DNA of 64,000 nt, taken from positions 186,001 to 250,000 of the forward strand of contig NZ_CP046444.1 of NCBI RefSeq assembly GCF_014083945.1, written 5' to 3'. Shown piece by piece: positions 1-64,000 of this stretch. Position 1 is the first letter of the stretch. Each line of letters opens with the position of its first letter. The stretch is from Granulicella sp. 5B5 (GTDB lineage: Bacteria > Acidobacteriota > Terriglobia > Terriglobales > Acidobacteriaceae). The notes beneath the pieces are model-generated. The model had not been told where the DNA came from. It saw only the letters and a program-made list of their open reading frames with translations, and did not search any database. A program made the translations under genes and the position numbers.

Positions 1-885
1 ATCGTCGCCGGCCTGGTTGCACGCAAAAAGTATGTGTACATGTGCACCAACGCGCTCCTGCTCAAGGAGAAGCTGCACCTCTACACCCCGTCGAAGTACC
101 TCAGCTTCTCCGTGCACGTCGATGGCGAGCGCGAGCACCACGACTTCGCCGTCTGCCGCGAGGGAGGCCACGACATCGCGATGGAGGGCATCCGCGCCGC
201 CGTCGCCGCGGGCTTCCGCGTCACCACCAACACCACGCTCTTCGATGGCGCCGATCCCAACTCCGTCCGTCGCCACTTCGACCAGCTCATGGCTGCTGGC
301 GTCGAGAGCATGATGGTTTCGCCCGGCTATACCTACGACAAGGCTCCCGATCAGAACCACTTCCTCGGCAAGGCCAAGTCGCGCCGCCTCTTCCGCGCCA
401 TCCTCTCCAACCGCAAGAAGAGCTGGGAGTTCAACACCCACCCGCTCTTCTCCGAGTACCTGATGGGCAAGCAGAACTTCGAGTGCACCCCCTGGGGTAT
501 GCCCACTTACTCCATCTTCGGCTGGCAGAAGCCCTGCTACCTCCTGCAGGACGGCTACGCCGACACCTTCGACGAGATGCTCGAGGCCACCAAATGGGAA
601 GAGTACGGCGCCAAGAGCGGCAACCCGCGCTGTGCCAACTGCATGGTCCACTCCGGCCATGAGGCTTCGGCCGTTGACTACAACTTCGGCTCGCTCAAAG
701 GCTTTATCGAGACTGCGAAGAAGTATATGTTCCCCTCGCTCTACCCCGACGCCGACGCGCAGAAGATCTTGAACGAGTGGCAGCCTGAGGGCCACTCGCC
801 GCTCGTGCAGATCGGCAATGCGCCCACGCCGGTCATCGTCACCACCTCTGTAGACACCAACGTCGGAAGCATCGCAGGAGACTAA
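1..885 (+). CDS. hpnH: HpnH, adenosyl-hopene transferase (5' end outside the window)
   Basis: The reading frame is open from base 1, so the N-terminus, which should carry the radical-SAM CxxxCxxC cluster, is missing; the ATG at 34 is internal. HpnH is a radical SAM enzyme that joins a 5'-deoxyadenosyl group to diploptene, the first step towards C35 bacteriohopanepolyols, at the cytoplasmic membrane. The visible part holds the end of the TIM barrel and the family's C-terminal DUF3463-type region with a CANC pair near NPRCANCMVHSGHE. It is followed two bases later by the next gene and then by hpnA, which supports a hopanoid operon. The overall sequence is very typical of HpnH. Confidence 0.93.
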   Translation: MVAGLVARKKYVYMCTNALLLKEKLHLYTPSKYLSFSVHVDGEREHHDFAVCREGGHDIAMEGIRAAVAAGFRVTTNTTLFDGADPNSVRRHFDQLMAAGVESMMVSPGYTYDKAPDQNHFLGKAKSRRLFRAILSNRKKSWEFNTHPLFSEYLMGKQNFECTPWGMPTYSIFGWQKPCYLLQDGYADTFDEMLEATKWEEYGAKSGNPRCANCMVHSGHEASAVDYNFGSLKGFIETAKKYMFPSLYPDADAQKILNEWQPEGHSPLVQIGNAPTPVIVTTSVDTNVGSIAGD

Positions 886-887
886 TC

Positions 888-1346
888 ATGTCCACAGCAC
901 AGCAGGAACACCTCAAGATCGAGCAGCTGCAGCAAGTCTCCGCCGACGAACTCGAGCACATCGCCGGCCGCGAACGCGAGAACCTCGAAGGCTGGATTCC
1001 CACCCTTGCCGCTGAAGCCGAGATCCGCGAAGCTCTGGAGAAGGCCTTCGACTATCGCGGCGATGTCACTATCACCCGCAAAGACGGCACTGTCATCGAG
1101 GGCTACCTCTACGACCGCCGCTCCGAGCCCACGCTCGAAGCCTCCGTCGTCCGCATCATGCCCACACCGAAGGACGGCAACGCCTATGAGCGCGTTATGG
1201 TCAGCTACGCCGACATCGCCGCGCTCAACTTCTCCGGCAAGGACACAGCAGCAGGCCGCACCTTCGACGCCTGGGTCAAGAAGTACTGGGAGAAGAAGGC
1301 GGCCGGCGAGACTAACATCCAGATCGAGCCGGAGAAGCTCGACTAG
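888..1346 (+). CDS. conserved hypothetical protein of the hopanoid operon
   Basis: A 152-residue soluble protein with no signal peptide or membrane segment. Its start is two bases after the hpnH stop, with a GGAG a few bases upstream inside the hpnH end, so translation is probably coupled. An acidic helical N-terminal half (about residues 1-50) precedes a strand-rich middle (ITRKDGTVIEGYLYDR) that resembles a small beta-barrel, and a Lys-rich helical tail. I do not recognise the family. Its position between hpnH and hpnA suggests a role in hopanoid side-chain synthesis or its assembly at the membrane, but that is inference from context only. Confidence 0.85.
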   Translation: MSTAQQEHLKIEQLQQVSADELEHIAGRERENLEGWIPTLAAEAEIREALEKAFDYRGDVTITRKDGTVIEGYLYDRRSEPTLEASVVRIMPTPKDGNAYERVMVSYADIAALNFSGKDTAAGRTFDAWVKKYWEKKAAGETNIQIEPEKLD

Positions 1347-1352
1347 CCGCGC

Positions 1353-2372
1353 ATGAAGCTCTTCATCACCGGCGCCACGGGCTTCGTCGGCGCGCACGTC
1401 GCCCGTCTCGCCGCACAGCAGGGAGCCACGCTCCGTCTGCTCTCGCGCAGCACCTCTAACCGCAACAACCTTCCCACCAACGCCGACGTCGTCACCGGCG
1501 ACCTCCGCAATCCTGCCACCTTCGCCTCATCCCTGCAAGGCTGCGACGCCCTTATCCACGTTGCCGCCGACTACCGCCTCTGGGTCCCGGACCCCGCCGA
1601 GATGTACAAGGCCAACGTCGAAGGCACCCGCCAGTTGCTGCGCCTCGCTCGCGAAGCCGGCTGTCCGCGCGTCGTCTACACCTCGTCGGTCGCGACGATG
1701 GGCTTCAAGTACGACGGCACCATCGTCGACGAGAACACGCCCGTCTCCGAAGCCGACATGATTGGCCACTACAAACGCTCCAAGTGGCTCGCCGAGCAGG
1801 TAGCCATCGACGCCGCACGCAGCGGCCAGCACGTCATCATCCTCAATCCCACTACGCCCATCGGCGCACTCGATACCAAGCCCACGCCTACCGGCCGCAT
1901 CGTCGTCGACTTCCTCAATAAAAACTTCCCCGCCTACGTCGATACCGGCCTCAACCTCGTCGATGTCGAAGAGATCGCACGGATACACCTCGTCGCACTC
2001 GAACACGGTGCCCCAGCACTTACGATGCAGGACCGCTACATCCTCGGTGGCGAAAACCTCACGCTCAAGCAGATCCTCGACCGCCTCGCCGCCATCACCG
2101 GCCTGCCGTCACCAACGATGAAGGTCCCACACGCTGTCGCGATGGCCTTCGCCTTCTTCGATGAGACAATCACCGGCAAGCTCCGCGCCAAAGAACCACG
2201 CGCCACCGTCGAAGCCGTCCGCATGGGCCGCAAGATGATGTTCGCCAGCAGCGCAAAGGCCGAACGAGAACTCGGCCTCCGCGTCATGAGCGTCGACAAC
2301 GCGCTACGCGCTGCCTGCGCCTGGTTCATCGCCAACGGCTACGCGCCCGCCCCGCCAAAATTCATCAGCTAA
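1353..2372 (+). CDS. hpnA: HpnA, hopanoid-associated NAD-dependent sugar epimerase
   Basis: 339 residues of an extended short-chain dehydrogenase. The N-terminal Rossmann motif reads GATGFVGAHVA, and the catalytic pair is the YxxxK in HYKRSKWLAEQ near residue 140. The stretch PTTPIGALDTKPTPTGRI is characteristic of the HpnA family, which modifies sugars attached to, or destined for, hopanoid side chains. It starts 6 bases after the previous gene and is the last gene of the hopanoid run, since the next gene faces the other way. Substrate is not established from sequence. Confidence 0.9.
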   Translation: MKLFITGATGFVGAHVARLAAQQGATLRLLSRSTSNRNNLPTNADVVTGDLRNPATFASSLQGCDALIHVAADYRLWVPDPAEMYKANVEGTRQLLRLAREAGCPRVVYTSSVATMGFKYDGTIVDENTPVSEADMIGHYKRSKWLAEQVAIDAARSGQHVIILNPTTPIGALDTKPTPTGRIVVDFLNKNFPAYVDTGLNLVDVEEIARIHLVALEHGAPALTMQDRYILGGENLTLKQILDRLAAITGLPSPTMKVPHAVAMAFAFFDETITGKLRAKEPRATVEAVRMGRKMMFASSAKAERELGLRVMSVDNALRAACAWFIANGYAPAPPKFIS

Positions 2373-2375
2373 CGT

Positions 2376-3662
2376 TCAGCCTGCGTGGAACCCCGCGCGC
2401 TGCATCGCAAGCCCAACCTCGGGGTTCTTCGCAAACGTCTCCCAAACGAAACTGCTGCGCAGGTTCTCCGCCATCAGCACGCCGATGCCGAGATCGATCC
2501 CCAGCACATCCGGGTCATACCACTTCGCCTGCGGATGGAACGCATCGCAGAACCCATATCGTCCCCACGCCTGTGCACCGTAGTTCTGCTTCAACAAGCG
2601 AAGCACGCGCAAACAATCCTTCGGCAGAAAGGGAAGTGACCCTGCCGTTGCATTCGGCACCACCGAACCATCCACGCCACCAAAGCTGCCGCCCGTCGTC
2701 GAAGGCCCACCCCACGCCGTGTATCCATGCTGCGAGTCCGACGCGCTGATCCCCCAGTAGTCGCGCGAATACGGCGGCCCCTGGTTAACGCAGAAAAACT
2801 CATGTGCCCGCGTCGCCGTCGCCGAGTTCTCAAAGTAGTTCGCAAACTTGTCGCGCTTCCCTCGAAAATCGAACCACGCATGGCTGTACTGATGCACAAA
2901 CAGCGGATCGTTGCCGCCGATATAGTTGAATCCTGCATAGCTCATCCGTTGCCTGTCCCACGCGTCCCAGCAGCTCGCGTCTATCGGGTGCGTCGGCGAA
3001 CCCAGCGCCAACAGATAAATCATCATCAGCTCGCAGTAGTGGTTCCAACGCGCGCTCAAAAAACCGCTCTCCGGGTGCCAGCCCATCGAAAACGTCTTGC
3101 CGCCATTCAGCATCCACGGCCAGTCCACGCGCTCATAGATCTTCGTCGCCAGGTGGTGCACCTCAGCACTGTCACTGAAGTGCGCCCGCGCCGTCAGCAC
3201 CCCGCACAGTAGCAGCGCCGTATCAATCGACGATACCTCGTTCTTCGCAACCCGCGCACCGGTGTCAATGTCGTTGAAGTGGTAGAAGAACCCGCGATTG
3301 TTATACAGCCTGTCCGCATGGAACCGCAGCGTTCGTTGCACCTGTTCCAGCAGTTGCGCATGGGGCATATACCCGCGCTTGTCCGCGATGCACAGTGCGC
3401 TCAATCCAAAGCCCGTCGCTGCAATGCTCGCCATCTTCCGCGGATCGAGCTTGCCATCGCTCGCAGCCATGGCGCGGTCCAGCACCTGGCCGTTCCGAGG
3501 CCCTGCCTGCTCCACAAAGTACAGGCACCCGCGGCGTTCCATCTCGTCCAGAAACGCATCATCGTCTGCGCGTAACCCATGCGCAGGAGACCACGCCACA
3601 GCGGGAACAGCCTGCAACGCAGCCGCTCCTGCCGCTATCTGCAAAAACTTCCGTCGTAGCAC
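2376..3662 (-). CDS. secreted glycoside hydrolase of the PF10091 (glycoamylase-like / GH144-type) family
   Basis: 428 residues starting with GTG; the GGAGG ribosome-binding site overlaps the stop of the upstream GH39 gene, so the two are translationally coupled. The N-terminus (RRKFLQIAAGAAALQ) is Tat-like with a signal peptide ending near residue 24. The whole body matches the PF10091 pattern: FFYHFNDIDTGARVAKNEVS, then SSIDTALLLCG, VDWPWML, GWHPESGF, YLLALGSPTHP, FVHQYSHAWFDFRG, and a C-terminal YGFCDAF plus VLGIDLGIG. Members include endo-beta-1,2-glucanases (GH144), so a glucan substrate is possible, but the exact linkage cannot be read from the sequence. Context: part of a TonB-receptor/hydrolase locus. 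Confidence 0.85.
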   Translation of the reverse strand: MLRRKFLQIAAGAAALQAVPAVAWSPAHGLRADDDAFLDEMERRGCLYFVEQAGPRNGQVLDRAMAASDGKLDPRKMASIAATGFGLSALCIADKRGYMPHAQLLEQVQRTLRFHADRLYNNRGFFYHFNDIDTGARVAKNEVSSIDTALLLCGVLTARAHFSDSAEVHHLATKIYERVDWPWMLNGGKTFSMGWHPESGFLSARWNHYCELMMIYLLALGSPTHPIDASCWDAWDRQRMSYAGFNYIGGNDPLFVHQYSHAWFDFRGKRDKFANYFENSATATRAHEFFCVNQGPPYSRDYWGISASDSQHGYTAWGGPSTTGGSFGGVDGSVVPNATAGSLPFLPKDCLRVLRLLKQNYGAQAWGRYGFCDAFHPQAKWYDPDVLGIDLGIGVLMAENLRSSFVWETFAKNPEVGLAMQRAGFHAG

Positions 3663-3666
3663 TCTG

Positions 3667-5250
3667 CTACCTCCCGACGATCAGCACGGCCAGCCCATGC
3701 GCCGGAACCGTCACTTGCAGTTTGCCATGGTCCAGCCGCAGATGCTCAGGAGGAGCCATCGCCGCCGCCGCGCGTAGTTTCATCACCTGCTCATGCGTCA
3801 GGCTGCCCTGGGGTCTCCCCATCGCGTCGAAAGCCTTCAGCACATTGCCATGGTCGTCATCCACGCGCAGCACTTCAACCGGAGCATTCTCCGCGACATG
3901 CTCCACATGCAAATCGAACACCTTCACAGGCCCCGCCGGCCCGCTAGGCATCGTGTAGTTCGCACCTGTCCCAGTCGGCGGAGCATAGTCCCACAACGCC
4001 ACTTCAACCTTGCCATCGGGAGACTTCGTCGCCAGTGCAGAGTCCGACTCCACCTTGATCCGCTCATCTCCCAGCCGATGCAGAATCTCGAAGACATGGA
4101 ACACCGGTTTCTCAATGTGGTCCGTCGCTATCAAACCGAAGCCGCCATAGAACGGCGTCCGCGGCACGCCCTGCTCTTCGAACACATCAGAGAACGACCA
4201 ATAACTCATGCTCTCCGTCAGTCCATCGCACAGCCGAATGTTGTTCGCCAGCCAAGGCCCCATGTAGGTCGAGTCCGTCACGTTCGGCTCATTCGCATAG
4301 CTCGCGTTGTACTCCGAGAAGATCAGCGGAAGATGCGGATACGCCGAGTGCTCGATCTCTTCATGCACCTTCTTCACCGACCGGTACACCATCACATCGC
4401 GCGGAATGTTCTCGTCGGTATGAAACACATCCTGCGCGCGATCGTTCGCGTACACATGCGTCGACACAAAATCTACTGGCACGTTCTCTGCTTTCACGTG
4501 CGCAAGGAACGGCGTCACCCAGGCCGCCTGCGCCGTCGCCGGCCCACCCACCTGTATGCGCGGCGACACCGACTTCAAAGCCCGCGCCGTGTGGTCATAC
4601 AACTCAAAGTACGTCGGCTGATTAGGCCGCCCACCCCAGAAGTCCAGGTTCGGTTCATTCCACACCTCGAACTTCCACTTGGCCACCTCATCCATGCCAT
4701 AACGATCGATCAGGTGCTGTGCGAACGCCTTGATCATTGCATCCCATGCCGCATAGTCCTTCGGCGGCGACACATCCGGGTGATACCAGAACGGATGCAG
4801 CATGTTCGGATCGGCCGCCATCTTCTTCGGCATAAAACTCATCTCGACAAACGGCTGCACACCATTCTCCAGCAGGCTGTCATAGATCTGATCGACATAC
4901 GTGAAGTTATAGACAGATGCATCGTTGGCCGCCTGCGCCGCCAGTCCAGGGTTCTTGGTTTTGCGGTCGGGGTCATACAGGCCAACCTCATCGTTGAAGA
5001 TCCCATGAAACCGTATCGACTGAAACCCCGTCGCTGCCTTCACCGTGCGCAGGTCCTTGCGATAGTCATCCCGCAACTCCAGGATCGCGCGCCCTGAGCC
5101 AAACGTCTGTTCCCAGAAATGCGGGAAGGGCGTTGTCTTGGCGGCGGCATCTACAGTTACGGTCTCCTGCGCACAGGCCACAGCGCCTCCTGCAAGCAAT
5201 GGCATCAACAAAAGAAGGGCAGAGCGGCAGAGCTTCAACGGTTGGTTCAT
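3667..5250 (-). CDS. secreted GH39-family glycoside hydrolase (beta-xylosidase-like)
   Basis: 527 residues with a clear signal peptide (hydrophobic LLLLMPLLAGGAVACA, cleavage near residue 27) and an AAGGAAG ribosome-binding site. A clan A (beta/alpha)8 barrel is indicated by the acid/base Glu in EVWNEPN (residue 199) and the nucleophile Glu in IFSEYNAS (residue 313), both as expected for GH39. A C-terminal beta domain follows from about residue 400. GH39 members are beta-xylosidases or alpha-L-iduronidases, so activity on xylan-type oligosaccharides is plausible but unproven. It lies between the TonB receptor and the PF10091 enzyme on the same strand. Confidence 0.88.
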   Translation of the reverse strand: MNQPLKLCRSALLLLMPLLAGGAVACAQETVTVDAAAKTTPFPHFWEQTFGSGRAILELRDDYRKDLRTVKAATGFQSIRFHGIFNDEVGLYDPDRKTKNPGLAAQAANDASVYNFTYVDQIYDSLLENGVQPFVEMSFMPKKMAADPNMLHPFWYHPDVSPPKDYAAWDAMIKAFAQHLIDRYGMDEVAKWKFEVWNEPNLDFWGGRPNQPTYFELYDHTARALKSVSPRIQVGGPATAQAAWVTPFLAHVKAENVPVDFVSTHVYANDRAQDVFHTDENIPRDVMVYRSVKKVHEEIEHSAYPHLPLIFSEYNASYANEPNVTDSTYMGPWLANNIRLCDGLTESMSYWSFSDVFEEQGVPRTPFYGGFGLIATDHIEKPVFHVFEILHRLGDERIKVESDSALATKSPDGKVEVALWDYAPPTGTGANYTMPSGPAGPVKVFDLHVEHVAENAPVEVLRVDDDHGNVLKAFDAMGRPQGSLTHEQVMKLRAAAAMAPPEHLRLDHGKLQVTVPAHGLAVLIVGR

Positions 5251-5325
5251 GGTCTTCCTTATCTACATTCGTATAACAACGGACTACGCTGCGTGTCTCG
5301 TTCAATCCACATCAAGCAAGTGAGC

Positions 5326-5357
5326 GGGGAGGACACACCCAAAGGCATGCCCTCCCC
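5326..5357 (-). promoter_or_regulatory. inverted repeat between the TonB receptor and GH39 genes
   Basis: GGGGAGG at 5326-5332 pairs with CCTCCCC at 5351-5357 across an 18-base loop, in the 133-base gap between the TonB-receptor stop and the GH39 start. There is no T-run, so it is not a classical terminator. It could be a processing or attenuating hairpin that separates expression of receptor and enzymes. Confidence 0.35.
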
Positions 5358-5383
5358 GTATAGCAAGATCTGGGAGAAGGTCG

Positions 5384-8300
5384 TTAGAAGCTAAACCTTC
5401 CCTGTAGGGTGATCGTTCGTCCACTCAGTGCGGCCGTGTCCTGGCCAAAGTTAGTGGAGTTCACATTGTTGCTGACACTTCCAGGATTCAGATCGAGCAG
5501 GTTGAAGATGTTGAAGATATCGGCACGAATCTCAAACTTGGCATTGTTCCCCAGAAGCCTGGTATCGGGGAAGCCAAAGCCTTTCGCGATAGACATATCC
5601 AGATCGCGATAGTTCGGGCCATCAAAGGTGTTGCGATCGGCACCAGGCGTCCCCGGAAGCGCAAGATTATTGGCAGGGAAGCCAGTGCCATTGCTGGACT
5701 GGATGGCGTTGTAGAAGTTCGGTACGTTGAAGTACTGGTTGGAGTACGCGACAACCGTACCCGGCGTACCGTTCACCGTAGCGGTCGTCGTCGCCTGGTT
5801 GTTCTGAATATTGTAGAAGTTGCTGGCGTTCGAAGTGGGTAGCGCCTCAAACGCAGCGTTGCCGTGGCTATGCTTAGCCCCTCCCAGGTACTGCGGACGA
5901 AGGTTGTAGTATCCGCACTGCGAGCAGTACAGCGAATCCGAGATGCCATAGTTCGGGGTCCAGGGCAGGCCCGTGTGCAGGTTCAGAATGCCGCTGATCG
6001 ACCATTCGCCGGCAACCTTCTCCAGCCAGCGGTGGTCGCCATGGAAGAACACAGGCTGCCAAAGCCCGAACGCCTTGAACGATTTGCTGATGTTGAAATC
6101 CGACCTGCCGTACGAGTACCCGGCGCCTTGCGGGAAGTACTCATCCTCGAAGTAAGGACCCGAGCCATCTGTATCCATGCTCTTCGCAAACATAAACTGC
6201 GCGTCTGCGGAGAACTGGTGCGAGAACGGATGCTTCAACTCAAGCAGCAGCGCGTGGTTGTTCCCACTGCCCTCATTCGTCCAGTAGTCGCCACCAGTCA
6301 CCAAAGGATTTTGTGCGACACCCGCAACAGCCGCAGGCGCAATCGGGTTCTCATGTGCGATCAGGTGCCGCGACAGGCTGCCCTGATAGCCAACCGACGC
6401 CACTAGCCAGTCGTGCAGGAACTGGTACTCCGTGTCGAGTGAGAAGTGGTGAGCATACTGCGTTGCGAGATTGCCTTGTCCGTTTCCAAACAGCGTGACA
6501 TTCGCATTGCCAGCCGTCGGAAGGTTCGCCGTGTTGTACGTCGTGATCGCGTGCGGATTCGCAGCGAACCCGAACAGATTCGTCGGGCTGCTGGAGACAC
6601 CGTACAAGATATTGGCGCCGCCCGTACCCGGGTTGGTTGGGCTCGCATAGGCAAAGCTTGGATAGTACGTCGAGGGCGGATTGTTGAAAGTGTTCGCCGT
6701 GATGGCGATCTCTTCCTGGTTGAAGTTCAGTCCATAGCCACCACGCACCGTCACGGCATTCTTGAACATCGTCGGCGCCCAGTTGAATCCCAGCTGCGGA
6801 CCGAAGTTGCCCTTCTGCGGGTTCCACAGGTTACCACCCTGTGTTACATAGAGCCCGGTATACGCCGCAGCTCCCGCTCCAAAGTGCGCGACCGACACGC
6901 TGTTCTGCTTGTCATAAAGCGCGCCGAAGTACGAGTACCGCAGCCCGGCATGCAGTGTAAGGTTCGTCCGCGCCTTCCAGTCGTCCTGCACAAACGCGCC
7001 AAACAGGTTCTCGCGGTCGTCCTGCCGCGCCGTCTGCGGAGCACCCGTCAGAGGATTGAAACCGCCGCTCTCCGACGATGGAGCATCGTTCAGAAAATCC
7101 CAGATGTTGTAGAAGTTGTAGCTCGGCCGGTTGATGTTCTGGTTCAGATAATGCAGGCTGGTATACTCGCCGCCGAACTTGACGGTGTGCTGTCCAAGTA
7201 TCTTCGTGGCGACATCTTTATAGCCATACGTCCACTGGTTCAGCACGCTCGGCAGTTCCGAACCGAAAGATGCCGCGAGCCCCGTGCCGGTGTTGCCGTT
7301 GTTCACAAGACTCGGCGCCACATCCACAGGGTTCGCATTCGGAAGGCCAAACGGCGCGTTCGGATTCGACGTGATCTCGTTCCAGCGATATCCCGCGGCG
7401 TTAGCACGCGCCTCATTCAGGAATGACGGCGAGAAGGTGTGATTGTAGATGACCGAGAAGGCATCGTTGATCTGATTGCGCGAGTAGAGGTTGTACGCCC
7501 GGTTGCCGTTGTTGTACTGCGTATAGCCCTGCGGCACCCAGTAGATCGCGAACGCAAGGTGGTCCTTCGACGTCACGTTCGCATCCGCACGCCCGTTGAA
7601 CTGGCGGTAGTAGGTGCTCGAGGGATTCACCGTGATGTAGTCGGCGATATCCGCAGTCGTGGTGTTGATGCCGCTACCCACACCGGGGTTCTGTGCCGTG
7701 CCCGTGGCCGTAAGGTCTTGTGTCCCGAGCGCAGTCGTCAAAGGGGAACCGAGATTCAATCCCTGACCGGCGATGGTGTTGCAGTTCACGCCTTCCTGCA
7801 AGCCAACGTTCGCGCAACCTTCATTAGTCGTTACGATGCCAGTGCTGTTTACGGTGCTGCCAGGAAAGTTGAGGAACGTAGACGCAACACTGCCGGAAGG
7901 AGCGAGTGCAGCAAATGCAGGCGTCGTGTACCAACCCGTTGTTACATCATTTGCATTCGACGGAGAGCTCTCAAAGGCGAAAAACGCAAACACCCTGTTC
8001 TTCAGAATTGGGCCACCAAGGCTGCCGCCATACTGATTGAAGTCCTTGTTGTCGCGGATCGGTGTGCCGCCACCGGAGTACCGGTTGTACGCATTTAGTC
8101 CCGGACGATGGATCGCAAGAAACGCGCTGCCATGCAGCTGGTTCGTACCGCTCTTCGAAGTCACCATCGTCTGTGCACCGCTGAAGCGACCGTTCTCCGC
8201 GTCGTAGTCGTTGGTCACAATGCGGACGTTGTCGATCGAGTCTTCCGTCGGAGTGATCACGGTCGTACCGCCCCACACCGCGCTTACCGTGCTGATGCCG

Positions 8301-9001
8301 TCGATCGTGATGCCATTCGTCTCATACTGGCCGCCGTTGGCGTTCGACTGCGGGCCGTTCTCTGTGGGAGCCTGCCCGCTTGAGGCTGATCCACCCGGGC
8401 CCTGGTTTGCGCCAAGCTGGTACACACCACCACCGGAAGCCTGCGAGCCATCCGAGATCGTCCCCGGCGCCAGCTGCGTCAGGGTAAACACGTCGCGGTT
8501 GAACGACGGAGTATGTTGAATGTCATTGGAGCTGATGGTCGCGCCGATGTTCGCAGTCTCAGTGTCGACTGCCGGTGTCGTCGAGGCATCCACCGTAACG
8601 CTGGTGTCCACCGCTCCCAGCTGCAGCTTCACCGTGATGGCGTTCGCCTGCTCAGGAATCAGCTGCAGGTTGTCCAATACCTGCGTCTTGAATCCGCTCT
8701 TCTCCACCGTCAGTTTGAACTGGTCCGCGGGCAGGGCATTGAAGTTGTACACGCCATCGTCGCCACTGGTCCGCACCTGCGTCGCGTTGGTGGCTTTGTC
8801 GACCAGCGTCAGCTTCGCGCCGGGGACCGACGCGCCATCGGGGTCTGTCACCGACCCTTGAATCGAAGTGCGGTACTGTGCGTGCGCAGCGCTCGCCATC
8901 ACGACGAAAAATAACGCCACCACGCCTGCCTTCATCCAACTCCGGCAGAGCATCATGGCTCGGCGTCCAGGGCTGGACATACTGCGATCAATCTGTTGCA
9001 T
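5384..9001 (-). CDS. TonB-dependent receptor with N-terminal carboxypeptidase-regulatory domain (Oar-like)
   Basis: 1205 residues with a good GGAGG site before the ATG. The signal peptide ends near AHAQ (about residue 42). Residues about 45-140 form an Ig-like carboxypeptidase-regulatory domain (SIQGSVTDPDGASVPGAKLT), followed by a plug domain and a long 22-strand outer-membrane barrel ending in Phe (LQGRFSF). This architecture is massively expanded in Acidobacteriota and is thought to import large or complex substrates using TonB energy. It heads a minus-strand set with two secreted glycoside hydrolases and faces a LacI regulator, pointing to carbohydrate uptake. Confidence 0.92.
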   Translation of the reverse strand: MQQIDRSMSSPGRRAMMLCRSWMKAGVVALFFVVMASAAHAQYRTSIQGSVTDPDGASVPGAKLTLVDKATNATQVRTSGDDGVYNFNALPADQFKLTVEKSGFKTQVLDNLQLIPEQANAITVKLQLGAVDTSVTVDASTTPAVDTETANIGATISSNDIQHTPSFNRDVFTLTQLAPGTISDGSQASGGGVYQLGANQGPGGSASSGQAPTENGPQSNANGGQYETNGITIDGISTVSAVWGGTTVITPTEDSIDNVRIVTNDYDAENGRFSGAQTMVTSKSGTNQLHGSAFLAIHRPGLNAYNRYSGGGTPIRDNKDFNQYGGSLGGPILKNRVFAFFAFESSPSNANDVTTGWYTTPAFAALAPSGSVASTFLNFPGSTVNSTGIVTTNEGCANVGLQEGVNCNTIAGQGLNLGSPLTTALGTQDLTATGTAQNPGVGSGINTTTADIADYITVNPSSTYYRQFNGRADANVTSKDHLAFAIYWVPQGYTQYNNGNRAYNLYSRNQINDAFSVIYNHTFSPSFLNEARANAAGYRWNEITSNPNAPFGLPNANPVDVAPSLVNNGNTGTGLAASFGSELPSVLNQWTYGYKDVATKILGQHTVKFGGEYTSLHYLNQNINRPSYNFYNIWDFLNDAPSSESGGFNPLTGAPQTARQDDRENLFGAFVQDDWKARTNLTLHAGLRYSYFGALYDKQNSVSVAHFGAGAAAYTGLYVTQGGNLWNPQKGNFGPQLGFNWAPTMFKNAVTVRGGYGLNFNQEEIAITANTFNNPPSTYYPSFAYASPTNPGTGGANILYGVSSSPTNLFGFAANPHAITTYNTANLPTAGNANVTLFGNGQGNLATQYAHHFSLDTEYQFLHDWLVASVGYQGSLSRHLIAHENPIAPAAVAGVAQNPLVTGGDYWTNEGSGNNHALLLELKHPFSHQFSADAQFMFAKSMDTDGSGPYFEDEYFPQGAGYSYGRSDFNISKSFKAFGLWQPVFFHGDHRWLEKVAGEWSISGILNLHTGLPWTPNYGISDSLYCSQCGYYNLRPQYLGGAKHSHGNAAFEALPTSNASNFYNIQNNQATTTATVNGTPGTVVAYSNQYFNVPNFYNAIQSSNGTGFPANNLALPGTPGADRNTFDGPNYRDLDMSIAKGFGFPDTRLLGNNAKFEIRADIFNIFNLLDLNPGSVSNNVNSTNFGQDTAALSGRTITLQGRFSF

Positions 9002-9081
9002 AGCGCCTCCATTGGAACACTTGGCCAGACGGTTTCAAACTTGAAAGCTGCCTTGCAGATGCTTTAGCTTCATTGCTTAGG

Positions 9082-9091
9082 CAAACGTTTG
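9082..9091. promoter_or_regulatory. LacI-family operator
   Basis: CAAACGTTTG is a perfect 10-bp palindrome with the central CpG typical of LacI/GalR operators. It lies in the 184-bp divergent gap between the TonB-receptor gene and the lacI-type gene, about 80 bases upstream of the former and 95 upstream of the latter, so it could control both. Confidence 0.65.
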
Positions 9092-9185
9092 AGCCAGCCT
9101 GCAATATCGTCCTTTCCCACCACCTCTGTCAACCCGGCCTTATGCCCCTGTACACAGTTTTCCGCAATGTGAAAGACTCTTCACC

Positions 9186-10265
9186 GTGCCGACTCCACGC
9201 AAACCCAGCAAGTCGAATGCTCGTTCAGCCCGTCCCGGCGCGCCCGCATCGCTGGCCACGCTCTCTGCGCATCTCGGTCTCTCCGCGGCCGCCATCTCCC
9301 GGGTGCTGAATGGCGTTCCCGCAGCCCGCTCTATTCCCAAAGCCACGCAGGACCGCATCTTCGCTGCCGCCAAAGAGTTCAACTACCGTCCCAACATTCT
9401 CGCCCGGAGTCTGCAGCGCGGCCACTCCATGACGGTGGGTGTCCTAATGCCCGAGGTCTCCGAAGGCTACGCTACCCTCGTCCTTGCGGGCATCGAGCAG
9501 GCGCTGCTCCAGGCGGGTTACTTCTACTTCCTCAACAGTCACCACCACCGCGCCGAGCTCATCGAGCGCTCCATGCGCATGTTTGAAGAGCGATCCGTAG
9601 ATGGGATGATCGCCATCGACACCGTGTTGCATGAGGTTTCGCATTTGCCTACCGTCACCGTCTCCTGCCCCCTGCAGCAGGACGATGTCACCAACATCAC
9701 CCTCAACCACCGCCGCGCCGCCGAGCTGGCCTTCGACCACCTCTCTGGTCTTGGACACACCAGCGTCGCCGTCATTAAGGGCCAGCAATTCAGTTCGGAT
9801 ACGGAGCCGCGCTGGCAGGCTATCCGCCATGCCGCCGCCAAAGCCCGCATCACGCTCGATACGAAACTCGTCGCGCAGCTCGAAGGCGACGCTCCGACCA
9901 GCGAGCCTGGTTACTTCGCAGCGCAGCGCCTGCTTGCCGCCAATACGCCTTTCAGCGCGCTCTTCACCTTCAACGATGTCTCCGCCATCGGCGCCATTCG
10001 CGCCCTCCGCGAGGCCGGCCTCCTCGTCCCGCAGGACGTCTCGGTCGTTGGCTTCGACGATGTGCAGTCGGCCGCCTTCCAGAACCCCGGCCTCACCACC
10101 GTGCGCCAGCCGCTCCGCACCATGGGCATCCTCGCCGCCGAATCCCTCGTCCACCAGATCGCCGCGCCAGCCGGCCACATCCCCGCCAAGCAGCTCATGG
10201 TCGACCCCGAACTCATCGTCCGCGAGTCCACCTGTCCGCCCCCCGCACGCAGGCAGCTACGCTAG
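9186..10265 (+). CDS. LacI-family transcriptional regulator
   Basis: 359 residues from a GTG start; no better ATG precedes the helix-turn-helix. The DNA-binding domain is LATLSAHLGLSAAAISRVLN (about residues 22-41), and the hinge helix follows around YRPNILARSLQRG. Residues about 80-345 form a periplasmic-binding-protein-like sugar sensor with VVGFDDVQ near residue 285. It is divergent from the TonB receptor/GH39/PF10091 genes, with a palindromic CAAACGTTTG between them, so it probably represses this carbohydrate locus until an oligosaccharide-derived effector binds. The effector is unknown. Confidence 0.92.
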   Translation: MPTPRKPSKSNARSARPGAPASLATLSAHLGLSAAAISRVLNGVPAARSIPKATQDRIFAAAKEFNYRPNILARSLQRGHSMTVGVLMPEVSEGYATLVLAGIEQALLQAGYFYFLNSHHHRAELIERSMRMFEERSVDGMIAIDTVLHEVSHLPTVTVSCPLQQDDVTNITLNHRRAAELAFDHLSGLGHTSVAVIKGQQFSSDTEPRWQAIRHAAAKARITLDTKLVAQLEGDAPTSEPGYFAAQRLLAANTPFSALFTFNDVSAIGAIRALREAGLLVPQDVSVVGFDDVQSAAFQNPGLTTVRQPLRTMGILAAESLVHQIAAPAGHIPAKQLMVDPELIVRESTCPPPARRQLR

Positions 10266-10290
10266 ACCACACTCGTACAATAGTTGCTGG

Positions 10291-10977
10291 ATGCCACCTT
10301 CGCTCGCCATCATCGCCGCGCTCCCACGCGAGATCGCCCTACTCGTCCGCGGTACAAAGCCCGACACACAGCTTCTCCGTCGCAACATCCATCTCTACAC
10401 GCTGCCCAACGTGATCGTCGTTGCCGCAGGCATGGGTGCTAACCGCGCCACACTCGCCGTCGAAGCCGCTCTCGCTGCCGCTCCCATCGCGACGCTCATC
10501 TCCACTGGCCTCGTCGGTGCCTGTACACCAGCACTGCGTCCCGGCGACGTCGCCGAAGCCGGCCTCATCATCGCCTCGAACACCGGCGAGCGCTTCGTTA
10601 CAGCCTCACCGCAATCGCCCACACTCGTTACCGCCGCCAGCATCGCCAGCATCGACGAGAAGCGCCGCCTCGCCGCCACCTACAATGCCGCGATGGTCGA
10701 CATGGAAGCTGCCACCGTCGCCCGCCTCGCTGCCGCGCACGGTCTGCGCCTCCGCGCGATCAAGGCTGTCTCCGACGCATATGACTTCGAACTCGCAGCA
10801 CTCAGCCGCTTCGCCACACCCGACGGCCAGTTCCGCACCGGCGCCTTCGCCCTCTACACCGCACTGCGTCCGCATCTCTGGTCTACTGCGGCGCACCTAG
10901 GCCGTAACAGCACGCTCGCTCTCAAAAACCTCCACACACGCCTGCTAGAGATCATCGCCGCTGAACCGGTATCCTAG
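10291..10977 (+). CDS. nucleoside phosphorylase-superfamily protein, possible HpnG
   Basis: 228 residues from the ATG at 10291. The fold is PNP_UDP_1: an N-terminal SLAIIAALPREIALL strand, VVAAGMGANRA, and the conserved VDMEAATVARLA whose Met-Glu contacts the ribose in this superfamily. HpnG removes adenine from adenosylhopane, the step after HpnH, and acidobacterial hopanoid loci often include such a gene. Here hpnH and hpnA lie 8 kb away on the same strand, separated by the carbohydrate locus. It could instead be a methylthioadenosine/SAH nucleosidase relative. The family is secure; the HpnG assignment is tentative. Confidence 0.75.
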   Translation: MPPSLAIIAALPREIALLVRGTKPDTQLLRRNIHLYTLPNVIVVAAGMGANRATLAVEAALAAAPIATLISTGLVGACTPALRPGDVAEAGLIIASNTGERFVTASPQSPTLVTAASIASIDEKRRLAATYNAAMVDMEAATVARLAAAHGLRLRAIKAVSDAYDFELAALSRFATPDGQFRTGAFALYTALRPHLWSTAAHLGRNSTLALKNLHTRLLEIIAAEPVS

Positions 10978-11006
10978 AAGGGAACGCAAGAAAGCTGAAG
11001 TATTCC

Positions 11007-12098
11007 ATGTCCGAACCGATCCCCAGCACCATGCAAGCCGCGGTCTACCGCAACATCGACACCGTCACCACTGAGACCACCGCTGTCCCCGCCATCGACT
11101 CCGGTGAGGTCCTCGTCCGCATCGACACCTGCGGCATCTGCGGCACTGATCTAAAAAAAATCCACACCGGCTCCCACTCCGCCCCGCGCGTCTTCGGGCA
11201 TGAGATGGCAGGCACCATCGCCGCCATCGGCTCAGGCGTCAAGGGTTTCGCCGTCGGAGACCGCGTCATGGCCTTCCACCACATCCCCTGCGGCCACTGC
11301 TTTTACTGCCGCAAGCAAACCTTCGCGCAGTGTGAGACCTACAAAAAAGTCGGCACCACCGCCGGCCTCGGCGAACCCGCGGGTGGCGGCTTCGCGCAGT
11401 ACATCCGCGTTATGGACTGGATTGTGGGCGATGGTGTGACACCCGCCGGCCTCATCCACATCCCCGACGACATCCCCTTCGAGCAGGCCGCCTTCATCGA
11501 GCCCGTCAACACCTGCTTCAAGGCCATCAAACTCCTCGACCTCCAGCCTGACGAGACGGTCCTCGTCATCGGGCAGGGAAGCATCGGCATCATCCTCGCC
11601 GCTCTGGCCGCCCAAACAGGTGCCACCGTTCTCACCTCCGACATGTACCCCGAGCGCCATGCCATCGCCGCACAGTTCGGCCTCAACCACCCACTCGACG
11701 CCCGCGGAGACGTCGTCGCCGCCTGCAAGTCCGCCACCGAAGGCCGCGGCGCCGACGTCGCCCTCGTAGCCGTCGGTGCCGACGCCCTCATCGCCACCGC
11801 GATGAACGCCATCCGCCCCGGCGGCCGCGTCATGCTCTTCGCCAGCACGCAGCACGGCACGGCCCCCTTCGACCCCGCCGCCGTCTGCATGGACGAGAAG
11901 ACACTCATGGGCTCCTACTCCGCTTCGGTCGCCATCCAGCAGGAGGGTATCGACCTCGTCTTCGAGGGCTACCGCAGCGGCAAGCTCGACCTCACCAAGC
12001 TCATCTCCCACCGCTTCCTACTCGATGAAGCCTCGGAGGCCGTCCACCTGGCCTCCAACCCGCAACCCGACTCGATGAAGATCGTCCTCAAACCCTGA
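11007..12098 (+). CDS. zinc-dependent medium-chain alcohol/polyol dehydrogenase
   Basis: 363 residues of the MDR superfamily. Catalytic zinc ligands are visible: Cys in CGICGTD (about residue 44), the GHE motif in FGHEMAG, and Glu in the IEPVNTC region. The structural zinc site CGHCFYCRKQTFAQC is complete, and the NAD(P) motif is VIGQGSIG. Closest in style to sorbitol or L-threonine dehydrogenases, so it probably oxidises a secondary alcohol or polyol. It begins 29 bases after the phosphorylase-like gene on the same strand. The substrate cannot be stated. Confidence 0.88.
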   Translation: MSEPIPSTMQAAVYRNIDTVTTETTAVPAIDSGEVLVRIDTCGICGTDLKKIHTGSHSAPRVFGHEMAGTIAAIGSGVKGFAVGDRVMAFHHIPCGHCFYCRKQTFAQCETYKKVGTTAGLGEPAGGGFAQYIRVMDWIVGDGVTPAGLIHIPDDIPFEQAAFIEPVNTCFKAIKLLDLQPDETVLVIGQGSIGIILAALAAQTGATVLTSDMYPERHAIAAQFGLNHPLDARGDVVAACKSATEGRGADVALVAVGADALIATAMNAIRPGGRVMLFASTQHGTAPFDPAAVCMDEKTLMGSYSASVAIQQEGIDLVFEGYRSGKLDLTKLISHRFLLDEASEAVHLASNPQPDSMKIVLKP

Positions 12099-12101
12099 GG
12101 T

Positions 12102-12323
12102 CTACCGCGACCGCCGGAGCACTACCACCCCACCCACAAACAGCATCATCCCCGCGCCCCCCAGCAGCAGAATCGCATGTCTGTAAGCGGCCTGCACGCT
12201 CGGCGGCGTAGCCCGCGTAGAGTCCAGGCATTGCGAGCACCCTTGCCCCAGCGCCTGCATGCTGAAGATAAACAGCACCAGCCCACTCAGCGTCAGCCAG
12301 CGCAAGAGAGAAGCGCGGCTCAC
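12102..12323 (-). CDS. small CxxC membrane protein at the end of the cytochrome oxidase operon
   Basis: 73 residues translated from a GTG that overlaps the coxC stop (GTGA, 12320-12323), so it is translationally coupled to coxC. Two hydrophobic segments are clear: LLRWLTLSGLVLFIFSMQAL (about residues 5-24) and AILLLGGAGMMLFVGGVVVL (about 49-68). Between them is a loop with GCSQC, a CxxC pair likely to face the periplasm. The sequence ends in a positively charged RRSR. I know of no named family. Its place after coxBAC suggests a small accessory subunit or a metal/thiol assembly factor of the oxidase. Confidence 0.7.
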   Translation of the reverse strand: MSRASLLRWLTLSGLVLFIFSMQALGQGCSQCLDSTRATPPSVQAAYRHAILLLGGAGMMLFVGGVVVLRRSR

Positions 12324-13102
12324 TGCCCAAACTCCAGCAGGATAAACAGGAACAGCCACAGCAGGCCCATCACGTGCCAGTACCACACCGTGCCGTCCAC
12401 CAGCACCTGCCGCGTCAGCATCGACCGCGACCGCCACAGCACCAGCAGCGCCCCTGCCAGCGCGCCGATCCCCAGAAACAGATGTACCGCGTGCGTCACG
12501 GTAATCAGGTAGAAGAAGTGGCTGCTCATGCTGGAGGCGAAGAACACATGCTGCGCCTGCAACTGCCTCCACGCAATCCACTGCCCGGCCAGGAACATCA
12601 TCCCCAGTACCAGCGTCGCCGCCAGCCACGCGCTCGCGCGATTCGACACCGGCCTGCCGAACCCGAACCACTCATCCATCGTCTTCTTCTCGTCGAACAT
12701 CCCCTGCCGCGCAATCTCGGCCGACACTGAACTCAGCAGCAGCACCGCCGTATTCAGCCACAGGATCGACGGGATCGCCGTCGGCAGCCACTCATTGATG
12801 TAGTGACTGTAGGCATCAAAGTGCCCGCTCTGCTTGTTCACAAAGAAGATGCTCACCAGCGCGACGAAGAACATCATGTCGCCGCCCAGCGCAAAGAACA
12901 GCCCTACCCGCGCCGACGACAGCCGTTCTCTCGGCCCGCGGTGCCCCTGCGGACGGTTGTTCCAGTTCTCGCCGTCGCCATTGCCACCCGTGCGCTTGTC
13001 CGTTGGCGGCTTCTGGCCGTTGCCGGTACCGCCAGCGCCCTCGTCGCCGTCATGGCGATCTCGTTTGCGGTCGATCTCCGGTGGTGTCAGGATGGTCGGC
13101 AT
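12320..13102 (-). CDS. ctaE: cytochrome c oxidase subunit III
   Basis: 260 residues. The first 60 or so are a hydrophilic, Gly/Asp/Arg-rich tail not found in classical subunit III, followed by five predicted membrane helices beginning at RVGLFFALGGDMMFFVALVSI. Conserved elements include the HFFYLITVTHAVHLFLG helix and the final DGTVWYWHVMGLLWLFLFILL, both standard for the family. It lies 33 bases after coxA, and its stop overlaps the start of the small CxxC protein. Subunit III stabilises subunit I and guides oxygen to the active site. Confidence 0.92.
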   Translation of the reverse strand: MPTILTPPEIDRKRDRHDGDEGAGGTGNGQKPPTDKRTGGNGDGENWNNRPQGHRGPRERLSSARVGLFFALGGDMMFFVALVSIFFVNKQSGHFDAYSHYINEWLPTAIPSILWLNTAVLLLSSVSAEIARQGMFDEKKTMDEWFGFGRPVSNRASAWLAATLVLGMMFLAGQWIAWRQLQAQHVFFASSMSSHFFYLITVTHAVHLFLGIGALAGALLVLWRSRSMLTRQVLVDGTVWYWHVMGLLWLFLFILLEFGQ

Positions 13103-13135
13103 AGGCGCCCCACAAATCGCGTCAATATCATCAGC

Positions 13136-14866
13136 TTACTCTGCTTCTCCCCGCAACGGAATGGGAATCCCGCTCACGGCCTCTGGCTCTGCCCACTGCG
13201 GCACAAATCCCTCGCCATCCTGTTCATAACAACATGGCTCTCGAACCACCCTTACCTTCGGCCCTTCGTCATCCATCGCCCCGGGCGCCCACTCCAGCGT
13301 CGTCGCTCCCCACGGGTTTTCCTCAGTCAGCTTCGGCCCGCGCGCCGTCCGCTGTATGTTCCAGAAGAACAGCACCTGCGCCGCAATCAGCACCACGGCC
13401 GAGTATGTAATATGCCGTTGCAGCGGCATCGTCAGCGCCAGCAGCCGCGCTCCCGGCCCGGCGATCCCGTTCAGCTGCGCATAGTGCCTCGGCTCGCCGC
13501 CCAGCCCCGTAATGTACATCGGCAGAAACGTCCCATACGCCGCCAGCAGCGTCAGCCAGAAGTGCCACCGCCCCAACCGCTCCGACAGCTGCCGCCGAAA
13601 TACCAGCGGATACCAGTAATGCACTGCGCAGAAGATCCCGAAGATCGCCGCCATCGACATGATCAGGTGAAAGTGCGCAATCACAAAGAATGTGTTGTGC
13701 AGGTACTCATCCAAAATCGGCTGAGCTAAAACTGGTCCGGTGAGGCCACCGGTAATAAAGAACGACACAAATCCCAGCGCATACAGCATGGGCGTTGCCA
13801 TCGGCTTTCGCTGGCCTCCCGGCGCACGCGACCCCCACGCCGTCACCAGCCAGCTCAGCACCTTCGCGCTTGACGGCAGCGCAATCGCCAGCGACGCCAC
13901 GCTGAACACCGTCCCTGCAAACGGATTCAACCCGGCCACAAACATATGGTGTCCCCACACCACAATCCCCAGCAGGCCAATCAGCAGCGTCGTCGCAATC
14001 ATCAGCCTGTACGCGAACACCCGCCGTCGCGCAAAGTTCGCAATCACCATCGACACCAGCCCCATCCCCGGCAATATCGCGATATACACCTCCGGATGCC
14101 CGAAGAACCAGAACAGGTGCAGCCACAGCAGCGGCGACCCGTCCCCGCGATGCTCGATCATCACCCCATTGATCCACTCCTGCCCCGGCACAAAGAACCC
14201 GCTATGCAGGTGCCGGTCGCAGAACAGCAGCACGAGCGCCGCCAGCAGCACACTGAACGCTGGCACGCTCAGCAGCGCCGCCGTAAACCACGCCCACACG
14301 GTCAGAGGCAACCGCTCCCACGTCATCCCCTCACACCGACGCTTCACAATCGTCGTCAGCGTAATCACTGCATTCATCGTCCCGGCCACGCAGAACAACG
14401 CGATGCTCGCCATCCACAGGTCCATCCCCGCGCCTTGGCCCGGCCCAGCCAGCGGGCTTTCGGACAGCGGCGGATACGCCGTCCAGCCGCCAATCGGCGC
14501 ACCTCCCGGCACAAAGAACGCCGCCAGCGCGGCCACCAGCGCCAGCCACATCGTCCACATCCCCAGCGCATTCAGCCGCGGAAACGCCATCCGCCGCGTC
14601 CCAATCTGCGCCGGCAGAATCAAGTTCCCAAACCCCGAGAGAGGCGCCACCGTCAGCACAAAGAACAGCATCAACGTGCCGTGCATCGTCACAATCGCCA
14701 GGTACTCCTCCGGCAGCACCGGCCCATGCAGCGGCAGTGACCAGTCCGGCCATGTTAAATGCAGCCGCATCACCAGCGACAGCAGCATCCCCACCGCCAC
14801 CGCCACCAGCGAGATCGCCACATATCCCAACCCAACATCCCGATGCCGCGTCGAAAACACCCTCAT
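13136..14866 (-). CDS. ctaD: cytochrome c oxidase subunit I (heme-copper oxidase, altered D-channel)
   Basis: 576 residues, about 12 membrane helices. Redox ligands are all present: heme a His in VTMHGTLM and in VIAHFHLIM, the CuB His with the Tyr crosslink in FGHPEVYI, and the HH pair in VWGHHMF. The K-channel Lys is in LPSSAKVLSW and the D-channel end Glu in GHPEV. The D-channel entry Asp, normally in a GAxDMAFPRxN motif, is replaced by Arg (GTRRMAFPRLN, residue 92), and the Mg-site His-Asp is His-Asn (LHNTFF). Its ATG overlaps the coxB stop (ATGA), showing tight coupling. It is a type A oxidase subunit with unusual proton-path residues. Confidence 0.93.
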   Translation of the reverse strand: MRVFSTRHRDVGLGYVAISLVAVAVGMLLSLVMRLHLTWPDWSLPLHGPVLPEEYLAIVTMHGTLMLFFVLTVAPLSGFGNLILPAQIGTRRMAFPRLNALGMWTMWLALVAALAAFFVPGGAPIGGWTAYPPLSESPLAGPGQGAGMDLWMASIALFCVAGTMNAVITLTTIVKRRCEGMTWERLPLTVWAWFTAALLSVPAFSVLLAALVLLFCDRHLHSGFFVPGQEWINGVMIEHRGDGSPLLWLHLFWFFGHPEVYIAILPGMGLVSMVIANFARRRVFAYRLMIATTLLIGLLGIVVWGHHMFVAGLNPFAGTVFSVASLAIALPSSAKVLSWLVTAWGSRAPGGQRKPMATPMLYALGFVSFFITGGLTGPVLAQPILDEYLHNTFFVIAHFHLIMSMAAIFGIFCAVHYWYPLVFRRQLSERLGRWHFWLTLLAAYGTFLPMYITGLGGEPRHYAQLNGIAGPGARLLALTMPLQRHITYSAVVLIAAQVLFFWNIQRTARGPKLTEENPWGATTLEWAPGAMDDEGPKVRVVREPCCYEQDGEGFVPQWAEPEAVSGIPIPLRGEAE

Positions 14867-15633
14867 CGCGACACCTCACTCTCGAACCGCGCCTTCGCCA
14901 GCTCACGCTGCGTCAGCCACGCATCGAACTCCTTCGCCGGCAGCACCCGCAGCACCGACTGCATCCGATAGTGCCCCAGCCCGCATACCTGCGTACACAA
15001 AATCGCGTACTCGCCCGGTACTGTCGGCGTGAAGTGGATATGCGCCGTTTGCCCCGGCACCGCATTCTGCTTCAGCCGCATCTCCGGCGCGGAAAACCCA
15101 TGGATTACATCCAGCGACCGCAGCGTCAGGTCCACCTCGCGCCCCGCCGGCAGCACCAGCTGGCTCGTCACAATGTCGTCCTTACCCTTCGGGTCCGTCG
15201 GGTCGATCCCCAGCGAATTGCCCTCCGCCGCCGATACCAGCGGCAGCTTCGTCCGCCCAAACGCCGCATCCACCCCCGGGTACCGGAAGTACCATGCAAA
15301 CTGCTCGCCCGTCACCTCCACCTGCATCGCCGCCGGGTCCGCGCCCACATAGCGTTGAGATGCCCAAAGCTGCTCGCTCTTCGTCGCCAGCCACGCAAAC
15401 AGCGCCGTCAACGCCAGCAGCGGCAGATACTCCAGCATCACCACCGGCAGCTTCGCCCGCCTGCGCCGCACCATCACCCCCACCAGCAGCAACCCATGGG
15501 CCAGCACCGCGAGCCCCAGCACGATCCAAAGGTTCAGCATCAGGTGAGCATCCAGCGCAGGCCCATGCAGCGCCGCATCGCGCGGCAAAAACCACCCCCA
15601 CCGCACCACATCACTTGTCTGCAAAGAAGCCAT
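14863..15633 (-). CDS. ctaC: cytochrome c oxidase subunit II
   Basis: 256 residues from the ATG at 15633; an upstream in-frame ATG at 15660 is possible but adds only a short non-conserved stretch. Two N-terminal membrane helices (LNLWIVLGLAVLAHGLLLVG, then LPLLALTALFAWLA) precede a periplasmic cupredoxin domain with the CuA site: His in VIHGFSAPEM and CTQVCGLGHYRM supplying two Cys, His and Met. The usual Glu between the cysteines (CxExC) is Gln here, tolerable because that ligand is a backbone carbonyl. First gene of coxBAC plus the small protein; it receives electrons from cytochrome c. Confidence 0.92.
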   Translation of the reverse strand: MASLQTSDVVRWGWFLPRDAALHGPALDAHLMLNLWIVLGLAVLAHGLLLVGVMVRRRRAKLPVVMLEYLPLLALTALFAWLATKSEQLWASQRYVGADPAAMQVEVTGEQFAWYFRYPGVDAAFGRTKLPLVSAAEGNSLGIDPTDPKGKDDIVTSQLVLPAGREVDLTLRSLDVIHGFSAPEMRLKQNAVPGQTAHIHFTPTVPGEYAILCTQVCGLGHYRMQSVLRVLPAKEFDAWLTQRELAKARFESEVSR

Positions 15634-15664
15634 CACCACAATTGTAGGCCGTGCACACACATAG

Positions 15665-15732
15665 GTAGCCTTGGGCTTTAGCCCAAGGTCTCATAGGCTG
15701 ATAAAAGAACGAAGGGGCATCAGCCCCGGTCC
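15665..15732 (+). repeat. two-hairpin dispersed repeat, copy E1 (overlaps the pdxT stop)
   Basis: Hairpin A is CCTTGGGCT/AGCCCAAGG (15669-15688), flanked by GTAG and TCTCATA. Hairpin B is GGGGC/GCCCC (15714-15727). The TGA of pdxT (15722-15720 on the minus strand) falls in the loop of hairpin B, so the repeat supplies the last codons and stop of pdxT. Compared with copy E2, the flanks are conserved while the stem bases change in a compensatory way. Confidence 0.75.
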
Positions 15733-16313
15733 TTGCTCGCCTTCACCATCTCCAGAAAATACGCATGCACTCGCGGATCTTCTGTTAGCTCCGGATGAAA
15801 CGTAGCTGCCAGCAGCCGCCCTTCGCGCACCAGCGTCGGATGCCCATCGCGCGCCGCCAGCACCTGAACGTCCTTGCCCACACGGCTGATCCTCGGCGCG
15901 CGGATAAACACCATCTCCAGCGGCCCGCCGGGCAGGGAAGTCTCCTCGTTCAAAATCACCGAGTCGTTCTGCCGCCCGTACGCATTTCGCTCCACCCCCA
16001 CATCCAGCACCGCGAACGACTTCTGCGGCGGGTTCGTCACCTCGTTCGCCAGCAGGATGCAACCCGCGCACGTCCCAAACACGGGATGCGTCTGCACAAA
16101 CTCATTCAGCGTGTCATAGAACCCCACCCGCTCCAGGTTCTTCAAAAACGTCGTGGACTCGCCCCCAGGGATCACCAGCCCATCCAGCCCGGCCAGCTCC
16201 TCCGGTTTGCGCACCAGGCGCACCTCTGCCCCCAACTCCTCCAGCCGCTTTGCATGGACGTCAAACGCCCCCTGCAGCGCCAGCACTCCGATCTTCACCG
16301 TGTCGTTCCTCAA
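15720..16313 (-). CDS. pdxT: PdxT, glutaminase subunit of pyridoxal 5'-phosphate synthase
   Basis: 197 residues of the class I glutamine amidotransferase fold. GVLALQGAF opens the protein, VIPGGEST contributes the oxyanion region, the nucleophile Cys is in FGTCAGCILLA (about residue 82), and the His/Glu pair is in TFHPELTEDPR near the C-terminus. It releases ammonia from glutamine and passes it to PdxS, whose gene lies 250 bases upstream on the same strand. Its final codons and stop are part of a dispersed repeat. Confidence 0.96.
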   Translation of the reverse strand: MRNDTVKIGVLALQGAFDVHAKRLEELGAEVRLVRKPEELAGLDGLVIPGGESTTFLKNLERVGFYDTLNEFVQTHPVFGTCAGCILLANEVTNPPQKSFAVLDVGVERNAYGRQNDSVILNEETSLPGGPLEMVFIRAPRISRVGKDVQVLAARDGHPTLVREGRLLAATFHPELTEDPRVHAYFLEMVKASKDRG

Positions 16314-16389
16314 TTGCCGTCAGCTCTCCCTTCGAGTAGTTTGTCAGCAAGCCCCTCATCACCGCCGCGCGCCCGAAAGGACATCGCCG

Positions 16390-16485
16390 ATGCAATCCGA
16401 GCACTCCTTGGCGCGCAGGCACCTCTTCATTCTAGGCTTCATCTGCCCCATCGTCCCCGTCATCTACCTCATCGTGCGCAAGTAG
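16390..16485 (+). CDS. possible 31-residue membrane peptide
   Basis: ATG to TAG encodes a short peptide with a basic N-terminal part (SLARRH) and one hydrophobic segment (LFILGFICPIVPVIYLIV) ending in RK. A GAAAGGA lies about 8 bases upstream of the ATG. It is on the strand opposite to pdxT and pdxS in their 249-base gap. Small single-helix proteins of this shape are common, but at this length the call rests only on composition and the ribosome-binding site. Confidence 0.35.
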   Translation: MQSEHSLARRHLFILGFICPIVPVIYLIVRK

Positions 16486-16511
16486 CACCACCGCGTTCCG
16501 AAGACCACAAA

Positions 16512-16542
16512 AGGCTCTGCAGCCTACCTCGCTGCAGAGCCT
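16512..16542 (-). terminator. terminator downstream of pdxS
   Basis: An 11-bp perfect stem, AGGCTCTGCAG (16512-16522) with CTGCAGAGCCT (16532-16542), has a 9-base loop. Read on the minus strand it follows the pdxS stop by about 20 bases and ends in TTTTG, as expected for an intrinsic terminator. It would separate pdxS from pdxT unless there is read-through. Confidence 0.7.
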
Positions 16543-16562
16543 CCGTTCCATTCGGAATGTTG

Positions 16563-17570
16563 TTACCAGCCGCGATGCTGCATCATGTCGGCGTCTTCGA
16601 TCGCGCTCACGGCCAGCCCCTTCATCGCGCCCAGGCAGTCTTCGCTGGCCTGCGCAATGATCGCCGGATCGTTGTAGTGCGTCGCCGCCAGCACAATCGC
16701 CTTCGCTCGGCTCTCCGCCTCCGCGCGCTCCTCCGGATTCTTGAACTCGCCTTCCTTTACGCCGAAGAGCTTCGCCTCCTCCGCATCGTAGCGGCCCACT
16801 TCAAGACGAATATTGCCTTCCTTCATAAAGATGCCTGAACCCACAAATACCGTCTCCGCGCCCAGCTGCATCATCATCGCTGCATCCGCCGGCGTCGCAA
16901 TGCCGCCAGCCGAGAAGTTCGGCACCGGCAGCTTGCCCGTCTTCGCCACCATCACCACCAGCTCATACGGTGCGCGCAGGTTCTTCGCGGCAGCATAAAG
17001 CTCCTGCTCGCTCAGCACCGTCAGCGCCTTCATCTCGCTCGTGATCTGCCGCATGTGCTTCACCGCGTGGATCACATCGCCCGTGCCCGGCTCGCCCTTC
17101 GTGCGAATCATCGCCGCGCCTTCAGCAATACGCCGCAGCGCCTCGCCCAGGTCTTTCGCACCGCAAACGAACGGCGTCTTGAACGCATGCTTGTCGATGT
17201 GGTGCAGCTCATCCGCCGGCGTCAGCACCTCGCTCTCGTCGATAAAGTCCACCGACAGCGTCTCCAGCACCTGCGCCTCGACGAAGTGTCCAATGCGCGC
17301 CTTCGCCATCACCGGAATACTCACGGCCTTCTGGATCGCCTTGATCATTCCCGGATGCGACATGCGCGCCACCCCGCCCTGCGCCCGGATCATCGCCGGC
17401 ACGCGTTCCAGCGCCATCACTGCCACGGCGCCTGCGGCCTCCGCAATCACCGCCTGGTCGACGTCCATCACATCCATGATGACGCCGCCCTTAAGCATCT
17501 CAGCCAGCCCGACCTTCAGTCGCAGACCTGCGCCATTGCTTGAGCCATTGCCGTTAACATGCTGTGCCAT
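16563..17570 (-). CDS. pdxS: PdxS, synthase subunit of pyridoxal 5'-phosphate synthase
   Basis: 335 residues from the ATG at 17570, chosen because GGGAGG lies 5-10 bases upstream; the open frame continues further but without family similarity. The (beta/alpha)8 barrel carries the family signatures [30 protein letters not shown], the catalytic Lys in [10 protein letters not shown], and [19 protein letters not shown]. It condenses ribose 5-phosphate, glyceraldehyde 3-phosphate and ammonia to make vitamin B6. About 40 residues longer than typical, mostly at the two ends. Pairs with pdxT. Confidence 0.96.
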
Positions 17571-17716
17571 CGTGGAGCCTCCCTGCAGCGCGGGAAAAGA
17601 GTTGAAAATGTCCGCGCCAGAAGCTAAGTTTAGCAGTTTTGAAACACAGCCGTGACACGACCTCACCGGGAAGCCTGTCATCCTGCCCAGAAGCTTCTCG
17701 TCTCACCGTAAAAGCC

Positions 17717-17766
17717 TGTCATCGCGACCGCAGGCCACAGGCCGTAGCGGAGAGATCCCTGTATTT
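17717..17766 (+). repeat. variable-stem dispersed repeat, copy F1
   Basis: Begins TGTCATCGCGACCG and ends GCGGAGAGATCCCTG, with a small central hairpin GGCC/GGCC. It lies in the 257-base gap between pdxS and ppk1. This is the most divergent of five copies. Confidence 0.6.
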
Positions 17767-17827
17767 CGAGGGCGCCTGCTCAGCACACGCAGCACCTTCC
17801 TGCGACCACACTATCAACAGGATGCAG

Positions 17828-20098
17828 CTACACCGCTTCCGCCACCGTCGCCTCGGCGTCCAGCTTCACCGGCTCCTTCGGTGTCACCGCCTCCGGCTGC
17901 TGCGCACCCAGCCTCATCTCCGGGTTCGCCGAGATGTGCATGAACCAGTCCTGCGCGCTCATCCCCGAAACCTTCTTCTTGCCGCCACTCGTCGTCTCCA
18001 CCTGTGCCCGCTTGTACGTCCCATCCGGCTGCAACACACGCGCCTTGATGTCATCCCGCAAATACGCCTCCAGGATCTCGTCCCGCAGCCGCCGCTTCGC
18101 CGCCTCGTCCTCGACAGGGAAGACCACCTCGCAACGCTCATACAGGTTCCGCACCATCCAGTCAGCGCTGCCTGCAAACACCTCTTCGCTGCCGCCATTC
18201 GCAAACCAGAAGATCCGGCTATGCTCCAGGAACCGCCCCACAATCGACCGCACACGAATCCTCTCGCTCAGCCCCTTCACACCCGGCCGCAGCGCGCACA
18301 TCCCACGCACAATCAGGTCAGTCTCTACGCCAGCCTGCGACGCCGTATACAGCGCCTCGATCGTCGGCTCATCCAGCAGCCCATTCATCTTGGCGATAAT
18401 CCGCGCCTTCCGTCCTGCCTTCGCATGTTCGGTCTCACGAGCGATCAGCCGCAGAAAATCCTTCGCCAGCGTCACCGGCGCCACCATCAGCGGACGATAC
18501 GCATCCGTCCCTGTCTCCCACTCTGCCGTCAGGTAGCGGAACACCTTCATCACCGCCTCGGTCACCTCCGGCCGGCACGTCAGCAGGCTGATGTCCGTAT
18601 AAAATCTCGCGGTCACCGGGTTGTAGTTGCCCGTACCCAGGTGCGCATAGCTCCGCACAATCCCATCCGAGTCCCGCCGCACAATCAGCGCCAGCTTGCA
18701 GTGCGTCTTGTACCCGAAGATCCCATGGAACACCTGCACGCCCGCATCTTCCAGCTCGCGCGACCAGCGAATGTTCGACGACTCATCGAACCGCGCCATC
18801 AGCTCCACCACCACCATCACGTCCTTCGACTGCGCCGCCTCGCGCAGCGCCCCAAAGATCGTCGAGTCCGCGCTCGTCCGGTACAGCGTCTGCTTGATCG
18901 AGATCACACTCGGATCGCCCGACCCCGCCTCGATAAACTCCTCCACCGTGTTGTAGCTGTCATACGGATGGTGCAGCAGAATGTCGCCCCTGCGCAGTTC
19001 TGCAAAGATGTTCCGGCTCTTATCCAGCTTCAGCCGTCGTCCATGGAACTCCACAAACTTCAGGCTCTCCTGCTTGATCGCGCCATACAGCGAAAACAGC
19101 CGTGACAGGCTCACCGGCGCCGTCGTCGGAAACACCTGCCACGGCTCCAGCTCGAAGTTCCCGCGCAGCCGTTCCACAATCTCTTCGCTCGCGCCGTCCT
19201 CAATCTCCAGCCTTACCGCATCGCCCTTGCGCCGGTTGTGCAGCTCCTCGGCCACCGTCTCCAGCAGCGACCGGCTCTCTTCTTCCTGCATGTACAAATT
19301 GCTGTTTCGAGTCACCCGGAACGTTGCGCGGTCCAGAATGTTGTACCCCCGGAACATCCCCTCCAGGTGCGCCTCAATCAGGTCCTCCAGCCGTAAAAAC
19401 CCGCGCCGCCCATCGCGCTCCGGCAGCGCGATCAGCGTCGGCAGCGCGCGAGGAATCGTTACCACTCCCAGCACCTTCGGGCTGGTCGCGTTCTTAGCTC
19501 TGCGCTTATGCCGCAGCAACAGTGCCAGGCACAGCGCCTTGTTCAGCACCCGCGGAAACGGATGCGCCGGGTCCAGCGTCACCGGCGTCAGCAGCGGGTC
19601 GATCTCCTCATGAAAGTACCGTTGCGCGAACGCCCGGTCCGCCTCGCGCAGCTGCTTCCACTGCACAATCCTTATCCCTGCGGTCCCCAGCGCCGGTGCG
19701 AGCTTCTTGTTCCAGCACTCCGCCTGGTCTTTCGCAAACCCATGCAGGATCTCCTGCAGCTGCGCCATGCGTTCGTTCTGGGTAAAGCCGCCGTCATCCG
19801 GCCGTTGCGGCAGCCCCAGCTCCTCTTCCATCTTCTGCAGGATGCCCGCCACCCGGATCTCCACAAACTCATCCAGGTTGCTCGCCGTAATCGCCAGGAA
19901 CTTCACCCGCTCCAGCAGCGGATTGCTCGCATCTTCCGCCTCTTCCAGCACGCGCCGGTTGAACTGCATCCAGCTCTCATCGCGGTTGATAAACCGCCCG
20001 CCCGGCAGGCTCTTGGCGACGCGACGCGCTGGCCGTACCGTTGCCTCTCCGGCGGCCGCCGCCGTCCCCACCGCAGGTGTCTGCTTCCGAGTCGTCAT
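17828..20098 (-). CDS. ppk1: polyphosphate kinase 1
   Basis: 756 residues covering the full four-domain enzyme after a 30-residue basic Ala-rich extension. The N domain starts at FINRDESWMQFNRRVLEEA. The phosphohistidine is in YKTHCKLALIVRR, followed by LGTGNYNPVTARFYTD, and the second HKD-like His is in GRFLEHSRIFWF. It transfers the gamma-phosphate of ATP reversibly to polyphosphate. The gene appears monocistronic. The upstream gap contains an inverted repeat at 20161-20176. A partner exopolyphosphatase is not in the window. Confidence 0.96.
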   Translation of the reverse strand: MTTRKQTPAVGTAAAAGEATVRPARRVAKSLPGGRFINRDESWMQFNRRVLEEAEDASNPLLERVKFLAITASNLDEFVEIRVAGILQKMEEELGLPQRPDDGGFTQNERMAQLQEILHGFAKDQAECWNKKLAPALGTAGIRIVQWKQLREADRAFAQRYFHEEIDPLLTPVTLDPAHPFPRVLNKALCLALLLRHKRRAKNATSPKVLGVVTIPRALPTLIALPERDGRRGFLRLEDLIEAHLEGMFRGYNILDRATFRVTRNSNLYMQEEESRSLLETVAEELHNRRKGDAVRLEIEDGASEEIVERLRGNFELEPWQVFPTTAPVSLSRLFSLYGAIKQESLKFVEFHGRRLKLDKSRNIFAELRRGDILLHHPYDSYNTVEEFIEAGSGDPSVISIKQTLYRTSADSTIFGALREAAQSKDVMVVVELMARFDESSNIRWSRELEDAGVQVFHGIFGYKTHCKLALIVRRDSDGIVRSYAHLGTGNYNPVTARFYTDISLLTCRPEVTEAVMKVFRYLTAEWETGTDAYRPLMVAPVTLAKDFLRLIARETEHAKAGRKARIIAKMNGLLDEPTIEALYTASQAGVETDLIVRGMCALRPGVKGLSERIRVRSIVGRFLEHSRIFWFANGGSEEVFAGSADWMVRNLYERCEVVFPVEDEAAKRRLRDEILEAYLRDDIKARVLQPDGTYKRAQVETTSGGKKKVSGMSAQDWFMHISANPEMRLGAQQPEAVTPKEPVKLDAEATVAEAV

Positions 20099-20160
20099 AG
20101 CCTTCGTACACCCTCAAATCATCTATCTGCAGAAACTGCCACGAATCTATCCCAGCCCAT

Positions 20161-20176
20161 GTCACAGGAGTGTGAC
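20161..20176. promoter_or_regulatory. inverted repeat upstream of ppk1
   Basis: GTCACA and TGTGAC are perfect inverted repeats with a 4-base spacer, 63 bases upstream of the ppk1 start and about 150 bases upstream of the divergent 11-mer-repeat gene. It looks like a dimeric regulator site but matches no consensus I can name. Confidence 0.35.
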
Positions 20177-20329
20177 GTTTCGGCAACAAGTTGCCCAACT
20201 CCCGGTGCCACACGCCTCCCACGGCAATTTCGCCAACCAAACCGCCTCTCGTGCATCTAACTCCATGAGCCCTAAACCCATAGGCCGTACCTAAGGGTAC
20301 TCCAGCCCGCACGAACGAAGGAGCATCGC

Positions 20330-20749
20330 ATGACCCCCATCCGCACCCTCTCCGCCCTTACCCTCGCCACCGCGCTTACCCTTAGCGCTTCGGCCTTTGC
20401 CCAGATCGGCCAGGACCTCAAGAACGCCGGCCACAACACCGCCGACGCCTCCAAAACGGCAGCCCACGACACCGCCAGCGGCACCAAAAAGGTCTATCAC
20501 AAGACCGTCAGCGGCACGAAGACCGCCACCCACGATACCGAGCACGGCACCAAGGTCGCGGCCCACAAAACCGATGAAGGCACCAAGACTGCTTACCATA
20601 AAACCGTCAACGGCACGAAGACCGTCGGGCACGACACCGCTCACGGCACCAAAGTAGCCGCCCACAAAACCGAGAACGGCACCACCCACGTTGTCCACAA
20701 GATCCAGGGCAAACCCGAGCACCCCGCCGAAACCAACCCCCACAACTAA
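20330..20749 (+). CDS. secreted His/Thr/Lys-rich protein with seven 11-residue repeats
   Basis: 139 residues with a signal peptide (LTLATALTLSASAFA, cleavage before Gln25). From residue 43 to 119 the protein is seven exact tandem 11-mers of the form (T/V)AxHxTxxGTK, for example KVYHKTVSGTK and VAAHKTDEGTK. Units 2-4 and 5-7 also form a 33-residue higher-order repeat. Eleven-residue periodicity is typical of LEA group 3 and similar amphipathic or coiled-coil stress proteins; the regular His could also bind metal. It is monocistronic between divergent ppk1 and convergent ctaA. Function unknown; periplasmic protection or metal binding are guesses. Confidence 0.85.
   Translation: MTPIRTLSALTLATALTLSASAFAQIGQDLKNAGHNTADASKTAAHDTASGTKKVYHKTVSGTKTATHDTEHGTKVAAHKTDEGTKTAYHKTVNGTKTVGHDTAHGTKVAAHKTENGTTHVVHKIQGKPEHPAETNPHN
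20456..20686 (+). repeat. tandem 33-bp coding repeat (seven units)
   Basis: Seven in-frame 33-bp units encode residues 43-119 of the secreted protein. Two larger 99-bp units (20489-20587 and 20588-20686) are more alike to each other than single 33-bp units are, indicating duplication of a three-unit block. Confidence 0.8.
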
Positions 20750-20774
20750 CTCGTCAAACAGCGATCGAACTCTC

Positions 20775-20845
20775 GAAGGGGCACGGCTTTAGCTGAAGCC
20801 GTGCCCCTTCAGACAGCAGCATCAGCGCGGCTTCAGCCGCTGAGG
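20775..20845 (+). repeat. two-hairpin dispersed repeat, copy E8
   Basis: Hairpin A is a perfect 15-bp stem, GAAGGGGCACGGCTT (20775-20789) with its complement at 20796-20810, and a 6-base loop. Hairpin B is weaker, around GCGCGGCTTCAGCCGC (20825-20845). It sits between the convergent 11-mer-repeat gene and ctaA and could also act as a bidirectional terminator. Confidence 0.65.
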
Positions 20846-20868
20846 TTCGTCTGGTGAACCCCACGGCC

Positions 20869-21846
20869 TCAGGCAGTCATTCTTGCGAGCGGCTCGGAAC
20901 CCACCGCTATCCGCCTCCGCTCCTCCCCCACAAACACCCCCGAGCACGCCGCGACCAGCGCGATCCAGTACGCGTCCGCACCCAGCAGATGCAGCACCTG
21001 CATCCACGTCGGAGCCAGCAGCAGCACATCGGTCACGCCCAGCACGATCTGCAGTGCAATCAACCCCAGCACCCAGCGTCCAATTCGCGACCGCAGACTT
21101 ACACTCAGCCACACCGCGCACGCCAGCGCAATCACACTCGCCGCCGGATGCAGCCACCGCATCCGGATCAGCAACGGCGCATGGGCCGCAAAGTCCTGCA
21201 TCAACCCCCTCTGCAAATCTGGAGAAGGGAACAGCGTGTCCGCCAGCGCAGCCACCGCGCCCGTCGCGCCCACAAGCAGAGTCGTCGCCAGCGCAACCCA
21301 CGCCACCACGCGCGACCGCCCCTCCAGCGCCATCACCGTACCGCCACGCAGCCACCACCACGTCAGCGTCATCGCGCCCAGCAGCAGCAGGGTGTTCGAA
21401 AAATGTATCCCCTGCACAATCACTCGTGCCGTTGACGCATTGTTCTCGACGTACCCGCCCTTCACCAGCACCGCGCCCAGCGCGCCTTCGGTCAGCAGCA
21501 GCACTCCGGTCCACACCACCGCGCGCCGCGCAATATCGCCCTTCTCCCGCGCCATGAACACCCATGCAATCAGCCCCACCACCAGCCACGTACATACGCC
21601 CGTCAGCGACCGGTGCACATACTCAATCACCGTCGCAATCCGCGGATGATGCGGAATGATCTCTCCATTGCACAGCGGCCAGTGGTTCCCGCACCCATTA
21701 CCGGACCCGGTCGCGCGCACCACCGCGCCCTCCACAATCACCAGCACCATGAACCCCACCACAAACGCGGCATACCCGCTGATCCCACGCCCACGCCGCA
21801 ACCAATTCACCATCGCGCCCATACCCACGATTGTAGTCTTCGCCAT
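20869..21846 (-). CDS. ctaA: heme A synthase (CtaA/COX15 family)
   Basis: 325 residues with eight predicted membrane helices in two pseudo-symmetric halves. Heme-ligand His residues occur in EYVHRSLTG, VQGIHFSNT, RWLHPAAS and VLHLLGAD. The extracytoplasmic cysteine pair is in NGCGNHWPLCNG, as in Bacillus-type CtaA. It oxidises the heme O methyl group to make heme A for the aa3-type oxidase encoded 5 kb away. The heme O synthase gene is not in the window. An internal ATG 12 codons downstream is an alternative start. Confidence 0.92.
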   Translation of the reverse strand: MAKTTIVGMGAMVNWLRRGRGISGYAAFVVGFMVLVIVEGAVVRATGSGNGCGNHWPLCNGEIIPHHPRIATVIEYVHRSLTGVCTWLVVGLIAWVFMAREKGDIARRAVVWTGVLLLTEGALGAVLVKGGYVENNASTARVIVQGIHFSNTLLLLGAMTLTWWWLRGGTVMALEGRSRVVAWVALATTLLVGATGAVAALADTLFPSPDLQRGLMQDFAAHAPLLIRMRWLHPAASVIALACAVWLSVSLRSRIGRWVLGLIALQIVLGVTDVLLLAPTWMQVLHLLGADAYWIALVAACSGVFVGEERRRIAVGSEPLARMTA

Positions 21847-21920
21847 ACCGACCCCGCGTATCCCCCGTCACAGCAAAGCGATCCCAACTCAGGCCACCTT
21901 TTTTCTACTCCTCTGCTCCT

Positions 21921-22772
21921 CTACTCTCTGCCCAATTCTCTCGCCCGCTCCGTCGCCCGCTTCACCGCCTTGATCAGCGTCACACGTAGCCCCCCTTCTT
22001 CCAGCTCCAGAATCCCATCCACCGTGCACCCTGCCGGAGTCGTCACCTCGTCCTTCAGCAGCGCCGGGTGCGACCCTGTCTCCAGCACCATCTTCGCCGC
22101 GCCATACGTCGTCTGCGCGGCCAGTTGAGTCGCCACATCGCGCGGCAGCCCAACGTTCACGCCGGCCTCCGCCAGCGCCTCAATAATGATGTACAAAAAC
22201 GCCGGCCCCGACCCCGACAAACCTGTCACCGCGTCCATATGCTTCTCATCCACGATCACCGTCCGCCCAACCGTCGCAAAGATCCGCTGCGCCAGCGTCA
22301 TCTGCTCATCCGTCACATGCGACCCGCGACACAGCGCCGTAATCCCCGCGCCCAGCGCCGCCGGAGTATTCGGCATAGCCCGAATCACGCTGGCGTCCTT
22401 GCCAGCGGCCTCTTCAATCGCCTTGGTCTTCACGCTCGCCGCAACCGAGATCAGCAGTACTCCCGGCTTCAGCCCGGCCGCGATCCCGCGCACCACATCG
22501 CCCATCTGCTGCGGCTTCACTCCCAGCAGCACCACATCCGCGCCCGCCACAGCAGCCGAGTTGTCAGTCGTCACCATCACGCCATACTGCTGACTCAGCG
22601 CCGTCGCCCGGCCCTCATGCGCCACTGTCGCGACAATCTGCTCCGGCGTCAACAGCCCGCTGCGCAAAAACGCCTGCAGCAGAATGCCGCCCATCTTGCC
22701 CGCACCCAGCACCGCCACCCGCATCGCTGCCGGTGCATGCCCCGTCGTCTTCCCGCTCGCCGCAGTATTCAT
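21921..22772 (-). CDS. proC: pyrroline-5-carboxylate reductase
   Basis: 283 residues. The N-terminal Rossmann motif is VAVLGAGKMGG and the NAD(P) region continues to GVKPQQ. The C-terminal dimerisation domain has the family signature MDAVTGLSGSGPAFLYIIIEAL, and the ProC signature continues in KDEVTTPAGCTVDGI. It makes proline from pyrroline-5-carboxylate with NAD(P)H. AGGGA precedes the ATG by a few bases. It is a single gene with a variable-stem repeat just upstream. Confidence 0.96.
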   Translation of the reverse strand: MNTAASGKTTGHAPAAMRVAVLGAGKMGGILLQAFLRSGLLTPEQIVATVAHEGRATALSQQYGVMVTTDNSAAVAGADVVLLGVKPQQMGDVVRGIAAGLKPGVLLISVAASVKTKAIEEAAGKDASVIRAMPNTPAALGAGITALCRGSHVTDEQMTLAQRIFATVGRTVIVDEKHMDAVTGLSGSGPAFLYIIIEALAEAGVNVGLPRDVATQLAAQTTYGAAKMVLETGSHPALLKDEVTTPAGCTVDGILELEEGGLRVTLIKAVKRATERARELGRE

Positions 22773-22831
22773 GTCCCTGCCAGCCTACCAAACACACCCT
22801 CACCAAGAGGAATTCACGCCCACCAAGGAAT

Positions 22832-22890
22832 TGTCATCTCGACCGAAGCAGGACAGTTTCATCGTCCTGCGCAGCGGAGAGACCTGCATC
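22832..22890 (+). repeat. variable-stem dispersed repeat, copy F2
   Basis: Starts TGTCATCTCGACCGAA and ends GCGCAGCGGAGAGACCTGC. The inner stem is GCAGGAC (22848-22854) with GTCCTGC (22864-22870). It lies about 60 bases upstream of proC, facing away from it. Confidence 0.7.
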
Positions 22891-22929
22891 TTGGAGGGCA
22901 CCAGAAATCCAGTAATCCGCCCAAATCAG

Positions 22930-22998
22930 GTAGCCCGAGCCTTTAGGCTCGGGTCTCATAACCGGTCCCGGAAAGAAAAAGGGCTTTAGCCCTGGGGT
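22930..22998 (+). repeat. two-hairpin dispersed repeat, copy E2
   Basis: Hairpin A is CCCGAGCCT/AGGCTCGGG (22934-22953), flanked by GTAG and TCTCATA as in copy E1. Hairpin B is AGGGCT/AGCCCT (22980-22993). It sits between the convergent ends of nothing on the plus strand and the 3' end of the AAA+/Fis-like gene, 6 bases past that gene's stop. Confidence 0.7.
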
Positions 22999-23004
22999 TT
23001 ACCT

Positions 23005-23955
23005 CTAACCCGCCAACAACAACGGCCCCGCCTCCGCTGCGTCCAGCATCCGGTACAGCGTCGACCGGCTGATCCCCAGCACCTCCGCTGCCTTCAGCTT
23101 GTTTCCATTGCAAGCCAGCAGCACGTTCCGGATGTGTTCCTGCACAATCTGGTCCAGCTTCACCAGCCGCGCCCGCGCCGCAACCGGCCTGGGCTTCTGC
23201 TCGCTGGACTTCAGCGCCGCACCAAGGTCCTCCGCATCCAGCGGAACCCCGGCACGATGCTCCACCAGCCAGTCCACCACATCATTCAACTGATACAAAT
23301 TGCCCGGCCACTCCTGCTCGGCCGCTGCGTCCAGAAAGCTGTCTGTCGCATACACTGGTCGCGTCCGCAGCCCCACCGCCGCCTGCTCCATCCTGCGCCG
23401 CTGCAGCCTGTCATGGATCAGCGCCGGCAGGTCCGCCGCCCGATCCCGCAGCGTCGGCAGTGCCACCCGCAGCGACGCCAGATATCCAGCCAGCTCCGGC
23501 AGAAAGAATCCTGCGCTGATATAGGGCTTCAACCCGCGCCCCACAAACGCCACCACCCGCGTTGTCTGCGTCCCATGCTGTCGCATCATCCGCAACAGCC
23601 CCTCCTGCGCTGCACGAGACAGCCGCTCTGCCTCCGGCAGATACAGCAGCCCGACACCCCGCCAGTCGACCACACCCTCGCCGCCAAACCACTCCTCGGC
23701 CTCGGTGGCATGCACCATCGCAAACCCCAGTTCATGCACCGGGCACATCTGGTGCAGCAACCGAGCCACCGCCTCCTCGCCGCACCCCGGCTCGCCTGTC
23801 AGCGACAGGCTCCGAAAGTACGGCGCCACCCGCCGTATCTGCGACCGCAACTGCGTGCTCGCCATGCTGCTGCCTAGCAGGGCAGAGCTGTCGCCCTCCG
23901 CAGAGCCATTCTGCCGATGCGATGCAAACCTCAGGACCTGTTCATCACTCCCCAT
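23005..23955 (-). CDS. degenerate AAA+ enhancer-binding-protein-like regulator with Fis-type HTH
   Basis: 316 residues from the ATG at 23955; an in-frame TTG further up lies inside a terminator-like hairpin and is rejected. The layout is that of the AAA+ and Fis domains of sigma-54 activators, but the ATPase is broken: Walker A reads GEPGCGEE with Glu60 in place of Lys, Walker B Asp is absent (GLLYLPEAERL), and there is no GAFTGA loop. The C-terminal HTH is intact (NKLKAAEVLGISRSTLYRML). It therefore probably binds DNA without ATP-driven sigma-54 activation. The target is unknown. Confidence 0.85.
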   Translation of the reverse strand: MGSDEQVLRFASHRQNGSAEGDSSALLGSSMASTQLRSQIRRVAPYFRSLSLTGEPGCGEEAVARLLHQMCPVHELGFAMVHATEAEEWFGGEGVVDWRGVGLLYLPEAERLSRAAQEGLLRMMRQHGTQTTRVVAFVGRGLKPYISAGFFLPELAGYLASLRVALPTLRDRAADLPALIHDRLQRRRMEQAAVGLRTRPVYATDSFLDAAAEQEWPGNLYQLNDVVDWLVEHRAGVPLDAEDLGAALKSSEQKPRPVAARARLVKLDQIVQEHIRNVLLACNGNKLKAAEVLGISRSTLYRMLDAAEAGPLLLAG

Positions 23956-24045
23956 CCCGGCTATATCGGCGGAACCGGCCCAGTGTTTAGCTCTCCGGTT
24001 CCGCAGCCCTCTTGACAGCCCCGATATAATAAAAGTGAGCAAGAA

Positions 24046-24072
24046 AAAGGCCCGGCGTTTAGCCAGGCCTTT
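24046..24072 (-). terminator. terminator downstream of the bacilliredoxin gene
   Basis: AAAGGCC (24046-24052) pairs with GGCCTTT (24066-24072), and an inner GGC/GCC extends the stem. On the minus strand the stem runs into TTTTTC, a typical intrinsic terminator, about 140 bases past the bacilliredoxin stop and before the AAA+/Fis-like gene. Confidence 0.65.
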
Positions 24073-24167
24073 CGATCTTTTAAACCCAAAACCCGCAACT
24101 CAGAACCCAAAAACGGACGCCAAAGACTCTCTGGCGACCAAAGTAACCGCTCGCATGGTTACGAGCT

Positions 24168-24212
24168 TAACTCCAATCCGCTGCGGATCTTAGCCCCAAA
24201 AACGGGGGAGGG
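24168..24212 (+). repeat. ATCCGCTGCGGAT-type dispersed repeat, copy G1
   Basis: TAACTCCAATCCGCTGCGG is followed by ATCTTAGCCCCAAAAACGGG and GGAGGG. It contains the palindrome ATCCGCTGCGGAT and a CCCC/GGGG hairpin. It ends 3 bases before the bacilliredoxin stop. Nearly identical to copy G2. Confidence 0.7.
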
Positions 24213-24214
24213 TC

Positions 24215-24640
24215 TTAGACGTTTGCCTTCGCGCAGTACGCCTCGAACGCCCGGTTCAGCTCCGCCGCAATCGCCGGTGCCGTCGAGCTCTCGATCGCCG
24301 ACCGCTGCATCAGATAGATCAGCTGCCCATCGCGCAGAATCGCAATCGCCGGGCTCGTCGGTGGATGACCGCCAAAGTACCCACGCGCCTTCTCCGTCGC
24401 CTCGCGGTCCTGCCCCGCAAACACGCTGATCGCATGGTCCGGCTTCACGTTGCCCTGCAGGGCCATCCGCACACCAGGACGCATCTTGCCCGCCGCGCAG
24501 CCGCAGATCGAGTTCACCACCACCATTGTCGTGCCGGGCTCAGCCAGCGCCGCATCCACATCCGCCGCCGTCCGCGCCTCTGCGATGCCGGCCTTGGTCA
24601 GCTCCTCGCGCATCGGAATCACCATCAACTCTGGGTACAT
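24215..24640 (-). CDS. bacilliredoxin, BrxA/BrxB (YphP) family
   Basis: 141 residues from the ATG at 24640, preferred over an ATG 48 bases upstream because AAGGAG sits 8-9 bases before it and because the family begins here (MYPELMVIPMREEL). The active site is the CGC in NSICGCAAGKMRPG. These thioredoxin-like proteins remove bacillithiol or similar low-molecular-weight thiols from oxidised cysteines. The C-terminal half is the usual PPTSPAIAILRDGQLIYLMQR. Single gene, divergent from murB. Confidence 0.9.
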   Translation of the reverse strand: MYPELMVIPMREELTKAGIAEARTAADVDAALAEPGTTMVVVNSICGCAAGKMRPGVRMALQGNVKPDHAISVFAGQDREATEKARGYFGGHPPTSPAIAILRDGQLIYLMQRSAIESSTAPAIAAELNRAFEAYCAKANV

Positions 24641-24803
24641 AAGCCTGTTCTCCTTGGGTGCTTCAACTATGGATACTTCGATAGACATCGAAACCTTCGT
24701 CTCTTAGATTGTACGTGCTCCCAAACGATGCAACCAAACAAACGGAGGCACGGTCCATCGAGCTTTGCAGGAACCGGCCCAGCAGGAAGTGAAGCGGTGG
24801 CCA

Positions 24804-24891
24804 GCTTTGAAGGGGACGGGCTTCAGCCCGTCCATGACTGCCACCTTTTGAAGACAGGGGCTTTAGCCCCGGAGGGAAGAGTTGCCAAGCG
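24804..24891 (+). repeat. two-hairpin dispersed repeat, copy E3 (with terminal inverted repeats)
   Basis: The 88-bp unit starts GCTTTG and ends CAAAGC, a 6-bp terminal inverted repeat. Hairpin A is GACGGGCT/AGCCCGTC, hairpin B is GGGGCTTTAGCCCC followed by GGAGGGAA. Its first 30 bases are identical to copy E7 inside miaB. It lies in the divergent gap between the bacilliredoxin gene and murB, ending 16 bases before the murB ATG. Confidence 0.8.
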
Positions 24892-24907
24892 TATATCCTT
24901 GAACCCG

Positions 24908-25966
<1,059 letters not shown>

Positions 25967-25974
25967 AGAAGACG

Positions 25975-26670
25975 CTAGCCGATCACCTCGCGCATCCGCT
26001 CGCGCTCTTCATACAGCACATTCCGAGCTGCTCCGCGCGCCATTACGCGCCCAGCCTCCAGCCGCACCACCTCAGCCTCCAGCCGCAAAGCCTCCTCCAC
26101 ATCGTGCGTCACAGAGACGACCGGAACGCCCAGCCGCTCCGACCGTTCGCGCATCCGTTCCAGCATCCCATCACGCATCCTCCGGTCGACGCCCGTAAAC
26201 GGCTCGTCCAGCAGTATCAGCTTCGCCCCCGGAACAGCAAACGCCCGCGCCAGGCTCACCCGCTGCTGCTCGCCGCCCGAAAGCTCCCTCGGCCTCCGCT
26301 CCAGTACGCCGCCGAGCACGAACAGTTCTACCGCCTCATCCACTGCAACCGCATCCCGCAACCCACGGCTGCGCAGGGCAAACCCCACGTTCTCCTGCAC
26401 CGAAAGGTGAGGGAACACTGCAGCCCCCTGCGCCGCATACGCAATCCCACGCTCATGCACAGGCAGCGCCGCTACATCGCTCCACACACCGCTTTCGCGC
26501 CGCCGAAACCGCACCTCCAGCCCCGGCAGCAACCCGCACATCGCTCGCAGCAGCGTACTCTTTCCGCTGCCCGACGGCCCAAAGATCACCGTCCACGGCG
26601 CACTGAACGCCAGGTCGACATCCAGCCGCACCGCGCCGTGCTGCCCCGCTACTCGCAGCTCATGGTGCAC
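25975..26670 (-). CDS. modC: molybdate ABC transporter ATPase (short ModC)
   Basis: 231 residues from the GTG at 26670, immediately after the modB stop; a TTG at 26679 overlapping modB is the alternative. Walker A is FGPSGSGKSTLL, the signature is LSGGEQQRVSLARAF and Walker B is LILLDEPFTGVD, with the switch His in VVSVTHDVEEAL. Classical ModC has an extra C-terminal TOBE/molybdate-binding domain (about 350 residues); it is absent here. Forms the importer with ModB and ModA. Confidence 0.88.
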   Translation of the reverse strand: MHHELRVAGQHGAVRLDVDLAFSAPWTVIFGPSGSGKSTLLRAMCGLLPGLEVRFRRRESGVWSDVAALPVHERGIAYAAQGAAVFPHLSVQENVGFALRSRGLRDAVAVDEAVELFVLGGVLERRPRELSGGEQQRVSLARAFAVPGAKLILLDEPFTGVDRRMRDGMLERMRERSERLGVPVVSVTHDVEEALRLEAEVVRLEAGRVMARGAARNVLYEERERMREVIG

Positions 26671-26671
26671 C

Positions 26672-27340
26672 TCAGCCAATCTCTTGCCCCCTTCGCGCCG
26701 ACCGCCCATACAGCACCAGCAACGCCACAAACGACAACGCCACCAGCGCCAGCGCCGTCCGGCTCGCCGCCCCATACTTCATGTCCTCTACGAGGTCATA
26801 GATCGAGATCGACAACGTCCGCGTCACTCCCGGAATGTCGCCGCCGATCATCAGCACCACGCCGAACTCGCCCAGCGTATGTGCGAACGTCAGCACCGCC
26901 GCCGTCACAAACGAGCTCTTCGCCAGCGGCAGCAGCACCCGCCTGAACAGCACCCACGGCGACGCCCCCAGCACCCGCGCCGTCTCCACCACACCCCGGT
27001 CAACACCTGCAAACCCCACCACCAGCGGCTGCACCGCAAATGGAAGACTGTACAGTATCGACCCCACCAGCAGCCCCCCAAACGTAAACGCCAGCGGATG
27101 CCCAATCACCCGCACCAGCAGCCGCCCAACCCCAGTCGCCGGCCCCATGCCCACCAGCAGGTAGTAGCCCAGCACCGTCGGCGGCAGTACCAGCGGCAGC
27201 GCAACCGCTGCTTGAACAACTTGCCGCAATACGCTCTTCCTACTAGCAATCCACAACGCCAGTGGAGTCGCCAACACCAGCAGGCACAGCGTCGTAAGCC
27301 CTGCCAGTCGCAGCGTCAGCCAAAGCGCGGAGGTATCCAT
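26672..27340 (-). CDS. modB: molybdate ABC transporter permease ModB
   Basis: 222 residues with five or six membrane helices, from the ATG at 27340; a GTG at 27367, just after the modA stop, is the alternative. The permease-ATPase coupling loop reads ETARVLGASPWVLFRRVLLP, and LPPTVLGYYLLV is typical of ModB/CysT permeases. It moves molybdate (or tungstate) across the inner membrane. Tightly packed between modA and modC. Confidence 0.9.
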   Translation of the reverse strand: MDTSALWLTLRLAGLTTLCLLVLATPLALWIASRKSVLRQVVQAAVALPLVLPPTVLGYYLLVGMGPATGVGRLLVRVIGHPLAFTFGGLLVGSILYSLPFAVQPLVVGFAGVDRGVVETARVLGASPWVLFRRVLLPLAKSSFVTAAVLTFAHTLGEFGVVLMIGGDIPGVTRTLSISIYDLVEDMKYGAASRTALALVALSFVALLVLYGRSARRGQEIG

Positions 27341-27370
27341 CACGCTGACCAGTCTAGCCTGAGCCACCCG

Positions 27371-28216
27371 TTACTTCGCAGGGTCGAGCCCAAACCCCGG
27401 CAGTTGCTTCTGTACAGCATCGCTCGTCAGCCACGCCAGGAAAGCCTTCGCCGCCGCCTGTTGCTTCGACGCCGCAACGACCGCGCCACTCTGTTTGATC
27501 TCCCCATACACCCGCGGCACCGGCACAAACGAGCCCGCCGACTTGTACGCCTGCGAGCTCGCGATCGTCAGGGAGATCAGCCCCACCTGCGCATTGCCCG
27601 TCAGCACAAACTGCGCCGTCTGCCCAATGTTCTCGCCCACCACCAGCTTCGGCTTCACCTTGTCATAGAGCCCAAGCGCCTTCAATGCGCTTGTCGCAGC
27701 CACTCCGTAGGGCGCATGAGCATCGTTCGCCACCGCAATCTTGCTCACCTTGTCGCTCGTCAACGAGTTCACCGAAACCGGCTGCGCAGGCGAGTCCTTC
27801 CGCGCCCACACCACCAGCACACCACGCGCATAGGTCTGCAGGTCCAACGCCAGCCCAGCCTTCACCAGCTGCGCCGGATGCACCGTATCCGCCGACAGGT
27901 ACACATCCTGCGGCGCGCCATTCGTAATCTGCTGTGCCAGCACGGCGGACGACCCAAACGACGGCACCACCTTCACCCCGGTCTGCTTCTCATACTCCGC
28001 CGCGAGCGTCGGCAGCACCGGCTGCAGGTCCGAAGCCGCGGCAACATGCAGCTCCGTCTGCGCCTGCGCGCCCACCGCAACTCCAGCAATCAAAACCAGA
28101 ACCAGCCCGAGCACGCCTCGCCACGCGCGGGTACGGTACTCTAGTAGAAACGAACGGAAGTGACACGTACCCCAGGATGAGCGCGCAATCTGCAATGTCG
28201 TCAACGGTTCCCTCAC
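27371..28216 (-). CDS. modA: molybdate-binding protein ModA
   Basis: 281 residues to the GTG at 28216. The periplasmic-binding fold begins AAASDLQPVLPTLAAEYEK, and molybdate contacts are expected from the SSAVLAQQI and AVGENIGQ-like segments (VVGENIGQTAQFV). The signal peptide GVLGLVLVLIAGVAVGAQA has its positive charges at Arg28-Arg33, so the start must lie upstream of them; GTG at 28216 or a TTG a few codons in are the only candidates. This puts the modA start region over the divergent thrC start (28177), an unusual overlap. Confidence 0.85.
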   Translation of the reverse strand: MREPLTTLQIARSSWGTCHFRSFLLEYRTRAWRGVLGLVLVLIAGVAVGAQAQTELHVAAASDLQPVLPTLAAEYEKQTGVKVVPSFGSSAVLAQQITNGAPQDVYLSADTVHPAQLVKAGLALDLQTYARGVLVVWARKDSPAQPVSVNSLTSDKVSKIAVANDAHAPYGVAATSALKALGLYDKVKPKLVVGENIGQTAQFVLTGNAQVGLISLTIASSQAYKSAGSFVPVPRVYGEIKQSGAVVAASKQQAAAKAFLAWLTSDAVQKQLPGFGLDPAK

Positions 28217-29595
28217 ATCTCCTACGATGCACCGGATGTGGCGACCGCATCAACTCCGCCCAGGCGGCCAGCAACTTCCGCTGCCGCAAGTGCAACGATC
28301 TCTTTGAGATAGAGTACCCCTGGAGCGAATCGGCCCCTGCCTCCGCTGACGCCCCGACCAACCGTCCTAATCCCGGCGCGCTCAAGTACCTCTGGGCCGA
28401 GCGCCGCACCTCCACGCTCGCCATCGACCAGTCCGGCGTCTGGCGCTTCCGCGACCTCCTGCCCATCGTCGCCGACAACCAGATCGTCACCCTGCGCGAG
28501 GGCAACACCCCGCTCTACGAGATGCCGCGCTCAGCCGCTGCCCTCGGCCTCAACTGGCTGCTCGCCAAGCACCAGGGCATGAACCCCACCGGCTCTTTCA
28601 AAGACACCGGCATGACCGCCGCGCTCTCCGCCGCCGTCGCCGGAGGCTACCAGTGGGTCGCCTGCGCCTCCACCGGCAACACCTCGGCCGCCATGGCTGC
28701 CTACGCCGCGCGCGCCGGTCTGCGCTCGCTCGTCTTGATCCCCGAAGGCAAGATCGCCTGGGGCAAACTCTCGCAGTCCCTCGACTACGGCTCAACCACC
28801 GTCCAGCTCAAGACCGACTTCGACGGCTGCGTCCGCGTTCTCACAGAGATCGTCCAGCGCGCCCCGATCTACCTCCTCAACTCCGTCAACCCTTACCGCC
28901 TCGAAGGCCAGAAGACCCCCGCCTTCGAGATCCTCGAGCAGTGCGACTGGCAGGTCCCGCACCACCTCATCGTCCCCGGCGGCAACCTCGCAAACTGCTC
29001 CGCGCTCGGCAAGGGCTTTGCGGAGATGCAGCACCTCGGCTTCATCCGTCGCACTCCCAAGATCTCCGTCATCCAGGCCCAGGGCGCCAACCCGCTCTAC
29101 CGCAGTATCCAGGAGAACGGCGGCACCTCGCTCTCGCCCGTCACCGCCGAGACCCGCGCCACCGCCATCCGCATCGGCAACCCTGCCTCGTGGAAGAAGG
29201 CTGTCCGCGTCATCGCCTCCACCGGCGGCTGGGTCGAGCAGGTCTCCGAACGCGAGATCGCCATTGCCAAGGCCGAGGTGGGCGCCGAAGGCATCGGTTG
29301 CGAACCCGCCTCTGCCGTCACGCTCGCCGGCCTCAAAAAACTCGTCGCCGATGGCCGCGTCGGCAGGGAAGAGACCGCCGTCCTGCTTCTTACCGGCCAC
29401 ACGCTCAAGGACTCGCAGTACACCATCGACTTCCATCGCGGCGAACTCCTCAACAAGGCAGAACTCGCCGAGATGTCCGCCACCGAAGCCGCTCACTACA
29501 ACCAGCTTCGCCGCGAACCCCTCATCCTCGACGCCAACGCGGACACGATCCTCCGCACTCTCGACCAGGTTGCAGCCACCCCGCAATCCGTATAG
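28177..29595 (+). CDS. thrC: threonine synthase
   Basis: 472 residues. The N-terminus has a zinc-ribbon-like CTGCG...CRKC motif, followed by the PLP-dependent fold: the Schiff-base Lys is in NPTGSFKDTGM, and phosphate contacts are in ACASTGNTSAAMAAYAA. GGNLANCSALGKGF and the C-terminal TGHTLKDS are also typical. It converts O-phosphohomoserine to threonine; homoserine kinase is encoded 1.1 kb downstream. A second in-frame ATG at 28195 is possible. Divergent from and overlapping the modA start region. Confidence 0.95.
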   Translation: MSAQSAMSSTVPSHLLRCTGCGDRINSAQAASNFRCRKCNDLFEIEYPWSESAPASADAPTNRPNPGALKYLWAERRTSTLAIDQSGVWRFRDLLPIVADNQIVTLREGNTPLYEMPRSAAALGLNWLLAKHQGMNPTGSFKDTGMTAALSAAVAGGYQWVACASTGNTSAAMAAYAARAGLRSLVLIPEGKIAWGKLSQSLDYGSTTVQLKTDFDGCVRVLTEIVQRAPIYLLNSVNPYRLEGQKTPAFEILEQCDWQVPHHLIVPGGNLANCSALGKGFAEMQHLGFIRRTPKISVIQAQGANPLYRSIQENGGTSLSPVTAETRATAIRIGNPASWKKAVRVIASTGGWVEQVSEREIAIAKAEVGAEGIGCEPASAVTLAGLKKLVADGRVGREETAVLLLTGHTLKDSQYTIDFHRGELLNKAELAEMSATEAAHYNQLRREPLILDANADTILRTLDQVAATPQSV

Positions 29596-29673
29596 AAAGC
29601 ATCCAATGTATCCACGGCGCGCGTAAAAACGTCACCGGGAATGCACATCAATCCTCTCCAAGAGGGAAAGCAT

Positions 29674-30609
29674 ATGACGAATCGCAATCAGGACAGAGCA
29701 CAAGGTGCGATCAGCCGGCGCGCGGTGATCAAGACAGGCGCACTAGCTGCTGGCGCACTCGCATTGGATCGCGCCGGTTGGGCTTCTCCTCAAAAACAGC
29801 CTTCCATACCGCATGTGCGGCTTGGCAACGGCGTCATGATGCCCATGCTGGGCTTCGGCACCTACAGTCTGCGCGGCGATCTCTGCACGGAAAGCGTCGC
29901 CGATGCCATCGCGGCCGGCTACCGGCTCATCGACACCGCGAAGGTCTACCAGAATGAGGAAGCCGTAGGCGCCGGGATCAAAAAGAGCGGAATCGACCGT
30001 AAGGATCTCTTCGTCACCTCCAAGCTCTGGGTCGACGATGCCGGCTATGAACCGGCAAAGCGCGGCTTCCAGACCACGCTCGATAAGCTCCAGCTCGAAT
30101 ACCTCGATCTCTATCTGATCCACCGTCCTCGCGGCGACGTGCAAGGTTCGTGGCGTGCGATGGAAGAGCTCAACGCCGCCGGAAAGATCAAGGCTATCGG
30201 CATAAGTAACTTCGATGACGCGCAGATGGCCAGCCTGACCGCAAATGCGAAGACAAAGCCAGCCATCAATCAGGTGGAAACACATCCCTTCTTCCAGGAG
30301 ATGGACCTGTCTCAATCCCTGCCTGCCCAAGGCGTGCACATGGAAGCTTGGGCTCCCTTCGCGGAGGGGCGCAACGGACTCTTTACGAACGCGGTGCTCC
30401 AAGAGATCGGCAAAAAGCACAGCAGAACGGTCGCGCAAACTGTTCTGCGCTGGCACCATCAGCGTGGTGTGATTGCCATTCCGCGATCGTCCAACTCGGA
30501 ACACCGCCGCGAAAACCTGGCCATCTTCGACTTCTCGCTGGACGCCGACGACATGCGCAGAATCGCAGCCCTGGATGCCAACCGGAGCCAGTTCCCGGAG
30601 TGGACCTAG
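29674..30609 (+). CDS. Tat-exported aldo/keto reductase
   Basis: 311 residues from the ATG at 29674, which has AGAGGGA upstream; an earlier in-frame ATG at 29641 has none. A twin-arginine signal (SRRAVIKTGALAAGALAL) precedes the (beta/alpha)8 barrel starting at VRLGNGVMMPMLGFGTYSL. The catalytic tetrad Asp-Tyr-Lys-His is in DTAKVYQNEEAVG, TSKLWVDD and YLIHRP. Nucleotide contacts lie in AIPRSSNSEHRRENL. Export of an NADPH-type reductase is unusual, as NADPH is not found in the periplasm, so cofactor may be carried folded. It separates thrC from thrB. Confidence 0.85.
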   Translation: MTNRNQDRAQGAISRRAVIKTGALAAGALALDRAGWASPQKQPSIPHVRLGNGVMMPMLGFGTYSLRGDLCTESVADAIAAGYRLIDTAKVYQNEEAVGAGIKKSGIDRKDLFVTSKLWVDDAGYEPAKRGFQTTLDKLQLEYLDLYLIHRPRGDVQGSWRAMEELNAAGKIKAIGISNFDDAQMASLTANAKTKPAINQVETHPFFQEMDLSQSLPAQGVHMEAWAPFAEGRNGLFTNAVLQEIGKKHSRTVAQTVLRWHHQRGVIAIPRSSNSEHRRENLAIFDFSLDADDMRRIAALDANRSQFPEWT

Positions 30610-30636
30610 CCGAGTACCTCATCCATACGCAGCCGT

Positions 30637-30707
30637 GCTTTGCAGGGGCACAGCTTTGCCGTGCCGTAGCCGGCAGATAAGAATCGGGGCTTTAGCCTCT
30701 GAGGGAA
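30637..30707 (+). repeat. two-hairpin dispersed repeat, copy E4 (provides the thrB ribosome-binding site)
   Basis: Starts GCTTTGCAGGGGCAC, with hairpin A GGCAC/GTGCC and hairpin B GGGGCTTTAGCCTCT followed by GAGGGAAG. The GAGGGA tail (30701-30706) lies 4 bases before the thrB TTG start, which has no other ribosome-binding site. Confidence 0.7.
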
Positions 30708-30710
30708 GTT

Positions 30711-31622
30711 TTGAGCAGAACCACCCAGCCCGCCATCCGCCTCACACTCCCGGCCACCTCCGCCAACCTCGGCCCCGGCTTCGACGCGGCGGGCCTGGCA
30801 CTCTCCATGCACCTCACCGTCGAGGCACACCTCGCCGCAGCCTTCGCCGTCGACGCCACCGGACGCGACGCCGATCTCTGCGCAGCGCTCGACAACAACC
30901 TCATCCTCGACACCTACCGCGACATCCTCACCCGTCACAACCATCCGATTCTCCCGCTCCATCTCAAGCTCCACAACGAGATCCCTCTTGGCATGGGCTG
31001 CGGCTCATCCGCCGCCGCACTCCTCGCCGGTGTAGCCCTCGCCGACCACTTCGGCAGCCTCGCTCTCGGCGACCACGGCATCCTCGCCGAAGCCAACCGG
31101 CTCGAAGGCCATCCCGACAACGTCGCCGCCTGCTGGCTCGGCGGCTTCACCGTCTCCGGCGAAGACAGCGGAGAAGTCCTCACCGCAACCTTCCCCGGCG
31201 ACCCCACCTGGCAGATTCTGCTCGCCCTGCAGCCCACCTCGCTCGCAACGAAAAAGGCTCGCGCGCTCCTGCCCGACACCTACAGCAAAGCCGACGCCGT
31301 CTTCAACGTCCAGCGCGCCTCACTCCTCGTCGCTGCCTTCGCACAGAACCGCCTCGATCTCCTCCGCACCGCCATGCAGGACCGCATCCACCAGCCCTAC
31401 CGAGCCGAGGCCTGCCCACTCCTCAAGCAGCTTCTCCCACTCGCCGCGGAGCCCGAACTCGCAGGCATCGCCCTCAGCGGCGCAGGCCCTTCGGTCCTCA
31501 TCTTCCTCGCCGAAGACACCACCCCACTCGCCGCCGAAACCCGTCTCCGCGCCATCCTCGATCCCGCCGTCGAAATTCTTTCCCTCCGCATAGCTCCCGG
31601 CGCAACCACCGCGATCCTGTAG
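30711..31622 (+). CDS. thrB: homoserine kinase
   Basis: 303 residues of the GHMP kinase family. It starts with TTG at 30711 because no ATG or GTG lies between it and the conserved LPATSANLGPGFDAAGLAL. The ATP-binding loop is IPLGMGCGSSAAALLAG, and GHPDNVAACWLGG and ALSGAGPSVLIF complete the family motifs. It phosphorylates homoserine for ThrC. The ribosome-binding site comes from the tail of a dispersed repeat. Confidence 0.95.
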   Translation: MSRTTQPAIRLTLPATSANLGPGFDAAGLALSMHLTVEAHLAAAFAVDATGRDADLCAALDNNLILDTYRDILTRHNHPILPLHLKLHNEIPLGMGCGSSAAALLAGVALADHFGSLALGDHGILAEANRLEGHPDNVAACWLGGFTVSGEDSGEVLTATFPGDPTWQILLALQPTSLATKKARALLPDTYSKADAVFNVQRASLLVAAFAQNRLDLLRTAMQDRIHQPYRAEACPLLKQLLPLAAEPELAGIALSGAGPSVLIFLAEDTTPLAAETRLRAILDPAVEILSLRIAPGATTAIL

Positions 31623-31648
31623 AGTCAAAGCATCCGCAAGGAGGCCCC

Positions 31649-32416
31649 GTGACCCGTCGTCTCCCGCTCTTCCTGATCGCTCTCGCGCTCGCTTCGACCG
31701 CGTACGCACAGACGCGCCTCACCTTCGAGGTCGCCTCCATCCGCGCCTCTAAAGCCGACACTCTCAACGGTGGCATCAAGCCGCTGCCCGGCGGCTACGG
31801 CTACATCGCGCAGAACATGCCCGTCAAAATCATGATCAGCCTCATGTACCGCATCCCCATGCGGCAGATCAAAGGTGCCCCTGACTGGCTGAACACCGAG
31901 CGCTTCGATATCGAGGCCAAGGCCGACCACGCCTACAGCGTCGAAGACCTCCACGCCATGTTCCAGAGCCTGCTCGCCGACCGCTTCAACCTCAAGTTCC
32001 ATATCGAAACCAAGCAGGGCAACGTCTACGCCCTCTCCGTCGACCCCGCGGGGCTCAAGATGAAGCCCAACGACAGCCCGCAGGACTACAACATCCCCGT
32101 CAACTTTGCCGCCAACGGATTCGTCGGGCGCAGGGTTCCGATGCCCTACCTCTGTTGGTTCCTCGGCCAGCAGCTCCAGGACGACGCCCGCCCCGTCGTT
32201 GACGAGACCGGGCTCAAAGGCAACTACGACTTCAACCTCTCCTTCCGGCCAGTCCGTCCTCCGGACGTCTCCCGCGAGGACTCCGGCGCCCCGCCGGACG
32301 ATCGCCCATCCATCTACGACGCACTCAAAGAGCAGCTCGGGCTGCGCCTTCAACCTCAAAAGGGCCCGGTAGACTACTTGGTCATCGACAGCATTCAGAA
32401 GCCCTCCGTAAACTAG
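31649..32416 (+). CDS. TIGR03435-family secreted protein
   Basis: 255 residues from a GTG with AAGGAGG upstream. Signal peptide LFLIALALASTAYA, then the signature of this Acidobacteriota-rich family: FEVASIRASKAD, GAPDWLNTERFDIEAKAD, LLADRFNLKFHIETKQ and VVDETGLKGNYDFNLSF. The function of the family is unknown; it occurs in many paralogues, sometimes next to sensor or M56-type regulators, none of which is seen here. It starts 27 bases after thrB and may be co-transcribed with it. Confidence 0.88.
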   Translation: MTRRLPLFLIALALASTAYAQTRLTFEVASIRASKADTLNGGIKPLPGGYGYIAQNMPVKIMISLMYRIPMRQIKGAPDWLNTERFDIEAKADHAYSVEDLHAMFQSLLADRFNLKFHIETKQGNVYALSVDPAGLKMKPNDSPQDYNIPVNFAANGFVGRRVPMPYLCWFLGQQLQDDARPVVDETGLKGNYDFNLSFRPVRPPDVSREDSGAPPDDRPSIYDALKEQLGLRLQPQKGPVDYLVIDSIQKPSVN

Positions 32417-32546
32417 CGTTGAACCGTTTGAAGCCGTCTGGATACCTCCTCCTTTTGGTGCCCGCATCGTTTTCCACCGTTCTGCATCTATCATGGTGTG
32501 TGTTTAGCCGGTAGCTTCACTTCCGGCAGTGAGGAGAAACAAAATC

Positions 32547-32894
32547 ATGGCAAGCAACCTCGTAGGCGCCGTAACCGACGCCAGCTTCGACGCCACCGTT
32601 CTCGCATCCGAGACCCCAGTACTCGTCGACTTCTGGGCGGCCTGGTGCGGTCCGTGTCGCGCGCTCGCTCCCGTTGTCGATGAGGTCGCAGCCGACTACG
32701 CCGGCAAGCTCAAGGTCCTCAAAATGGACGTTGACTCCAACCCGGCCACCGCTGGCCGCTTCGGCATCCGCGGCATCCCCGCACTGCTCGTCTTCAAGGG
32801 CGGCAAGGTGGCGGAGCAGATTGTGGGCTTCGTCCCCAAGGAGCACATCGACGGCGCTCTTAAGCGCGTCCTTGGTGCAACGGTTGCAGTCTAA
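32547..32894 (+). CDS. trxA: thioredoxin
   Basis: 115 residues from the ATG at 32547 with GAGGAGA 6-12 bases upstream. The active site is WAAWCGPCRALAPVV, and cis-Pro is in IRGIPALLVFKGG. The length and fold are those of a classical cytosolic thioredoxin that reduces protein disulfides. A monocistronic unit followed by a GC-rich hairpin. Confidence 0.95.
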   Translation: MASNLVGAVTDASFDATVLASETPVLVDFWAAWCGPCRALAPVVDEVAADYAGKLKVLKMDVDSNPATAGRFGIRGIPALLVFKGGKVAEQIVGFVPKEHIDGALKRVLGATVAV

Positions 32895-32923
32895 GCTCGA
32901 TCCTGCACAAATTACGGCATTTC

Positions 32924-32957
32924 GCGAGGGCCCGCCCGCACCATCGGCGGGCCTCGC
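32924..32957 (+). terminator. hairpin downstream of trxA
   Basis: GCGAG-GCCCGCC (with one extra G) pairs with GGCGGGCCTCGC. It starts 30 bases past the trxA stop. It has no T-run, so it may be a weak terminator or an mRNA-stabilising structure. Confidence 0.5.
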
Positions 32958-33015
32958 AGTATCAGTTCGCATCTGCTGCGTCGCTCGACGCACGATGCTA
33001 AACTGACCCCTGACC

Positions 33016-34410
33016 ATGCTGGAGTGGATTCTCGTTCACGGAAGCCTGATCGCCTTCTTCATTCTGGCGAACAGCTTCTTTGTGGCTGCTGAGTTCGCCC
33101 TCGTTAGCGTCCGCGAAACCCGCATCGAGCAGCTTATTCTGCTCAACCGTCCCGGCGCCCGCACCGCCCTCCAGCTCAAGCGACACATCGACGAAGTCCT
33201 CCCCGCCGTGCAGTTCGGCGTCACCCTCGCCTCGCTCGCTCTCGGCGGCATCGGCGAACCCGCGCTCGCCGACGCCCTCGTCGGCACCATCGCCCGCCTC
33301 ACCTGGCTCCCCGGCATCGGAGTCCACGCGCTGCTCTACACGCACATCATCTCCGTCATCATCGCCTTCGCCCTCATCACCTACTTTGAGGTACTCCTCG
33401 GCGAGCTAGTCCCCAAATCCCTCGCCCTTCAGCGCGCCGAGCGCCTCGCCCTCGCCGTCTCCGGCCCTGTCGATGTCTTCATCCGCATGACGCGCCCCGC
33501 CGTGCGCTTGATGAACATCTCCGCCGCGCTCGTCCTGCGCCTCTTCCGCGCCCCGCTCAGCGGCGAGTCCTCCGCGCACTCCCCGGAAGAACTCAAGCTC
33601 ATGGCCACCGCCAGCCGCCGCTCCGGCGTCCTGCCATCCCTGCAGGAGGAGATGATCCACCGCGCCATCGAGCTCAATCAGGTCACCGCCTCCGAGATCA
33701 TGACTCCCCGCGGCAAGGTCTTCTCGCTCCCCGCCGACCTCACGCTCGAAGCCGCCAGCGCCCGCATCGTAGAAGAGCAGCACTCCCGCGTCCCCGTCTA
33801 TGACCCCACCCGTGGCCGCGACCACATCATCGGCGTCGTCTACTCCAAGGATGTCTCGCGCCTCATGCACTTCCGCAGCGTCGCCCAGGGACTCGGCAAC
33901 AAGCAGCCCTCCGGCATCACACTGCGTCAGGTCATGCGCGACGTCCTCCTCATCCCCGAAACCAAGCGCGCCGTCGAGCTCCTCGAAGAGTTCCAGCAGC
34001 GCCGCCGCCAGATCGCCATCGTCGTCGACGAGTTCGGTTCCACCCTCGGCCTCGTCACCGCCGAAGACGTCCTCGAGCAGGTCGTCGGCGAGCTCGAAGA
34101 CGAGTTCGACACCGGCCGCAACCTCCCGCTACCCGCAGCCGGCGGCGGTCTCCTCCTCGACGGCACCGCCAGTCTCCGCGATCTCGTCACGCAGCTCCGC
34201 TGGCGCTTCCCCCGCGAGAACGGCGTCGAAACACTCGCCGGCTTCCTCCTCGTCCACTTCGGTCACATTCCCCGCGAAAACGAGTCCATCGACTTCGAAG
34301 GCCGCCGCTTCACCGTCGTCCGCATGGAAGGCAAGCGCATCGCCCAAATTCGCGTCGACCCGCTCCACGACGCAGACCACGAAACACTCCTCGCCGAGGT
34401 CGAAGCGTAG
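33016..34410 (+). CDS. CNNM/CBS-domain transporter-like protein (hemolysin C / CorC family)
   Basis: 464 residues. The CNNM (DUF21) membrane domain covers about residues 1-190 with three or four helices (LIAFFILANSFFVAAEFALV, then HIISVIIAFALITYFEVLLGELVPKSLAL). A CBS pair follows (EIMTPRGKVFSL and VVYSKDVSRLM), then VVDEFGSTLGLVTAEDVLEQVVGEL and a C-terminal CorC_HlyC domain. The family is linked to Mg2+/Co2+ efflux or resistance; the old name hemolysin is misleading. Single gene. Confidence 0.9.
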   Translation: MLEWILVHGSLIAFFILANSFFVAAEFALVSVRETRIEQLILLNRPGARTALQLKRHIDEVLPAVQFGVTLASLALGGIGEPALADALVGTIARLTWLPGIGVHALLYTHIISVIIAFALITYFEVLLGELVPKSLALQRAERLALAVSGPVDVFIRMTRPAVRLMNISAALVLRLFRAPLSGESSAHSPEELKLMATASRRSGVLPSLQEEMIHRAIELNQVTASEIMTPRGKVFSLPADLTLEAASARIVEEQHSRVPVYDPTRGRDHIIGVVYSKDVSRLMHFRSVAQGLGNKQPSGITLRQVMRDVLLIPETKRAVELLEEFQQRRRQIAIVVDEFGSTLGLVTAEDVLEQVVGELEDEFDTGRNLPLPAAGGGLLLDGTASLRDLVTQLRWRFPRENGVETLAGFLLVHFGHIPRENESIDFEGRRFTVVRMEGKRIAQIRVDPLHDADHETLLAEVEA

Positions 34411-34571
34411 CACCGACCCATCATCAGTTCGGTGTTGCGTTGTCATTGCGAATTCGTTAGCTTGATACCATCGCGCAACGCAAAGAGTTCCTGGGACAGC
34501 GTGCCACGCTGCTACCTCATGGCATCTCCATCTCTTCATCACCACTTTCTTCTTGGAAAGCGAGACTCTCT

Positions 34572-36194
34572 ATGAATCTGCTCCGCTCCGGGCAGGCAGC
34601 CGTCACGGCAATGGCGCTGCTGCTCGTCTCAGCTTCACCCGCGCAACAACAAGGCGGCGACAAAGTTGATCTCGACACCCTCGCACAGATCAAGACCGAG
34701 GCCTACCAGCACTCACAGGTGATGGAAAACCTCTTCTACATCTCGGAGGTCTACGGCCCGCGCATCACCAACAGCCCGAACCACCGCGCCGCCGCCGAGT
34801 GGGCCATGAAGCAGATGAAAGACTGGGGCCTCAAGAACGTCCACATTGAAGAGTGGGGTCCCTTCGGCTACGGCTGGCAGATCAAGAAGTACTACGGCGC
34901 TCTCGAAACCCCTGCCTACGCCGCGCTCATCGGCTTCCCCCTCGCATGGACTCCCAGCACCAATGGCCCCGTCACCGCCGACGCCGTTTTTGCACCACTC
35001 CACTCCAAGGAAGACTTCGCCAAATACCACGGCAAGCTCAAGGGCAAGATCGTCCTCATCTTCGATCCGCGCGAGCTCGCCATGCACACGGAACCCGACG
35101 CGAAACGCCTGACCGATGAGGAGATCCAGGCACGTGTTAACGGCAACGGCTTTGGCGGCGCCCGCCGTGGCCGAGCCAACGCCCCCAAGCCCGGCGAATA
35201 CACCCCCGCAACGCTCTCCACGGCCGCGCCCACTGGCCGCATCCTGCGCAACGAGGTCAACACCTTCCTCAAAGAAGAAGGCGCGCTTGTCGCCATCACC
35301 CCCGGCTACAACGGCGATGGCGGCACCATCTTCGCCTCCTACGGCGGCTCGCAGGACCCCAAAGACCCCGTCGGGCCGCCCATGGCAGCCATTACGCCCG
35401 AGCAGTACAACCGCGTCGTCCGCCTCATCCAGCACGGCATCACGCCAAAACTCACCTTCGACATCCAGACCGAGTATCAGAAGAAAGACCTCATGGGTTT
35501 GAACGTAGTCGGCGAAATCCCCGGAACCACCAAGCCCGATGAAGTCGTCATGGTCGGCGGTCACTTCGACAGCTGGCAGGGCGGCACCGGCGCCACCGAC
35601 AACGGCACCGGCTCCTCCGTCGCGATGGAAGCCGTGCGCATCTTAACTACGCTGCACAAGCCCATGGCCCGCACCGTTCGCGTCGCTCTCTGGGGCGGGG
35701 AAGAAGAGGGCCTCTACGGCTCGCTGGCCTATGTGCAGACCCACTTCGCCCCCCGCGACACCATGGTCCAGACGCCCGAGTACAAGAACCTCGATGTCTA
35801 CTTCAACGACGACTCCGGTTCAGGCCGGTTCCGTGGTGTCTCCGCCCTCGGCAACGCAGAGCTTGCGGAGATCTTCCGCTCTTGGATCGCCCCTGAAGCC
35901 ATCAAGGACTCCGGCCTCATTGCTGTAACAGGCCTGCACCAGGGCCCAACCCTGCAGCCCGGCGGCACCGACTCCACCAGCTTCTCCTGGATCGGCCTCG
36001 ACGGCATAGGCTTTATGCAGGACCCGCTGGAGTACGGCTCCCGCACTCACCACTCCAACATGGATTTGTACGACCGTGTCCAGAAGGACGATGTCGAGCA
36101 GGGCTCCATGATCGAAGCCTGGTTCGCCTACAACGCAGCCACCCGGCCGGACATGCTCCCGCGCATCCCAACCCCCGAACCCACCAAGAAGTAG
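34572..36194 (+). CDS. secreted M28-family zinc aminopeptidase
   Basis: 540 residues with a signal peptide (AVTAMALLLVSASPAQ). A protease-associated domain occupies about residues 130-310. The M28 zinc site is in GGHFDSWQGGTGATDNGTG (His and bridging Asp), GGEEEGLYGS (catalytic and ligand Glu), and a late THHSNMDLYD His. A basic insert GGARRGRANAPKPGEYTP lies in the PA domain. It trims peptides outside the cytoplasm. Monocistronic, followed by a strong hairpin. Confidence 0.92.
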   Translation: MNLLRSGQAAVTAMALLLVSASPAQQQGGDKVDLDTLAQIKTEAYQHSQVMENLFYISEVYGPRITNSPNHRAAAEWAMKQMKDWGLKNVHIEEWGPFGYGWQIKKYYGALETPAYAALIGFPLAWTPSTNGPVTADAVFAPLHSKEDFAKYHGKLKGKIVLIFDPRELAMHTEPDAKRLTDEEIQARVNGNGFGGARRGRANAPKPGEYTPATLSTAAPTGRILRNEVNTFLKEEGALVAITPGYNGDGGTIFASYGGSQDPKDPVGPPMAAITPEQYNRVVRLIQHGITPKLTFDIQTEYQKKDLMGLNVVGEIPGTTKPDEVVMVGGHFDSWQGGTGATDNGTGSSVAMEAVRILTTLHKPMARTVRVALWGGEEEGLYGSLAYVQTHFAPRDTMVQTPEYKNLDVYFNDDSGSGRFRGVSALGNAELAEIFRSWIAPEAIKDSGLIAVTGLHQGPTLQPGGTDSTSFSWIGLDGIGFMQDPLEYGSRTHHSNMDLYDRVQKDDVEQGSMIEAWFAYNAATRPDMLPRIPTPEPTKK

Positions 36195-36210
36195 AGCAAG
36201 CATCCGGGGA

Positions 36211-36245
36211 TGGCTTTGATCAAGTCCACTTTCTGATCAAAGCCA
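36211..36245 (+). terminator. hairpin downstream of the M28 peptidase gene
   Basis: TGGCTTTGATCA and TGATCAAAGCCA form a perfect 12-bp stem with an 11-base loop, 17 bases past the stop codon. There is no following T-run, so this may be a terminator that works with partner factors, or a protein-binding palindrome. Confidence 0.5.
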
Positions 36246-36263
36246 CCCTCTGATCGAGCCCTT

Positions 36264-36345
36264 ACTCTGAAAGGGCACGGCTTCAGCCGTGCCGGAAACA
36301 GCCTCCAAGGCAAATGGGGCTTTGGCGCCTGAGGGAGGATTGCCA
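36264..36345 (+). repeat. two-hairpin dispersed repeat, copy E5
   Basis: Hairpin A is GGCACGGCT/AGCCGTGCC (36274-36293). Hairpin B is the partly paired GGGGCTTTGGCGCC (36317-36330), followed by the GAGGGAGG tail and TTGCC as in copies E3 and E7. It lies just after the M28-peptidase terminator. Confidence 0.7.
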
Positions 36346-36475
36346 TTCGTTACGAGTCTCATAATCCGCGTCAGACAAGGGTGGCACCTCGGGCTCTTCG
36401 TCATCTCTATGTTCCAGTTCGAGTAACTTCCGATAAACCGATTTATAAGGACAAATCCTGCTTTATGATTCCCGC

Positions 36476-37084
36476 ATGAGTATCGAATCCGAAGACATCA
36501 TTGATCTCTATGAGCGTCATGCAGATGCCTGGGTTCAATCTCGATTAGCGGAGAGCACTCTTTATGAGAAGCAATGGTTGGATCGCTTCTGTGCGCTTCT
36601 TCCGAAGGTCGCTTCGATTCTCGATTGCGGCTGTGGCGTTGGAGAACCAATCGCACGTTATTTGACCCAATGTGGGCATGCTGTCACGGGCGTTGATTCC
36701 TCGCCTGCGATGGCACGGATGTTTCAGGCTCGTCTGCCCTCACAGCGTGCAGTGGTAGCAGATATGCGGACGCTCTGTCTTCCGGAAACATTTCGCGGTG
36801 TCCTCGCGTGGGATAGCCTCTTTCATCTAAACCATGCTGACCAACGGAAGATGTTTCAGATGTTTCGGGCACATGCCGCACCGGGCACCGCACTGATGTT
36901 TACATCTGGCCCATCCCATGGTGAGATTGTCGGGCAGCTAGAAGGAGACCCGCTCTACCACGCGAGCTTCGCCGCCGCTGAGTACCGCCAATTGCTTGCG
37001 GAGCAGGGCTTCGCCGTCGTGTTCCACTCGCCAGAGGATTACAGCTGTTTCGGGCGAACGATATGGCTTGCGCAATTGCAATAG
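36476..37084 (+). CDS. class I SAM-dependent methyltransferase
   Basis: 202 residues with motif I ILDCGCGVGEPIARYL (about residue 49), the acidic VTGVDSSPAM after beta 2 and VLAWDSLFHLNH after beta 4. No further domain reveals the substrate. Codon usage is less GC-rich than in neighbouring genes, and it lies in a 2-kb lower-GC patch, consistent with recent transfer. The flanking genes give no pathway hint. Confidence 0.85.
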   Translation: MSIESEDIIDLYERHADAWVQSRLAESTLYEKQWLDRFCALLPKVASILDCGCGVGEPIARYLTQCGHAVTGVDSSPAMARMFQARLPSQRAVVADMRTLCLPETFRGVLAWDSLFHLNHADQRKMFQMFRAHAAPGTALMFTSGPSHGEIVGQLEGDPLYHASFAAAEYRQLLAEQGFAVVFHSPEDYSCFGRTIWLAQLQ

Positions 37085-37419
37085 CTTTCTCTGATCTGAC
37101 GATTCACGGGGCTCCAGCCTTTGAGATTGGTCCTTATCAATGCGGTTCCGAATGTTGAGCATCACTGACGATAAGACGACCTTACGGGAGCGATCCGAAT
37201 TCGGCGAGTGCCCCGGCGCTATGTGCCGATCCCGAGCGTTCACCACGCACGCTGATATCGAGGGCTCTGCGTGGGCCCTTTGCCTGTTCCCGCGATCCTG
37301 TCACTCTGGATCTCGTTATTGTTCTGATGTCGTGCTGGTTCTTCGCGTTCCTGGAGGTGACGGCATGGCGGCAGCTATGGGCTCGCCTCGCAGCCACAGG
37401 CTTTGGCGTAGGGCCAAGG
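37085..37419. other. gene-poor stretch in the lower-GC patch
   Basis: Short open frames exist on both strands but have no ribosome-binding site, no recognisable motif and low-complexity Arg/Ser-rich translations, so I call none. It contains no strong hairpin. It probably represents decayed or non-coding accessory DNA between the methyltransferase and M15 peptidase genes. Confidence 0.5.
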
Positions 37420-38151
37420 TCACTTGGGTTGAGCGCGTTCCGTAGCGCCGTTGGGCACATATTTTAGGCCAGTGACAATGTAGGGCCTGTCCATCCTCGC
37501 CCCGTCCCCCACGGTGACTTTCGTGAAGTGCATGTAATCCGGAACACCTGCGTCAAAACCTCCCCAGGCCCAGCCGTGCCGTGTGAAGATCGCAAATACC
37601 GCGGAGTCAGTCGATACCTTACCGGGTGTCCGGTCACGAGGAACATTGGAGGCCGCGGCCAGTGGCCACCACTTGTGTTGCAAATCGAGAAACGGATTCA
37701 AGAATGGGTTAATGTCGATTGCCATGCCATACGCGTGGCTGCTCCACTCTGTTGGCGCATCGTCCGCTTTCTCGCAGTAAAACCCAACTGTGATGTTCTG
37801 TTCCGCATAGACCCCCGCACCGTAATCGTCCCAGAACCCAATCTTCCGTATGGGAAAACGTGCTTTGTAGAGATCGCCAAAAACCGACACCACATCCTCG
37901 GCGATCTGTTTGTTCACGACCAGCTTGCCCTCGTGCGCCAAGCCATCGAGTCCCAAATACGTCACGCGAACGAGAGCTAAATCGTCGAGCGAAACCGGGC
38001 AGCCCTGTTTCCAGGACTTTCCGGTCATTGCCACCTTCATCTCGGCAGGGAGAGATGAGATCGCGGGCTCGAGGGATTTATTCTGTGCACTCAGGCAGAG
38101 TGGTGCCCAGAATGCCATAGCGATGAATTTAAGCGTGCGGGATCGAATCAT
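37420..38151 (-). CDS. secreted M15-family (VanY/D,D-carboxypeptidase-like) peptidase
   Basis: 243 residues from the ATG at 38151, which gives a proper signal peptide (RTLKFIAMAFWAPLCLSA); the frame is open further upstream without similarity. The zinc site of the M15 family is visible in SSHAYGMAIDINPFLNP (His and Asp) and PDYMHFTK (His), with the WGGFDAG loop before it. These enzymes cut D-Ala or L-Ala-D-Glu links in peptidoglycan. It lies in the lower-GC patch and is a candidate accessory gene. Confidence 0.82.
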   Translation of the reverse strand: MIRSRTLKFIAMAFWAPLCLSAQNKSLEPAISSLPAEMKVAMTGKSWKQGCPVSLDDLALVRVTYLGLDGLAHEGKLVVNKQIAEDVVSVFGDLYKARFPIRKIGFWDDYGAGVYAEQNITVGFYCEKADDAPTEWSSHAYGMAIDINPFLNPFLDLQHKWWPLAAASNVPRDRTPGKVSTDSAVFAIFTRHGWAWGGFDAGVPDYMHFTKVTVGDGARMDRPYIVTGLKYVPNGATERAQPK

Positions 38152-38429
38152 TCTTGACCACCGGTTTCTTGTCTGAATTACAAGAACGACCATAAACGAG
38201 TTCCGCTCCGCTGGTAAATATCCTGATCGCCGGAATCGCCGGCAAACCAGAGCCTGTGCACTCGACAAGTGGGATATTGCTTTGGAATTTTTGGAGAATA
38301 ACGCTCCAAAACGCCCATGCCAGTAACAGCTCACGTCCTACCCATTCGCTCCAACCAAAGGCTACTCCAGCAAAACTAACCAGGGGCTCCCATCAAGTTC
38401 CACCTCCCCATGTATCCTGAGTTCGGGAA

Positions 38430-39368
38430 ATGTCCTCGCTCCGCCGCATCCTTACTCGCGTCGTCATCACGCTGCCTGTCATCTGGCTCGTGGTCACCGT
38501 CGTCTTCCTGCTGATCCACATCGTCCCCGGCGACCCCATCGTGCAGATGCTCGGCGACGGCGCGACCGCTACCGACATCGCCGCGCTCCGCCACAGCTAC
38601 GGCCTCGACCAGCCTTTGCTCACCCAGTACATCCACTACTGGGCCGGCCTCCTCCACGGCAACCTCGGCCAATCGCTTCGCCTGCATGACTCCGTCCTGC
38701 ACCTCATCCTGCAACGCTATCCCTACACCCTCGCGCTCACCGTCGCGGCCACAATCCTCGGAGCCCTCCTCGCCATCCCAGCCGGCGTCGCCTCCGCCCG
38801 CCGCCAGAACCGGCTCACCGACCGCACCCTCGGCGTCGTCAGCCTCTTTGGTCTCTCGTTCCCCAACTTCGCCCTTGGCCCCATCCTCATCGTGCTCTTC
38901 GCCATCTCGCTCGGCTGGATGCCCGTCTCCGGCGCAGGCACCGGCGGCGTCAGCTTCCTCGTCCACCTGATCCTGCCTGCGGTCACGCTCGGCCTCGGCA
39001 TGGCTGCCATCCTCACCCGCATGGTTCGCACTTCCATGCTCGAAGAGCTCTCGCAGGACTACATTCGCACCGCCCGCGCCAAGGGCCTGCCCGAGCGCAC
39101 CGTCGTCTACCGCCACGCCCTCCGCAACGCGCTCAACCCGGTTCTCACCGTGCTGGGCCTGCAGTTCGGCTCACTTCTCTCCGGCGCCATCGTCACAGAG
39201 ACCATCTTCTCCTGGCCCGGCCTCGGCCGGCTCACGCTCTCCGCCATCTCCAACCGCGACTACGCGCTCGTCCAGGGCTGCATCCTTGCCATCGGGCTCA
39301 CCTACGTCGCCGTCAACCTCTTCACTGATTCCCTGTACGCCCTCGCCGACCCCCGCATGAGACGATAA
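38430..39368 (+). CDS. dipeptide-type ABC transporter permease, DppB family
   Basis: 312 residues, six membrane helices. The N-terminus RRILTRVVITLPVIWLVVTV and the conserved HIVPGDPI loop are typical of DppB/OppB. The coupling motif is EELSQDYIRTARAKGLPERT, with the end NLFTDSLYALADPRMR. It should pair with a DppC permease; one lies 1.4 kb away but in opposite orientation. No binding protein or ATPase gene is in the window. Confidence 0.9.
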   Translation: MSSLRRILTRVVITLPVIWLVVTVVFLLIHIVPGDPIVQMLGDGATATDIAALRHSYGLDQPLLTQYIHYWAGLLHGNLGQSLRLHDSVLHLILQRYPYTLALTVAATILGALLAIPAGVASARRQNRLTDRTLGVVSLFGLSFPNFALGPILIVLFAISLGWMPVSGAGTGGVSFLVHLILPAVTLGLGMAAILTRMVRTSMLEELSQDYIRTARAKGLPERTVVYRHALRNALNPVLTVLGLQFGSLLSGAIVTETIFSWPGLGRLTLSAISNRDYALVQGCILAIGLTYVAVNLFTDSLYALADPRMRR

Positions 39369-39389
39369 TTCACCTCAGAGACACATCCC

Positions 39390-40202
39390 ATGATCCAACG
39401 TCGCGCCTGCATCACTGCTGTCCTCGCATTGACTCTCTTCGCTGCCATCACGGCCGCCGCGCAGCACCCCAAGCCTGCCTACAAACAACCCACGCCCGTC
39501 CCCACAACCGAGCCCTCCGGCGCCACCGAGAGCACCTTCGTCGACAAGCACGACAAGGTCCGCTTCACCGTCCCACGCGGCTGGGAGCTCTCCCGCAAAG
39601 ACGGTGAGGTCAGCACCTTTCACCTCGACGCCCGCTCCGCTCCGCCCACCGCCCAGCTCCGCGGCATCGCCATGCTCGACTTCAATCCCTTCCCATACTC
39701 CACCCTCGCCGGCGCGCTCTTCTACTTCTCCATCGAGCCCCACACCACCGATGCCGAGTGCGCCGCCCAGGCCAACTTTCCCGCCGGCCCCACACCCGAC
39801 CCCTCCGACACCGCACCGGCCTCTACTCCCGTCACCAGCTCCACCGACCCCAACATCCGCAAGGACGTCCAGGACATCGCCGGCATGCCCTTCACCCACG
39901 GCCACGACGAGCACGGCCGCATCTGCATCGAGGCCCGCGACGAGGTCTACACAGCCTGGCACAAGCACTCCTGCTACCGCTTCGACCTCGCCATGAACAC
40001 CTTCTGCTCCGAGTCCTCCGGCGCCCAACCCATCTCCACCCAGCAAATCCTCTCTATCGACCAGCGCATGACCAACATCCTCGCCACCGTCACCTTCGGC
40101 TGGCAGAAAACCCCAGCGCACCCCATCTCCGCCCCCGACGTCCCCGAAGAGCAGCACCGCAAAAAGTCTCTCCCCCGCGTCCCCAGCCCCGCCACCACCT
40201 AG
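39390..40202 (+). CDS. secreted hypothetical protein
   Basis: 270 residues with a signal peptide (TAVLALTLFAAITAAAQ). After a Pro/Thr-rich linker comes a domain beginning VRFTVPRGWELSRKDGEVSTFHLD, resembling the one-domain folds found in DUF1795/PsbP-like proteins, then a His-rich middle (GMPFTHGHDEHGRICIEARD). The tail is Lys/Pro rich. I do not recognise a named family. It follows dppB by 21 bases and may share its transcript. Confidence 0.75.
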   Translation: MIQRRACITAVLALTLFAAITAAAQHPKPAYKQPTPVPTTEPSGATESTFVDKHDKVRFTVPRGWELSRKDGEVSTFHLDARSAPPTAQLRGIAMLDFNPFPYSTLAGALFYFSIEPHTTDAECAAQANFPAGPTPDPSDTAPASTPVTSSTDPNIRKDVQDIAGMPFTHGHDEHGRICIEARDEVYTAWHKHSCYRFDLAMNTFCSESSGAQPISTQQILSIDQRMTNILATVTFGWQKTPAHPISAPDVPEEQHRKKSLPRVPSPATT

Positions 40203-40242
40203 TTTTCGCGCATCTGTAGAGCTTTCATCGCTCAAAGAAGAT

Positions 40243-40300
40243 GTGTCATCTCGACCGGAGCCAAACGGCTTCATCGTTTGGCGTAGTGGAGAGACCTGCT
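40243..40300 (+). repeat. variable-stem dispersed repeat, copy F3
   Basis: TGTCATCTCGACCGGA is followed by the stem GCCAAACG (40260-40267) with CGTTTGGC (40275-40282), then GTAGTGGAGAGACCTGC. It lies between the convergent hypothetical and yfcE-like genes. Confidence 0.72.
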
Positions 40301-40326
40301 TTTATTCCGCCCATGCTTTGAGCGAA

Positions 40327-40785
40327 CTACCCCAGCTCCACAATCTCCGCCTCAACCACCCCATCGTCGATCCTCACCCGCGCCACCGACACCGGCAGTT
40401 TGAACCGCCTCGGCCCAGCGCTCCCCGGGTTCAAGTACACCACGCCATCGCGCCGCTCCACCCCCGGCTCATGCGAGTGCCCATACACCACCAGCCCCAC
40501 CCCAGCCGCCTTCGGCACAATGTCCATCCACTCCCGCGCGTGGACCATGTACACATAGCACCCATCCAGCTCCACCATCTCCGTCCCCGGCAGCTCCGCA
40601 CAAGCTCCATGCGTATCCACATTGCCGCGGACCGCCGTCACCGGCGCAATCACCTTCAACCGCTCCAGAATGTCGAAGCTCCCCACATCTCCGGCATGAA
40701 GAATATGCTCCACCCCCCGCAGCGCCTCCAGAGCCTCCGGCCGCAGCAGCCCATGCGTATCCGAGATCACCCCAACAACCATCAC
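40327..40785 (-). CDS. YfcE-family metallophosphoesterase
   Basis: 152 residues with the dinuclear-metal motifs in order: GVISDTHG, HAGDVGS, RGNVDTHG, the MVHAREW His and YGHSHEPG, ending with LNPGSAGPRR, as in YfcE/MJ0936 phosphodiesterases. The natural substrate is unknown for the family. Its ATG overlaps the stop of dppC (ATGA, 40782-40785), so it is translationally coupled to the ABC permease. Confidence 0.9.
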   Translation of the reverse strand: MMVVGVISDTHGLLRPEALEALRGVEHILHAGDVGSFDILERLKVIAPVTAVRGNVDTHGACAELPGTEMVELDGCYVYMVHAREWMDIVPKAAGVGLVVYGHSHEPGVERRDGVVYLNPGSAGPRRFKLPVSVARVRIDDGVVEAEIVELG

Positions 40786-41600
40786 ACCTCCGTCCTGCTC
40801 CTCGGATCAAGCGCATCCCGCAACCCATCGCCCACTAGGTTGAACGCCAGCACACACAGCGCCACCGCCATGGCAGGGAAGAACACCAGGTACGGCGACT
40901 CGAACAGGTGCGACCGCGCATCATTGAGCATCGCTCCCCACGTCGCCGTCGGAGGCTGCACCCCCAGCCCCAGAAAGCTCAGCGTCGCCTCCGCCAGCAC
41001 GGCGCTCGCCATTCCTACCGCCGCCTGCACCAGCAGCGGCTGCACAATGTTCGGCAGAATATGCCGCGTCATCAGCCGCAGGTTCGTCGCTCCCAGCGAC
41101 CGGGCCGCCTGCACAAACTCACGCTCTTTCACGCTCATCACCTGCGCCCGCACCAACCGAGCATAGTTCACCCAGTTCGCCAGCGCCAGCGCAAGGATCA
41201 GGTTCACCAGACTCGGCCCCAGGAACGCCACAAACGCCACCGCCAGCAGAATCCCCGGCAGCGCCAAAAACGCATTGGACACATACACATTCACCACTGT
41301 GTCGATCCACCCGCCATAAAACCCCGCCGCCATCCCAAACACCAGCCCCAGCGTCAGCGACACCGCCACCACGGCCACCGCCACCGTCAGCGACACCCGC
41401 GCCCCGTACAGCACTCGCGAAAACACATCCCGCCCCAGCTCATCCGTGCCAAACCAGTGCGCCGCGCTCGGCGGCAGCAGCCGCGCGCCCAGGTTCAGCT
41501 TCGCCGGATCATGCGGCGCCAACCACGGTGCCAGCAGCGCACACAGCGCAAATACTCCCAGCAGAATCAGGCCCGCCAAGGCCAACCGGTTCCGTCTCAT
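40782..41600 (-). CDS. dipeptide-type ABC transporter permease, DppC family
   Basis: 272 residues, with N-terminal helix LALAGLILLGVFALCALLAP, the DppC-typical GTDELGRDVFSRVLYGARVSL loop, and a coupling motif EFVQAARSLGATNLRLMTRHI. It ends LVGDGLRDALDPRSR. It is the natural partner of the DppB-family permease at 38430 but is on the other strand. It is followed by the overlapping YfcE gene. Confidence 0.9.
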   Translation of the reverse strand: MRRNRLALAGLILLGVFALCALLAPWLAPHDPAKLNLGARLLPPSAAHWFGTDELGRDVFSRVLYGARVSLTVAVAVVAVSLTLGLVFGMAAGFYGGWIDTVVNVYVSNAFLALPGILLAVAFVAFLGPSLVNLILALALANWVNYARLVRAQVMSVKEREFVQAARSLGATNLRLMTRHILPNIVQPLLVQAAVGMASAVLAEATLSFLGLGVQPPTATWGAMLNDARSHLFESPYLVFFPAMAVALCVLAFNLVGDGLRDALDPRSRTEV

Positions 41601-41805
41601 CCTCGGCCCAGCTCAATCATCGTTTGCGCCACTGCTGGTCTCACCCCATTTCGTCATTGATCTTCATCATAGGGTGTCTTGCTGTCGATTCCTCTCTGCG
41701 ACCGCCCGCAAGGGGCATCAACAGCCGCAACCTCACCAACAGGGAAGAGGGATCGCTCATCGAGCGTTCCCTCTTGAGGCTCTTCATCACGAGGCCGCGC
41801 CTGCG

Positions 41806-42924
41806 TCACACGGCCTGCGGTTCCGTCACGGAGTAGTCCGTATAGCCTTCGGGCCCGGCCGCGTACACAGTCGGCCAGTCGATCTCATTCAGAGAGGCCT
41901 TCTGCTGCAATCGCCTCACAAGATCGGGGTTCGCGATAAACGGCCGGCCAAACGCAACCGAATCGACGAGTCCCAGCTCCAGCAGGCGATTACCTCGCTC
42001 AGCCGTCATGTCTACGTTCGCAATGACATGCCCGCGATACAAGGGCCGGAAGTGGCGGAACATGCCGTCCCCCGCAAGCTCCTGCAACGGGCTGCCGGAT
42101 ACATCCGTGTTCGCCCCCATCAGCAGGAGATGCGCAAGGCCGTAGCCGTCAAGTTTCCTGAAGACATATTCCATATCCGGCAGCGTGTCGTCGTTGGCCG
42201 CAAAGGGGCCTGCCAGGTGCATAGGCCCGATCTTGACGCCCACGCGGCCCGGCTCGACATACTGCAGCACAGTGTCTGTAATCTCAAACAGCATCCGCGC
42301 GCGGTTCTCGGTCGAGCCGCCATACTCATCGGTGCGGCGATTGCTGCCACTGCTCAAAAACTGCGCAATCAGGTACAGGTAGTTGGCCTGGATCTGCACG
42401 CCATCGAACCCTGCCTCCAGCGCGTTTCGGGCGGCCTGGCCGAAGTCCGCTACTGTCTGGCGAATCTCCGCTTTGGTCATCGCACGGGGCGCGACTGTAG
42501 GTTTGCGTCCGCTCGGGGTAACGCTCTCCTGCTCGGGATTGACATCCGACGCGGAGACCGGAAGCTCACCCGAAAAGAACTCCGGATGTGACATGGCGCC
42601 GGTATGCCATAGCTGGGCATACATCAGGCCGCCTTTGCGATGGACAGCGTCCGTCACGGTGCGCCAGCCCTTCACCTGTTCGACACTCCACAGCCCCGGA
42701 GTGTCGGCCCAACCATAGCCCTGCGCGCTTACTTCAGTGCATTCACCAATAATGAGGCCGGCATCGGCACGCTGTGCGTAGTACTCCGCGTGGAGCTGTG
42801 TCGGTGCGTGCTCCGGGTTGTCCGCCCGCATCCGCGTCAAGGGAGCCATCACAATCCGGTTGCGTAGCTCCAGCGAGCCCATGCGAACAGGGGAAAACAG
42901 GGGAAGCCATATCTTGTCCGTCAC
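41806..42924 (-). CDS. old-yellow-enzyme-family alkene reductase (altered active site)
   Basis: 372 residues from the GTG at 42924, chosen because GGAAGGA lies about 6 bases upstream; an ATG at 42939 adds five residues. FMN-barrel features: LFSPVRMGSLELRNRIVMAPLTRMRAD, YAQRADAGLIIGECTEVS, and NRRTDEYGGSTENRARM. In most members the flavin and substrate His/Asn or His/His lie in a LHGAHGYL-type motif; here it reads IQANYLYLIAQFL, with Gln and Tyr. Third gene of the SDR-DUF1330-OYE set, all same strand. Confidence 0.88.
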   Translation of the reverse strand: MTDKIWLPLFSPVRMGSLELRNRIVMAPLTRMRADNPEHAPTQLHAEYYAQRADAGLIIGECTEVSAQGYGWADTPGLWSVEQVKGWRTVTDAVHRKGGLMYAQLWHTGAMSHPEFFSGELPVSASDVNPEQESVTPSGRKPTVAPRAMTKAEIRQTVADFGQAARNALEAGFDGVQIQANYLYLIAQFLSSGSNRRTDEYGGSTENRARMLFEITDTVLQYVEPGRVGVKIGPMHLAGPFAANDDTLPDMEYVFRKLDGYGLAHLLLMGANTDVSGSPLQELAGDGMFRHFRPLYRGHVIANVDMTAERGNRLLELGLVDSVAFGRPFIANPDLVRRLQQKASLNEIDWPTVYAAGPEGYTDYSVTEPQAV

Positions 42925-42976
42925 ATCAGTTCCTTCCATCGGAGAGCCGGTCAAATCGCCAGCTTCACATAGAGCG

Positions 42977-43273
42977 CTATTCGCCACCGTAGCCATCCAC
43001 CAGAATGAGGTCGCGCGTAAGCGCCAGGTCCCGCACCTCGAGTGCATGCGCATACTCCGGCGAGCGGTACCAGGTTTCCGCCTGTTCGAGGCTTGGAAAC
43101 TCCACGACCACAATCGCCCGCGGCTTCCACTGTCCCTCCAGCACCCGCACCTCACCGTTGCGTGCCAGATACCGCCCGCCAAACTGCTCGATGACCGGGG
43201 CCGCGCGCGTGCGATACGTCTGGAAGGCTTCTTCGTTGAGAACGGTGATATCGGAGATCATGATGGCAGACAT
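42977..43273 (-). CDS. DUF1330 family protein
   Basis: 98 residues from the ATG at 43273, with GAGAGGA upstream. The ferredoxin-like alpha+beta dimer barrel is recognisable by TYRTRAAPVIEQFGGRYLARN and RAIVVVEFPSLEQAETWY. Members occur beside oxidoreductases and may bind small aromatic ligands; the biochemical role is not established. Located between the SDR and ene-reductase genes with gaps of 16 and 52 bases. Confidence 0.9.
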   Translation of the reverse strand: MSAIMISDITVLNEEAFQTYRTRAAPVIEQFGGRYLARNGEVRVLEGQWKPRAIVVVEFPSLEQAETWYRSPEYAHALEVRDLALTRDLILVDGYGGE

Positions 43274-43289
43274 AAATCCTCTCCTCGTA

Positions 43290-44033
43290 TCAGAACGGCA
43301 GGGACGCGTTGAAGTTCTCAACAAAGGAATATTCCTCGGGGCCGGGGTTGGCGCGGAGCGCCGGTGCATTGCCCGCAAGAATCTCGAACGCATCGGTCCC
43401 CAACTGCTGCATCACCTGCTCCATAAATGCGCTCAGCGGCATGGCGGCCTCGGCTTCGCGGCTGTTCATCAGGTCGGTACGCACCCACGGCGGCGCAAGC
43501 TCGATCACTCGGACCGATGAGTCGCGCAGCTTATATCGCTGCGATAGCACATAGGAGTGCAGCGCTGCCTTTGTGGCGGAGTAGACCGATGTGACGGCCA
43601 TGGGCACAAAGCCCAGCACCGACGTGTTGTAGACGATCGTCGCTGAAGTTTGAGCCTTCAGGTGCTCGATCAGGGCCGATGTCACACGAATGGGGCCGAT
43701 GAGGTTGGTCATCACGGTGGAGAGCAGTTGAGCGTCATCCTGCACGCTTCCAGCCGAGTCCGGGAGCATAATCCCCGCGTTATTGATGACCACGTTGAGC
43801 TGCGGGTACTCCCGCGTCAGCTGCTGCGCCGCCGACTGAATGCTTTCGAGGCTCTGCACATCGAGCTCAATGGCCGCCATGCCCGGATTCGCTGCCAGGG
43901 TCTCGTCCAGCGCACTCCGACGCCGGCCGGAGATGATGACCTGATTGCCCCGCCGGTGGAACGCCTCGGCCAGAGCTTGCCCGATACCAGACCCGCCCCC
44001 TGTAATGAAAACCGTATTGCCTGTGAGCTTCAT
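43290..44033 (-). CDS. short-chain dehydrogenase/reductase (DltE-like)
   Basis: 247 residues. The NAD(P) motif is ITGGGSGIGQALAEAF, the NNAG motif is INNAGIM, and catalytic Ser, Tyr and Lys are in NTSVLGFVP and VYSATKAALHSYV. The C-terminus (NPGPEEYSFVENFNASLPF) resembles DltE-type SDRs. First gene of a three-gene operon with DUF1330 and the ene-reductase, which suggests detoxification or reduction of an unsaturated carbonyl compound. Confidence 0.9.
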   Translation of the reverse strand: MKLTGNTVFITGGGSGIGQALAEAFHRRGNQVIISGRRRSALDETLAANPGMAAIELDVQSLESIQSAAQQLTREYPQLNVVINNAGIMLPDSAGSVQDDAQLLSTVMTNLIGPIRVTSALIEHLKAQTSATIVYNTSVLGFVPMAVTSVYSATKAALHSYVLSQRYKLRDSSVRVIELAPPWVRTDLMNSREAEAAMPLSAFMEQVMQQLGTDAFEILAGNAPALRANPGPEEYSFVENFNASLPF

Positions 44034-44466
44034 GTGCGAGCTGTCGTCCTTTCACATCGTGGATTGGTTGTGGTTTGAGGTGGTCCTGGATTGGACCAAC
44101 GATCTTGGAGCCGGATGGCCTTTCATCTCTTCCCTCAATTGGAGTCACGCATAAGCCCGCCAACCCAGGGATGGATTGCGCCTGTGCGATACCATCGTCG
44201 ACATCATCTAACCCCGTTACCAAGGCAGGGCCAGTGATTTGCCCTGAAGAAACTATCTGCTTCACGGCTGTGAAACTCGAGCCCCTGAAAGCAGGGTTTT
44301 AACCCAGTGCACAGGTGGGCTGCATGGATAACACCATCAGGGGGCTGCGGAAGTATGGAATCACGGCTCGCTGATGCAGCCTCAGCGACTGAGGGGGCAT
44401 GCAGCCCAAACCGGTTGCGATGGTTTAGCTTTAGCCTCATAAGTCTCCCGCTACACTAGCCACAGC
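44034..44466. other. non-coding stretch with degenerate palindromes
   Basis: No gene found. It contains degenerate GGGTTT-type hairpins around 44288-44312 and a GC-rich palindromic patch near 44335-44405 that resembles decayed copies of the two-hairpin repeat. It presumably holds the divergent promoters of the SDR operon and the WecG-type gene. Confidence 0.5.
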
Positions 44467-45252
44467 ATGAACGACGACCACCGCATCATTCTCGGCCTGC
44501 ACTTCTTCCTCGGCACCGCCTCGGAAGCCGTCGCCCGCGCCGAACCCGGCGGCCTCGTCCTCTTCCCCGCCGCGCCCGCGCTCAAGGACATCACAACCAA
44601 CCCCACCTACCGCGACGCGCTCCTCTCCGCCGACCTCCTCCTTCCCGACTCGGCCTTCATGGTCCTGCTCTGGAACCGCCTTCAGCACGACCACATCGCC
44701 CGCCTCTCCGGCCTCACCTACCTCCGCGAGTTGCTCATGCTCCCCAGCTTCCGCCAGCCCGGCAACACCCTCTGGGTGCTGCCGAGCGAACCCTCCATCG
44801 CTCTCACCACCGCCTGGCTGCGCCAGCAGGGAATTGAAGTCCCCGCCACGCACCTTTACTCAGCACCCATGTACCGTATTGACCCTGCCCGGCCCATCGA
44901 CCCCGCACTCCTCACCCTCATCGAGCGCCTCCACCCGCAGCACGTCATCCTCGGCGTTGGCGGCGGCATACAGGAACCCCTCGGTGCCGACCTCAAGCGC
45001 CGCCTCTCGTATCTCCCTGCCATCCACTGCGTCGGTGCCGCCATCGGCTTCCTCTCCGGCGAACAGGCTCCTATCCCTGTCTGGGCCGACCGCCTCTACC
45101 TCGGCTGGCTCCTCCGCACCCTGCACTCCCCCCGCCGCTTCGCCCGCCGCTACTGGGAGGCTCGCAAGCTCTTCACCCTCATCCGCCGCTACCGCTCCCA
45201 GCTTCCACCACTTTTCTCCCCTGATAAGCAAAACAAAGTCGACGCCTCATGA
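44467..45252 (+). CDS. WecG/TagA/CpsF-family glycosyltransferase
   Basis: 261 residues with the family marks LPDSAFMVLLW (substrate-binding Asp), VILGVGGGIQEPLGADLKRR, and VGAAIGFLSGEQAPIPVWADRLYLGWLLRTLHSPRRFARRY split over the last third. Members transfer ManNAc(A) or similar to undecaprenyl-linked sugars in surface-polysaccharide synthesis. No other polysaccharide genes lie beside it, so its product is unknown. A G-type repeat follows closely. Confidence 0.88.
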   Translation: MNDDHRIILGLHFFLGTASEAVARAEPGGLVLFPAAPALKDITTNPTYRDALLSADLLLPDSAFMVLLWNRLQHDHIARLSGLTYLRELLMLPSFRQPGNTLWVLPSEPSIALTTAWLRQQGIEVPATHLYSAPMYRIDPARPIDPALLTLIERLHPQHVILGVGGGIQEPLGADLKRRLSYLPAIHCVGAAIGFLSGEQAPIPVWADRLYLGWLLRTLHSPRRFARRYWEARKLFTLIRRYRSQLPPLFSPDKQNKVDAS

Positions 45253-45266
45253 TGGGGTTCCACCCC

Positions 45267-45311
45267 TAACTCCAATCCGCTGCGGATCTTGACCCCAAAA
45301 ACGGGGGAGGG
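45267..45311 (+). repeat. ATCCGCTGCGGAT-type dispersed repeat, copy G2
   Basis: TAACTCCAATCCGCTGCGG, then ATCTTGACCCCAAAAACGGG and GGAGG. It differs from copy G1 by a couple of bases over 45. Fifteen bases past the WecG-type gene stop. Confidence 0.72.
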
Positions 45312-45498
45312 CTTCCGCCTCAAAAACACCCTTCGCCGCTTCCATCGCAGTAGTTCACAACCATGAGCCTCGCCCGTAACTCTTCGCCGCCGCCAACATC
45401 GCTGTGCTGCTCTACTCCTAGACCTCAGCCCCACAGCGCCATCTCTCCAGCTCGGCTCTTGTTGCTCGTCATATCCGGCCTTCGTACGGAGCATCCCT

Positions 45499-45527
45499 TT
45501 GACCACCTCCTCCATGTTTGTTATAAA
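45499..45527 (+). promoter_or_regulatory. sigma-70 promoter of tRNA-Asn
   Basis: TTGACC (45499-45504) and TATAAA (45522-45527) are separated by exactly 17 bases, a near-consensus promoter, and lie 65 bases upstream of the mature tRNA start. Confidence 0.7.
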
Positions 45528-45591
45528 AGTAGAGGAGCAAGACAAGCGCAGCCTCCCGGCAGCCGGTCTCGTGACCAGCGTTTTCACGCGA

Positions 45592-45666
<75 letters not shown>

Positions 45667-45810
45667 TCATCAATTTCTCGACAAAGACCACGACGGCATG
45701 TATATTCCTGCGGTATAAGCATCTGCTTCTCGAGTAATGGCAGATAGTTTGTTGTTCGACCTTCGACTTCTTGCACGTCTTTTTCCCATAAAAACAGTCG
45801 GCGCTAGGCC

Positions 45811-46619
45811 TTCGTCAATGGAACTCTGGCCATCACATCGGCCAACTCGCAGACCACTCTGACATCTAGCGCACCAACTGTGCAATATGGAACACCAATT
45901 ACACTGACGGCTACTGTAGCGCCCGGGGGAGCAACCGGCACAGTGGACTTCAGCAATGGCGCCGCAGTACTCGGGATGGCGACAGTCACCAGCGGGACGG
46001 CGACGCCTACGCCACAGCAGTTGCTGGTACGCCCGTTTACCAAACCACGGCAACAGCAGACTCACCGCCGGGCACATATCCGATTTCAATTGCCGGCGGG
46101 CTGAGTTCTGCCAGCTACAGGCTTGCTTACGTCAACGGAACTCTAACCGTGACGCCGGCAGTGACTGATTTCTCGATAGCGGCTACGCCCGTCTCGCAAA
46201 TCGCTCCTCCGGGAGCAACGATAAACTACACCGTGCAACTTGTGCCGCTCAGTCCATCCTTCGATCATCCCATTGGGTTGACAGTTACAGGGCTGCCCAC
46301 GAACGCAACCTACAGCTTCGCGTCCTCAACCGCGACACCGGGCTCGCAGGCGGCTGCGAAAACGCTGACCATCAGCGTTCCGCAAACCCAGGCAAAGCTT
46401 TTGCCGCTGAACAAGATGCCGTCTGTTGGTGCTGCCTCTGACAGTATGGCGTCGCCGGCATCTGACGTCGCTGCTGGTGGCGGTTCTTATGGTCATAGCC
46501 GCCATAGGTATTACACCGGAGGCTACTTCTCACAGGCCGAACAGACCTACACCGTCACCATCACAGGAACCAGCGGCATCCTGGTCCACAGCACAACCGT
46601 AACTTTGACGGTGGAATAA
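45811..46619 (+). pseudogene. remnant of an Ig-like (Big_3/MBG-type) repeat adhesin or surface protein
   Basis: Two frames must be joined. From 45811, frame 1 encodes FVNGTLAITSANSQTTL and an Ig-like repeat (VQYGTPITLTATVAPGGATG). From about 46005 the coding moves to another frame with an MBG-type stretch (ATAVAGTPVYQTTATADSPP, then SYRLAYVNGTLTVTPA) continuing to a stop at 46617. No start codon or signal peptide remains. It is most likely the frameshifted, 5'-truncated tail of a large cell-surface repeat protein. The position directly after tRNA-Asn fits an insertion-and-decay region. Confidence 0.7.
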
Positions 46620-46623
46620 GGAG

Positions 46624-47217
46624 ATACCGGCGAGCAAACTAGCTCGAATCGCCTTCTGTGTTCTGCTGTCTCCCATGGTTGCCATGGCCCAGCAAACACC
46701 GAAGAACTCTATAGAAGCCGATGTGTTGTTCTCCGCACTACACGCCAATGCGCCCGTCGGCGGCTGCGGGTGTTTCTGGATGGCCGGCGGCATAGGAGAA
46801 GTCGCCATTCCGATATGGCGGAACTTCTCCTTTGTCGGCGAAGGCAGCGGTCAGCATGTGGATCATATCCCGGGCACCGACGTTGGCCTGGGCTTGATCA
46901 ATGGATTGGGAGGTCTACGCCTCCGTGTTCCAACCCGCACGCTATTTCAGCCCTATGCGCAGGCCCTGTTCGGCGGGGTTCACGGCTTCGACAGCTACTT
47001 TCCTGCTCCAGCTGGGAAACTACCCACGTCCTACGACACTTCATTTGCCATGGCTATCGGGGGTGGTGTCGACATAGCTGTGTCGAGACACATATGGATA
47101 CGCGCCGTTCATGTGGACTATCACCACTCCGAGCTTCGCAACCTGGACGGTGATCGTCAAAACCAGTTCAGAATTGCAGGTGGAATTATCTTTCGCGGGG
47201 CAGGAAGCCATTTCTGA
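46624..47217 (+). pseudogene. outer-membrane beta-barrel-like protein with a lost start codon
   Basis: The frame encodes a signal peptide (KLARIAFCVLLSPMVAMAQ) and a 160-residue barrel-like domain with alternating strands (FSFVGEGSG, LFQPYAQALFGGVHG, SFAMAIGGGVDIAVS, FRIAGGIIFRG). No ATG, GTG or TTG precedes the signal peptide; only ATA at 46624, right after TAAGGAG, lies where a start would be. The ATG at 46675 would cut the signal peptide in half. It is therefore probably not expressed as an exported protein, or uses a rare start. Its family (small opacity-type porins) is tentative. Confidence 0.55.
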
Positions 47218-47470
47218 TCTCGCAAAGGCTGTACTCTGCGCCCTCGCAATCGATCTTCAACAGGGCGCACTCCAAAATCGCAAGCTCTTCAAACACGGAA
47301 TCTAGAGTCTTGGATGGAATGTCCGTAATCCTCCCTTCGTGCATCTCCGTCGAAAACTCGTCGCCCCGCCCAGTTCTCAAGATCGGTACACAGTGTCACG
47401 GGAGCACCATGGGCCGAGATGGCGGCTTCTTTCAGCTTTGCATAGTTCTGCATCAGGTCTTGATTGGAGT
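47186..47470 (-). pseudogene. FkbM-family methyltransferase fragment
   Basis: The only conserved part is IPSKTLDSVFEELAI followed by LLKIDCEGAEYSLCEI, the typical FkbM SAM-binding tail. It is truncated before the expected C-terminus, its upstream frame ends at a stop codon near 47396, and a related peptide (QNYAKLKEAAISAHGAPVTL) continues in another frame. A decayed accessory gene squeezed between the barrel-like pseudogene and ackA. Confidence 0.6.
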
Positions 47471-47500
47471 AGCAGAAGTTTTCGAGTCACAGCGTCTACA

Positions 47501-48628
47501 TCAAGCCAGCACACGGCGGCTGATCCGCGCCATCTGTATCTCTTCCTGCGCCGGGATCACCCTCACCTTCGCCCCATCGACCCTCAGCCCCATAAACTCC
47601 AGCCCCTCGCAAACCTCGCGTCGTACCGCCTCACCATGCTCTCCAATCCCGCCGGAAAACACCAGCAGGTCGATCCCACCCAGCAGTGCCGCATAGGCCC
47701 CAACCATCTTCCGCACCGCCGTCACAAACACCGTCACCGCCAGAGCCGCCCCAGCCTCACCCGCATCACTCCGCTCCTGCAATCGCTTCATATCGCTCTC
47801 GCCACCCGACAGAGCCACCAATCCGCTGCGATGGTTCAGCATCTCCTCCAGCGCATCCGCACCCATCTGCTCCGTCCGCATCAGGAACAGCACCACACCC
47901 GGGTCGAGATCACCACTCCGCGTCGCCATCGGAATCCCGCCCGTTGGAGTCAGCCCCATCGTCGTATCCACGGAAACGCCACCCCGCATCGCACACAGGC
48001 TTGCCCCATTCCCCAGGTGCGCCACCACCATCCGCTCCGGCATCTGCCCCGCCAGCTGATGCACGATCGACTCATACGACAGCCCATGAAACCCATACCG
48101 CCGCACACCCCGCCGATATAACTCGCCCGGCAGCGCAAACCGCTTCGCACTCTCCGGCATCGTGTTGTGGAACGCCGTGTCGAAACACGCCACCTGCGGC
48201 AGTGCAGGGAACTGCTTCTCCGCCTCCGCAATCAGCTTCAACGCCTGCGGAATATGCAATGGCGCAAAGTGCTCCGCCGCGCGCAGCTTCTCCAGCACCT
48301 GCGGCGTAATCAACTGGTGCTCCGTCAGCTCCGGCCCACCGTGCACCACGCGATGCGTTACCGCAGAAGGCTTCACCCCACGTTCCGCGGCCGCCGCAAC
48401 AAACGCCCCCAGCGCCTCCTCCTGAGTCGCATGAGACTTCTCCTCATGCAGCAACTCGTGTCCCTCCGCATCCACCACCCGCAAGCTGCCGTCCGCACGT
48501 CCGATGCCGTCGGCACTGCACCGCAGCACCTCCCGCTCGTCCGCGCCATCGCGCACAAAGAACCCCGCCTTCAGCGACGAAGACCCGCTATTGATCGCCA
48601 GCACGACCTCATCGTCACGCAGGGACAT
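47501..48628 (-). CDS. ackA: acetate kinase
   Basis: 375 residues from the ATG at 48628, two bases after the xfp stop and with GGAG 6 bases upstream. ASKHA-fold motifs: LAINSGSSSLKAGFF, VVHGGPEL, FDTAFHNTMPE, RYGFHGLSYESIVHQ, HLGNGASLCAMRGG, and FSGGIGEHGEAVR. It converts acetyl phosphate and ADP to acetate and ATP. Slightly shorter than the usual 396-408 residues. Clearly in operon with phosphoketolase. Confidence 0.95.
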   Translation of the reverse strand: MSLRDDEVVLAINSGSSSLKAGFFVRDGADEREVLRCSADGIGRADGSLRVVDAEGHELLHEEKSHATQEEALGAFVAAAAERGVKPSAVTHRVVHGGPELTEHQLITPQVLEKLRAAEHFAPLHIPQALKLIAEAEKQFPALPQVACFDTAFHNTMPESAKRFALPGELYRRGVRRYGFHGLSYESIVHQLAGQMPERMVVAHLGNGASLCAMRGGVSVDTTMGLTPTGGIPMATRSGDLDPGVVLFLMRTEQMGADALEEMLNHRSGLVALSGGESDMKRLQERSDAGEAGAALAVTVFVTAVRKMVGAYAALLGGIDLLVFSGGIGEHGEAVRREVCEGLEFMGLRVDGAKVRVIPAQEEIQMARISRRVLA

Positions 48629-48630
48629 CG

Positions 48631-51015
48631 TTACTCCGGCCAAACCCAGTTGCTGATCTCGTCCTTATCAATGCCCTCCGCATACGCATAGCGCAGGCTC
48701 TCCACGATCTCGTTCTTCATCTGCTCCTTCACGTGCGCACCCTTCGCCTGCAGCTTCGGCACGCGGTCAATCACATCGATGCAAAGATTGAAGCGGTCGA
48801 TCTGGTTCAGGATCGCCAGCTCGAACGGTGTATTGATGCTGCCTTTCTCCTTGTACCCACGCACATGGATGTTGTCATGGTTCTTCCGCCGATAACTCAA
48901 CTTATGCACCAGCGACGCATAGCTGTGAAAGTTGAAGATCACCGGCTTGTCCACCGTAAACAGGCTGTCGAAGTCCCGGTCCGAAAGCCCATGCGGATGC
49001 TCGCTCTCCGGCATCAGCCGGAACAGGTCCACCACGTTCACAAACCGCATCTTCAGGTCAGGGAAGTGCTTCTTCAAAATCGACACCGCTGCCAGGCTCT
49101 CCATCGTCGGGATATCACCCGCGCATGCCAGCACCACATCCGGCTCTTCGCCGTTATCGGTGCTCGCCCAGTCCCACATCCCAATGCCCTTCGTGCAATG
49201 TTCAATCGCCGACTGCATATCAAGATACGTCAGGTGCGGCTGTTTATCCGCCACAATCACATTCACATAGTCCTTGCTGCGCAGGCAGTGGTCCGCAACG
49301 CTCAGCAGGCAGTTCGCATCCGGCGGCAGATAGATCCGCACCACGCCCGGGCTCTTGTTCGTCACCACATCCAGAAACCCCGGGTCCTGGTGCGTAAATC
49401 CGTTATGGTCCTGCCGCCACACCAGCGAAGTAATCAGCAAATTTAACGAAGGAATCGGCGCCCGCCAAGCCAGCTCGTTCTTCGCCTTCTCCAGCCACTT
49501 CGCATGCTGGTTGAACATCGAGTCGATCACATGCACAAACGCCTCATAGGTCGAGAACAGCCCATGCCGCCCCGTCAGCACATACCCTTCGAACCACCCT
49601 TCGAGCGTATGCTCACTCAGCATCTCCATCACGCGACCATCCTGCGTAATCTCCGTGCCATCAGCGTCTTCCGGTTTGATCTCCGCCATCCACGTCTTCT
49701 CGGACGCCTCATAGATCGCTGTCAGCTTGTTCGACGCCGTCTCATCCGGCCCAAACACCCTGAAGTTCGTCATGTTCTGCCGCATCACATCACGCAGAAA
49801 CACTCCCAGCGTCGCTGTCGGGCTTACATACTCCTTCGCCGGCGACTTCACCTCAACCGCATACGCCGCAAAATCCGGCATCTCCAGCGGAACACTCAGC
49901 TCCCCGCCATTCGTATGCGGGTTCGCGCTGATGCGCCGATCGCCCTCCGGAGCCAACGCCTGCAACTCCGGCACAAATCGCCCCTTCGCATCGAACAGCG
50001 TCTCCGGCTCATAGCTCCGCAGCCACGCCTCCAGCTGCTGCAGGTGCGCAGGGTTCGCAATCGGGTCAAGGATCGGCACCTGGTGCGCGCGCCAGAACCC
50101 CTCCACGCGATGCCCATCCACCATCTTCGGCCCCGTCCATCCCTTCGGAGTGCGCATCACAATCATCGGCCACAGCGGCCGCTCCGTCACGCCGTTCTCC
50201 CGCGCATCATACTGTATCCGCTTGATCTCCTCGATGCACTTCTCCAGCACCGCCGCCATCTTGTGGTGCATCGACTCCGGCTCATCACCCTCCACAAAAT
50301 ACGGCGCATATCCATACCCGCGAAACAACGACGTCAGCTCCTCATTCGAGATCCGCGCCAGGATCGTCGGGTTCGCAATCTTGTAGCCGTTCAAATGCAG
50401 CACCGGCAGCACCGCCCCATCGCGCACCGGGTTCAAAAACTTGTTCGAGTGCCACGCCGTCGCCGCCGGCCCTGTCTCCGCCTCGCCATCACCCACCGCC
50501 ACCACAACAATCAGGTCGGGATTATCGAACGCCGCGCCATACCCATGCGTCAGCGAGTACCCCAGCTCACCGCCCTCATGGATCGACCCCGGCGTCTCCG
50601 GTGTGCAATGGCTGCCAATCCCTCCCGGAAACGAAAACTGCCGCAGGAACTTTCGCAGCCCCGCCTCATCGCGGCTCTTGTCCGGATACACCTCCGAGTA
50701 CCGTCCCTCCAGGTAGCAGTTCGCCAGCGTCGCCGGCGCGCCATGTCCCGGCCCGGCAACATACATCACATTCAGGTCCAGCTTCTTGATCAGCCGGTTC
50801 AGATGCACCCACAGAAACGACTGCCCAGGGTCCGACCCCCAGTGCCCCAGCAACCGCCGCTTGATGTGCTCCGCCTTCAACGGCTCCCGCAGCAGCGGAT
50901 TCTCCCGCAGATAGATCATCCCTGCGGCAAGATAGTTGCAGGCGCTCCAGTAGCGGTTCATCAACTGCAGCTCTTCAGCGGACAACGTAGGCACAATCTC
51001 GGCAGCAGCAGTCAT
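48631..51015 (-). CDS. xfp: D-xylulose 5-phosphate/D-fructose 6-phosphate phosphoketolase
   Basis: 794 residues from the ATG at 51015, preceded by GGAGAAC; the frame is open upstream but the family begins here. Thiamine-diphosphate site: [20 protein letters not shown]; other landmarks are [56 protein letters not shown] and [12 protein letters not shown]. It cleaves xylulose 5-phosphate (or fructose 6-phosphate) with phosphate to acetyl phosphate and glyceraldehyde 3-phosphate (or erythrose 4-phosphate). With ackA it forms an ATP-yielding carbon shunt. Confidence 0.96.
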
Positions 51016-51292
51016 AAGTTCTCCATGGGTACATAGATGCAGGTTCATCGTTCGACGCGCACCATCAATCGGTAAGCATCCCAAACCCACTGTCTCTCAA
51101 TATCGCAAAGCGACCGTGAATCCTTTGTGACGATCATCACAAGGCCGGGAAGTAACCCCAAAAAGCGCCAGAACCGAACACCCGGCCTCGGCGCTCCGGT
51201 GAGGATGCGGCCTGTCCCGAAACGCGGAACCCCTCCCAACGGCACACGATGCCCCCATACTAAGATGGGTGCCGACCTCGGGAGTCCCTGTC

Positions 51293-52606
51293 ATGCTTCG
51301 TTCTCTGCTCGCATCGTTCTTCGCCCTGGCCGCAACATCACTCAGCGCACAGACCGCGCCGCCCACGCCCGTCGCGAAAACACCTGCCGCCGTCGTGGCC
51401 GGAATCCCCGTCAACTACGACGAGGCCAAAGTCGGCACCTACACGCTCCCCGATGCGCTCCGTCTCGCCGACGGCAAGCCCGTCACCACAGCAAAAATGT
51501 GGTTCGCCAAACGCCGTCCCGAGATCGTCAAGCTCTTCGAAACACAGCAGTACGGCATCGCCCCCGGCCGCCCGTCAGCCGAGCGCTTCGAGATCACCGA
51601 CAAAGGCACGCCCGCACTCAACGGCACCGCCATTCGCAAGCAGATCACCATCCATCTCACCGCCGACGCCGACGGCCCCGCCATCCATCTGCTCGAATAC
51701 ATCCCCGCATCCGCAAAGAAGCCCGTCCCGCTTCTCCTCTGCATCAGCTTCGGCGCCGTACAGTTCGCCGTCGATGACCCCGGCATCACACCGCAAAAAA
51801 CCTGGGACCCCAAGACCAACACGAAGATCGTACCCAAGGCCTCGCTCTTCGGCCGCCTCAACATCCCCGACGTCCTCGCCGCGGGCTTCGGCGTCGCCAC
51901 CTTCTACTACGGCGACGTCGCCCCCGACTATCCCGCCGGCTTCAACAACAGCATCCAGGCGCACTACCTCAAACCCGGCCAGACCAAGCCCGCACCCGAC
52001 GAGTGGGGGACCATCTCCGCCTGGGCCTGGGGCATGAGCCGCGTCGAAGACTACCTCGAAACCGACCCCGCGGTCGACGCCCACCGCGTCGCCATCCACG
52101 GCGTCTCACGCCTCGGCAAGACCGTCATGTGGGCCGGCGCGCACGACCAGCGCTTCGCCCTCGTCATCGCCAGCTGCTCCGGCGAAGGCGGCGCAGCCCT
52201 CAGCCATCGCGACTACGGCGAGACCATCGCCCACCTCGAAGCCCCCACGCGCTACCCTTATCAATTCGCGGGCAACTGGGCCAAGTACGGAGGTTTCCCC
52301 GACACCGCCCCCTTCGACGCCAACATGCTCGTCGCCCTCATCGCGCCGCGCCCCTTGCTGCTGCAGACCGGCAACACCGACTTCTGGTCCGACCCCAAAG
52401 GCGAGTTCCTCGCCGAAGTCGCCGCCGCCCCCGTCTACAAGCTCCTCGGCAAAGATCCACTCGACACCACCACCTGGCCCGCTGCCAAAACCCCCATCCT
52501 CCACGACCTCGGCTACTACATGCACGACGGCGGCCACGGCATGGTCCCCAGCGACTGGCAAATCTACATCGACTTCCTAAAACAACACCTCCATCCCGAA
52601 AAATAA
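51293..52606 (+). CDS. secreted CE15-family (glucuronoyl esterase-like) enzyme
   Basis: 437 residues with a signal peptide (LASFFALAATSLSAQ). An alpha/beta-hydrolase: the nucleophile is Ser272 in GVSRLGKTVMWAGA, the GxSRxGK form typical of CE15, followed by SCSGEGGAALSHR with its Glu. The catalytic His is in MHDGGHGMVPSDW near the end. CE15 enzymes split ester links between glucuronic acid of xylan and lignin. It is convergent with the GH28 gene, forming a likely plant-cell-wall pair. Confidence 0.9.
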   Translation: MLRSLLASFFALAATSLSAQTAPPTPVAKTPAAVVAGIPVNYDEAKVGTYTLPDALRLADGKPVTTAKMWFAKRRPEIVKLFETQQYGIAPGRPSAERFEITDKGTPALNGTAIRKQITIHLTADADGPAIHLLEYIPASAKKPVPLLLCISFGAVQFAVDDPGITPQKTWDPKTNTKIVPKASLFGRLNIPDVLAAGFGVATFYYGDVAPDYPAGFNNSIQAHYLKPGQTKPAPDEWGTISAWAWGMSRVEDYLETDPAVDAHRVAIHGVSRLGKTVMWAGAHDQRFALVIASCSGEGGAALSHRDYGETIAHLEAPTRYPYQFAGNWAKYGGFPDTAPFDANMLVALIAPRPLLLQTGNTDFWSDPKGEFLAEVAAAPVYKLLGKDPLDTTTWPAAKTPILHDLGYYMHDGGHGMVPSDWQIYIDFLKQHLHPEK

Positions 52607-52611
52607 CGTCC

Positions 52612-52691
52612 AGCTTTTCGGAGGGAGCAGTGGCCTTCAGGCCACTGAATACCGCTCTCACGCGAAAGGGGCTTTAGCCCCGGAGGGCTTC
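52612..52691 (+). repeat. two-hairpin dispersed repeat, copy E6
   Basis: Hairpin A is CAGTGGCCT/AGGCCACTG around 52629-52648; hairpin B is GGGGCTTTAGCCCC (52669-52682) followed by GGAGGG. It fills the 102-base gap between the convergent CE15 and GH28 genes. Confidence 0.72.
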
Positions 52692-52708
52692 TTCACCACC
52701 AGCAAATC

Positions 52709-54118
52709 CTAATGCAGCTTATAAGCCACCGCAGGCTCCGCCACCGGCCCAGGACTCTTCGGCGCCTCCATCGTCACCGCACCTTCCAGCCCCTTGCCCT
52801 GCACGTTATACGTCTGCAGCAGCGGCCCTTCCAGCCCGGTCACATGGATGTTCTTCAGCTCCACATGCCGCATGTTCGCCAGCGTGATCCCTTTCCTGCA
52901 CGTCCCGGTCACGTTAATCAGCGCAAATCCATCCACCGGCTTCTCCGGATTCACCGCCGCTCCATCCACCAGCACCGGGCAATCATGCAACACCACGTTG
53001 CTGATCCGCACATTCTTCGCAGTCGGAATCCCCACCAGCCCCGGCACCGGGTCCGGGTCCTGAATCCCGCTGTTCGTAAAGTTGAACCTCAGAAACCCAC
53101 CCTTCAGCCCTGAGGCCTCAAGCCCATCCGCGCTGAAGTCTTCCAGGAACGGCCCTCGCCCCGGCCGGCTCTTGATGTAGATCGCATGGCTCCGTGCGGC
53201 CGTGAACTTGCAGTTCGTAATCTTCACCCGCCTGATCCCCGCCGACGTCTCACTCCCAATCCCGATGCACGCAAAGATCGCATCCGCAAACGTGCAGTTT
53301 GAGATCGTCACATCCTCCGTGGCCTTCCCAATCGTGTACCCCTCTTCACCGCGCCCGCTCTTCAACGAGATGCAGTCATCCCCCGTCGAGATATCGCACC
53401 GATCAATACTCACGCGCTTGCACGAGTCCACATCAATCCCATCGCCATTCCCACCCGTGCTCCGGATCGTCAGGTTCGAGATCGCCACATCCTCGCACTC
53501 CGTCGGATGCACCGACCACATCAGGTGATAGCTCGTCGAAAATCCATCCAGCTTCACTCTCCGGCAACGCATCGGCTCAATCAGCGCCGGATGCCGCAAC
53601 GGACTCTCCTTTCTCGGTCGCCCGCCCAGCGCATCATTGCCCGTAATCTTCCCCGGCCCCACCACACCGGTGTCCTCCGCATCCATCGCATAGATCAGCG
53701 CCACATGCCCCGGAATCCACTTGCCCTCCCACCGCACCTCGCTCACTGGATAGTCGTCGAAATCCCCGCTCCCCACCAGCTCCGCACCCTGCTCCAGCCG
53801 CAGCATCACCTTCGACCGCAACTGAATCGCCCCCGTCAAATACTTTCCCGCAGGCACCGCCACCTCGCCACCACCCAGCACCGCGCACCGGTCCAGAGTC
53901 CTCTGCAGCGCAGTGGTCTCCTTCGCCACACCATCCCCCACCGCACCATAGTCCTTCACATTCAGCTTCAGATCACCCACCGTAGCCACTGCCGCAGGAG
54001 CAGCCACCTGCGTCACAGGAGCCATCGCGCTCAACCTCATCGCCAGCGGTCCTGCCACCACGCCATAACCAACGCTCTGCAAAAAAAGACGCCGCCCCAT
54101 CCGCTTGCTCATACACAT
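52709..54118 (-). CDS. exported GH28-family protein (polygalacturonase-like, altered active site)
   Basis: 469 residues with a Tat-like leader (GRRLFLQSVGYGVVAG). The right-handed beta-helix starts with the pectate-lyase-type VKDYGAVGDGVAKETTALQRTL. Catalytic Asp motifs are partly there (NGDGIDVDS and TGDDCISLK). The conserved GHG that should precede IGSE is replaced: IFACIGIGSETSAG, and the usual RIK is YIKS. So galacturonide hydrolysis is not assured; it may act on another pectic bond or be inactive. Confidence 0.87.
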   Translation of the reverse strand: MCMSKRMGRRLFLQSVGYGVVAGPLAMRLSAMAPVTQVAAPAAVATVGDLKLNVKDYGAVGDGVAKETTALQRTLDRCAVLGGGEVAVPAGKYLTGAIQLRSKVMLRLEQGAELVGSGDFDDYPVSEVRWEGKWIPGHVALIYAMDAEDTGVVGPGKITGNDALGGRPRKESPLRHPALIEPMRCRRVKLDGFSTSYHLMWSVHPTECEDVAISNLTIRSTGGNGDGIDVDSCKRVSIDRCDISTGDDCISLKSGRGEEGYTIGKATEDVTISNCTFADAIFACIGIGSETSAGIRRVKITNCKFTAARSHAIYIKSRPGRGPFLEDFSADGLEASGLKGGFLRFNFTNSGIQDPDPVPGLVGIPTAKNVRISNVVLHDCPVLVDGAAVNPEKPVDGFALINVTGTCRKGITLANMRHVELKNIHVTGLEGPLLQTYNVQGKGLEGAVTMEAPKSPGPVAEPAVAYKLH

Positions 54119-54571
54119 ACCTCGCCCTGAATGGTATCGCTCCGAAGCCTACTAGACTTCTCCGGACTGAATGACAACGAAGGCCGGACAAAATGAAGGC
54201 AGTCCGCAAATCGGACTACCGGAGCTGGGTGCCCCATCTTCGCGACGGCTTCATCGTCGCTAAGGTGGGCTGTAAACCGCCAGGGGATACGCCTCTCTGG
54301 GTGCCCTATGTCTCGCCTTTGAGACATGGGTTCGCAGTACCCATTCATGACAGCTCCACATGCAGCCGGACAGGGAACCAGCCTCGGCTCTTACTTGACA
54401 CACCCGTTACAATGGAAGCAGGGAAATGGACCACTCAAGCTGCCCGGACGCACCCACTCCACGCGCCTGTATAGCCAGCAGGGTATCCACCACTAACCCC
54501 AATCCGCTGCGGATCTTACCCCGCAAAGCGGGGAGGGGTGCCGCAAGCGCCTTCCCGCAGAATCGAGCCTC
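54119..54571. other. repeat-rich non-coding stretch upstream of miaB
   Basis: No gene found. It holds two hairpins with GGGTGCCC lead-ins: GCGACG/CGTCGC (54242-54260) and ATGTCTC/GAGACAT (54308-54327), and the G3 repeat. This may be a fourth dispersed-repeat type, though only these two related copies are seen in the window. Confidence 0.5.
54493..54538 (+). repeat. ATCCGCTGCGGAT-type dispersed repeat, copy G3
   Basis: TAACCCCAATCCGCTGCGG, then ATCTTACCCCGCAAAGCGGG and GAGGGG. The second hairpin is CCCGC.../GCGGG here against CCCC/GGGG in G1 and G2, a compensated change. It lies 34 bases upstream of miaB. Confidence 0.7.
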
Positions 54572-56050
54572 ATGTCCAGGACCTTCTACATCGAAACCTT
54601 CGGCTGCCAGATGAACGCCCACGACTCCGAAAAAGTCGTCGGCACCCTCATCCGCGAAGGCTACCAGCAAGTCGTCGACGAGGCCGAAGCCGGCCTCATC
54701 CTCTACAACACCTGCTCCATCCGCGACAAAGCCGAGCAGAAGGTCTTCCACCGTCTCAACGAGTACAAGCGCCTCCAGGGCGAAGGCAAGCGCTTCGCCG
54801 TCATCGGCTGCGTCGCCCAGCAGGAAGGCGAAAAGATCTTCGAGAAGGCTCCCTACGTCTCCATCGTCGCCGGCAGCTCTTCATACCGCAATCTCCCCGA
54901 GATGCTTCAGCGCCTCGAAGCAGGAGAAACCCGCATCACCGGCCTCGACGACCGGCAGACCGACGAGACCTTCGACACCGAGTTCACCGCGCGCAGCAAC
55001 CCGCATCGCGGTTACATCACCATCATCGAAGGCTGCGACAAGTTCTGCGCCTACTGCGTCGTCCCCTACACACGCGGCAAGGAACGCTCCCGCACCAGCG
55101 CCAGCGTCCTCGCCGAAGCCCAGCGCATCGCCGCCCTCGGCTACACCGAAATCCAACTCCTTGGCCAGAACGTCAACAGCTACGTCGATCCCAGCGGCAA
55201 ACGCAGCTTCGCCGAACTCCTCGCCGCAGTAGGCGAGGTCAACGGCATCCAGCGCGTCCGCTTCACCACCTCGCACCCGCGCCAGTTCACCAAAGACATC
55301 GTGGACGCGATCGACGCCATGCCCGCGCTCTGCGACCACATTCACCTGCCCGTGCAATCCGGCAGCACCAGCGTCCTCAAGGCCATGCAGCGCGAGTACA
55401 CACGCGACTGGTACCTCGAGCGCATCGCCTGGACCAAGGCCGCCAAACGCGATATCTCGCTCACCTCGGACATCATCGTTGGCTTCCCCGGAGAAACCGA
55501 CAAGGACTTCGAGGACACCATCACGCTCCTCGACGAAGTCGGCTACGACGCCATCTACGGCTTCAAGTACTCCCCGCGCCCCAACACCCCGGCGATCCAC
55601 ATGGTCGACAGCATCCCCGAGGAGGTCAAGGTCGAGCGCCTTGCCATCCTCAACGCCCGCCAGCGCGAGATCCAGCGCACCAACTACCAGCGCCACATGA
55701 ACCAGACGATGACCGTCATGGTCGAAGGCCACAACACCGCCCGCAACCAGATCACCGGCCGCAGCTCCCAGAACAAAACCGTCAACTTCACAATGGGTCC
55801 TGCAGCCTTCGCCTTGAACTCCACGGACCTCGCTTTGAAGGGGACGGGCTTCAGCCCGTCCGTTGACTCGCCTCAGAAGGAAGGGGCTTCAGCCCCGGAG
55901 GGAACGTTGCCAAAGCCAGGCAGCTACATCGACGTCCGCATCACGCAGGTCTTCCCCAACTCCCTCGTCGGCGAAGCCATCGCCCCCGCCATCGCCCCAT
56001 CACCAGCTCTGCTAGCCCAGCAAGCCCTGAACGCCCGCATCACCGCCTAG
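54572..56050 (+). CDS. miaB: tRNA-2-methylthio-N6-dimethylallyladenosine synthase with an in-frame repeat insertion
   Basis: 492 residues. UPF0004 domain: YIETFGCQMN, NTCSIRDKAEQK and VIGCVAQQEG carry the three Cys of the auxiliary cluster. Radical SAM: IIEGCDKFCAYCVVPYTRGKE. The TRAM domain spans about residues 385-475. It methylthiolates i6A37 in tRNA. Residues 421-448 are encoded by an 84-bp copy of the two-hairpin repeat, in frame and without stops, between NFTMGPAAFALNSTDL and PGSYIDVRITQ; other MiaB proteins join these strands by a short loop. The enzyme is probably still functional as the core is intact. Confidence 0.94.
   Translation: MSRTFYIETFGCQMNAHDSEKVVGTLIREGYQQVVDEAEAGLILYNTCSIRDKAEQKVFHRLNEYKRLQGEGKRFAVIGCVAQQEGEKIFEKAPYVSIVAGSSSYRNLPEMLQRLEAGETRITGLDDRQTDETFDTEFTARSNPHRGYITIIEGCDKFCAYCVVPYTRGKERSRTSASVLAEAQRIAALGYTEIQLLGQNVNSYVDPSGKRSFAELLAAVGEVNGIQRVRFTTSHPRQFTKDIVDAIDAMPALCDHIHLPVQSGSTSVLKAMQREYTRDWYLERIAWTKAAKRDISLTSDIIVGFPGETDKDFEDTITLLDEVGYDAIYGFKYSPRPNTPAIHMVDSIPEEVKVERLAILNARQREIQRTNYQRHMNQTMTVMVEGHNTARNQITGRSSQNKTVNFTMGPAAFALNSTDLALKGTGFSPSVDSPQKEGASAPEGTLPKPGSYIDVRITQVFPNSLVGEAIAPAIAPSPALLAQQALNARITA
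55832..55916 (+). repeat. two-hairpin dispersed repeat, copy E7, inside miaB
   Basis: Starts GCTTTG and ends CAAAGC (6-bp terminal inverted repeat). Hairpin A GACGGGCT/AGCCCGTC, hairpin B GGGGCTTCAGCCCC, tail GGAGGGAA. The first 30 bases are identical to copy E3 at 24804. It is translated in miaB as ALKGTGFSPS...EGASAPEGTLPK. Confidence 0.85.
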
Positions 56051-56109
56051 CTTTTTACTCCCTACTCCCTACTCCCTATTCCCTCGCACTTCAGCGTTAC
56101 ACTACCAAC

Positions 56110-56643
56110 ATGCACCTCCCCGGATTCAAGCCCGAGCCCGAAACCAAGGCCGCCGAAGCCGAGGTCGAGGTTCGCATCCGCGGCCTGATGATGGACCCCT
56201 CCACCCGTCAGCCCATCGTCGTACTCAACGACCTCGCCGGCGAGATCGTCCTGCCCATCTGGGTCGGCCTCTTTGAAGCCAACGCCATCGCACTCGAGAT
56301 CGAAAAAGCCAGCACACCGCGCCCCATGACGCATGATCTCCTGCGCTCGGCCATCCATGGCCTCAACGCCCGCGTCACGCGTGTCGTCGTCGGTTCGCTC
56401 CGCGAAGACACCTTCCACGCCACCATCTGGATGGACCAGGGCGGGGAACTCGTCGCCCTCGACGCGCGCCCCTCCGACGCCATCGCCCTCGCTCTCCGCA
56501 GCGACTGCCCCATCTTCATCTCGCAGCAGGTCTTCGACCACGCCCGCCGTGCCGCCGACGGTGCCACCAACCTCAGCCCCGAAGACCTCCGCCGCTGGCT
56601 CGAAAGCCTCAACGACGACGAGATGGGCCGCTACAAGATGTAA
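56110..56643 (+). CDS. bifunctional nuclease (BFN/DUF151) family protein
   Basis: 177 residues with the DUF151 core VEVRIRGLMMDPSTRQPIVV, LPIWVGLFEANAIALEIE, RPMTHDLLRSAI, LDARPSDAIALALRSDCPIF, and a short acidic tail. Members in plants have RNase/DNase activity, in bacteria they are conserved with unclear roles. It starts 59 bases after miaB and could share a transcript with it. Confidence 0.9.
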   Translation: MHLPGFKPEPETKAAEAEVEVRIRGLMMDPSTRQPIVVLNDLAGEIVLPIWVGLFEANAIALEIEKASTPRPMTHDLLRSAIHGLNARVTRVVVGSLREDTFHATIWMDQGGELVALDARPSDAIALALRSDCPIFISQQVFDHARRAADGATNLSPEDLRRWLESLNDDEMGRYKM

Positions 56644-56727
56644 GCCATCCGGCGCTACGCACTCCCTGTCGCCTTCGCTTTTCTTGTCTGTCATTCCCGA
56701 AGGGAATCTGCTTTTGTTCGAAGCCTG

Positions 56728-57867
56728 ATGCGCAATTCGCTCTTACGCCTGCTCTTTCACTGCATCCGGGCACTCCGTCCGCGCGCCCACACTACCTCGC
56801 CTACATTTCTCATCCTGCAGTACCGCATCCCGCTAGGCTGCTGCGTCCACGCCACACCCATCTACGCAGCGCTCAAAGCTGCTTATCCAGACTGCACCAT
56901 CATCGTCGCTACCCGCGGCCTCGGCCACTCTGTTCTGCAGCACGACCCGCACATCGACCACCTGCTCGATACTCCTGACCCCGGCAAAACTCTCCGCGGG
57001 CTCAACCACCACGCACTGCTCCTGCGCGACAAGCTCCGTTCCCTCAATCTTCACCCCACGCAGATCCTGCAGGACGCCTCCAACCGCCGCGGCACCCTCG
57101 CACTCTTCGCTCTGCTCCTCCGCCTCGCTCCCACCAAAGGCTTCGCAGATATACCCAAGCTCTACGACACGCACCTCGTTTACGACCCCACCCGCAGCCT
57201 CATCGACAACAACCTCCGCCTCGTCGATGACGCAACAACACACCCCGGGCCCGCCGTCTACTTCACCACCGACGACCTCGCAGCCGCACGCTCGCTGCTG
57301 CATGTAGCCAACCCGCACGCACATCCCATCACAGCCTTCGTCGTGCAGGGCAGCGGCGCACAACCCAACAACTGGCACGACGACCGCTTCGCCGCCCTCA
57401 TCCGTCACGTCGAATCCGTCGGCCACCGCACCGTCTTCCTCGGCACCCACGCAGAGGCCGACACGATCAACCGCATCTGCTCGCTCGCCAACTCACACGG
57501 CCATAGCCTCGCCGGCCGCACCACCATACCCCAACTCGCCGCTTTGCTCTGCCTCTGCGACGCGCTCGTCACAGTCGACACCGGAACACTCCACGTCGGC
57601 CGCGCTGCACAGGTGCCCACCGTCGTTCTGGCTCCCACTTGGCAACCCGCCATCGAGTGGCTCCCACTCACCGTCCCCAACGCCATCGTCCTGCGCGGCC
57701 CCGACAACTTCCTCGCCCACGCCGACATCCCCAGCGACTACCGCCTCGACGAGATCACCGTCGAAGCTGCCATCGCCGCCTTCACCCAGCTTGACAACCA
57801 CTTCCCACCATCCACCCACGCGCACGAACAGCGTATCGCCCGCCTGCTCTCCAACACACGCAGCTAG
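56728..57867 (+). CDS. glycosyltransferase family 9 (heptosyltransferase-like)
   Basis: 379 residues. The N-terminal domain has FLILQYRIPLGCCVHATPIYAAL (usual lead: GDxxxxxP) and the C-terminal domain has AFVVQGSGAQPNNWHDDRFA and LVTVDTGTLHVGRAAQVPTVVLA, the ADP-heptose-type binding region. Such enzymes add sugars to the lipopolysaccharide core. Its stop codon shares bases with that of convergent aroA (CTAG). The function is inferred from family only. Confidence 0.88.
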   Translation: MRNSLLRLLFHCIRALRPRAHTTSPTFLILQYRIPLGCCVHATPIYAALKAAYPDCTIIVATRGLGHSVLQHDPHIDHLLDTPDPGKTLRGLNHHALLLRDKLRSLNLHPTQILQDASNRRGTLALFALLLRLAPTKGFADIPKLYDTHLVYDPTRSLIDNNLRLVDDATTHPGPAVYFTTDDLAAARSLLHVANPHAHPITAFVVQGSGAQPNNWHDDRFAALIRHVESVGHRTVFLGTHAEADTINRICSLANSHGHSLAGRTTIPQLAALLCLCDALVTVDTGTLHVGRAAQVPTVVLAPTWQPAIEWLPLTVPNAIVLRGPDNFLAHADIPSDYRLDEITVEAAIAAFTQLDNHFPPSTHAHEQRIARLLSNTRS

Positions 57868-59183
57868 CGAATCGCCAGCTCATCCAGCCATGTAAAGAAC
57901 TCCGGAAACGACACGCTAGCCGCCTCAGCCCCACGAATCTCCGTCTCGCCTTCAGCCCTTAGCGCCGCAATCGAAAACGCCATCGTAATCCGATGATCGA
58001 GCCCCGAGTCGATCACGCCGCCCCGCAGCGTCTGTCCGCCGGGAATATCCATTCCATCCTCGTGCTCGGTCACCTCAGCGCCCATCGCGCGCAGGTTCTT
58101 CACCACCAGCGCAATGCGGTCGCTCTCCTTCACACGCAGCTCCTTCGCATCGCGTATCTTCACCCCGTTCTCGGTATACGGAGCGATCGCCGCAATCACC
58201 GGCAGCTCATCAATCAGCTGCGCAGCCAGCGCACCGGAGATATCCATCCCCTTCAGCTTCCCGCTGCGGTTCACCTGGATCGTCCCCACCATCTCGCCGT
58301 GTTGCTCCTCCACATTCAGCACCTTGATCTTGCCGCCCATGCCAGTAATCACATCCAGCAAAGAGGCCCGTGTCGGATTCATCCCCAGCGCATCCAGCAC
58401 CACGTTGGAATCTTCAAACAGCAGCGCTGCGCAGAGAAAGAACGCCGCCGAAGACATGTCCCCCGGCACCGTCGCATCAATCGCATGCAGCGACTGCCCG
58501 CCTACAATCGACAGCCGGTCATTCTCACGCGTCAGCGTCGCACCAAACGCACGCAGCGCATGTTCAGAATGGTCACGCGTCCGAATCTTCTCAGCAATCG
58601 AAGTCGTACCCTTCGCCTGCAACCCTGCGAATAGCACCGCAGTCTTCACCTGCGCACTCGCAATCGGCGTCTCGAAATCAATAGCCTTCAACTCACCGCC
58701 GCGAATAATCATCGGAGCATGTCCGTCAGTCAGCTCAATCCGCGCTCCCATCTTCTCCAGCGGTCCACGAATCCGCTCCATCGGACGCACCGTCAGAGAC
58801 TCATCCCCCACAAACCGATACACCTCACCCTGTGCAGCCACCAGCCCCGCCAGCATCCGCATCGTCGAACCCGAGTTACCACAATCAAGGTCACCCTTCG
58901 GCTGCGCCAGCACGCCACCGGTGCCGGTCACAGAGATCACCTTGCCCGCCGTCTCCACCTTCGCGCCCATCGCCGCCATGCAGCCCAGCGAGCTGTGCGG
59001 GTCGGCTCCCGTCGAAAAGTTCGACAGTCGCGACGTCCCCTCCGCAAACCCTGCCAGCATGGCATAGCGGTGCGAGATCGACTTATCGCCCGGCAGCATC
59101 AGCGAGCCGCGAAAGCTCCGCGCCGGTCGAACAACTTGCGTAATGGAAGCAGCAGAAGAGGTGTCGTGCATAGTAGAAGCCAT
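57864..59183 (-). CDS. aroA: 3-phosphoshikimate 1-carboxyvinyltransferase (EPSP synthase)
   Basis: 439 residues. MLPGDKSISHRYAMLAGFAEG holds the phosphate-contact Lys-Ser and CGNSGSTMRMLAGL the shikimate site. Further signatures are IRGPLEKMGA, KTAVLFAGLQAKG, and RVKESDRIALV with the Lys-Glu-Ser-Asp-Arg set near the C-terminus. GNSGSTMRM differs from the GNAGTAMRPL of class I enzymes and looks class-II-like, which are often glyphosate tolerant; this is a prediction. Start at 59183 or the ATG 4 codons in. Makes EPSP for chorismate. Confidence 0.95.
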   Translation of the reverse strand: MASTMHDTSSAASITQVVRPARSFRGSLMLPGDKSISHRYAMLAGFAEGTSRLSNFSTGADPHSSLGCMAAMGAKVETAGKVISVTGTGGVLAQPKGDLDCGNSGSTMRMLAGLVAAQGEVYRFVGDESLTVRPMERIRGPLEKMGARIELTDGHAPMIIRGGELKAIDFETPIASAQVKTAVLFAGLQAKGTTSIAEKIRTRDHSEHALRAFGATLTRENDRLSIVGGQSLHAIDATVPGDMSSAAFFLCAALLFEDSNVVLDALGMNPTRASLLDVITGMGGKIKVLNVEEQHGEMVGTIQVNRSGKLKGMDISGALAAQLIDELPVIAAIAPYTENGVKIRDAKELRVKESDRIALVVKNLRAMGAEVTEHEDGMDIPGGQTLRGGVIDSGLDHRITMAFSIAALRAEGETEIRGAEAASVSFPEFFTWLDELAIR

Positions 59184-59235
59184 ACATCTATTTTAGCGTC
59201 TCTATCCTCTATCCTCTCTTCACTATCCCCTGCCT

Positions 59236-59799
59236 CTAGTGTCCCGGCGGGTTCTCAGGGAAGATCCGAATGTCCGCCACGCCGCGATACCGCTCGGCAT
59301 AGTCCATGCCATAGCCGATCACAAACCGGTTCGGAATCTGGAAGCACGTATAGTCGGACTCGATTGGCACTAGCCGCCGCTCCGGTTTATCCAGACACGT
59401 TGCAATCTTCAAGCTCGCAGGCTTGTGCTGCAGCATCAAACCGCGCAGATAGCTTAGCGTCAGTCCCGTATCGAGGATGTCCTCCACCAGGATCACATGC
59501 TTGCCTTCAATCGGGTTGTCGATGTCTTTGATCAACTTCACCGCGCCACTCGACACACGCGCGCGCCCATAACTCGATACCGCCACGAAGTCGAACGTAT
59601 TGTCCACCTCAATCGACCGCGCCAGGTCCGCCAGAAAGATCGCCGCGCCCTTCAGCACTCCGATCAGCACAACCGTGTGCCCTTTGTAGTCCTCCGAGAT
59701 CTGTTTCCCAATCGCCTTCACACGCTCGGCAATCTGGTCGGTAGAGAAAAGAACATCCATGGTTTGCGGGTCAACGTACGGGGGCAGGGAAGTAGCCAT
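59236..59799 (-). CDS. hpt: hypoxanthine phosphoribosyltransferase
   Basis: 187 residues from the ATG at 59799. The PRPP-binding motif is VILVEDILDTGLTL, the pyrophosphate loop is IGVLKGAAIFLADLARSI, and FVIGYGMDYAERYR is the C-terminal base-binding segment. It salvages hypoxanthine and guanine to IMP and GMP. An internal ATG (MDVLFSTDQIAERV) is also a family-typical start. Follows aroA's upstream region on the same strand by 52 bases, so hpt-aroA may be an operon. Confidence 0.95.
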   Translation of the reverse strand: MATSLPPYVDPQTMDVLFSTDQIAERVKAIGKQISEDYKGHTVVLIGVLKGAAIFLADLARSIEVDNTFDFVAVSSYGRARVSSGAVKLIKDIDNPIEGKHVILVEDILDTGLTLSYLRGLMLQHKPASLKIATCLDKPERRLVPIESDYTCFQIPNRFVIGYGMDYAERYRGVADIRIFPENPPGH

Positions 59800-59885
59800 G
59801 CGCTCAGAGTACCGCGCCACCCTGCTCCTTCGCCAAACTTCCGCTGAGGAAAACCCGTCCCAACAAGCTCGCCCCCGCCACAGAT

Positions 59886-59942
59886 GTGTCATCTCGACCG
59901 GAGTCCGCGTTCTTTGCGGACGCAGCGGAGAGACCTGCTTCT
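59886..59942 (+). repeat. variable-stem dispersed repeat, copy F4
   Basis: TGTCATCTCGACCGGA, then stem GTCCGC (59903-59908) with GCGGAC (59916-59921), then GCAGCGGAGAGACCTGC. It sits in the divergent gap between hpt and the Lgt-like gene. Confidence 0.72.
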
Positions 59943-59992
59943 CTGAACCACCAATGCTCCCTCGCGCAACAACCTCTATACTGAAAGACTGA

Positions 59993-60865
59993 ATGTACCC
60001 TTACATCCATCTAGGCTCCTTCCACATCGGCACCTTCGGTCTTCTTCTCTGGCTTGCCGCGGTCTTTGCGACCATCGTTCTCTACCGCAACTTTGAGCGC
60101 CACGGCGTCGACACCGACGCCCTCAACGTCGTCACCATCGTCGTCCTCGCCGGCATCCTCGGCGCCAAGCTTTGGCACGAGCTCCAGGACCCCCGCGCAC
60201 TCGTTATCGCCTGGCACCAGATCCTGCTCCCCGGCCTCGCGCATCCCATCGACATCATCCGAGGCTTCCTCGCCTGGTTCGCCGCCGGCTTCGCCTGGTA
60301 CGGAGGCCTCCTCGCCGGCATCGCCGCTCTCTACTGGCAGGGAAGCATCGCCCGCTTCAAAGGCCCTGCAGAAAACATCCCAGGCCCGCGTCTCGGCGGC
60401 CTCCGCATGTTGGATCTCGCCGCCCCCGCCACGGCCCTCGGCTACGGCATCGGCCGCATCGGCTGCCTCACCTCCGGCGACGGTGACTACGGCATCAACA
60501 CCACGCTCCCCTGGGGCGTTCACATGGCCAAGGATGCCCTCGTCCCGCCCACGCCCCCCGACGCCCTCGTCCAGCCCACGCCCGTCTACGAGCTCCTCTT
60601 CTCGCTCCTCGTCTTCTGGATTCTCTGGAAGCTCGGCAAGACCAACAAGCCCGTCGGCTGGATGACAGGCCTCTACCTCATCCTCTCCGGCATCGGCCGC
60701 TTCCTCGTCGAGTTCGTCCGCATCAACCCCAAGCTCTACTGGGGCATGTCGAACGCTCAGGTCGCCGCCATCGGCAGCATCCTCCTCGGCATCCTTGCCA
60801 TGCTCTGGTCAGCCAGAGTCAACAAGCCCTGGAACCCCTCACAAACCCAAAGAACAGAAGCCTGA
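59993..60865 (+). CDS. prolipoprotein diacylglyceryl transferase (Lgt)-family protein, divergent
   Basis: 290 residues with seven predicted membrane helices. The core Lgt Arg motif is present as GYGIGRIGCLTSGDGDYG, and the C-terminal GIGRFLVEFVRINP matches the second Arg segment. The conserved His of the HGG motif (essential in E. coli Lgt) is Tyr103 (FAWYGGLLAG), and the Asn after GRIG is Cys. So it may be a divergent Lgt or a paralogue with another substrate. Whether a second canonical Lgt exists elsewhere in the genome is unknown. Confidence 0.85.
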   Translation: MYPYIHLGSFHIGTFGLLLWLAAVFATIVLYRNFERHGVDTDALNVVTIVVLAGILGAKLWHELQDPRALVIAWHQILLPGLAHPIDIIRGFLAWFAAGFAWYGGLLAGIAALYWQGSIARFKGPAENIPGPRLGGLRMLDLAAPATALGYGIGRIGCLTSGDGDYGINTTLPWGVHMAKDALVPPTPPDALVQPTPVYELLFSLLVFWILWKLGKTNKPVGWMTGLYLILSGIGRFLVEFVRINPKLYWGMSNAQVAAIGSILLGILAMLWSARVNKPWNPSQTQRTEA

Positions 60866-60930
60866 TCCACACAAGGGTGCCGTGGCGAAACTTAACTAAC
60901 GTCGCGCCCTTTGCGGGAGCGCTTTCGCTC

Positions 60931-61641
60931 TTACAACCGCCGCAAAAACGCCTTCGCCAACTCCAGTTCCGGAAACAACCGCTCCTCCGCCTGGAACTCC
61001 CGCGAGTGCACACACCGCCGCCCTGCGCGCACCGTCACCGGATGCTTCAAATGCAGCATCTCGTGATACAGCAAGTACTCAATCGCATATCTCGGCGTCC
61101 CCGGCCTGTCGAACACGCGGCTCACCACGATCGTATTGTGCGCCGCATCATAGTGCCCTAGCATCCGCTTGGCGACATGCGCGCTCCACGTCAGCGTCGG
61201 CCTTCCTAGTAGCCCATGGAAGAACCTGCGGTTCACCGACTCGAACACCTCATCCAGGTCATACAAATGGCCCTGCGGCGAGGTCAACACCTTCCGCCCG
61301 CGGTCCTGCCGTATCCGCTCCGCCTGCTTTGACACCGCCTCAGACTGTGTATACCGCCGGTACCTGTCCGCAAACACCGGCTCAATCGGCTTCCTGTAAA
61401 GCTTGGCTAACAGGATGTGTGCAATCGCACGATGCACGCTCTCCGGCGCATGTTCCAGCAGATCGCTCAACCGCACAATCAGCTTCCCCTCACGCAGCCG
61501 GATCGTCGTATTCAAACTCGTAAACCGCCGAAACCTGATCTCCAGTCCCGGCATAGGAGCGCGCGGCCTCAACCCGCGATACTCCTCGGCAAACACCGCA
61601 TAGATCGGCTCAGACACAACTGGAAGTGCGATACGTGGCAC
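60931..61641 (-). CDS. SprT-like zinc metallopeptidase domain protein
   Basis: 236 residues from a GTG; an ATG 29 codons in is an alternative. The zinc motif is YHEMLHLKHP (HExxH), near residue 195, with the second His in VHSREF. The middle SVNRRFFHGLLGRPTLTWS is typical of SprT/YgjP proteins. It is cytosolic, with no signal peptide. Substrates are not known; eukaryotic relatives cut DNA-protein crosslinks. Confidence 0.85.
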   Translation of the reverse strand: MPRIALPVVSEPIYAVFAEEYRGLRPRAPMPGLEIRFRRFTSLNTTIRLREGKLIVRLSDLLEHAPESVHRAIAHILLAKLYRKPIEPVFADRYRRYTQSEAVSKQAERIRQDRGRKVLTSPQGHLYDLDEVFESVNRRFFHGLLGRPTLTWSAHVAKRMLGHYDAAHNTIVVSRVFDRPGTPRYAIEYLLYHEMLHLKHPVTVRAGRRCVHSREFQAEERLFPELELAKAFLRRL

Positions 61642-61699
61642 ACCTTAAGGCTACCACTCCACCCTCTGCGAATCTTTTACTGCCCCACCCACTCAAACC

Positions 61700-61753
61700 G
61701 TGTCACCTCGACCGAAGTGCAGCGCAGTGGAGAGACCCGCTTCTCTACCACGG
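61700..61753 (+). repeat. variable-stem dispersed repeat, copy F5
   Basis: GTGTCACCTCGACCGAAG followed by a minimal TGC/GCA stem and GTGGAGAGACCCGCTTC. It is the copy with the shortest variable part. Lies between the SprT-like gene and the next minus-strand gene. Confidence 0.65.
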
Positions 61754-61768
61754 CATTTCAACTCGCTT

Positions 61769-62311
61769 CTAATCCACCCGCCGTTTCTCTTCCTTAGCCG
61801 CCTCAGGATGCGCCTTGAAATAAGCCTCCTGCTCCGTCTGCATCTGCCCGGCCATCTCGCGCATGTCTCCCAGGTTGTCCTGTGCGATCTTCTTCACAAT
61901 GTCATACCCACCATTCGCCGGCGGAGACCGCAGCACCGTCGCCCAGCGCTCGGTGTTCTTCAGCAGCTTCGGCAACTCCTTCCGCACATCCCGCTTGTTC
62001 TTCGCCCACTCGTCCAGGTTGTCGTTGAACTCATCCGCGATCTGCCCAAACTGGTCCAGCGCATCATGCATGTCCAGCGCATACCCCGGCCTCGGAGGCC
62101 TCCCCAGCAGGTCCTCAATCTCCTTCACCCGCGCATCTAGAATCTTCTCGAACACCTTCATCCGCTCCATCGGCACCGGAGCCACTTCACGCAGCTGCTC
62201 TACCTCGGCCTCACTCAGCGGTCCATCCGTATCATCCTGAGCGCGCAACGAACCCGCCAGCATCAGCGCCAGCCCTGCCATCGCTGCCACGCGCCACACG
62301 TTCCACCTCAA
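61769..62311 (-). CDS. secreted hypothetical protein, coiled-coil
   Basis: 180 residues from a TTG that overlaps the previous stop (TTGA). Signal peptide VAAMAGLALMLAGSLRAQ, then an all-helical, highly charged protein with no Cys, and Lys/Glu-rich end (AHPEAAKEEKRRVD). No family recognised. Translation coupled with the gene upstream, so the two likely act together, possibly in the envelope. Confidence 0.78.
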   Translation of the reverse strand: MRWNVWRVAAMAGLALMLAGSLRAQDDTDGPLSEAEVEQLREVAPVPMERMKVFEKILDARVKEIEDLLGRPPRPGYALDMHDALDQFGQIADEFNDNLDEWAKNKRDVRKELPKLLKNTERWATVLRSPPANGGYDIVKKIAQDNLGDMREMAGQMQTEQEAYFKAHPEAAKEEKRRVD

Positions 62312-62787
62312 TGCGCGAACACCATCGCCAGCACCTTCGTATGCACCGCATTCAGGTGCTGCAGCGTCGCCTGCATCGCGCTTTCCTGCGCATACCCCAC
62401 CACATGCACCATGTCCGACACCCGCCTTGTCGTCCGCTCCAGCATCATCTCCGTGTCCTTCAGCCTCTTGGCGTTGCCCACCGCCTCGGCCTGCACCTTC
62501 GCCGCGATGTCATTCATCTGCTGCATGGTCACGCGTGCCTGCGCCTCCTGCCCTGCGGCGATCTGCTGTCCCTCCAGCTCCGTCAACGCCGCCAGCACCT
62601 CCGCGTACCGATAACATCGGTCACGCGGATTTGCCTGCGCCGCCTGCTCTTCCATATGCGTCAGAGTCACCGCATCCAGGGCCACTCCCGGCCCCGCGGC
62701 TCGCGCTACCCCATCTGGCACAAGCCCCACCACTACCACCACCCACACCCCATACATCAACCGGCACATCAGCTTCCGTGGACTCAT
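62308..62787 (-). CDS. secreted hypothetical protein
   Basis: 159 residues with a signal peptide (LMYGVWVVVVVGLVPDGVARA), then a helical domain. Two features stand out: a lone Cys in RDRCYRYAEVLAAL and a long Gln/Ala/Met-rich helix (QAEAVGNAKRLKDTEMMLER). No named family. It overlaps the downstream gene by 4 bases and follows the TPR-protein gene by 42 bases. Confidence 0.78.
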   Translation of the reverse strand: MSPRKLMCRLMYGVWVVVVVGLVPDGVARAAGPGVALDAVTLTHMEEQAAQANPRDRCYRYAEVLAALTELEGQQIAAGQEAQARVTMQQMNDIAAKVQAEAVGNAKRLKDTEMMLERTTRRVSDMVHVVGYAQESAMQATLQHLNAVHTKVLAMVFAH

Positions 62788-62829
62788 AGCGCACCTCGTC
62801 AGTGCTGCAATCCAATCGCTCGCCGCTGT

Positions 62830-64000
62830 TTACTTCTCGCCCTCCAAAGCTACCAGTCGATGCTTCGCCTGGAACTCCTGATCGGGAAACTTGCCATTCG
62901 CAGCGACAAGAAACGCCTTATACGCCATCTCCGCCTCCTTCCGCTGGTGGAGGCTGTCATGAGAGATAGCCTCCAGAAACAGACTCGATGCGGAGTTGGG
63001 CAAGACTGTAGCACGCGCCGTCAACGCTTGCAAGGCCGTCTTCGGGTCGTTGTTCTTCGACGCCGCAAACGCCAGGTGCTCTGCCGTCGCTCCCCACGCA
63101 TCATCGTCGTCAAACTCTTTCCGCATCGCGAATGCTTTCGCCAGCGTCGATTCAGCCTGCGCATACTGCCCCAACCTCACCTGCGCCGATCCCAGATCGT
63201 CCAACAGCGTCGGATCACTCGGCGCTCCCACCACAAGCCCCGCGTACAACACCTCCGCATGGGCCTCATCATTTTGCGTTTCATACAGATGCGCCAGCAC
63301 CCGTGTCATCTCCGCATTGGCCGCAAACTTCGCATCGCTCTTCCGCAGTGACTCCATCAGCGGAATCGCTACCCCCGCCTTGTTCTCCGCCGCATACACC
63401 GGAACCGCCTGCGCCACCAGCCGCGGGTCGCCCGGATGCTGCGCCAGCCCCGCCGTTACGACCTTGTCAGCCTCGTCCAACTTTTTCTGTTGCATCAAAA
63501 CATGCGCCAGCCCAGCTGTCGCCTCTGCATCGTCCGGAGTCTCCGTCAGCGCCCGCCGATACGCTCCCTCCGCCAGCGCCGGCTCGCCCATCTGCTCCGC
63601 CAGCTCCGCTCCCAGCAGCACATCCGCAGGAGTCTCCGGCGTCACCTTCAGCGCCTCCAGCAACTCACTCTGCGCCGTAATCGGGTTCTCGCCGTCATCC
63701 AGGTTCGCCAGCGCGCGCCATGCTCGCCCCTTCAACTCCGCCGCTGCTCCTGCCGTATTCGCCGCCGCCAGCAGATCGTCATGTGCCTGCGTCGTCTTTC
63801 CCTCGCGGGCCTCCATCAAACCCAGCGCCAGCTTAGGCTCAGCCACCGTGCCATCTGCTGCAATTGCCGCGGCATAGGCAGTCGCTGCCACGCTCTCATC
63901 GTTGTTATGGTCCGCCGCAAACCCCAGGTCATACTGCACCCGGACATCCTTCGCGTGCCCCGCCGCTAGCACCTTCAGCTTCAACTCAGCGCCCGCATAG
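62830..64000 (-). CDS. TPR-repeat protein (5' end outside the window)
   Basis: The frame runs from the window edge to a stop at 62830, giving 390 codons with the N-terminus missing. Repeats of about 34 residues with the TPR pattern are visible, for example ALAEGAYRRALTETPDDAEATAGLAHVL and GQYAQAESTLAKAFAMRKEF. It is Ala-rich and soluble in this part. It leads a three-gene set with two small secreted proteins, which suggests an exported or membrane-tethered scaffold. No enzyme motif seen. Confidence 0.85.
   Translation of the reverse strand, partial: YAGAELKLKVLAAGHAKDVRVQYDLGFAADHNNDESVAATAYAAAIAADGTVAEPKLALGLMEAREGKTTQAHDDLLAAANTAGAAAELKGRAWRALANLDDGENPITAQSELLEALKVTPETPADVLLGAELAEQMGEPALAEGAYRRALTETPDDAEATAGLAHVLMQQKKLDEADKVVTAGLAQHPGDPRLVAQAVPVYAAENKAGVAIPLMESLRKSDAKFAANAEMTRVLAHLYETQNDEAHAEVLYAGLVVGAPSDPTLLDDLGSAQVRLGQYAQAESTLAKAFAMRKEFDDDDAWGATAEHLAFAASKNNDPKTALQALTARATVLPNSASSLFLEAISHDSLHQRKEAEMAYKAFLVAANGKFPDQEFQAKHRLVALEGEK

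Follow-up and report, generated by a model that had tools for sequence, protein, structure and literature searches.

How does a dispersed palindromic repeat come to lie in frame inside a core tRNA-modification gene, and why does the gene tolerate it? The window analysed here, 64,000 nucleotides from the 3.93-Mb genome of Granulicella sp. 5B5 (G000), carries on its plus strand a miaB gene at 54572..56050, whose 492-residue product, a tRNA-2-methylthio-N6-dimethylallyladenosine synthase, scores 457.6 bits with the NCBIfam miaB equivalog TIGR01574 (cut-off 355.3) and is the sole full-length MiaB match in this genome. From 55832 to 55903 (+) the gene contains a two-hairpin repeat, hereafter type A, whose 72 nucleotides form codons 421-444 (ALKGTGFSPSVDSPQKEGASAPEG). 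A first-pass annotation had described a dispersed palindromic repeat inserted in frame in a core gene, analogous to the Rickettsia palindromic elements (RPEs), reportedly described by Ogata in 2000, in an unrelated phylum. That reading holds: the insert is real, the ORF confirms that it is in frame and stop-free, and the core interpretation is supported. The observation itself is confirmed in part, its boundaries requiring revision.

The repeat had been given as 84 bp encoding residues 421-448, bounded by GCTTTG/CAAAGC terminal inverted repeats. In an alignment of 114 copies, drawn from G000 and five sister genomes, the type A unit spans GCTTTGAAGGG to GGAGGGA, and with the 3' boundary at GGAGGGA the element measures 72 nucleotides instead of 84, which places CAAAGC outside the conserved unit in MiaB. 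The same terminal pair had been ascribed to an intergenic type A copy at 24804..24876 (+; 82.4 bits with the covariance model R1 described below), where no such pair was found and the sequence reads CCAAGC; the leading 30 bases from 55832 are, as claimed, identical to those from 24804. A pair search and the boundaries over the 114 copies rule out a terminal-inverted-repeat model of the unit. In the same alignment the 5' junction at element insertion boundaries is pyrimidine-rich.

Among 24 aligned copies the order is constant: GCTTTGAAGGG or a close variant at the 5' end, hairpin 1, a spacer, hairpin 2 and GGAGGG(A). In miaB, all on the plus strand, hairpin 1 occupies 55842..55861 (GGACGGGCT-TC-AGCCCGTCC), with a stem that covaries among copies; the variable spacer, about 20 bases long and rarely alike in two copies, lies at 55862..55882; hairpin 2 lies at 55883..55896 (GGGGCTTCAGCCCC; mostly GGGGCTTYAGCCCC among the 24 copies), is followed on the minus strand by TTCCTTCT and was called terminator-like in that direction; and the unpaired conserved tail GGAGGGA, placed by the boundary alignment, occupies 55897..55903. 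Over these 24 copies, both partners vary in 7 of the 13 pairs and 97.4% of cells are paired, a level reached in none of 500 shuffles (the structure was read from the alignment consensus, and the alignment was not model-fitted to it). Folded as a single RNA, 55820-55930 gives a z of -1.59 and a minimum-energy structure lacking hairpin 2, so the evidence for the hairpins is covariation, not energy. Rfam returned one tRNA elsewhere and no family for the element when the window was searched at the gathering threshold, and nothing better than E 0.68, far below the gathering score, at 55600-56100. Type A has no unpaired GTAG at its end, its 5' end being GCTTTGAAGGG, and its CGTC sits in the paired arm of hairpin 1, not at an unpaired end; related copies of some other subtypes start GGTAG. 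A composite variant of 98 nt, in which a third hairpin (GGAGGGAGCAGGGGCCTTCAGGCCCCTGAA type) separates hairpin 1 from the spacer, occurs in frame in QueA, M20 hydrolase and HemD (G000:C1:2694533-2694630, 1242479-1242576 and 3699515-3699612).

The family is abundant. Within the window, GGGCTTYAGCCC occurs 11 times with at most one mismatch against 0.75 expected (0 of 100 shuffles reach 11), and genome-wide GGGCTTCAGCCC occurs 71 times (48 forward, 23 reverse) against 0 for a reversed-pattern control. The covariance model R1, built from 24 copies including the one in MiaB, scores that copy at 85.7 bits (E 1.7e-18) and finds at least 144 matches up to E 1 in G000, a lower bound since only the best 150 of 1639 first-look candidates were scored, so the MiaB copy is anything but alone in its genome. 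Many of the weak matches (below about 35 bits) are, judged by eye, other subtypes sharing hairpin 2. Besides the copy at 24804, the window holds related copies, all on the plus strand, at 15669..15729 (G000:C1 201669-201729; 27.0 bits), 20770..20846 (40.4 bits), 30637..30705 (49.9 bits, between two same-strand genes), 36264..36335 (54.4 bits) and 52615..52687 (43.4 bits), and a weak one at 22934..22995 (23.3 bits). Short, palindromic, dispersed and present in high copy, the element in G000 resembles a REP/TIR in these respects. With the best candidates per genome scored, it was found at E<=1e-6 in 124 of 150 Acidobacteriaceae genomes, G000 included, and 71 of 79 genera; a search scored in the same way found it in 6 of 7 genomes of the family and, outside it, in 1 of 73, at a borderline 8.6e-7. 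Species of the genus range from 0 to 107 copies at E<=1e-5, these counts being lower bounds from the best 150 candidates per genome. In G004, several copies on contigs C2, C6, C14 and C15 form close inverted pairs, REPIN-like in arrangement.

Comparison with relatives identifies the MiaB copy as an addition. Among 28 genomes of the genus, 25 have a full-length MiaB including that of G000, and 23 of the other 24 show the empty state: 21 have a plain short loop, and two (L043 and L048) have 8 and 3 extra residues unlike the repeat. The first-pass annotation's view of the insert as extra is thus upheld, and the segment is not common to acidobacterial MiaB proteins. Among 46 named MiaB loci (of 80 fetched), in all of which the loop is visible, none carries the element by eye; at least four of these loci (L285, L286, L287, L329) duplicate genomes of the genus set, L350 is titled Acidimicrobiia and the remainder Acidobacteriota. 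L346 has, by eye, a longer loop without the element. Variable loop length in TRAM (8 residues more in L043, 3 in L048, and L346) is what might suggest an old, ordinary MiaB loop resembling the repeat by chance, but the R1 score of the segment and its absence from relatives refute this, and we give it practically no credence.

The one filled relative is G025, whose MiaB is the nearest to that of G000 (94% identical) and carries a diverged element at the same place and in the same frame (66.6 bits). Its stem 1 sequence differs from that of G000 with pairing intact (55832-55903 against L032:2740-2810), so conversion may overwrite copies, or others may take their place at the site, and the encoded peptide is quite different. 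A single insertion probably preceded the split of G000 and G025.

In the protein, the two best NCBIfam matches end at residues 407-408 and the alignment with 7mjv, the best solved MiaB, reaches residue 410, in each case just ahead of the extra segment. An AlphaFold2 model from 42 aligned sequences (mean pLDDT 84.8, superseding a single-sequence model at 37.7) places residues 416-443, all below 50 pLDDT, between strands 403-408 and 452-460; the low values are partly due to few or no homologues for that stretch. The model thus shows the insert as an additional, low-confidence loop that connects TRAM strands, in keeping with its earlier description as extra to that domain. It would be translated into about 24 flexible residues and would be neutral for the enzyme.

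Filled and empty loops recur in other genes. G025 AsnS joins gap-free where G000 AsnS has 61 extra residues, and by eye the same loop holds different repeat-like peptides in G008 and G026, as does the first QueA loop in G024 and G025. In-frame, stop-free insertion into conserved genes, with absence in relatives for MiaB, QueA and AsnS, is the pattern of RPEs. Transposition itself was not observed, and none of the type A copies yielded an empty site exact to the base. The G000 AsnS insert (L065) also contains another palindrome (GGGTGGCCCATCC...). A second peptide family, VSSRPEAAGRSGETR, lies in frame in several proteins, including those of the L067 and L148 genes (G000 2182484-2183590 and 2941815-2945315), and apparently derives from the intergenic GTCATCTCGACCGGAG...GGAGAGACC repeat; similar peptides occur in relatives' AsnS (G026) and QueA (G024). 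A further in-frame peptide, LGAPSSPxxSSSxKVG, is found in G025 QueA (L166), with variants in the G000 M20 (L027) and helicase proteins.

The element also lies in other coding sequences, both in G000 and in sister species, a possibility that the first-pass annotation had raised. In G000, 18 of the at least 144 matches fall inside 17 called genes, all 18 in sense orientation. They are also all in frame and free of stops, a property demanded by the purpose-written codon-usage gene caller, which requires open frames and would count frame-breaking or stop-bearing copies inside genes as intergenic. Sixteen hosts were scanned for protein families; two had no match, and the other 14 are MiaB, an MsbA-like ABC exporter, a GH20 protein (its copy beyond the domain match), NagA, an M20 amidohydrolase, protoporphyrinogen oxidase, AsnS, a beta-aspartyl peptidase, QueA (two copies), an amino acid permease, GlyQ (a weak match with one hairpin only), HemC, a DUF2252 protein and HemD. 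The seventeenth is, by eye, a DEXH helicase. G000 has only one full-length copy each of MiaB, QueA and AsnS. In five sister genomes (G002, G003, G005, G010 and G011), 60 regions around matches chosen by high score, not all matches, contained 79 matches, of which 78 were analysed; 15 lie inside genes, again all in sense. Their hosts, all 15 matching a family, some under its cut-off, are LigD, AlaS, MetG, HemC, ValS, LysS, a beta-lactamase-fold protein, a GH57/DUF3536 protein, HisC (copy in the tail), RsmI (copy ahead of the family match, possibly preceding the true start), HemD, an Lhr-type helicase, GlmS, MnmG and LeuS. HemC and HemD each carry the element in two species, by eye at the same loop. 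A MiaB-family paralogue, putatively RimO-like, has two type A elements in G026:C108:42466-43055 and one in G012:C28:58273-58343.

Aminoacyl-tRNA synthetases make up 1.2-2.5% of coding sequence; against this assumed share, their number among the 32 host genes (seven: AsnS, GlyQ, AlaS, MetG, ValS, LysS and LeuS) is an excess with P from 9e-8 to 1e-5. For annotation, the extra loops in AsnS, ValS, QueA, HemC and MiaB of these bacteria should not automatically be read as functional domains.

What spreads the element? G000 has three Y1 transposase genes, two of which pass the model NF047646 for REP-associated tyrosine transposases (RAYTs) and lie between inverted family sequences. At 1955409 (unit 1955307-1955883) both flanks match R1 (25.7 and 27.3 bits); at 643350 one flank does so weakly (22.4 bits) and the other was recognised as sequence; in both cases these are variant copies. 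The third gene is a plain IS200 type around which no flanking family sequences were found, and G000 lacks a RAYT cognate to its strong type A copies. On C17 of G005, type A copies at 377031-377102 (+, 83.5 bits) and 377539-377608 (-, 73.1 bits) flank a RAYT-like Y1 gene at 377177-377467, whose ATG comes five bases past the element match; the protein scores 71.3 bits, under the NF047646 cut-off of 80. A Y1 gene at G011:C77:7288-7515 is arranged in the same way. Inverted copies, type A in G005 and G011 and variants in G000, thus bound transposase genes of this kind, and since they flank some RAYT genes the element is best read as a RAYT-mobilised REP/TIR. Of 84 Y1 matches, 32 loci were scanned; in 4 of them the closest R1 matches lie plus on the left and minus on the right, and the other 28 lack this arrangement, L386 and L387 having matches oriented otherwise. 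Across 19 near-complete genomes of the genus, element and Y1 gene counts correlate (rho 0.66, P 0.002, uncorrected for kinship and genome size). Transposition of the element by RAYTs would account for these arrangements, and in the L226 unit the GGAGGGA-type tail just upstream of the transposase ATG could possibly act as a Shine-Dalgarno sequence.

The most striking property of the copies is their strand. Between tandem genes in G000 (neighbours within 400 bp), 55 copies run with transcription and 2 against; the remaining matches comprise 18 between convergent or divergent genes, 51 for which at least one side lacks a called neighbour, and the 18 intragenic ones. Tandem pairs in relatives (600 bp) show a weaker bias, 20 with and 7 against. 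Such orientation could mean that the element is a cis-acting RNA module, acting in mRNA stability or translational coupling and kept in sense by selection, with the intragenic copies as by-products. The 55 to 2 split in G000 favours this, as do the covarying hairpins, the Shine-Dalgarno-like GGAGGGA tail and the pairing kept in MiaB of G000 and G025 despite different stem sequences, but copy numbers from 0 to 107 within one genus (lower bounds), transposase genes bounded by inverted copies and broad distances to the downstream gene, with no single spacing, make it unlikely.

Several simpler causes of the bias were considered. In 120 of 142 cases the element shares the strand of most coding sequence nearby, and this extends to bins in which both strands occur, an agreement that does not support replication strand as the cause, gene strand and replication not being formally separated. 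Stop codons are rejected, as 139 copies hold 150 open frames in sense and 125 in antisense, too even a ratio. A target-site preference fares no better: by a matrix built on 47 intergenic copies, the expected sense share is 0.52 and phase 0 is not preferred. That the sense bias exceeds the stop-codon prediction and is unpredicted by a pyrimidine-rich 5' target preference leaves room for strand-specific insertion, for instance by a RAYT acting on the single-stranded coding strand during transcription, which would set the bias at insertion and not by selection. Against this stand the 7 antisense copies among the 27 in tandem intergenic regions of relatives, and we know of no coupling of insertion to transcription in the RAYT/Y1 group; we regard it as doubtful. 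Read in antisense, 32 of the 50 strong copies that could be scored (of 52) have a T-rich tail after hairpin 2, with four or more T among 8 bases; in sense, 0 of 50 do. In the MiaB copy, a terminator scan of the minus strand called 1 terminator-like site against 0.3 expected. On this evidence the likeliest cause of the strand bias is purifying selection acting on antisense copies, which would place a terminator-like hairpin in the transcript; such selection leaves the reading frame unexplained.

That frame is nearly unique. Of 33 intragenic copies, 31 include hairpin 2, the NagA and GlyQ matches ending ahead of it, and by our own reading 29 of these 31 read GA(L/S)APEG or a close variant, the other two (AsnS and a membrane protein) reading hairpin 2 as GFSPGG; a test of frame bias that used 28 of 30 gave P 9e-7. 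Neither stops nor target preference explains this near-single 3' frame. One frame in 29 of 31 copies is what selection for a function of the peptide, as linker, binding site or stabilising segment, would predict, but G025 MiaB has a quite different peptide at the same site, the QueA and AsnS loops hold different repeat-like peptides across species and the host proteins are unrelated, so we consider such selection very unlikely. Strong hairpins inside essential genes might also hint at excision of the insert from the mRNA, as with an intron, or at ribosomes skipping it, as with a mitochondrial byp element; all 33 intragenic copies are in frame and stop-free, which would be needless if they were removed (the gene caller could miss frame-breaking ones), and we hold this to be extremely improbable. 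A more far-reaching possibility, which we entertain tentatively, is that the element is adapted to coding sequence, being sense-only and almost confined to one 3' frame, and seeds flexible loops in essential enzymes across the genus. If so, loops would arise above all in aminoacyl-tRNA synthetases, tRNA modification and heme synthesis; a mobile element would be a regular source of new protein segments, and transcription or translation would shape where it lands.

We consider it highly probable that the MiaB insert is a non-autonomous mobile element of REP/TIR type, spread by RAYTs, tolerated in a surface loop and subject to loss of antisense copies. Most likely, RAYT transposases (HUH-Y1, IS200-like) would spread the element as single-stranded DNA, and one copy would have entered the loop between the third and fourth TRAM strands of miaB, probably before G000 and G025 split. 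Being stop-free, a multiple of three in length and placed in a surface loop, the insert would be tolerated and is presumably now translated, as would be the copies in 16 other called genes of G000 and in core genes of sister species. Antisense intragenic copies would most likely be lost through a GC hairpin and U-rich tail that terminate or attenuate the message. The repeat itself is probably selfish. Given its family-wide range and a candidate transposase, the entry and persistence of palindromes in essential genes can be tested over dozens of species by comparing filled and empty sites.

The kind of element described here is already known, from Rickettsia RPEs and from intragenic REPs. RPEs and other coding repeats have been reviewed (PMC2229807), and the portions of PMC3767692 drawn on here place RPE-4/RPE-7 in the tRNA ribosyltransferase-isomerase QueA and an RPE in a phenylalanyl-tRNA synthetase subunit, with different RPE types at the same site of orthologues. 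As far as those portions go, the likeness is close: palindromes lie in frame in conserved genes, some of them tRNA-related, QueA is decorated in both groups, and the mixed RPE types at orthologous sites resemble the QueA and AsnS loops that hold different repeat-like peptides. RPEs differ in measuring 100-150 bp, whereas type A has 72 nucleotides, two hairpins, a variable spacer and its own consensus, and by size, the only property judged, it falls outside the RPE class; it also belongs to another phylum, is linked to RAYTs and has a strict sense bias that the RPE texts, in the parts at hand, do not mention. The first-pass annotation overstated the novelty of such insertions, since in-frame intragenic REPs outside Rickettsia were published in 2013: GTAG/CGTC REPs lie in genes of several phyla, including those for tRNA synthetases and tRNA pseudouridine synthases (Di Nocera 2013, PMC3733652, here and below in excerpt). 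That account names Proteobacteria, Cyanobacteria, Chloroflexi and PVC for GTAG repeats, and Acidobacteria once, as hosting TIR-flanked transposases. In-frame intragenic repeats, with a RAYT-linked GTAG class, are thus shared with type A, which carries neither tag as an unpaired end. Compared by description, the TIRtrons/TIRYTs of the same paper also resemble the present units, being Y1 genes of Terriglobus, Koribacter, Acidobacterium and Granulicella that long terminal inverted repeats flank, with one Koribacter TIR family reported to recur in the genome; the excerpted text makes no mention of intragenic TIR copies. REPtrons and REPINs of the tnpAREP class likewise have a transposase gene between inverted repeat copies, and in the sections consulted of PMC6006769, which also places class 3 Y1 transposases with atypical repeats in Acidobacteria, typical REPs have a GT[AG]G foot that type A lacks. 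REPs have been counted in Granulicella aggregans, in a paper whose text contains neither "intragenic" nor "coding sequence" (PMC12306157). The literature searched, which took in few subscription papers, yielded among the papers listed no description of intragenic palindromes in Acidobacteria that we recognised. As far as these searches reach, the phylum and the strict sense, near-single-frame bias are new, the sense-only pattern pointing to a general constraint or an insertion mechanism undescribed in the intragenic REP literature so far as it was sampled, and RPE-like coding palindromes gain a family-wide home in Acidobacteriota together with a candidate transposase.
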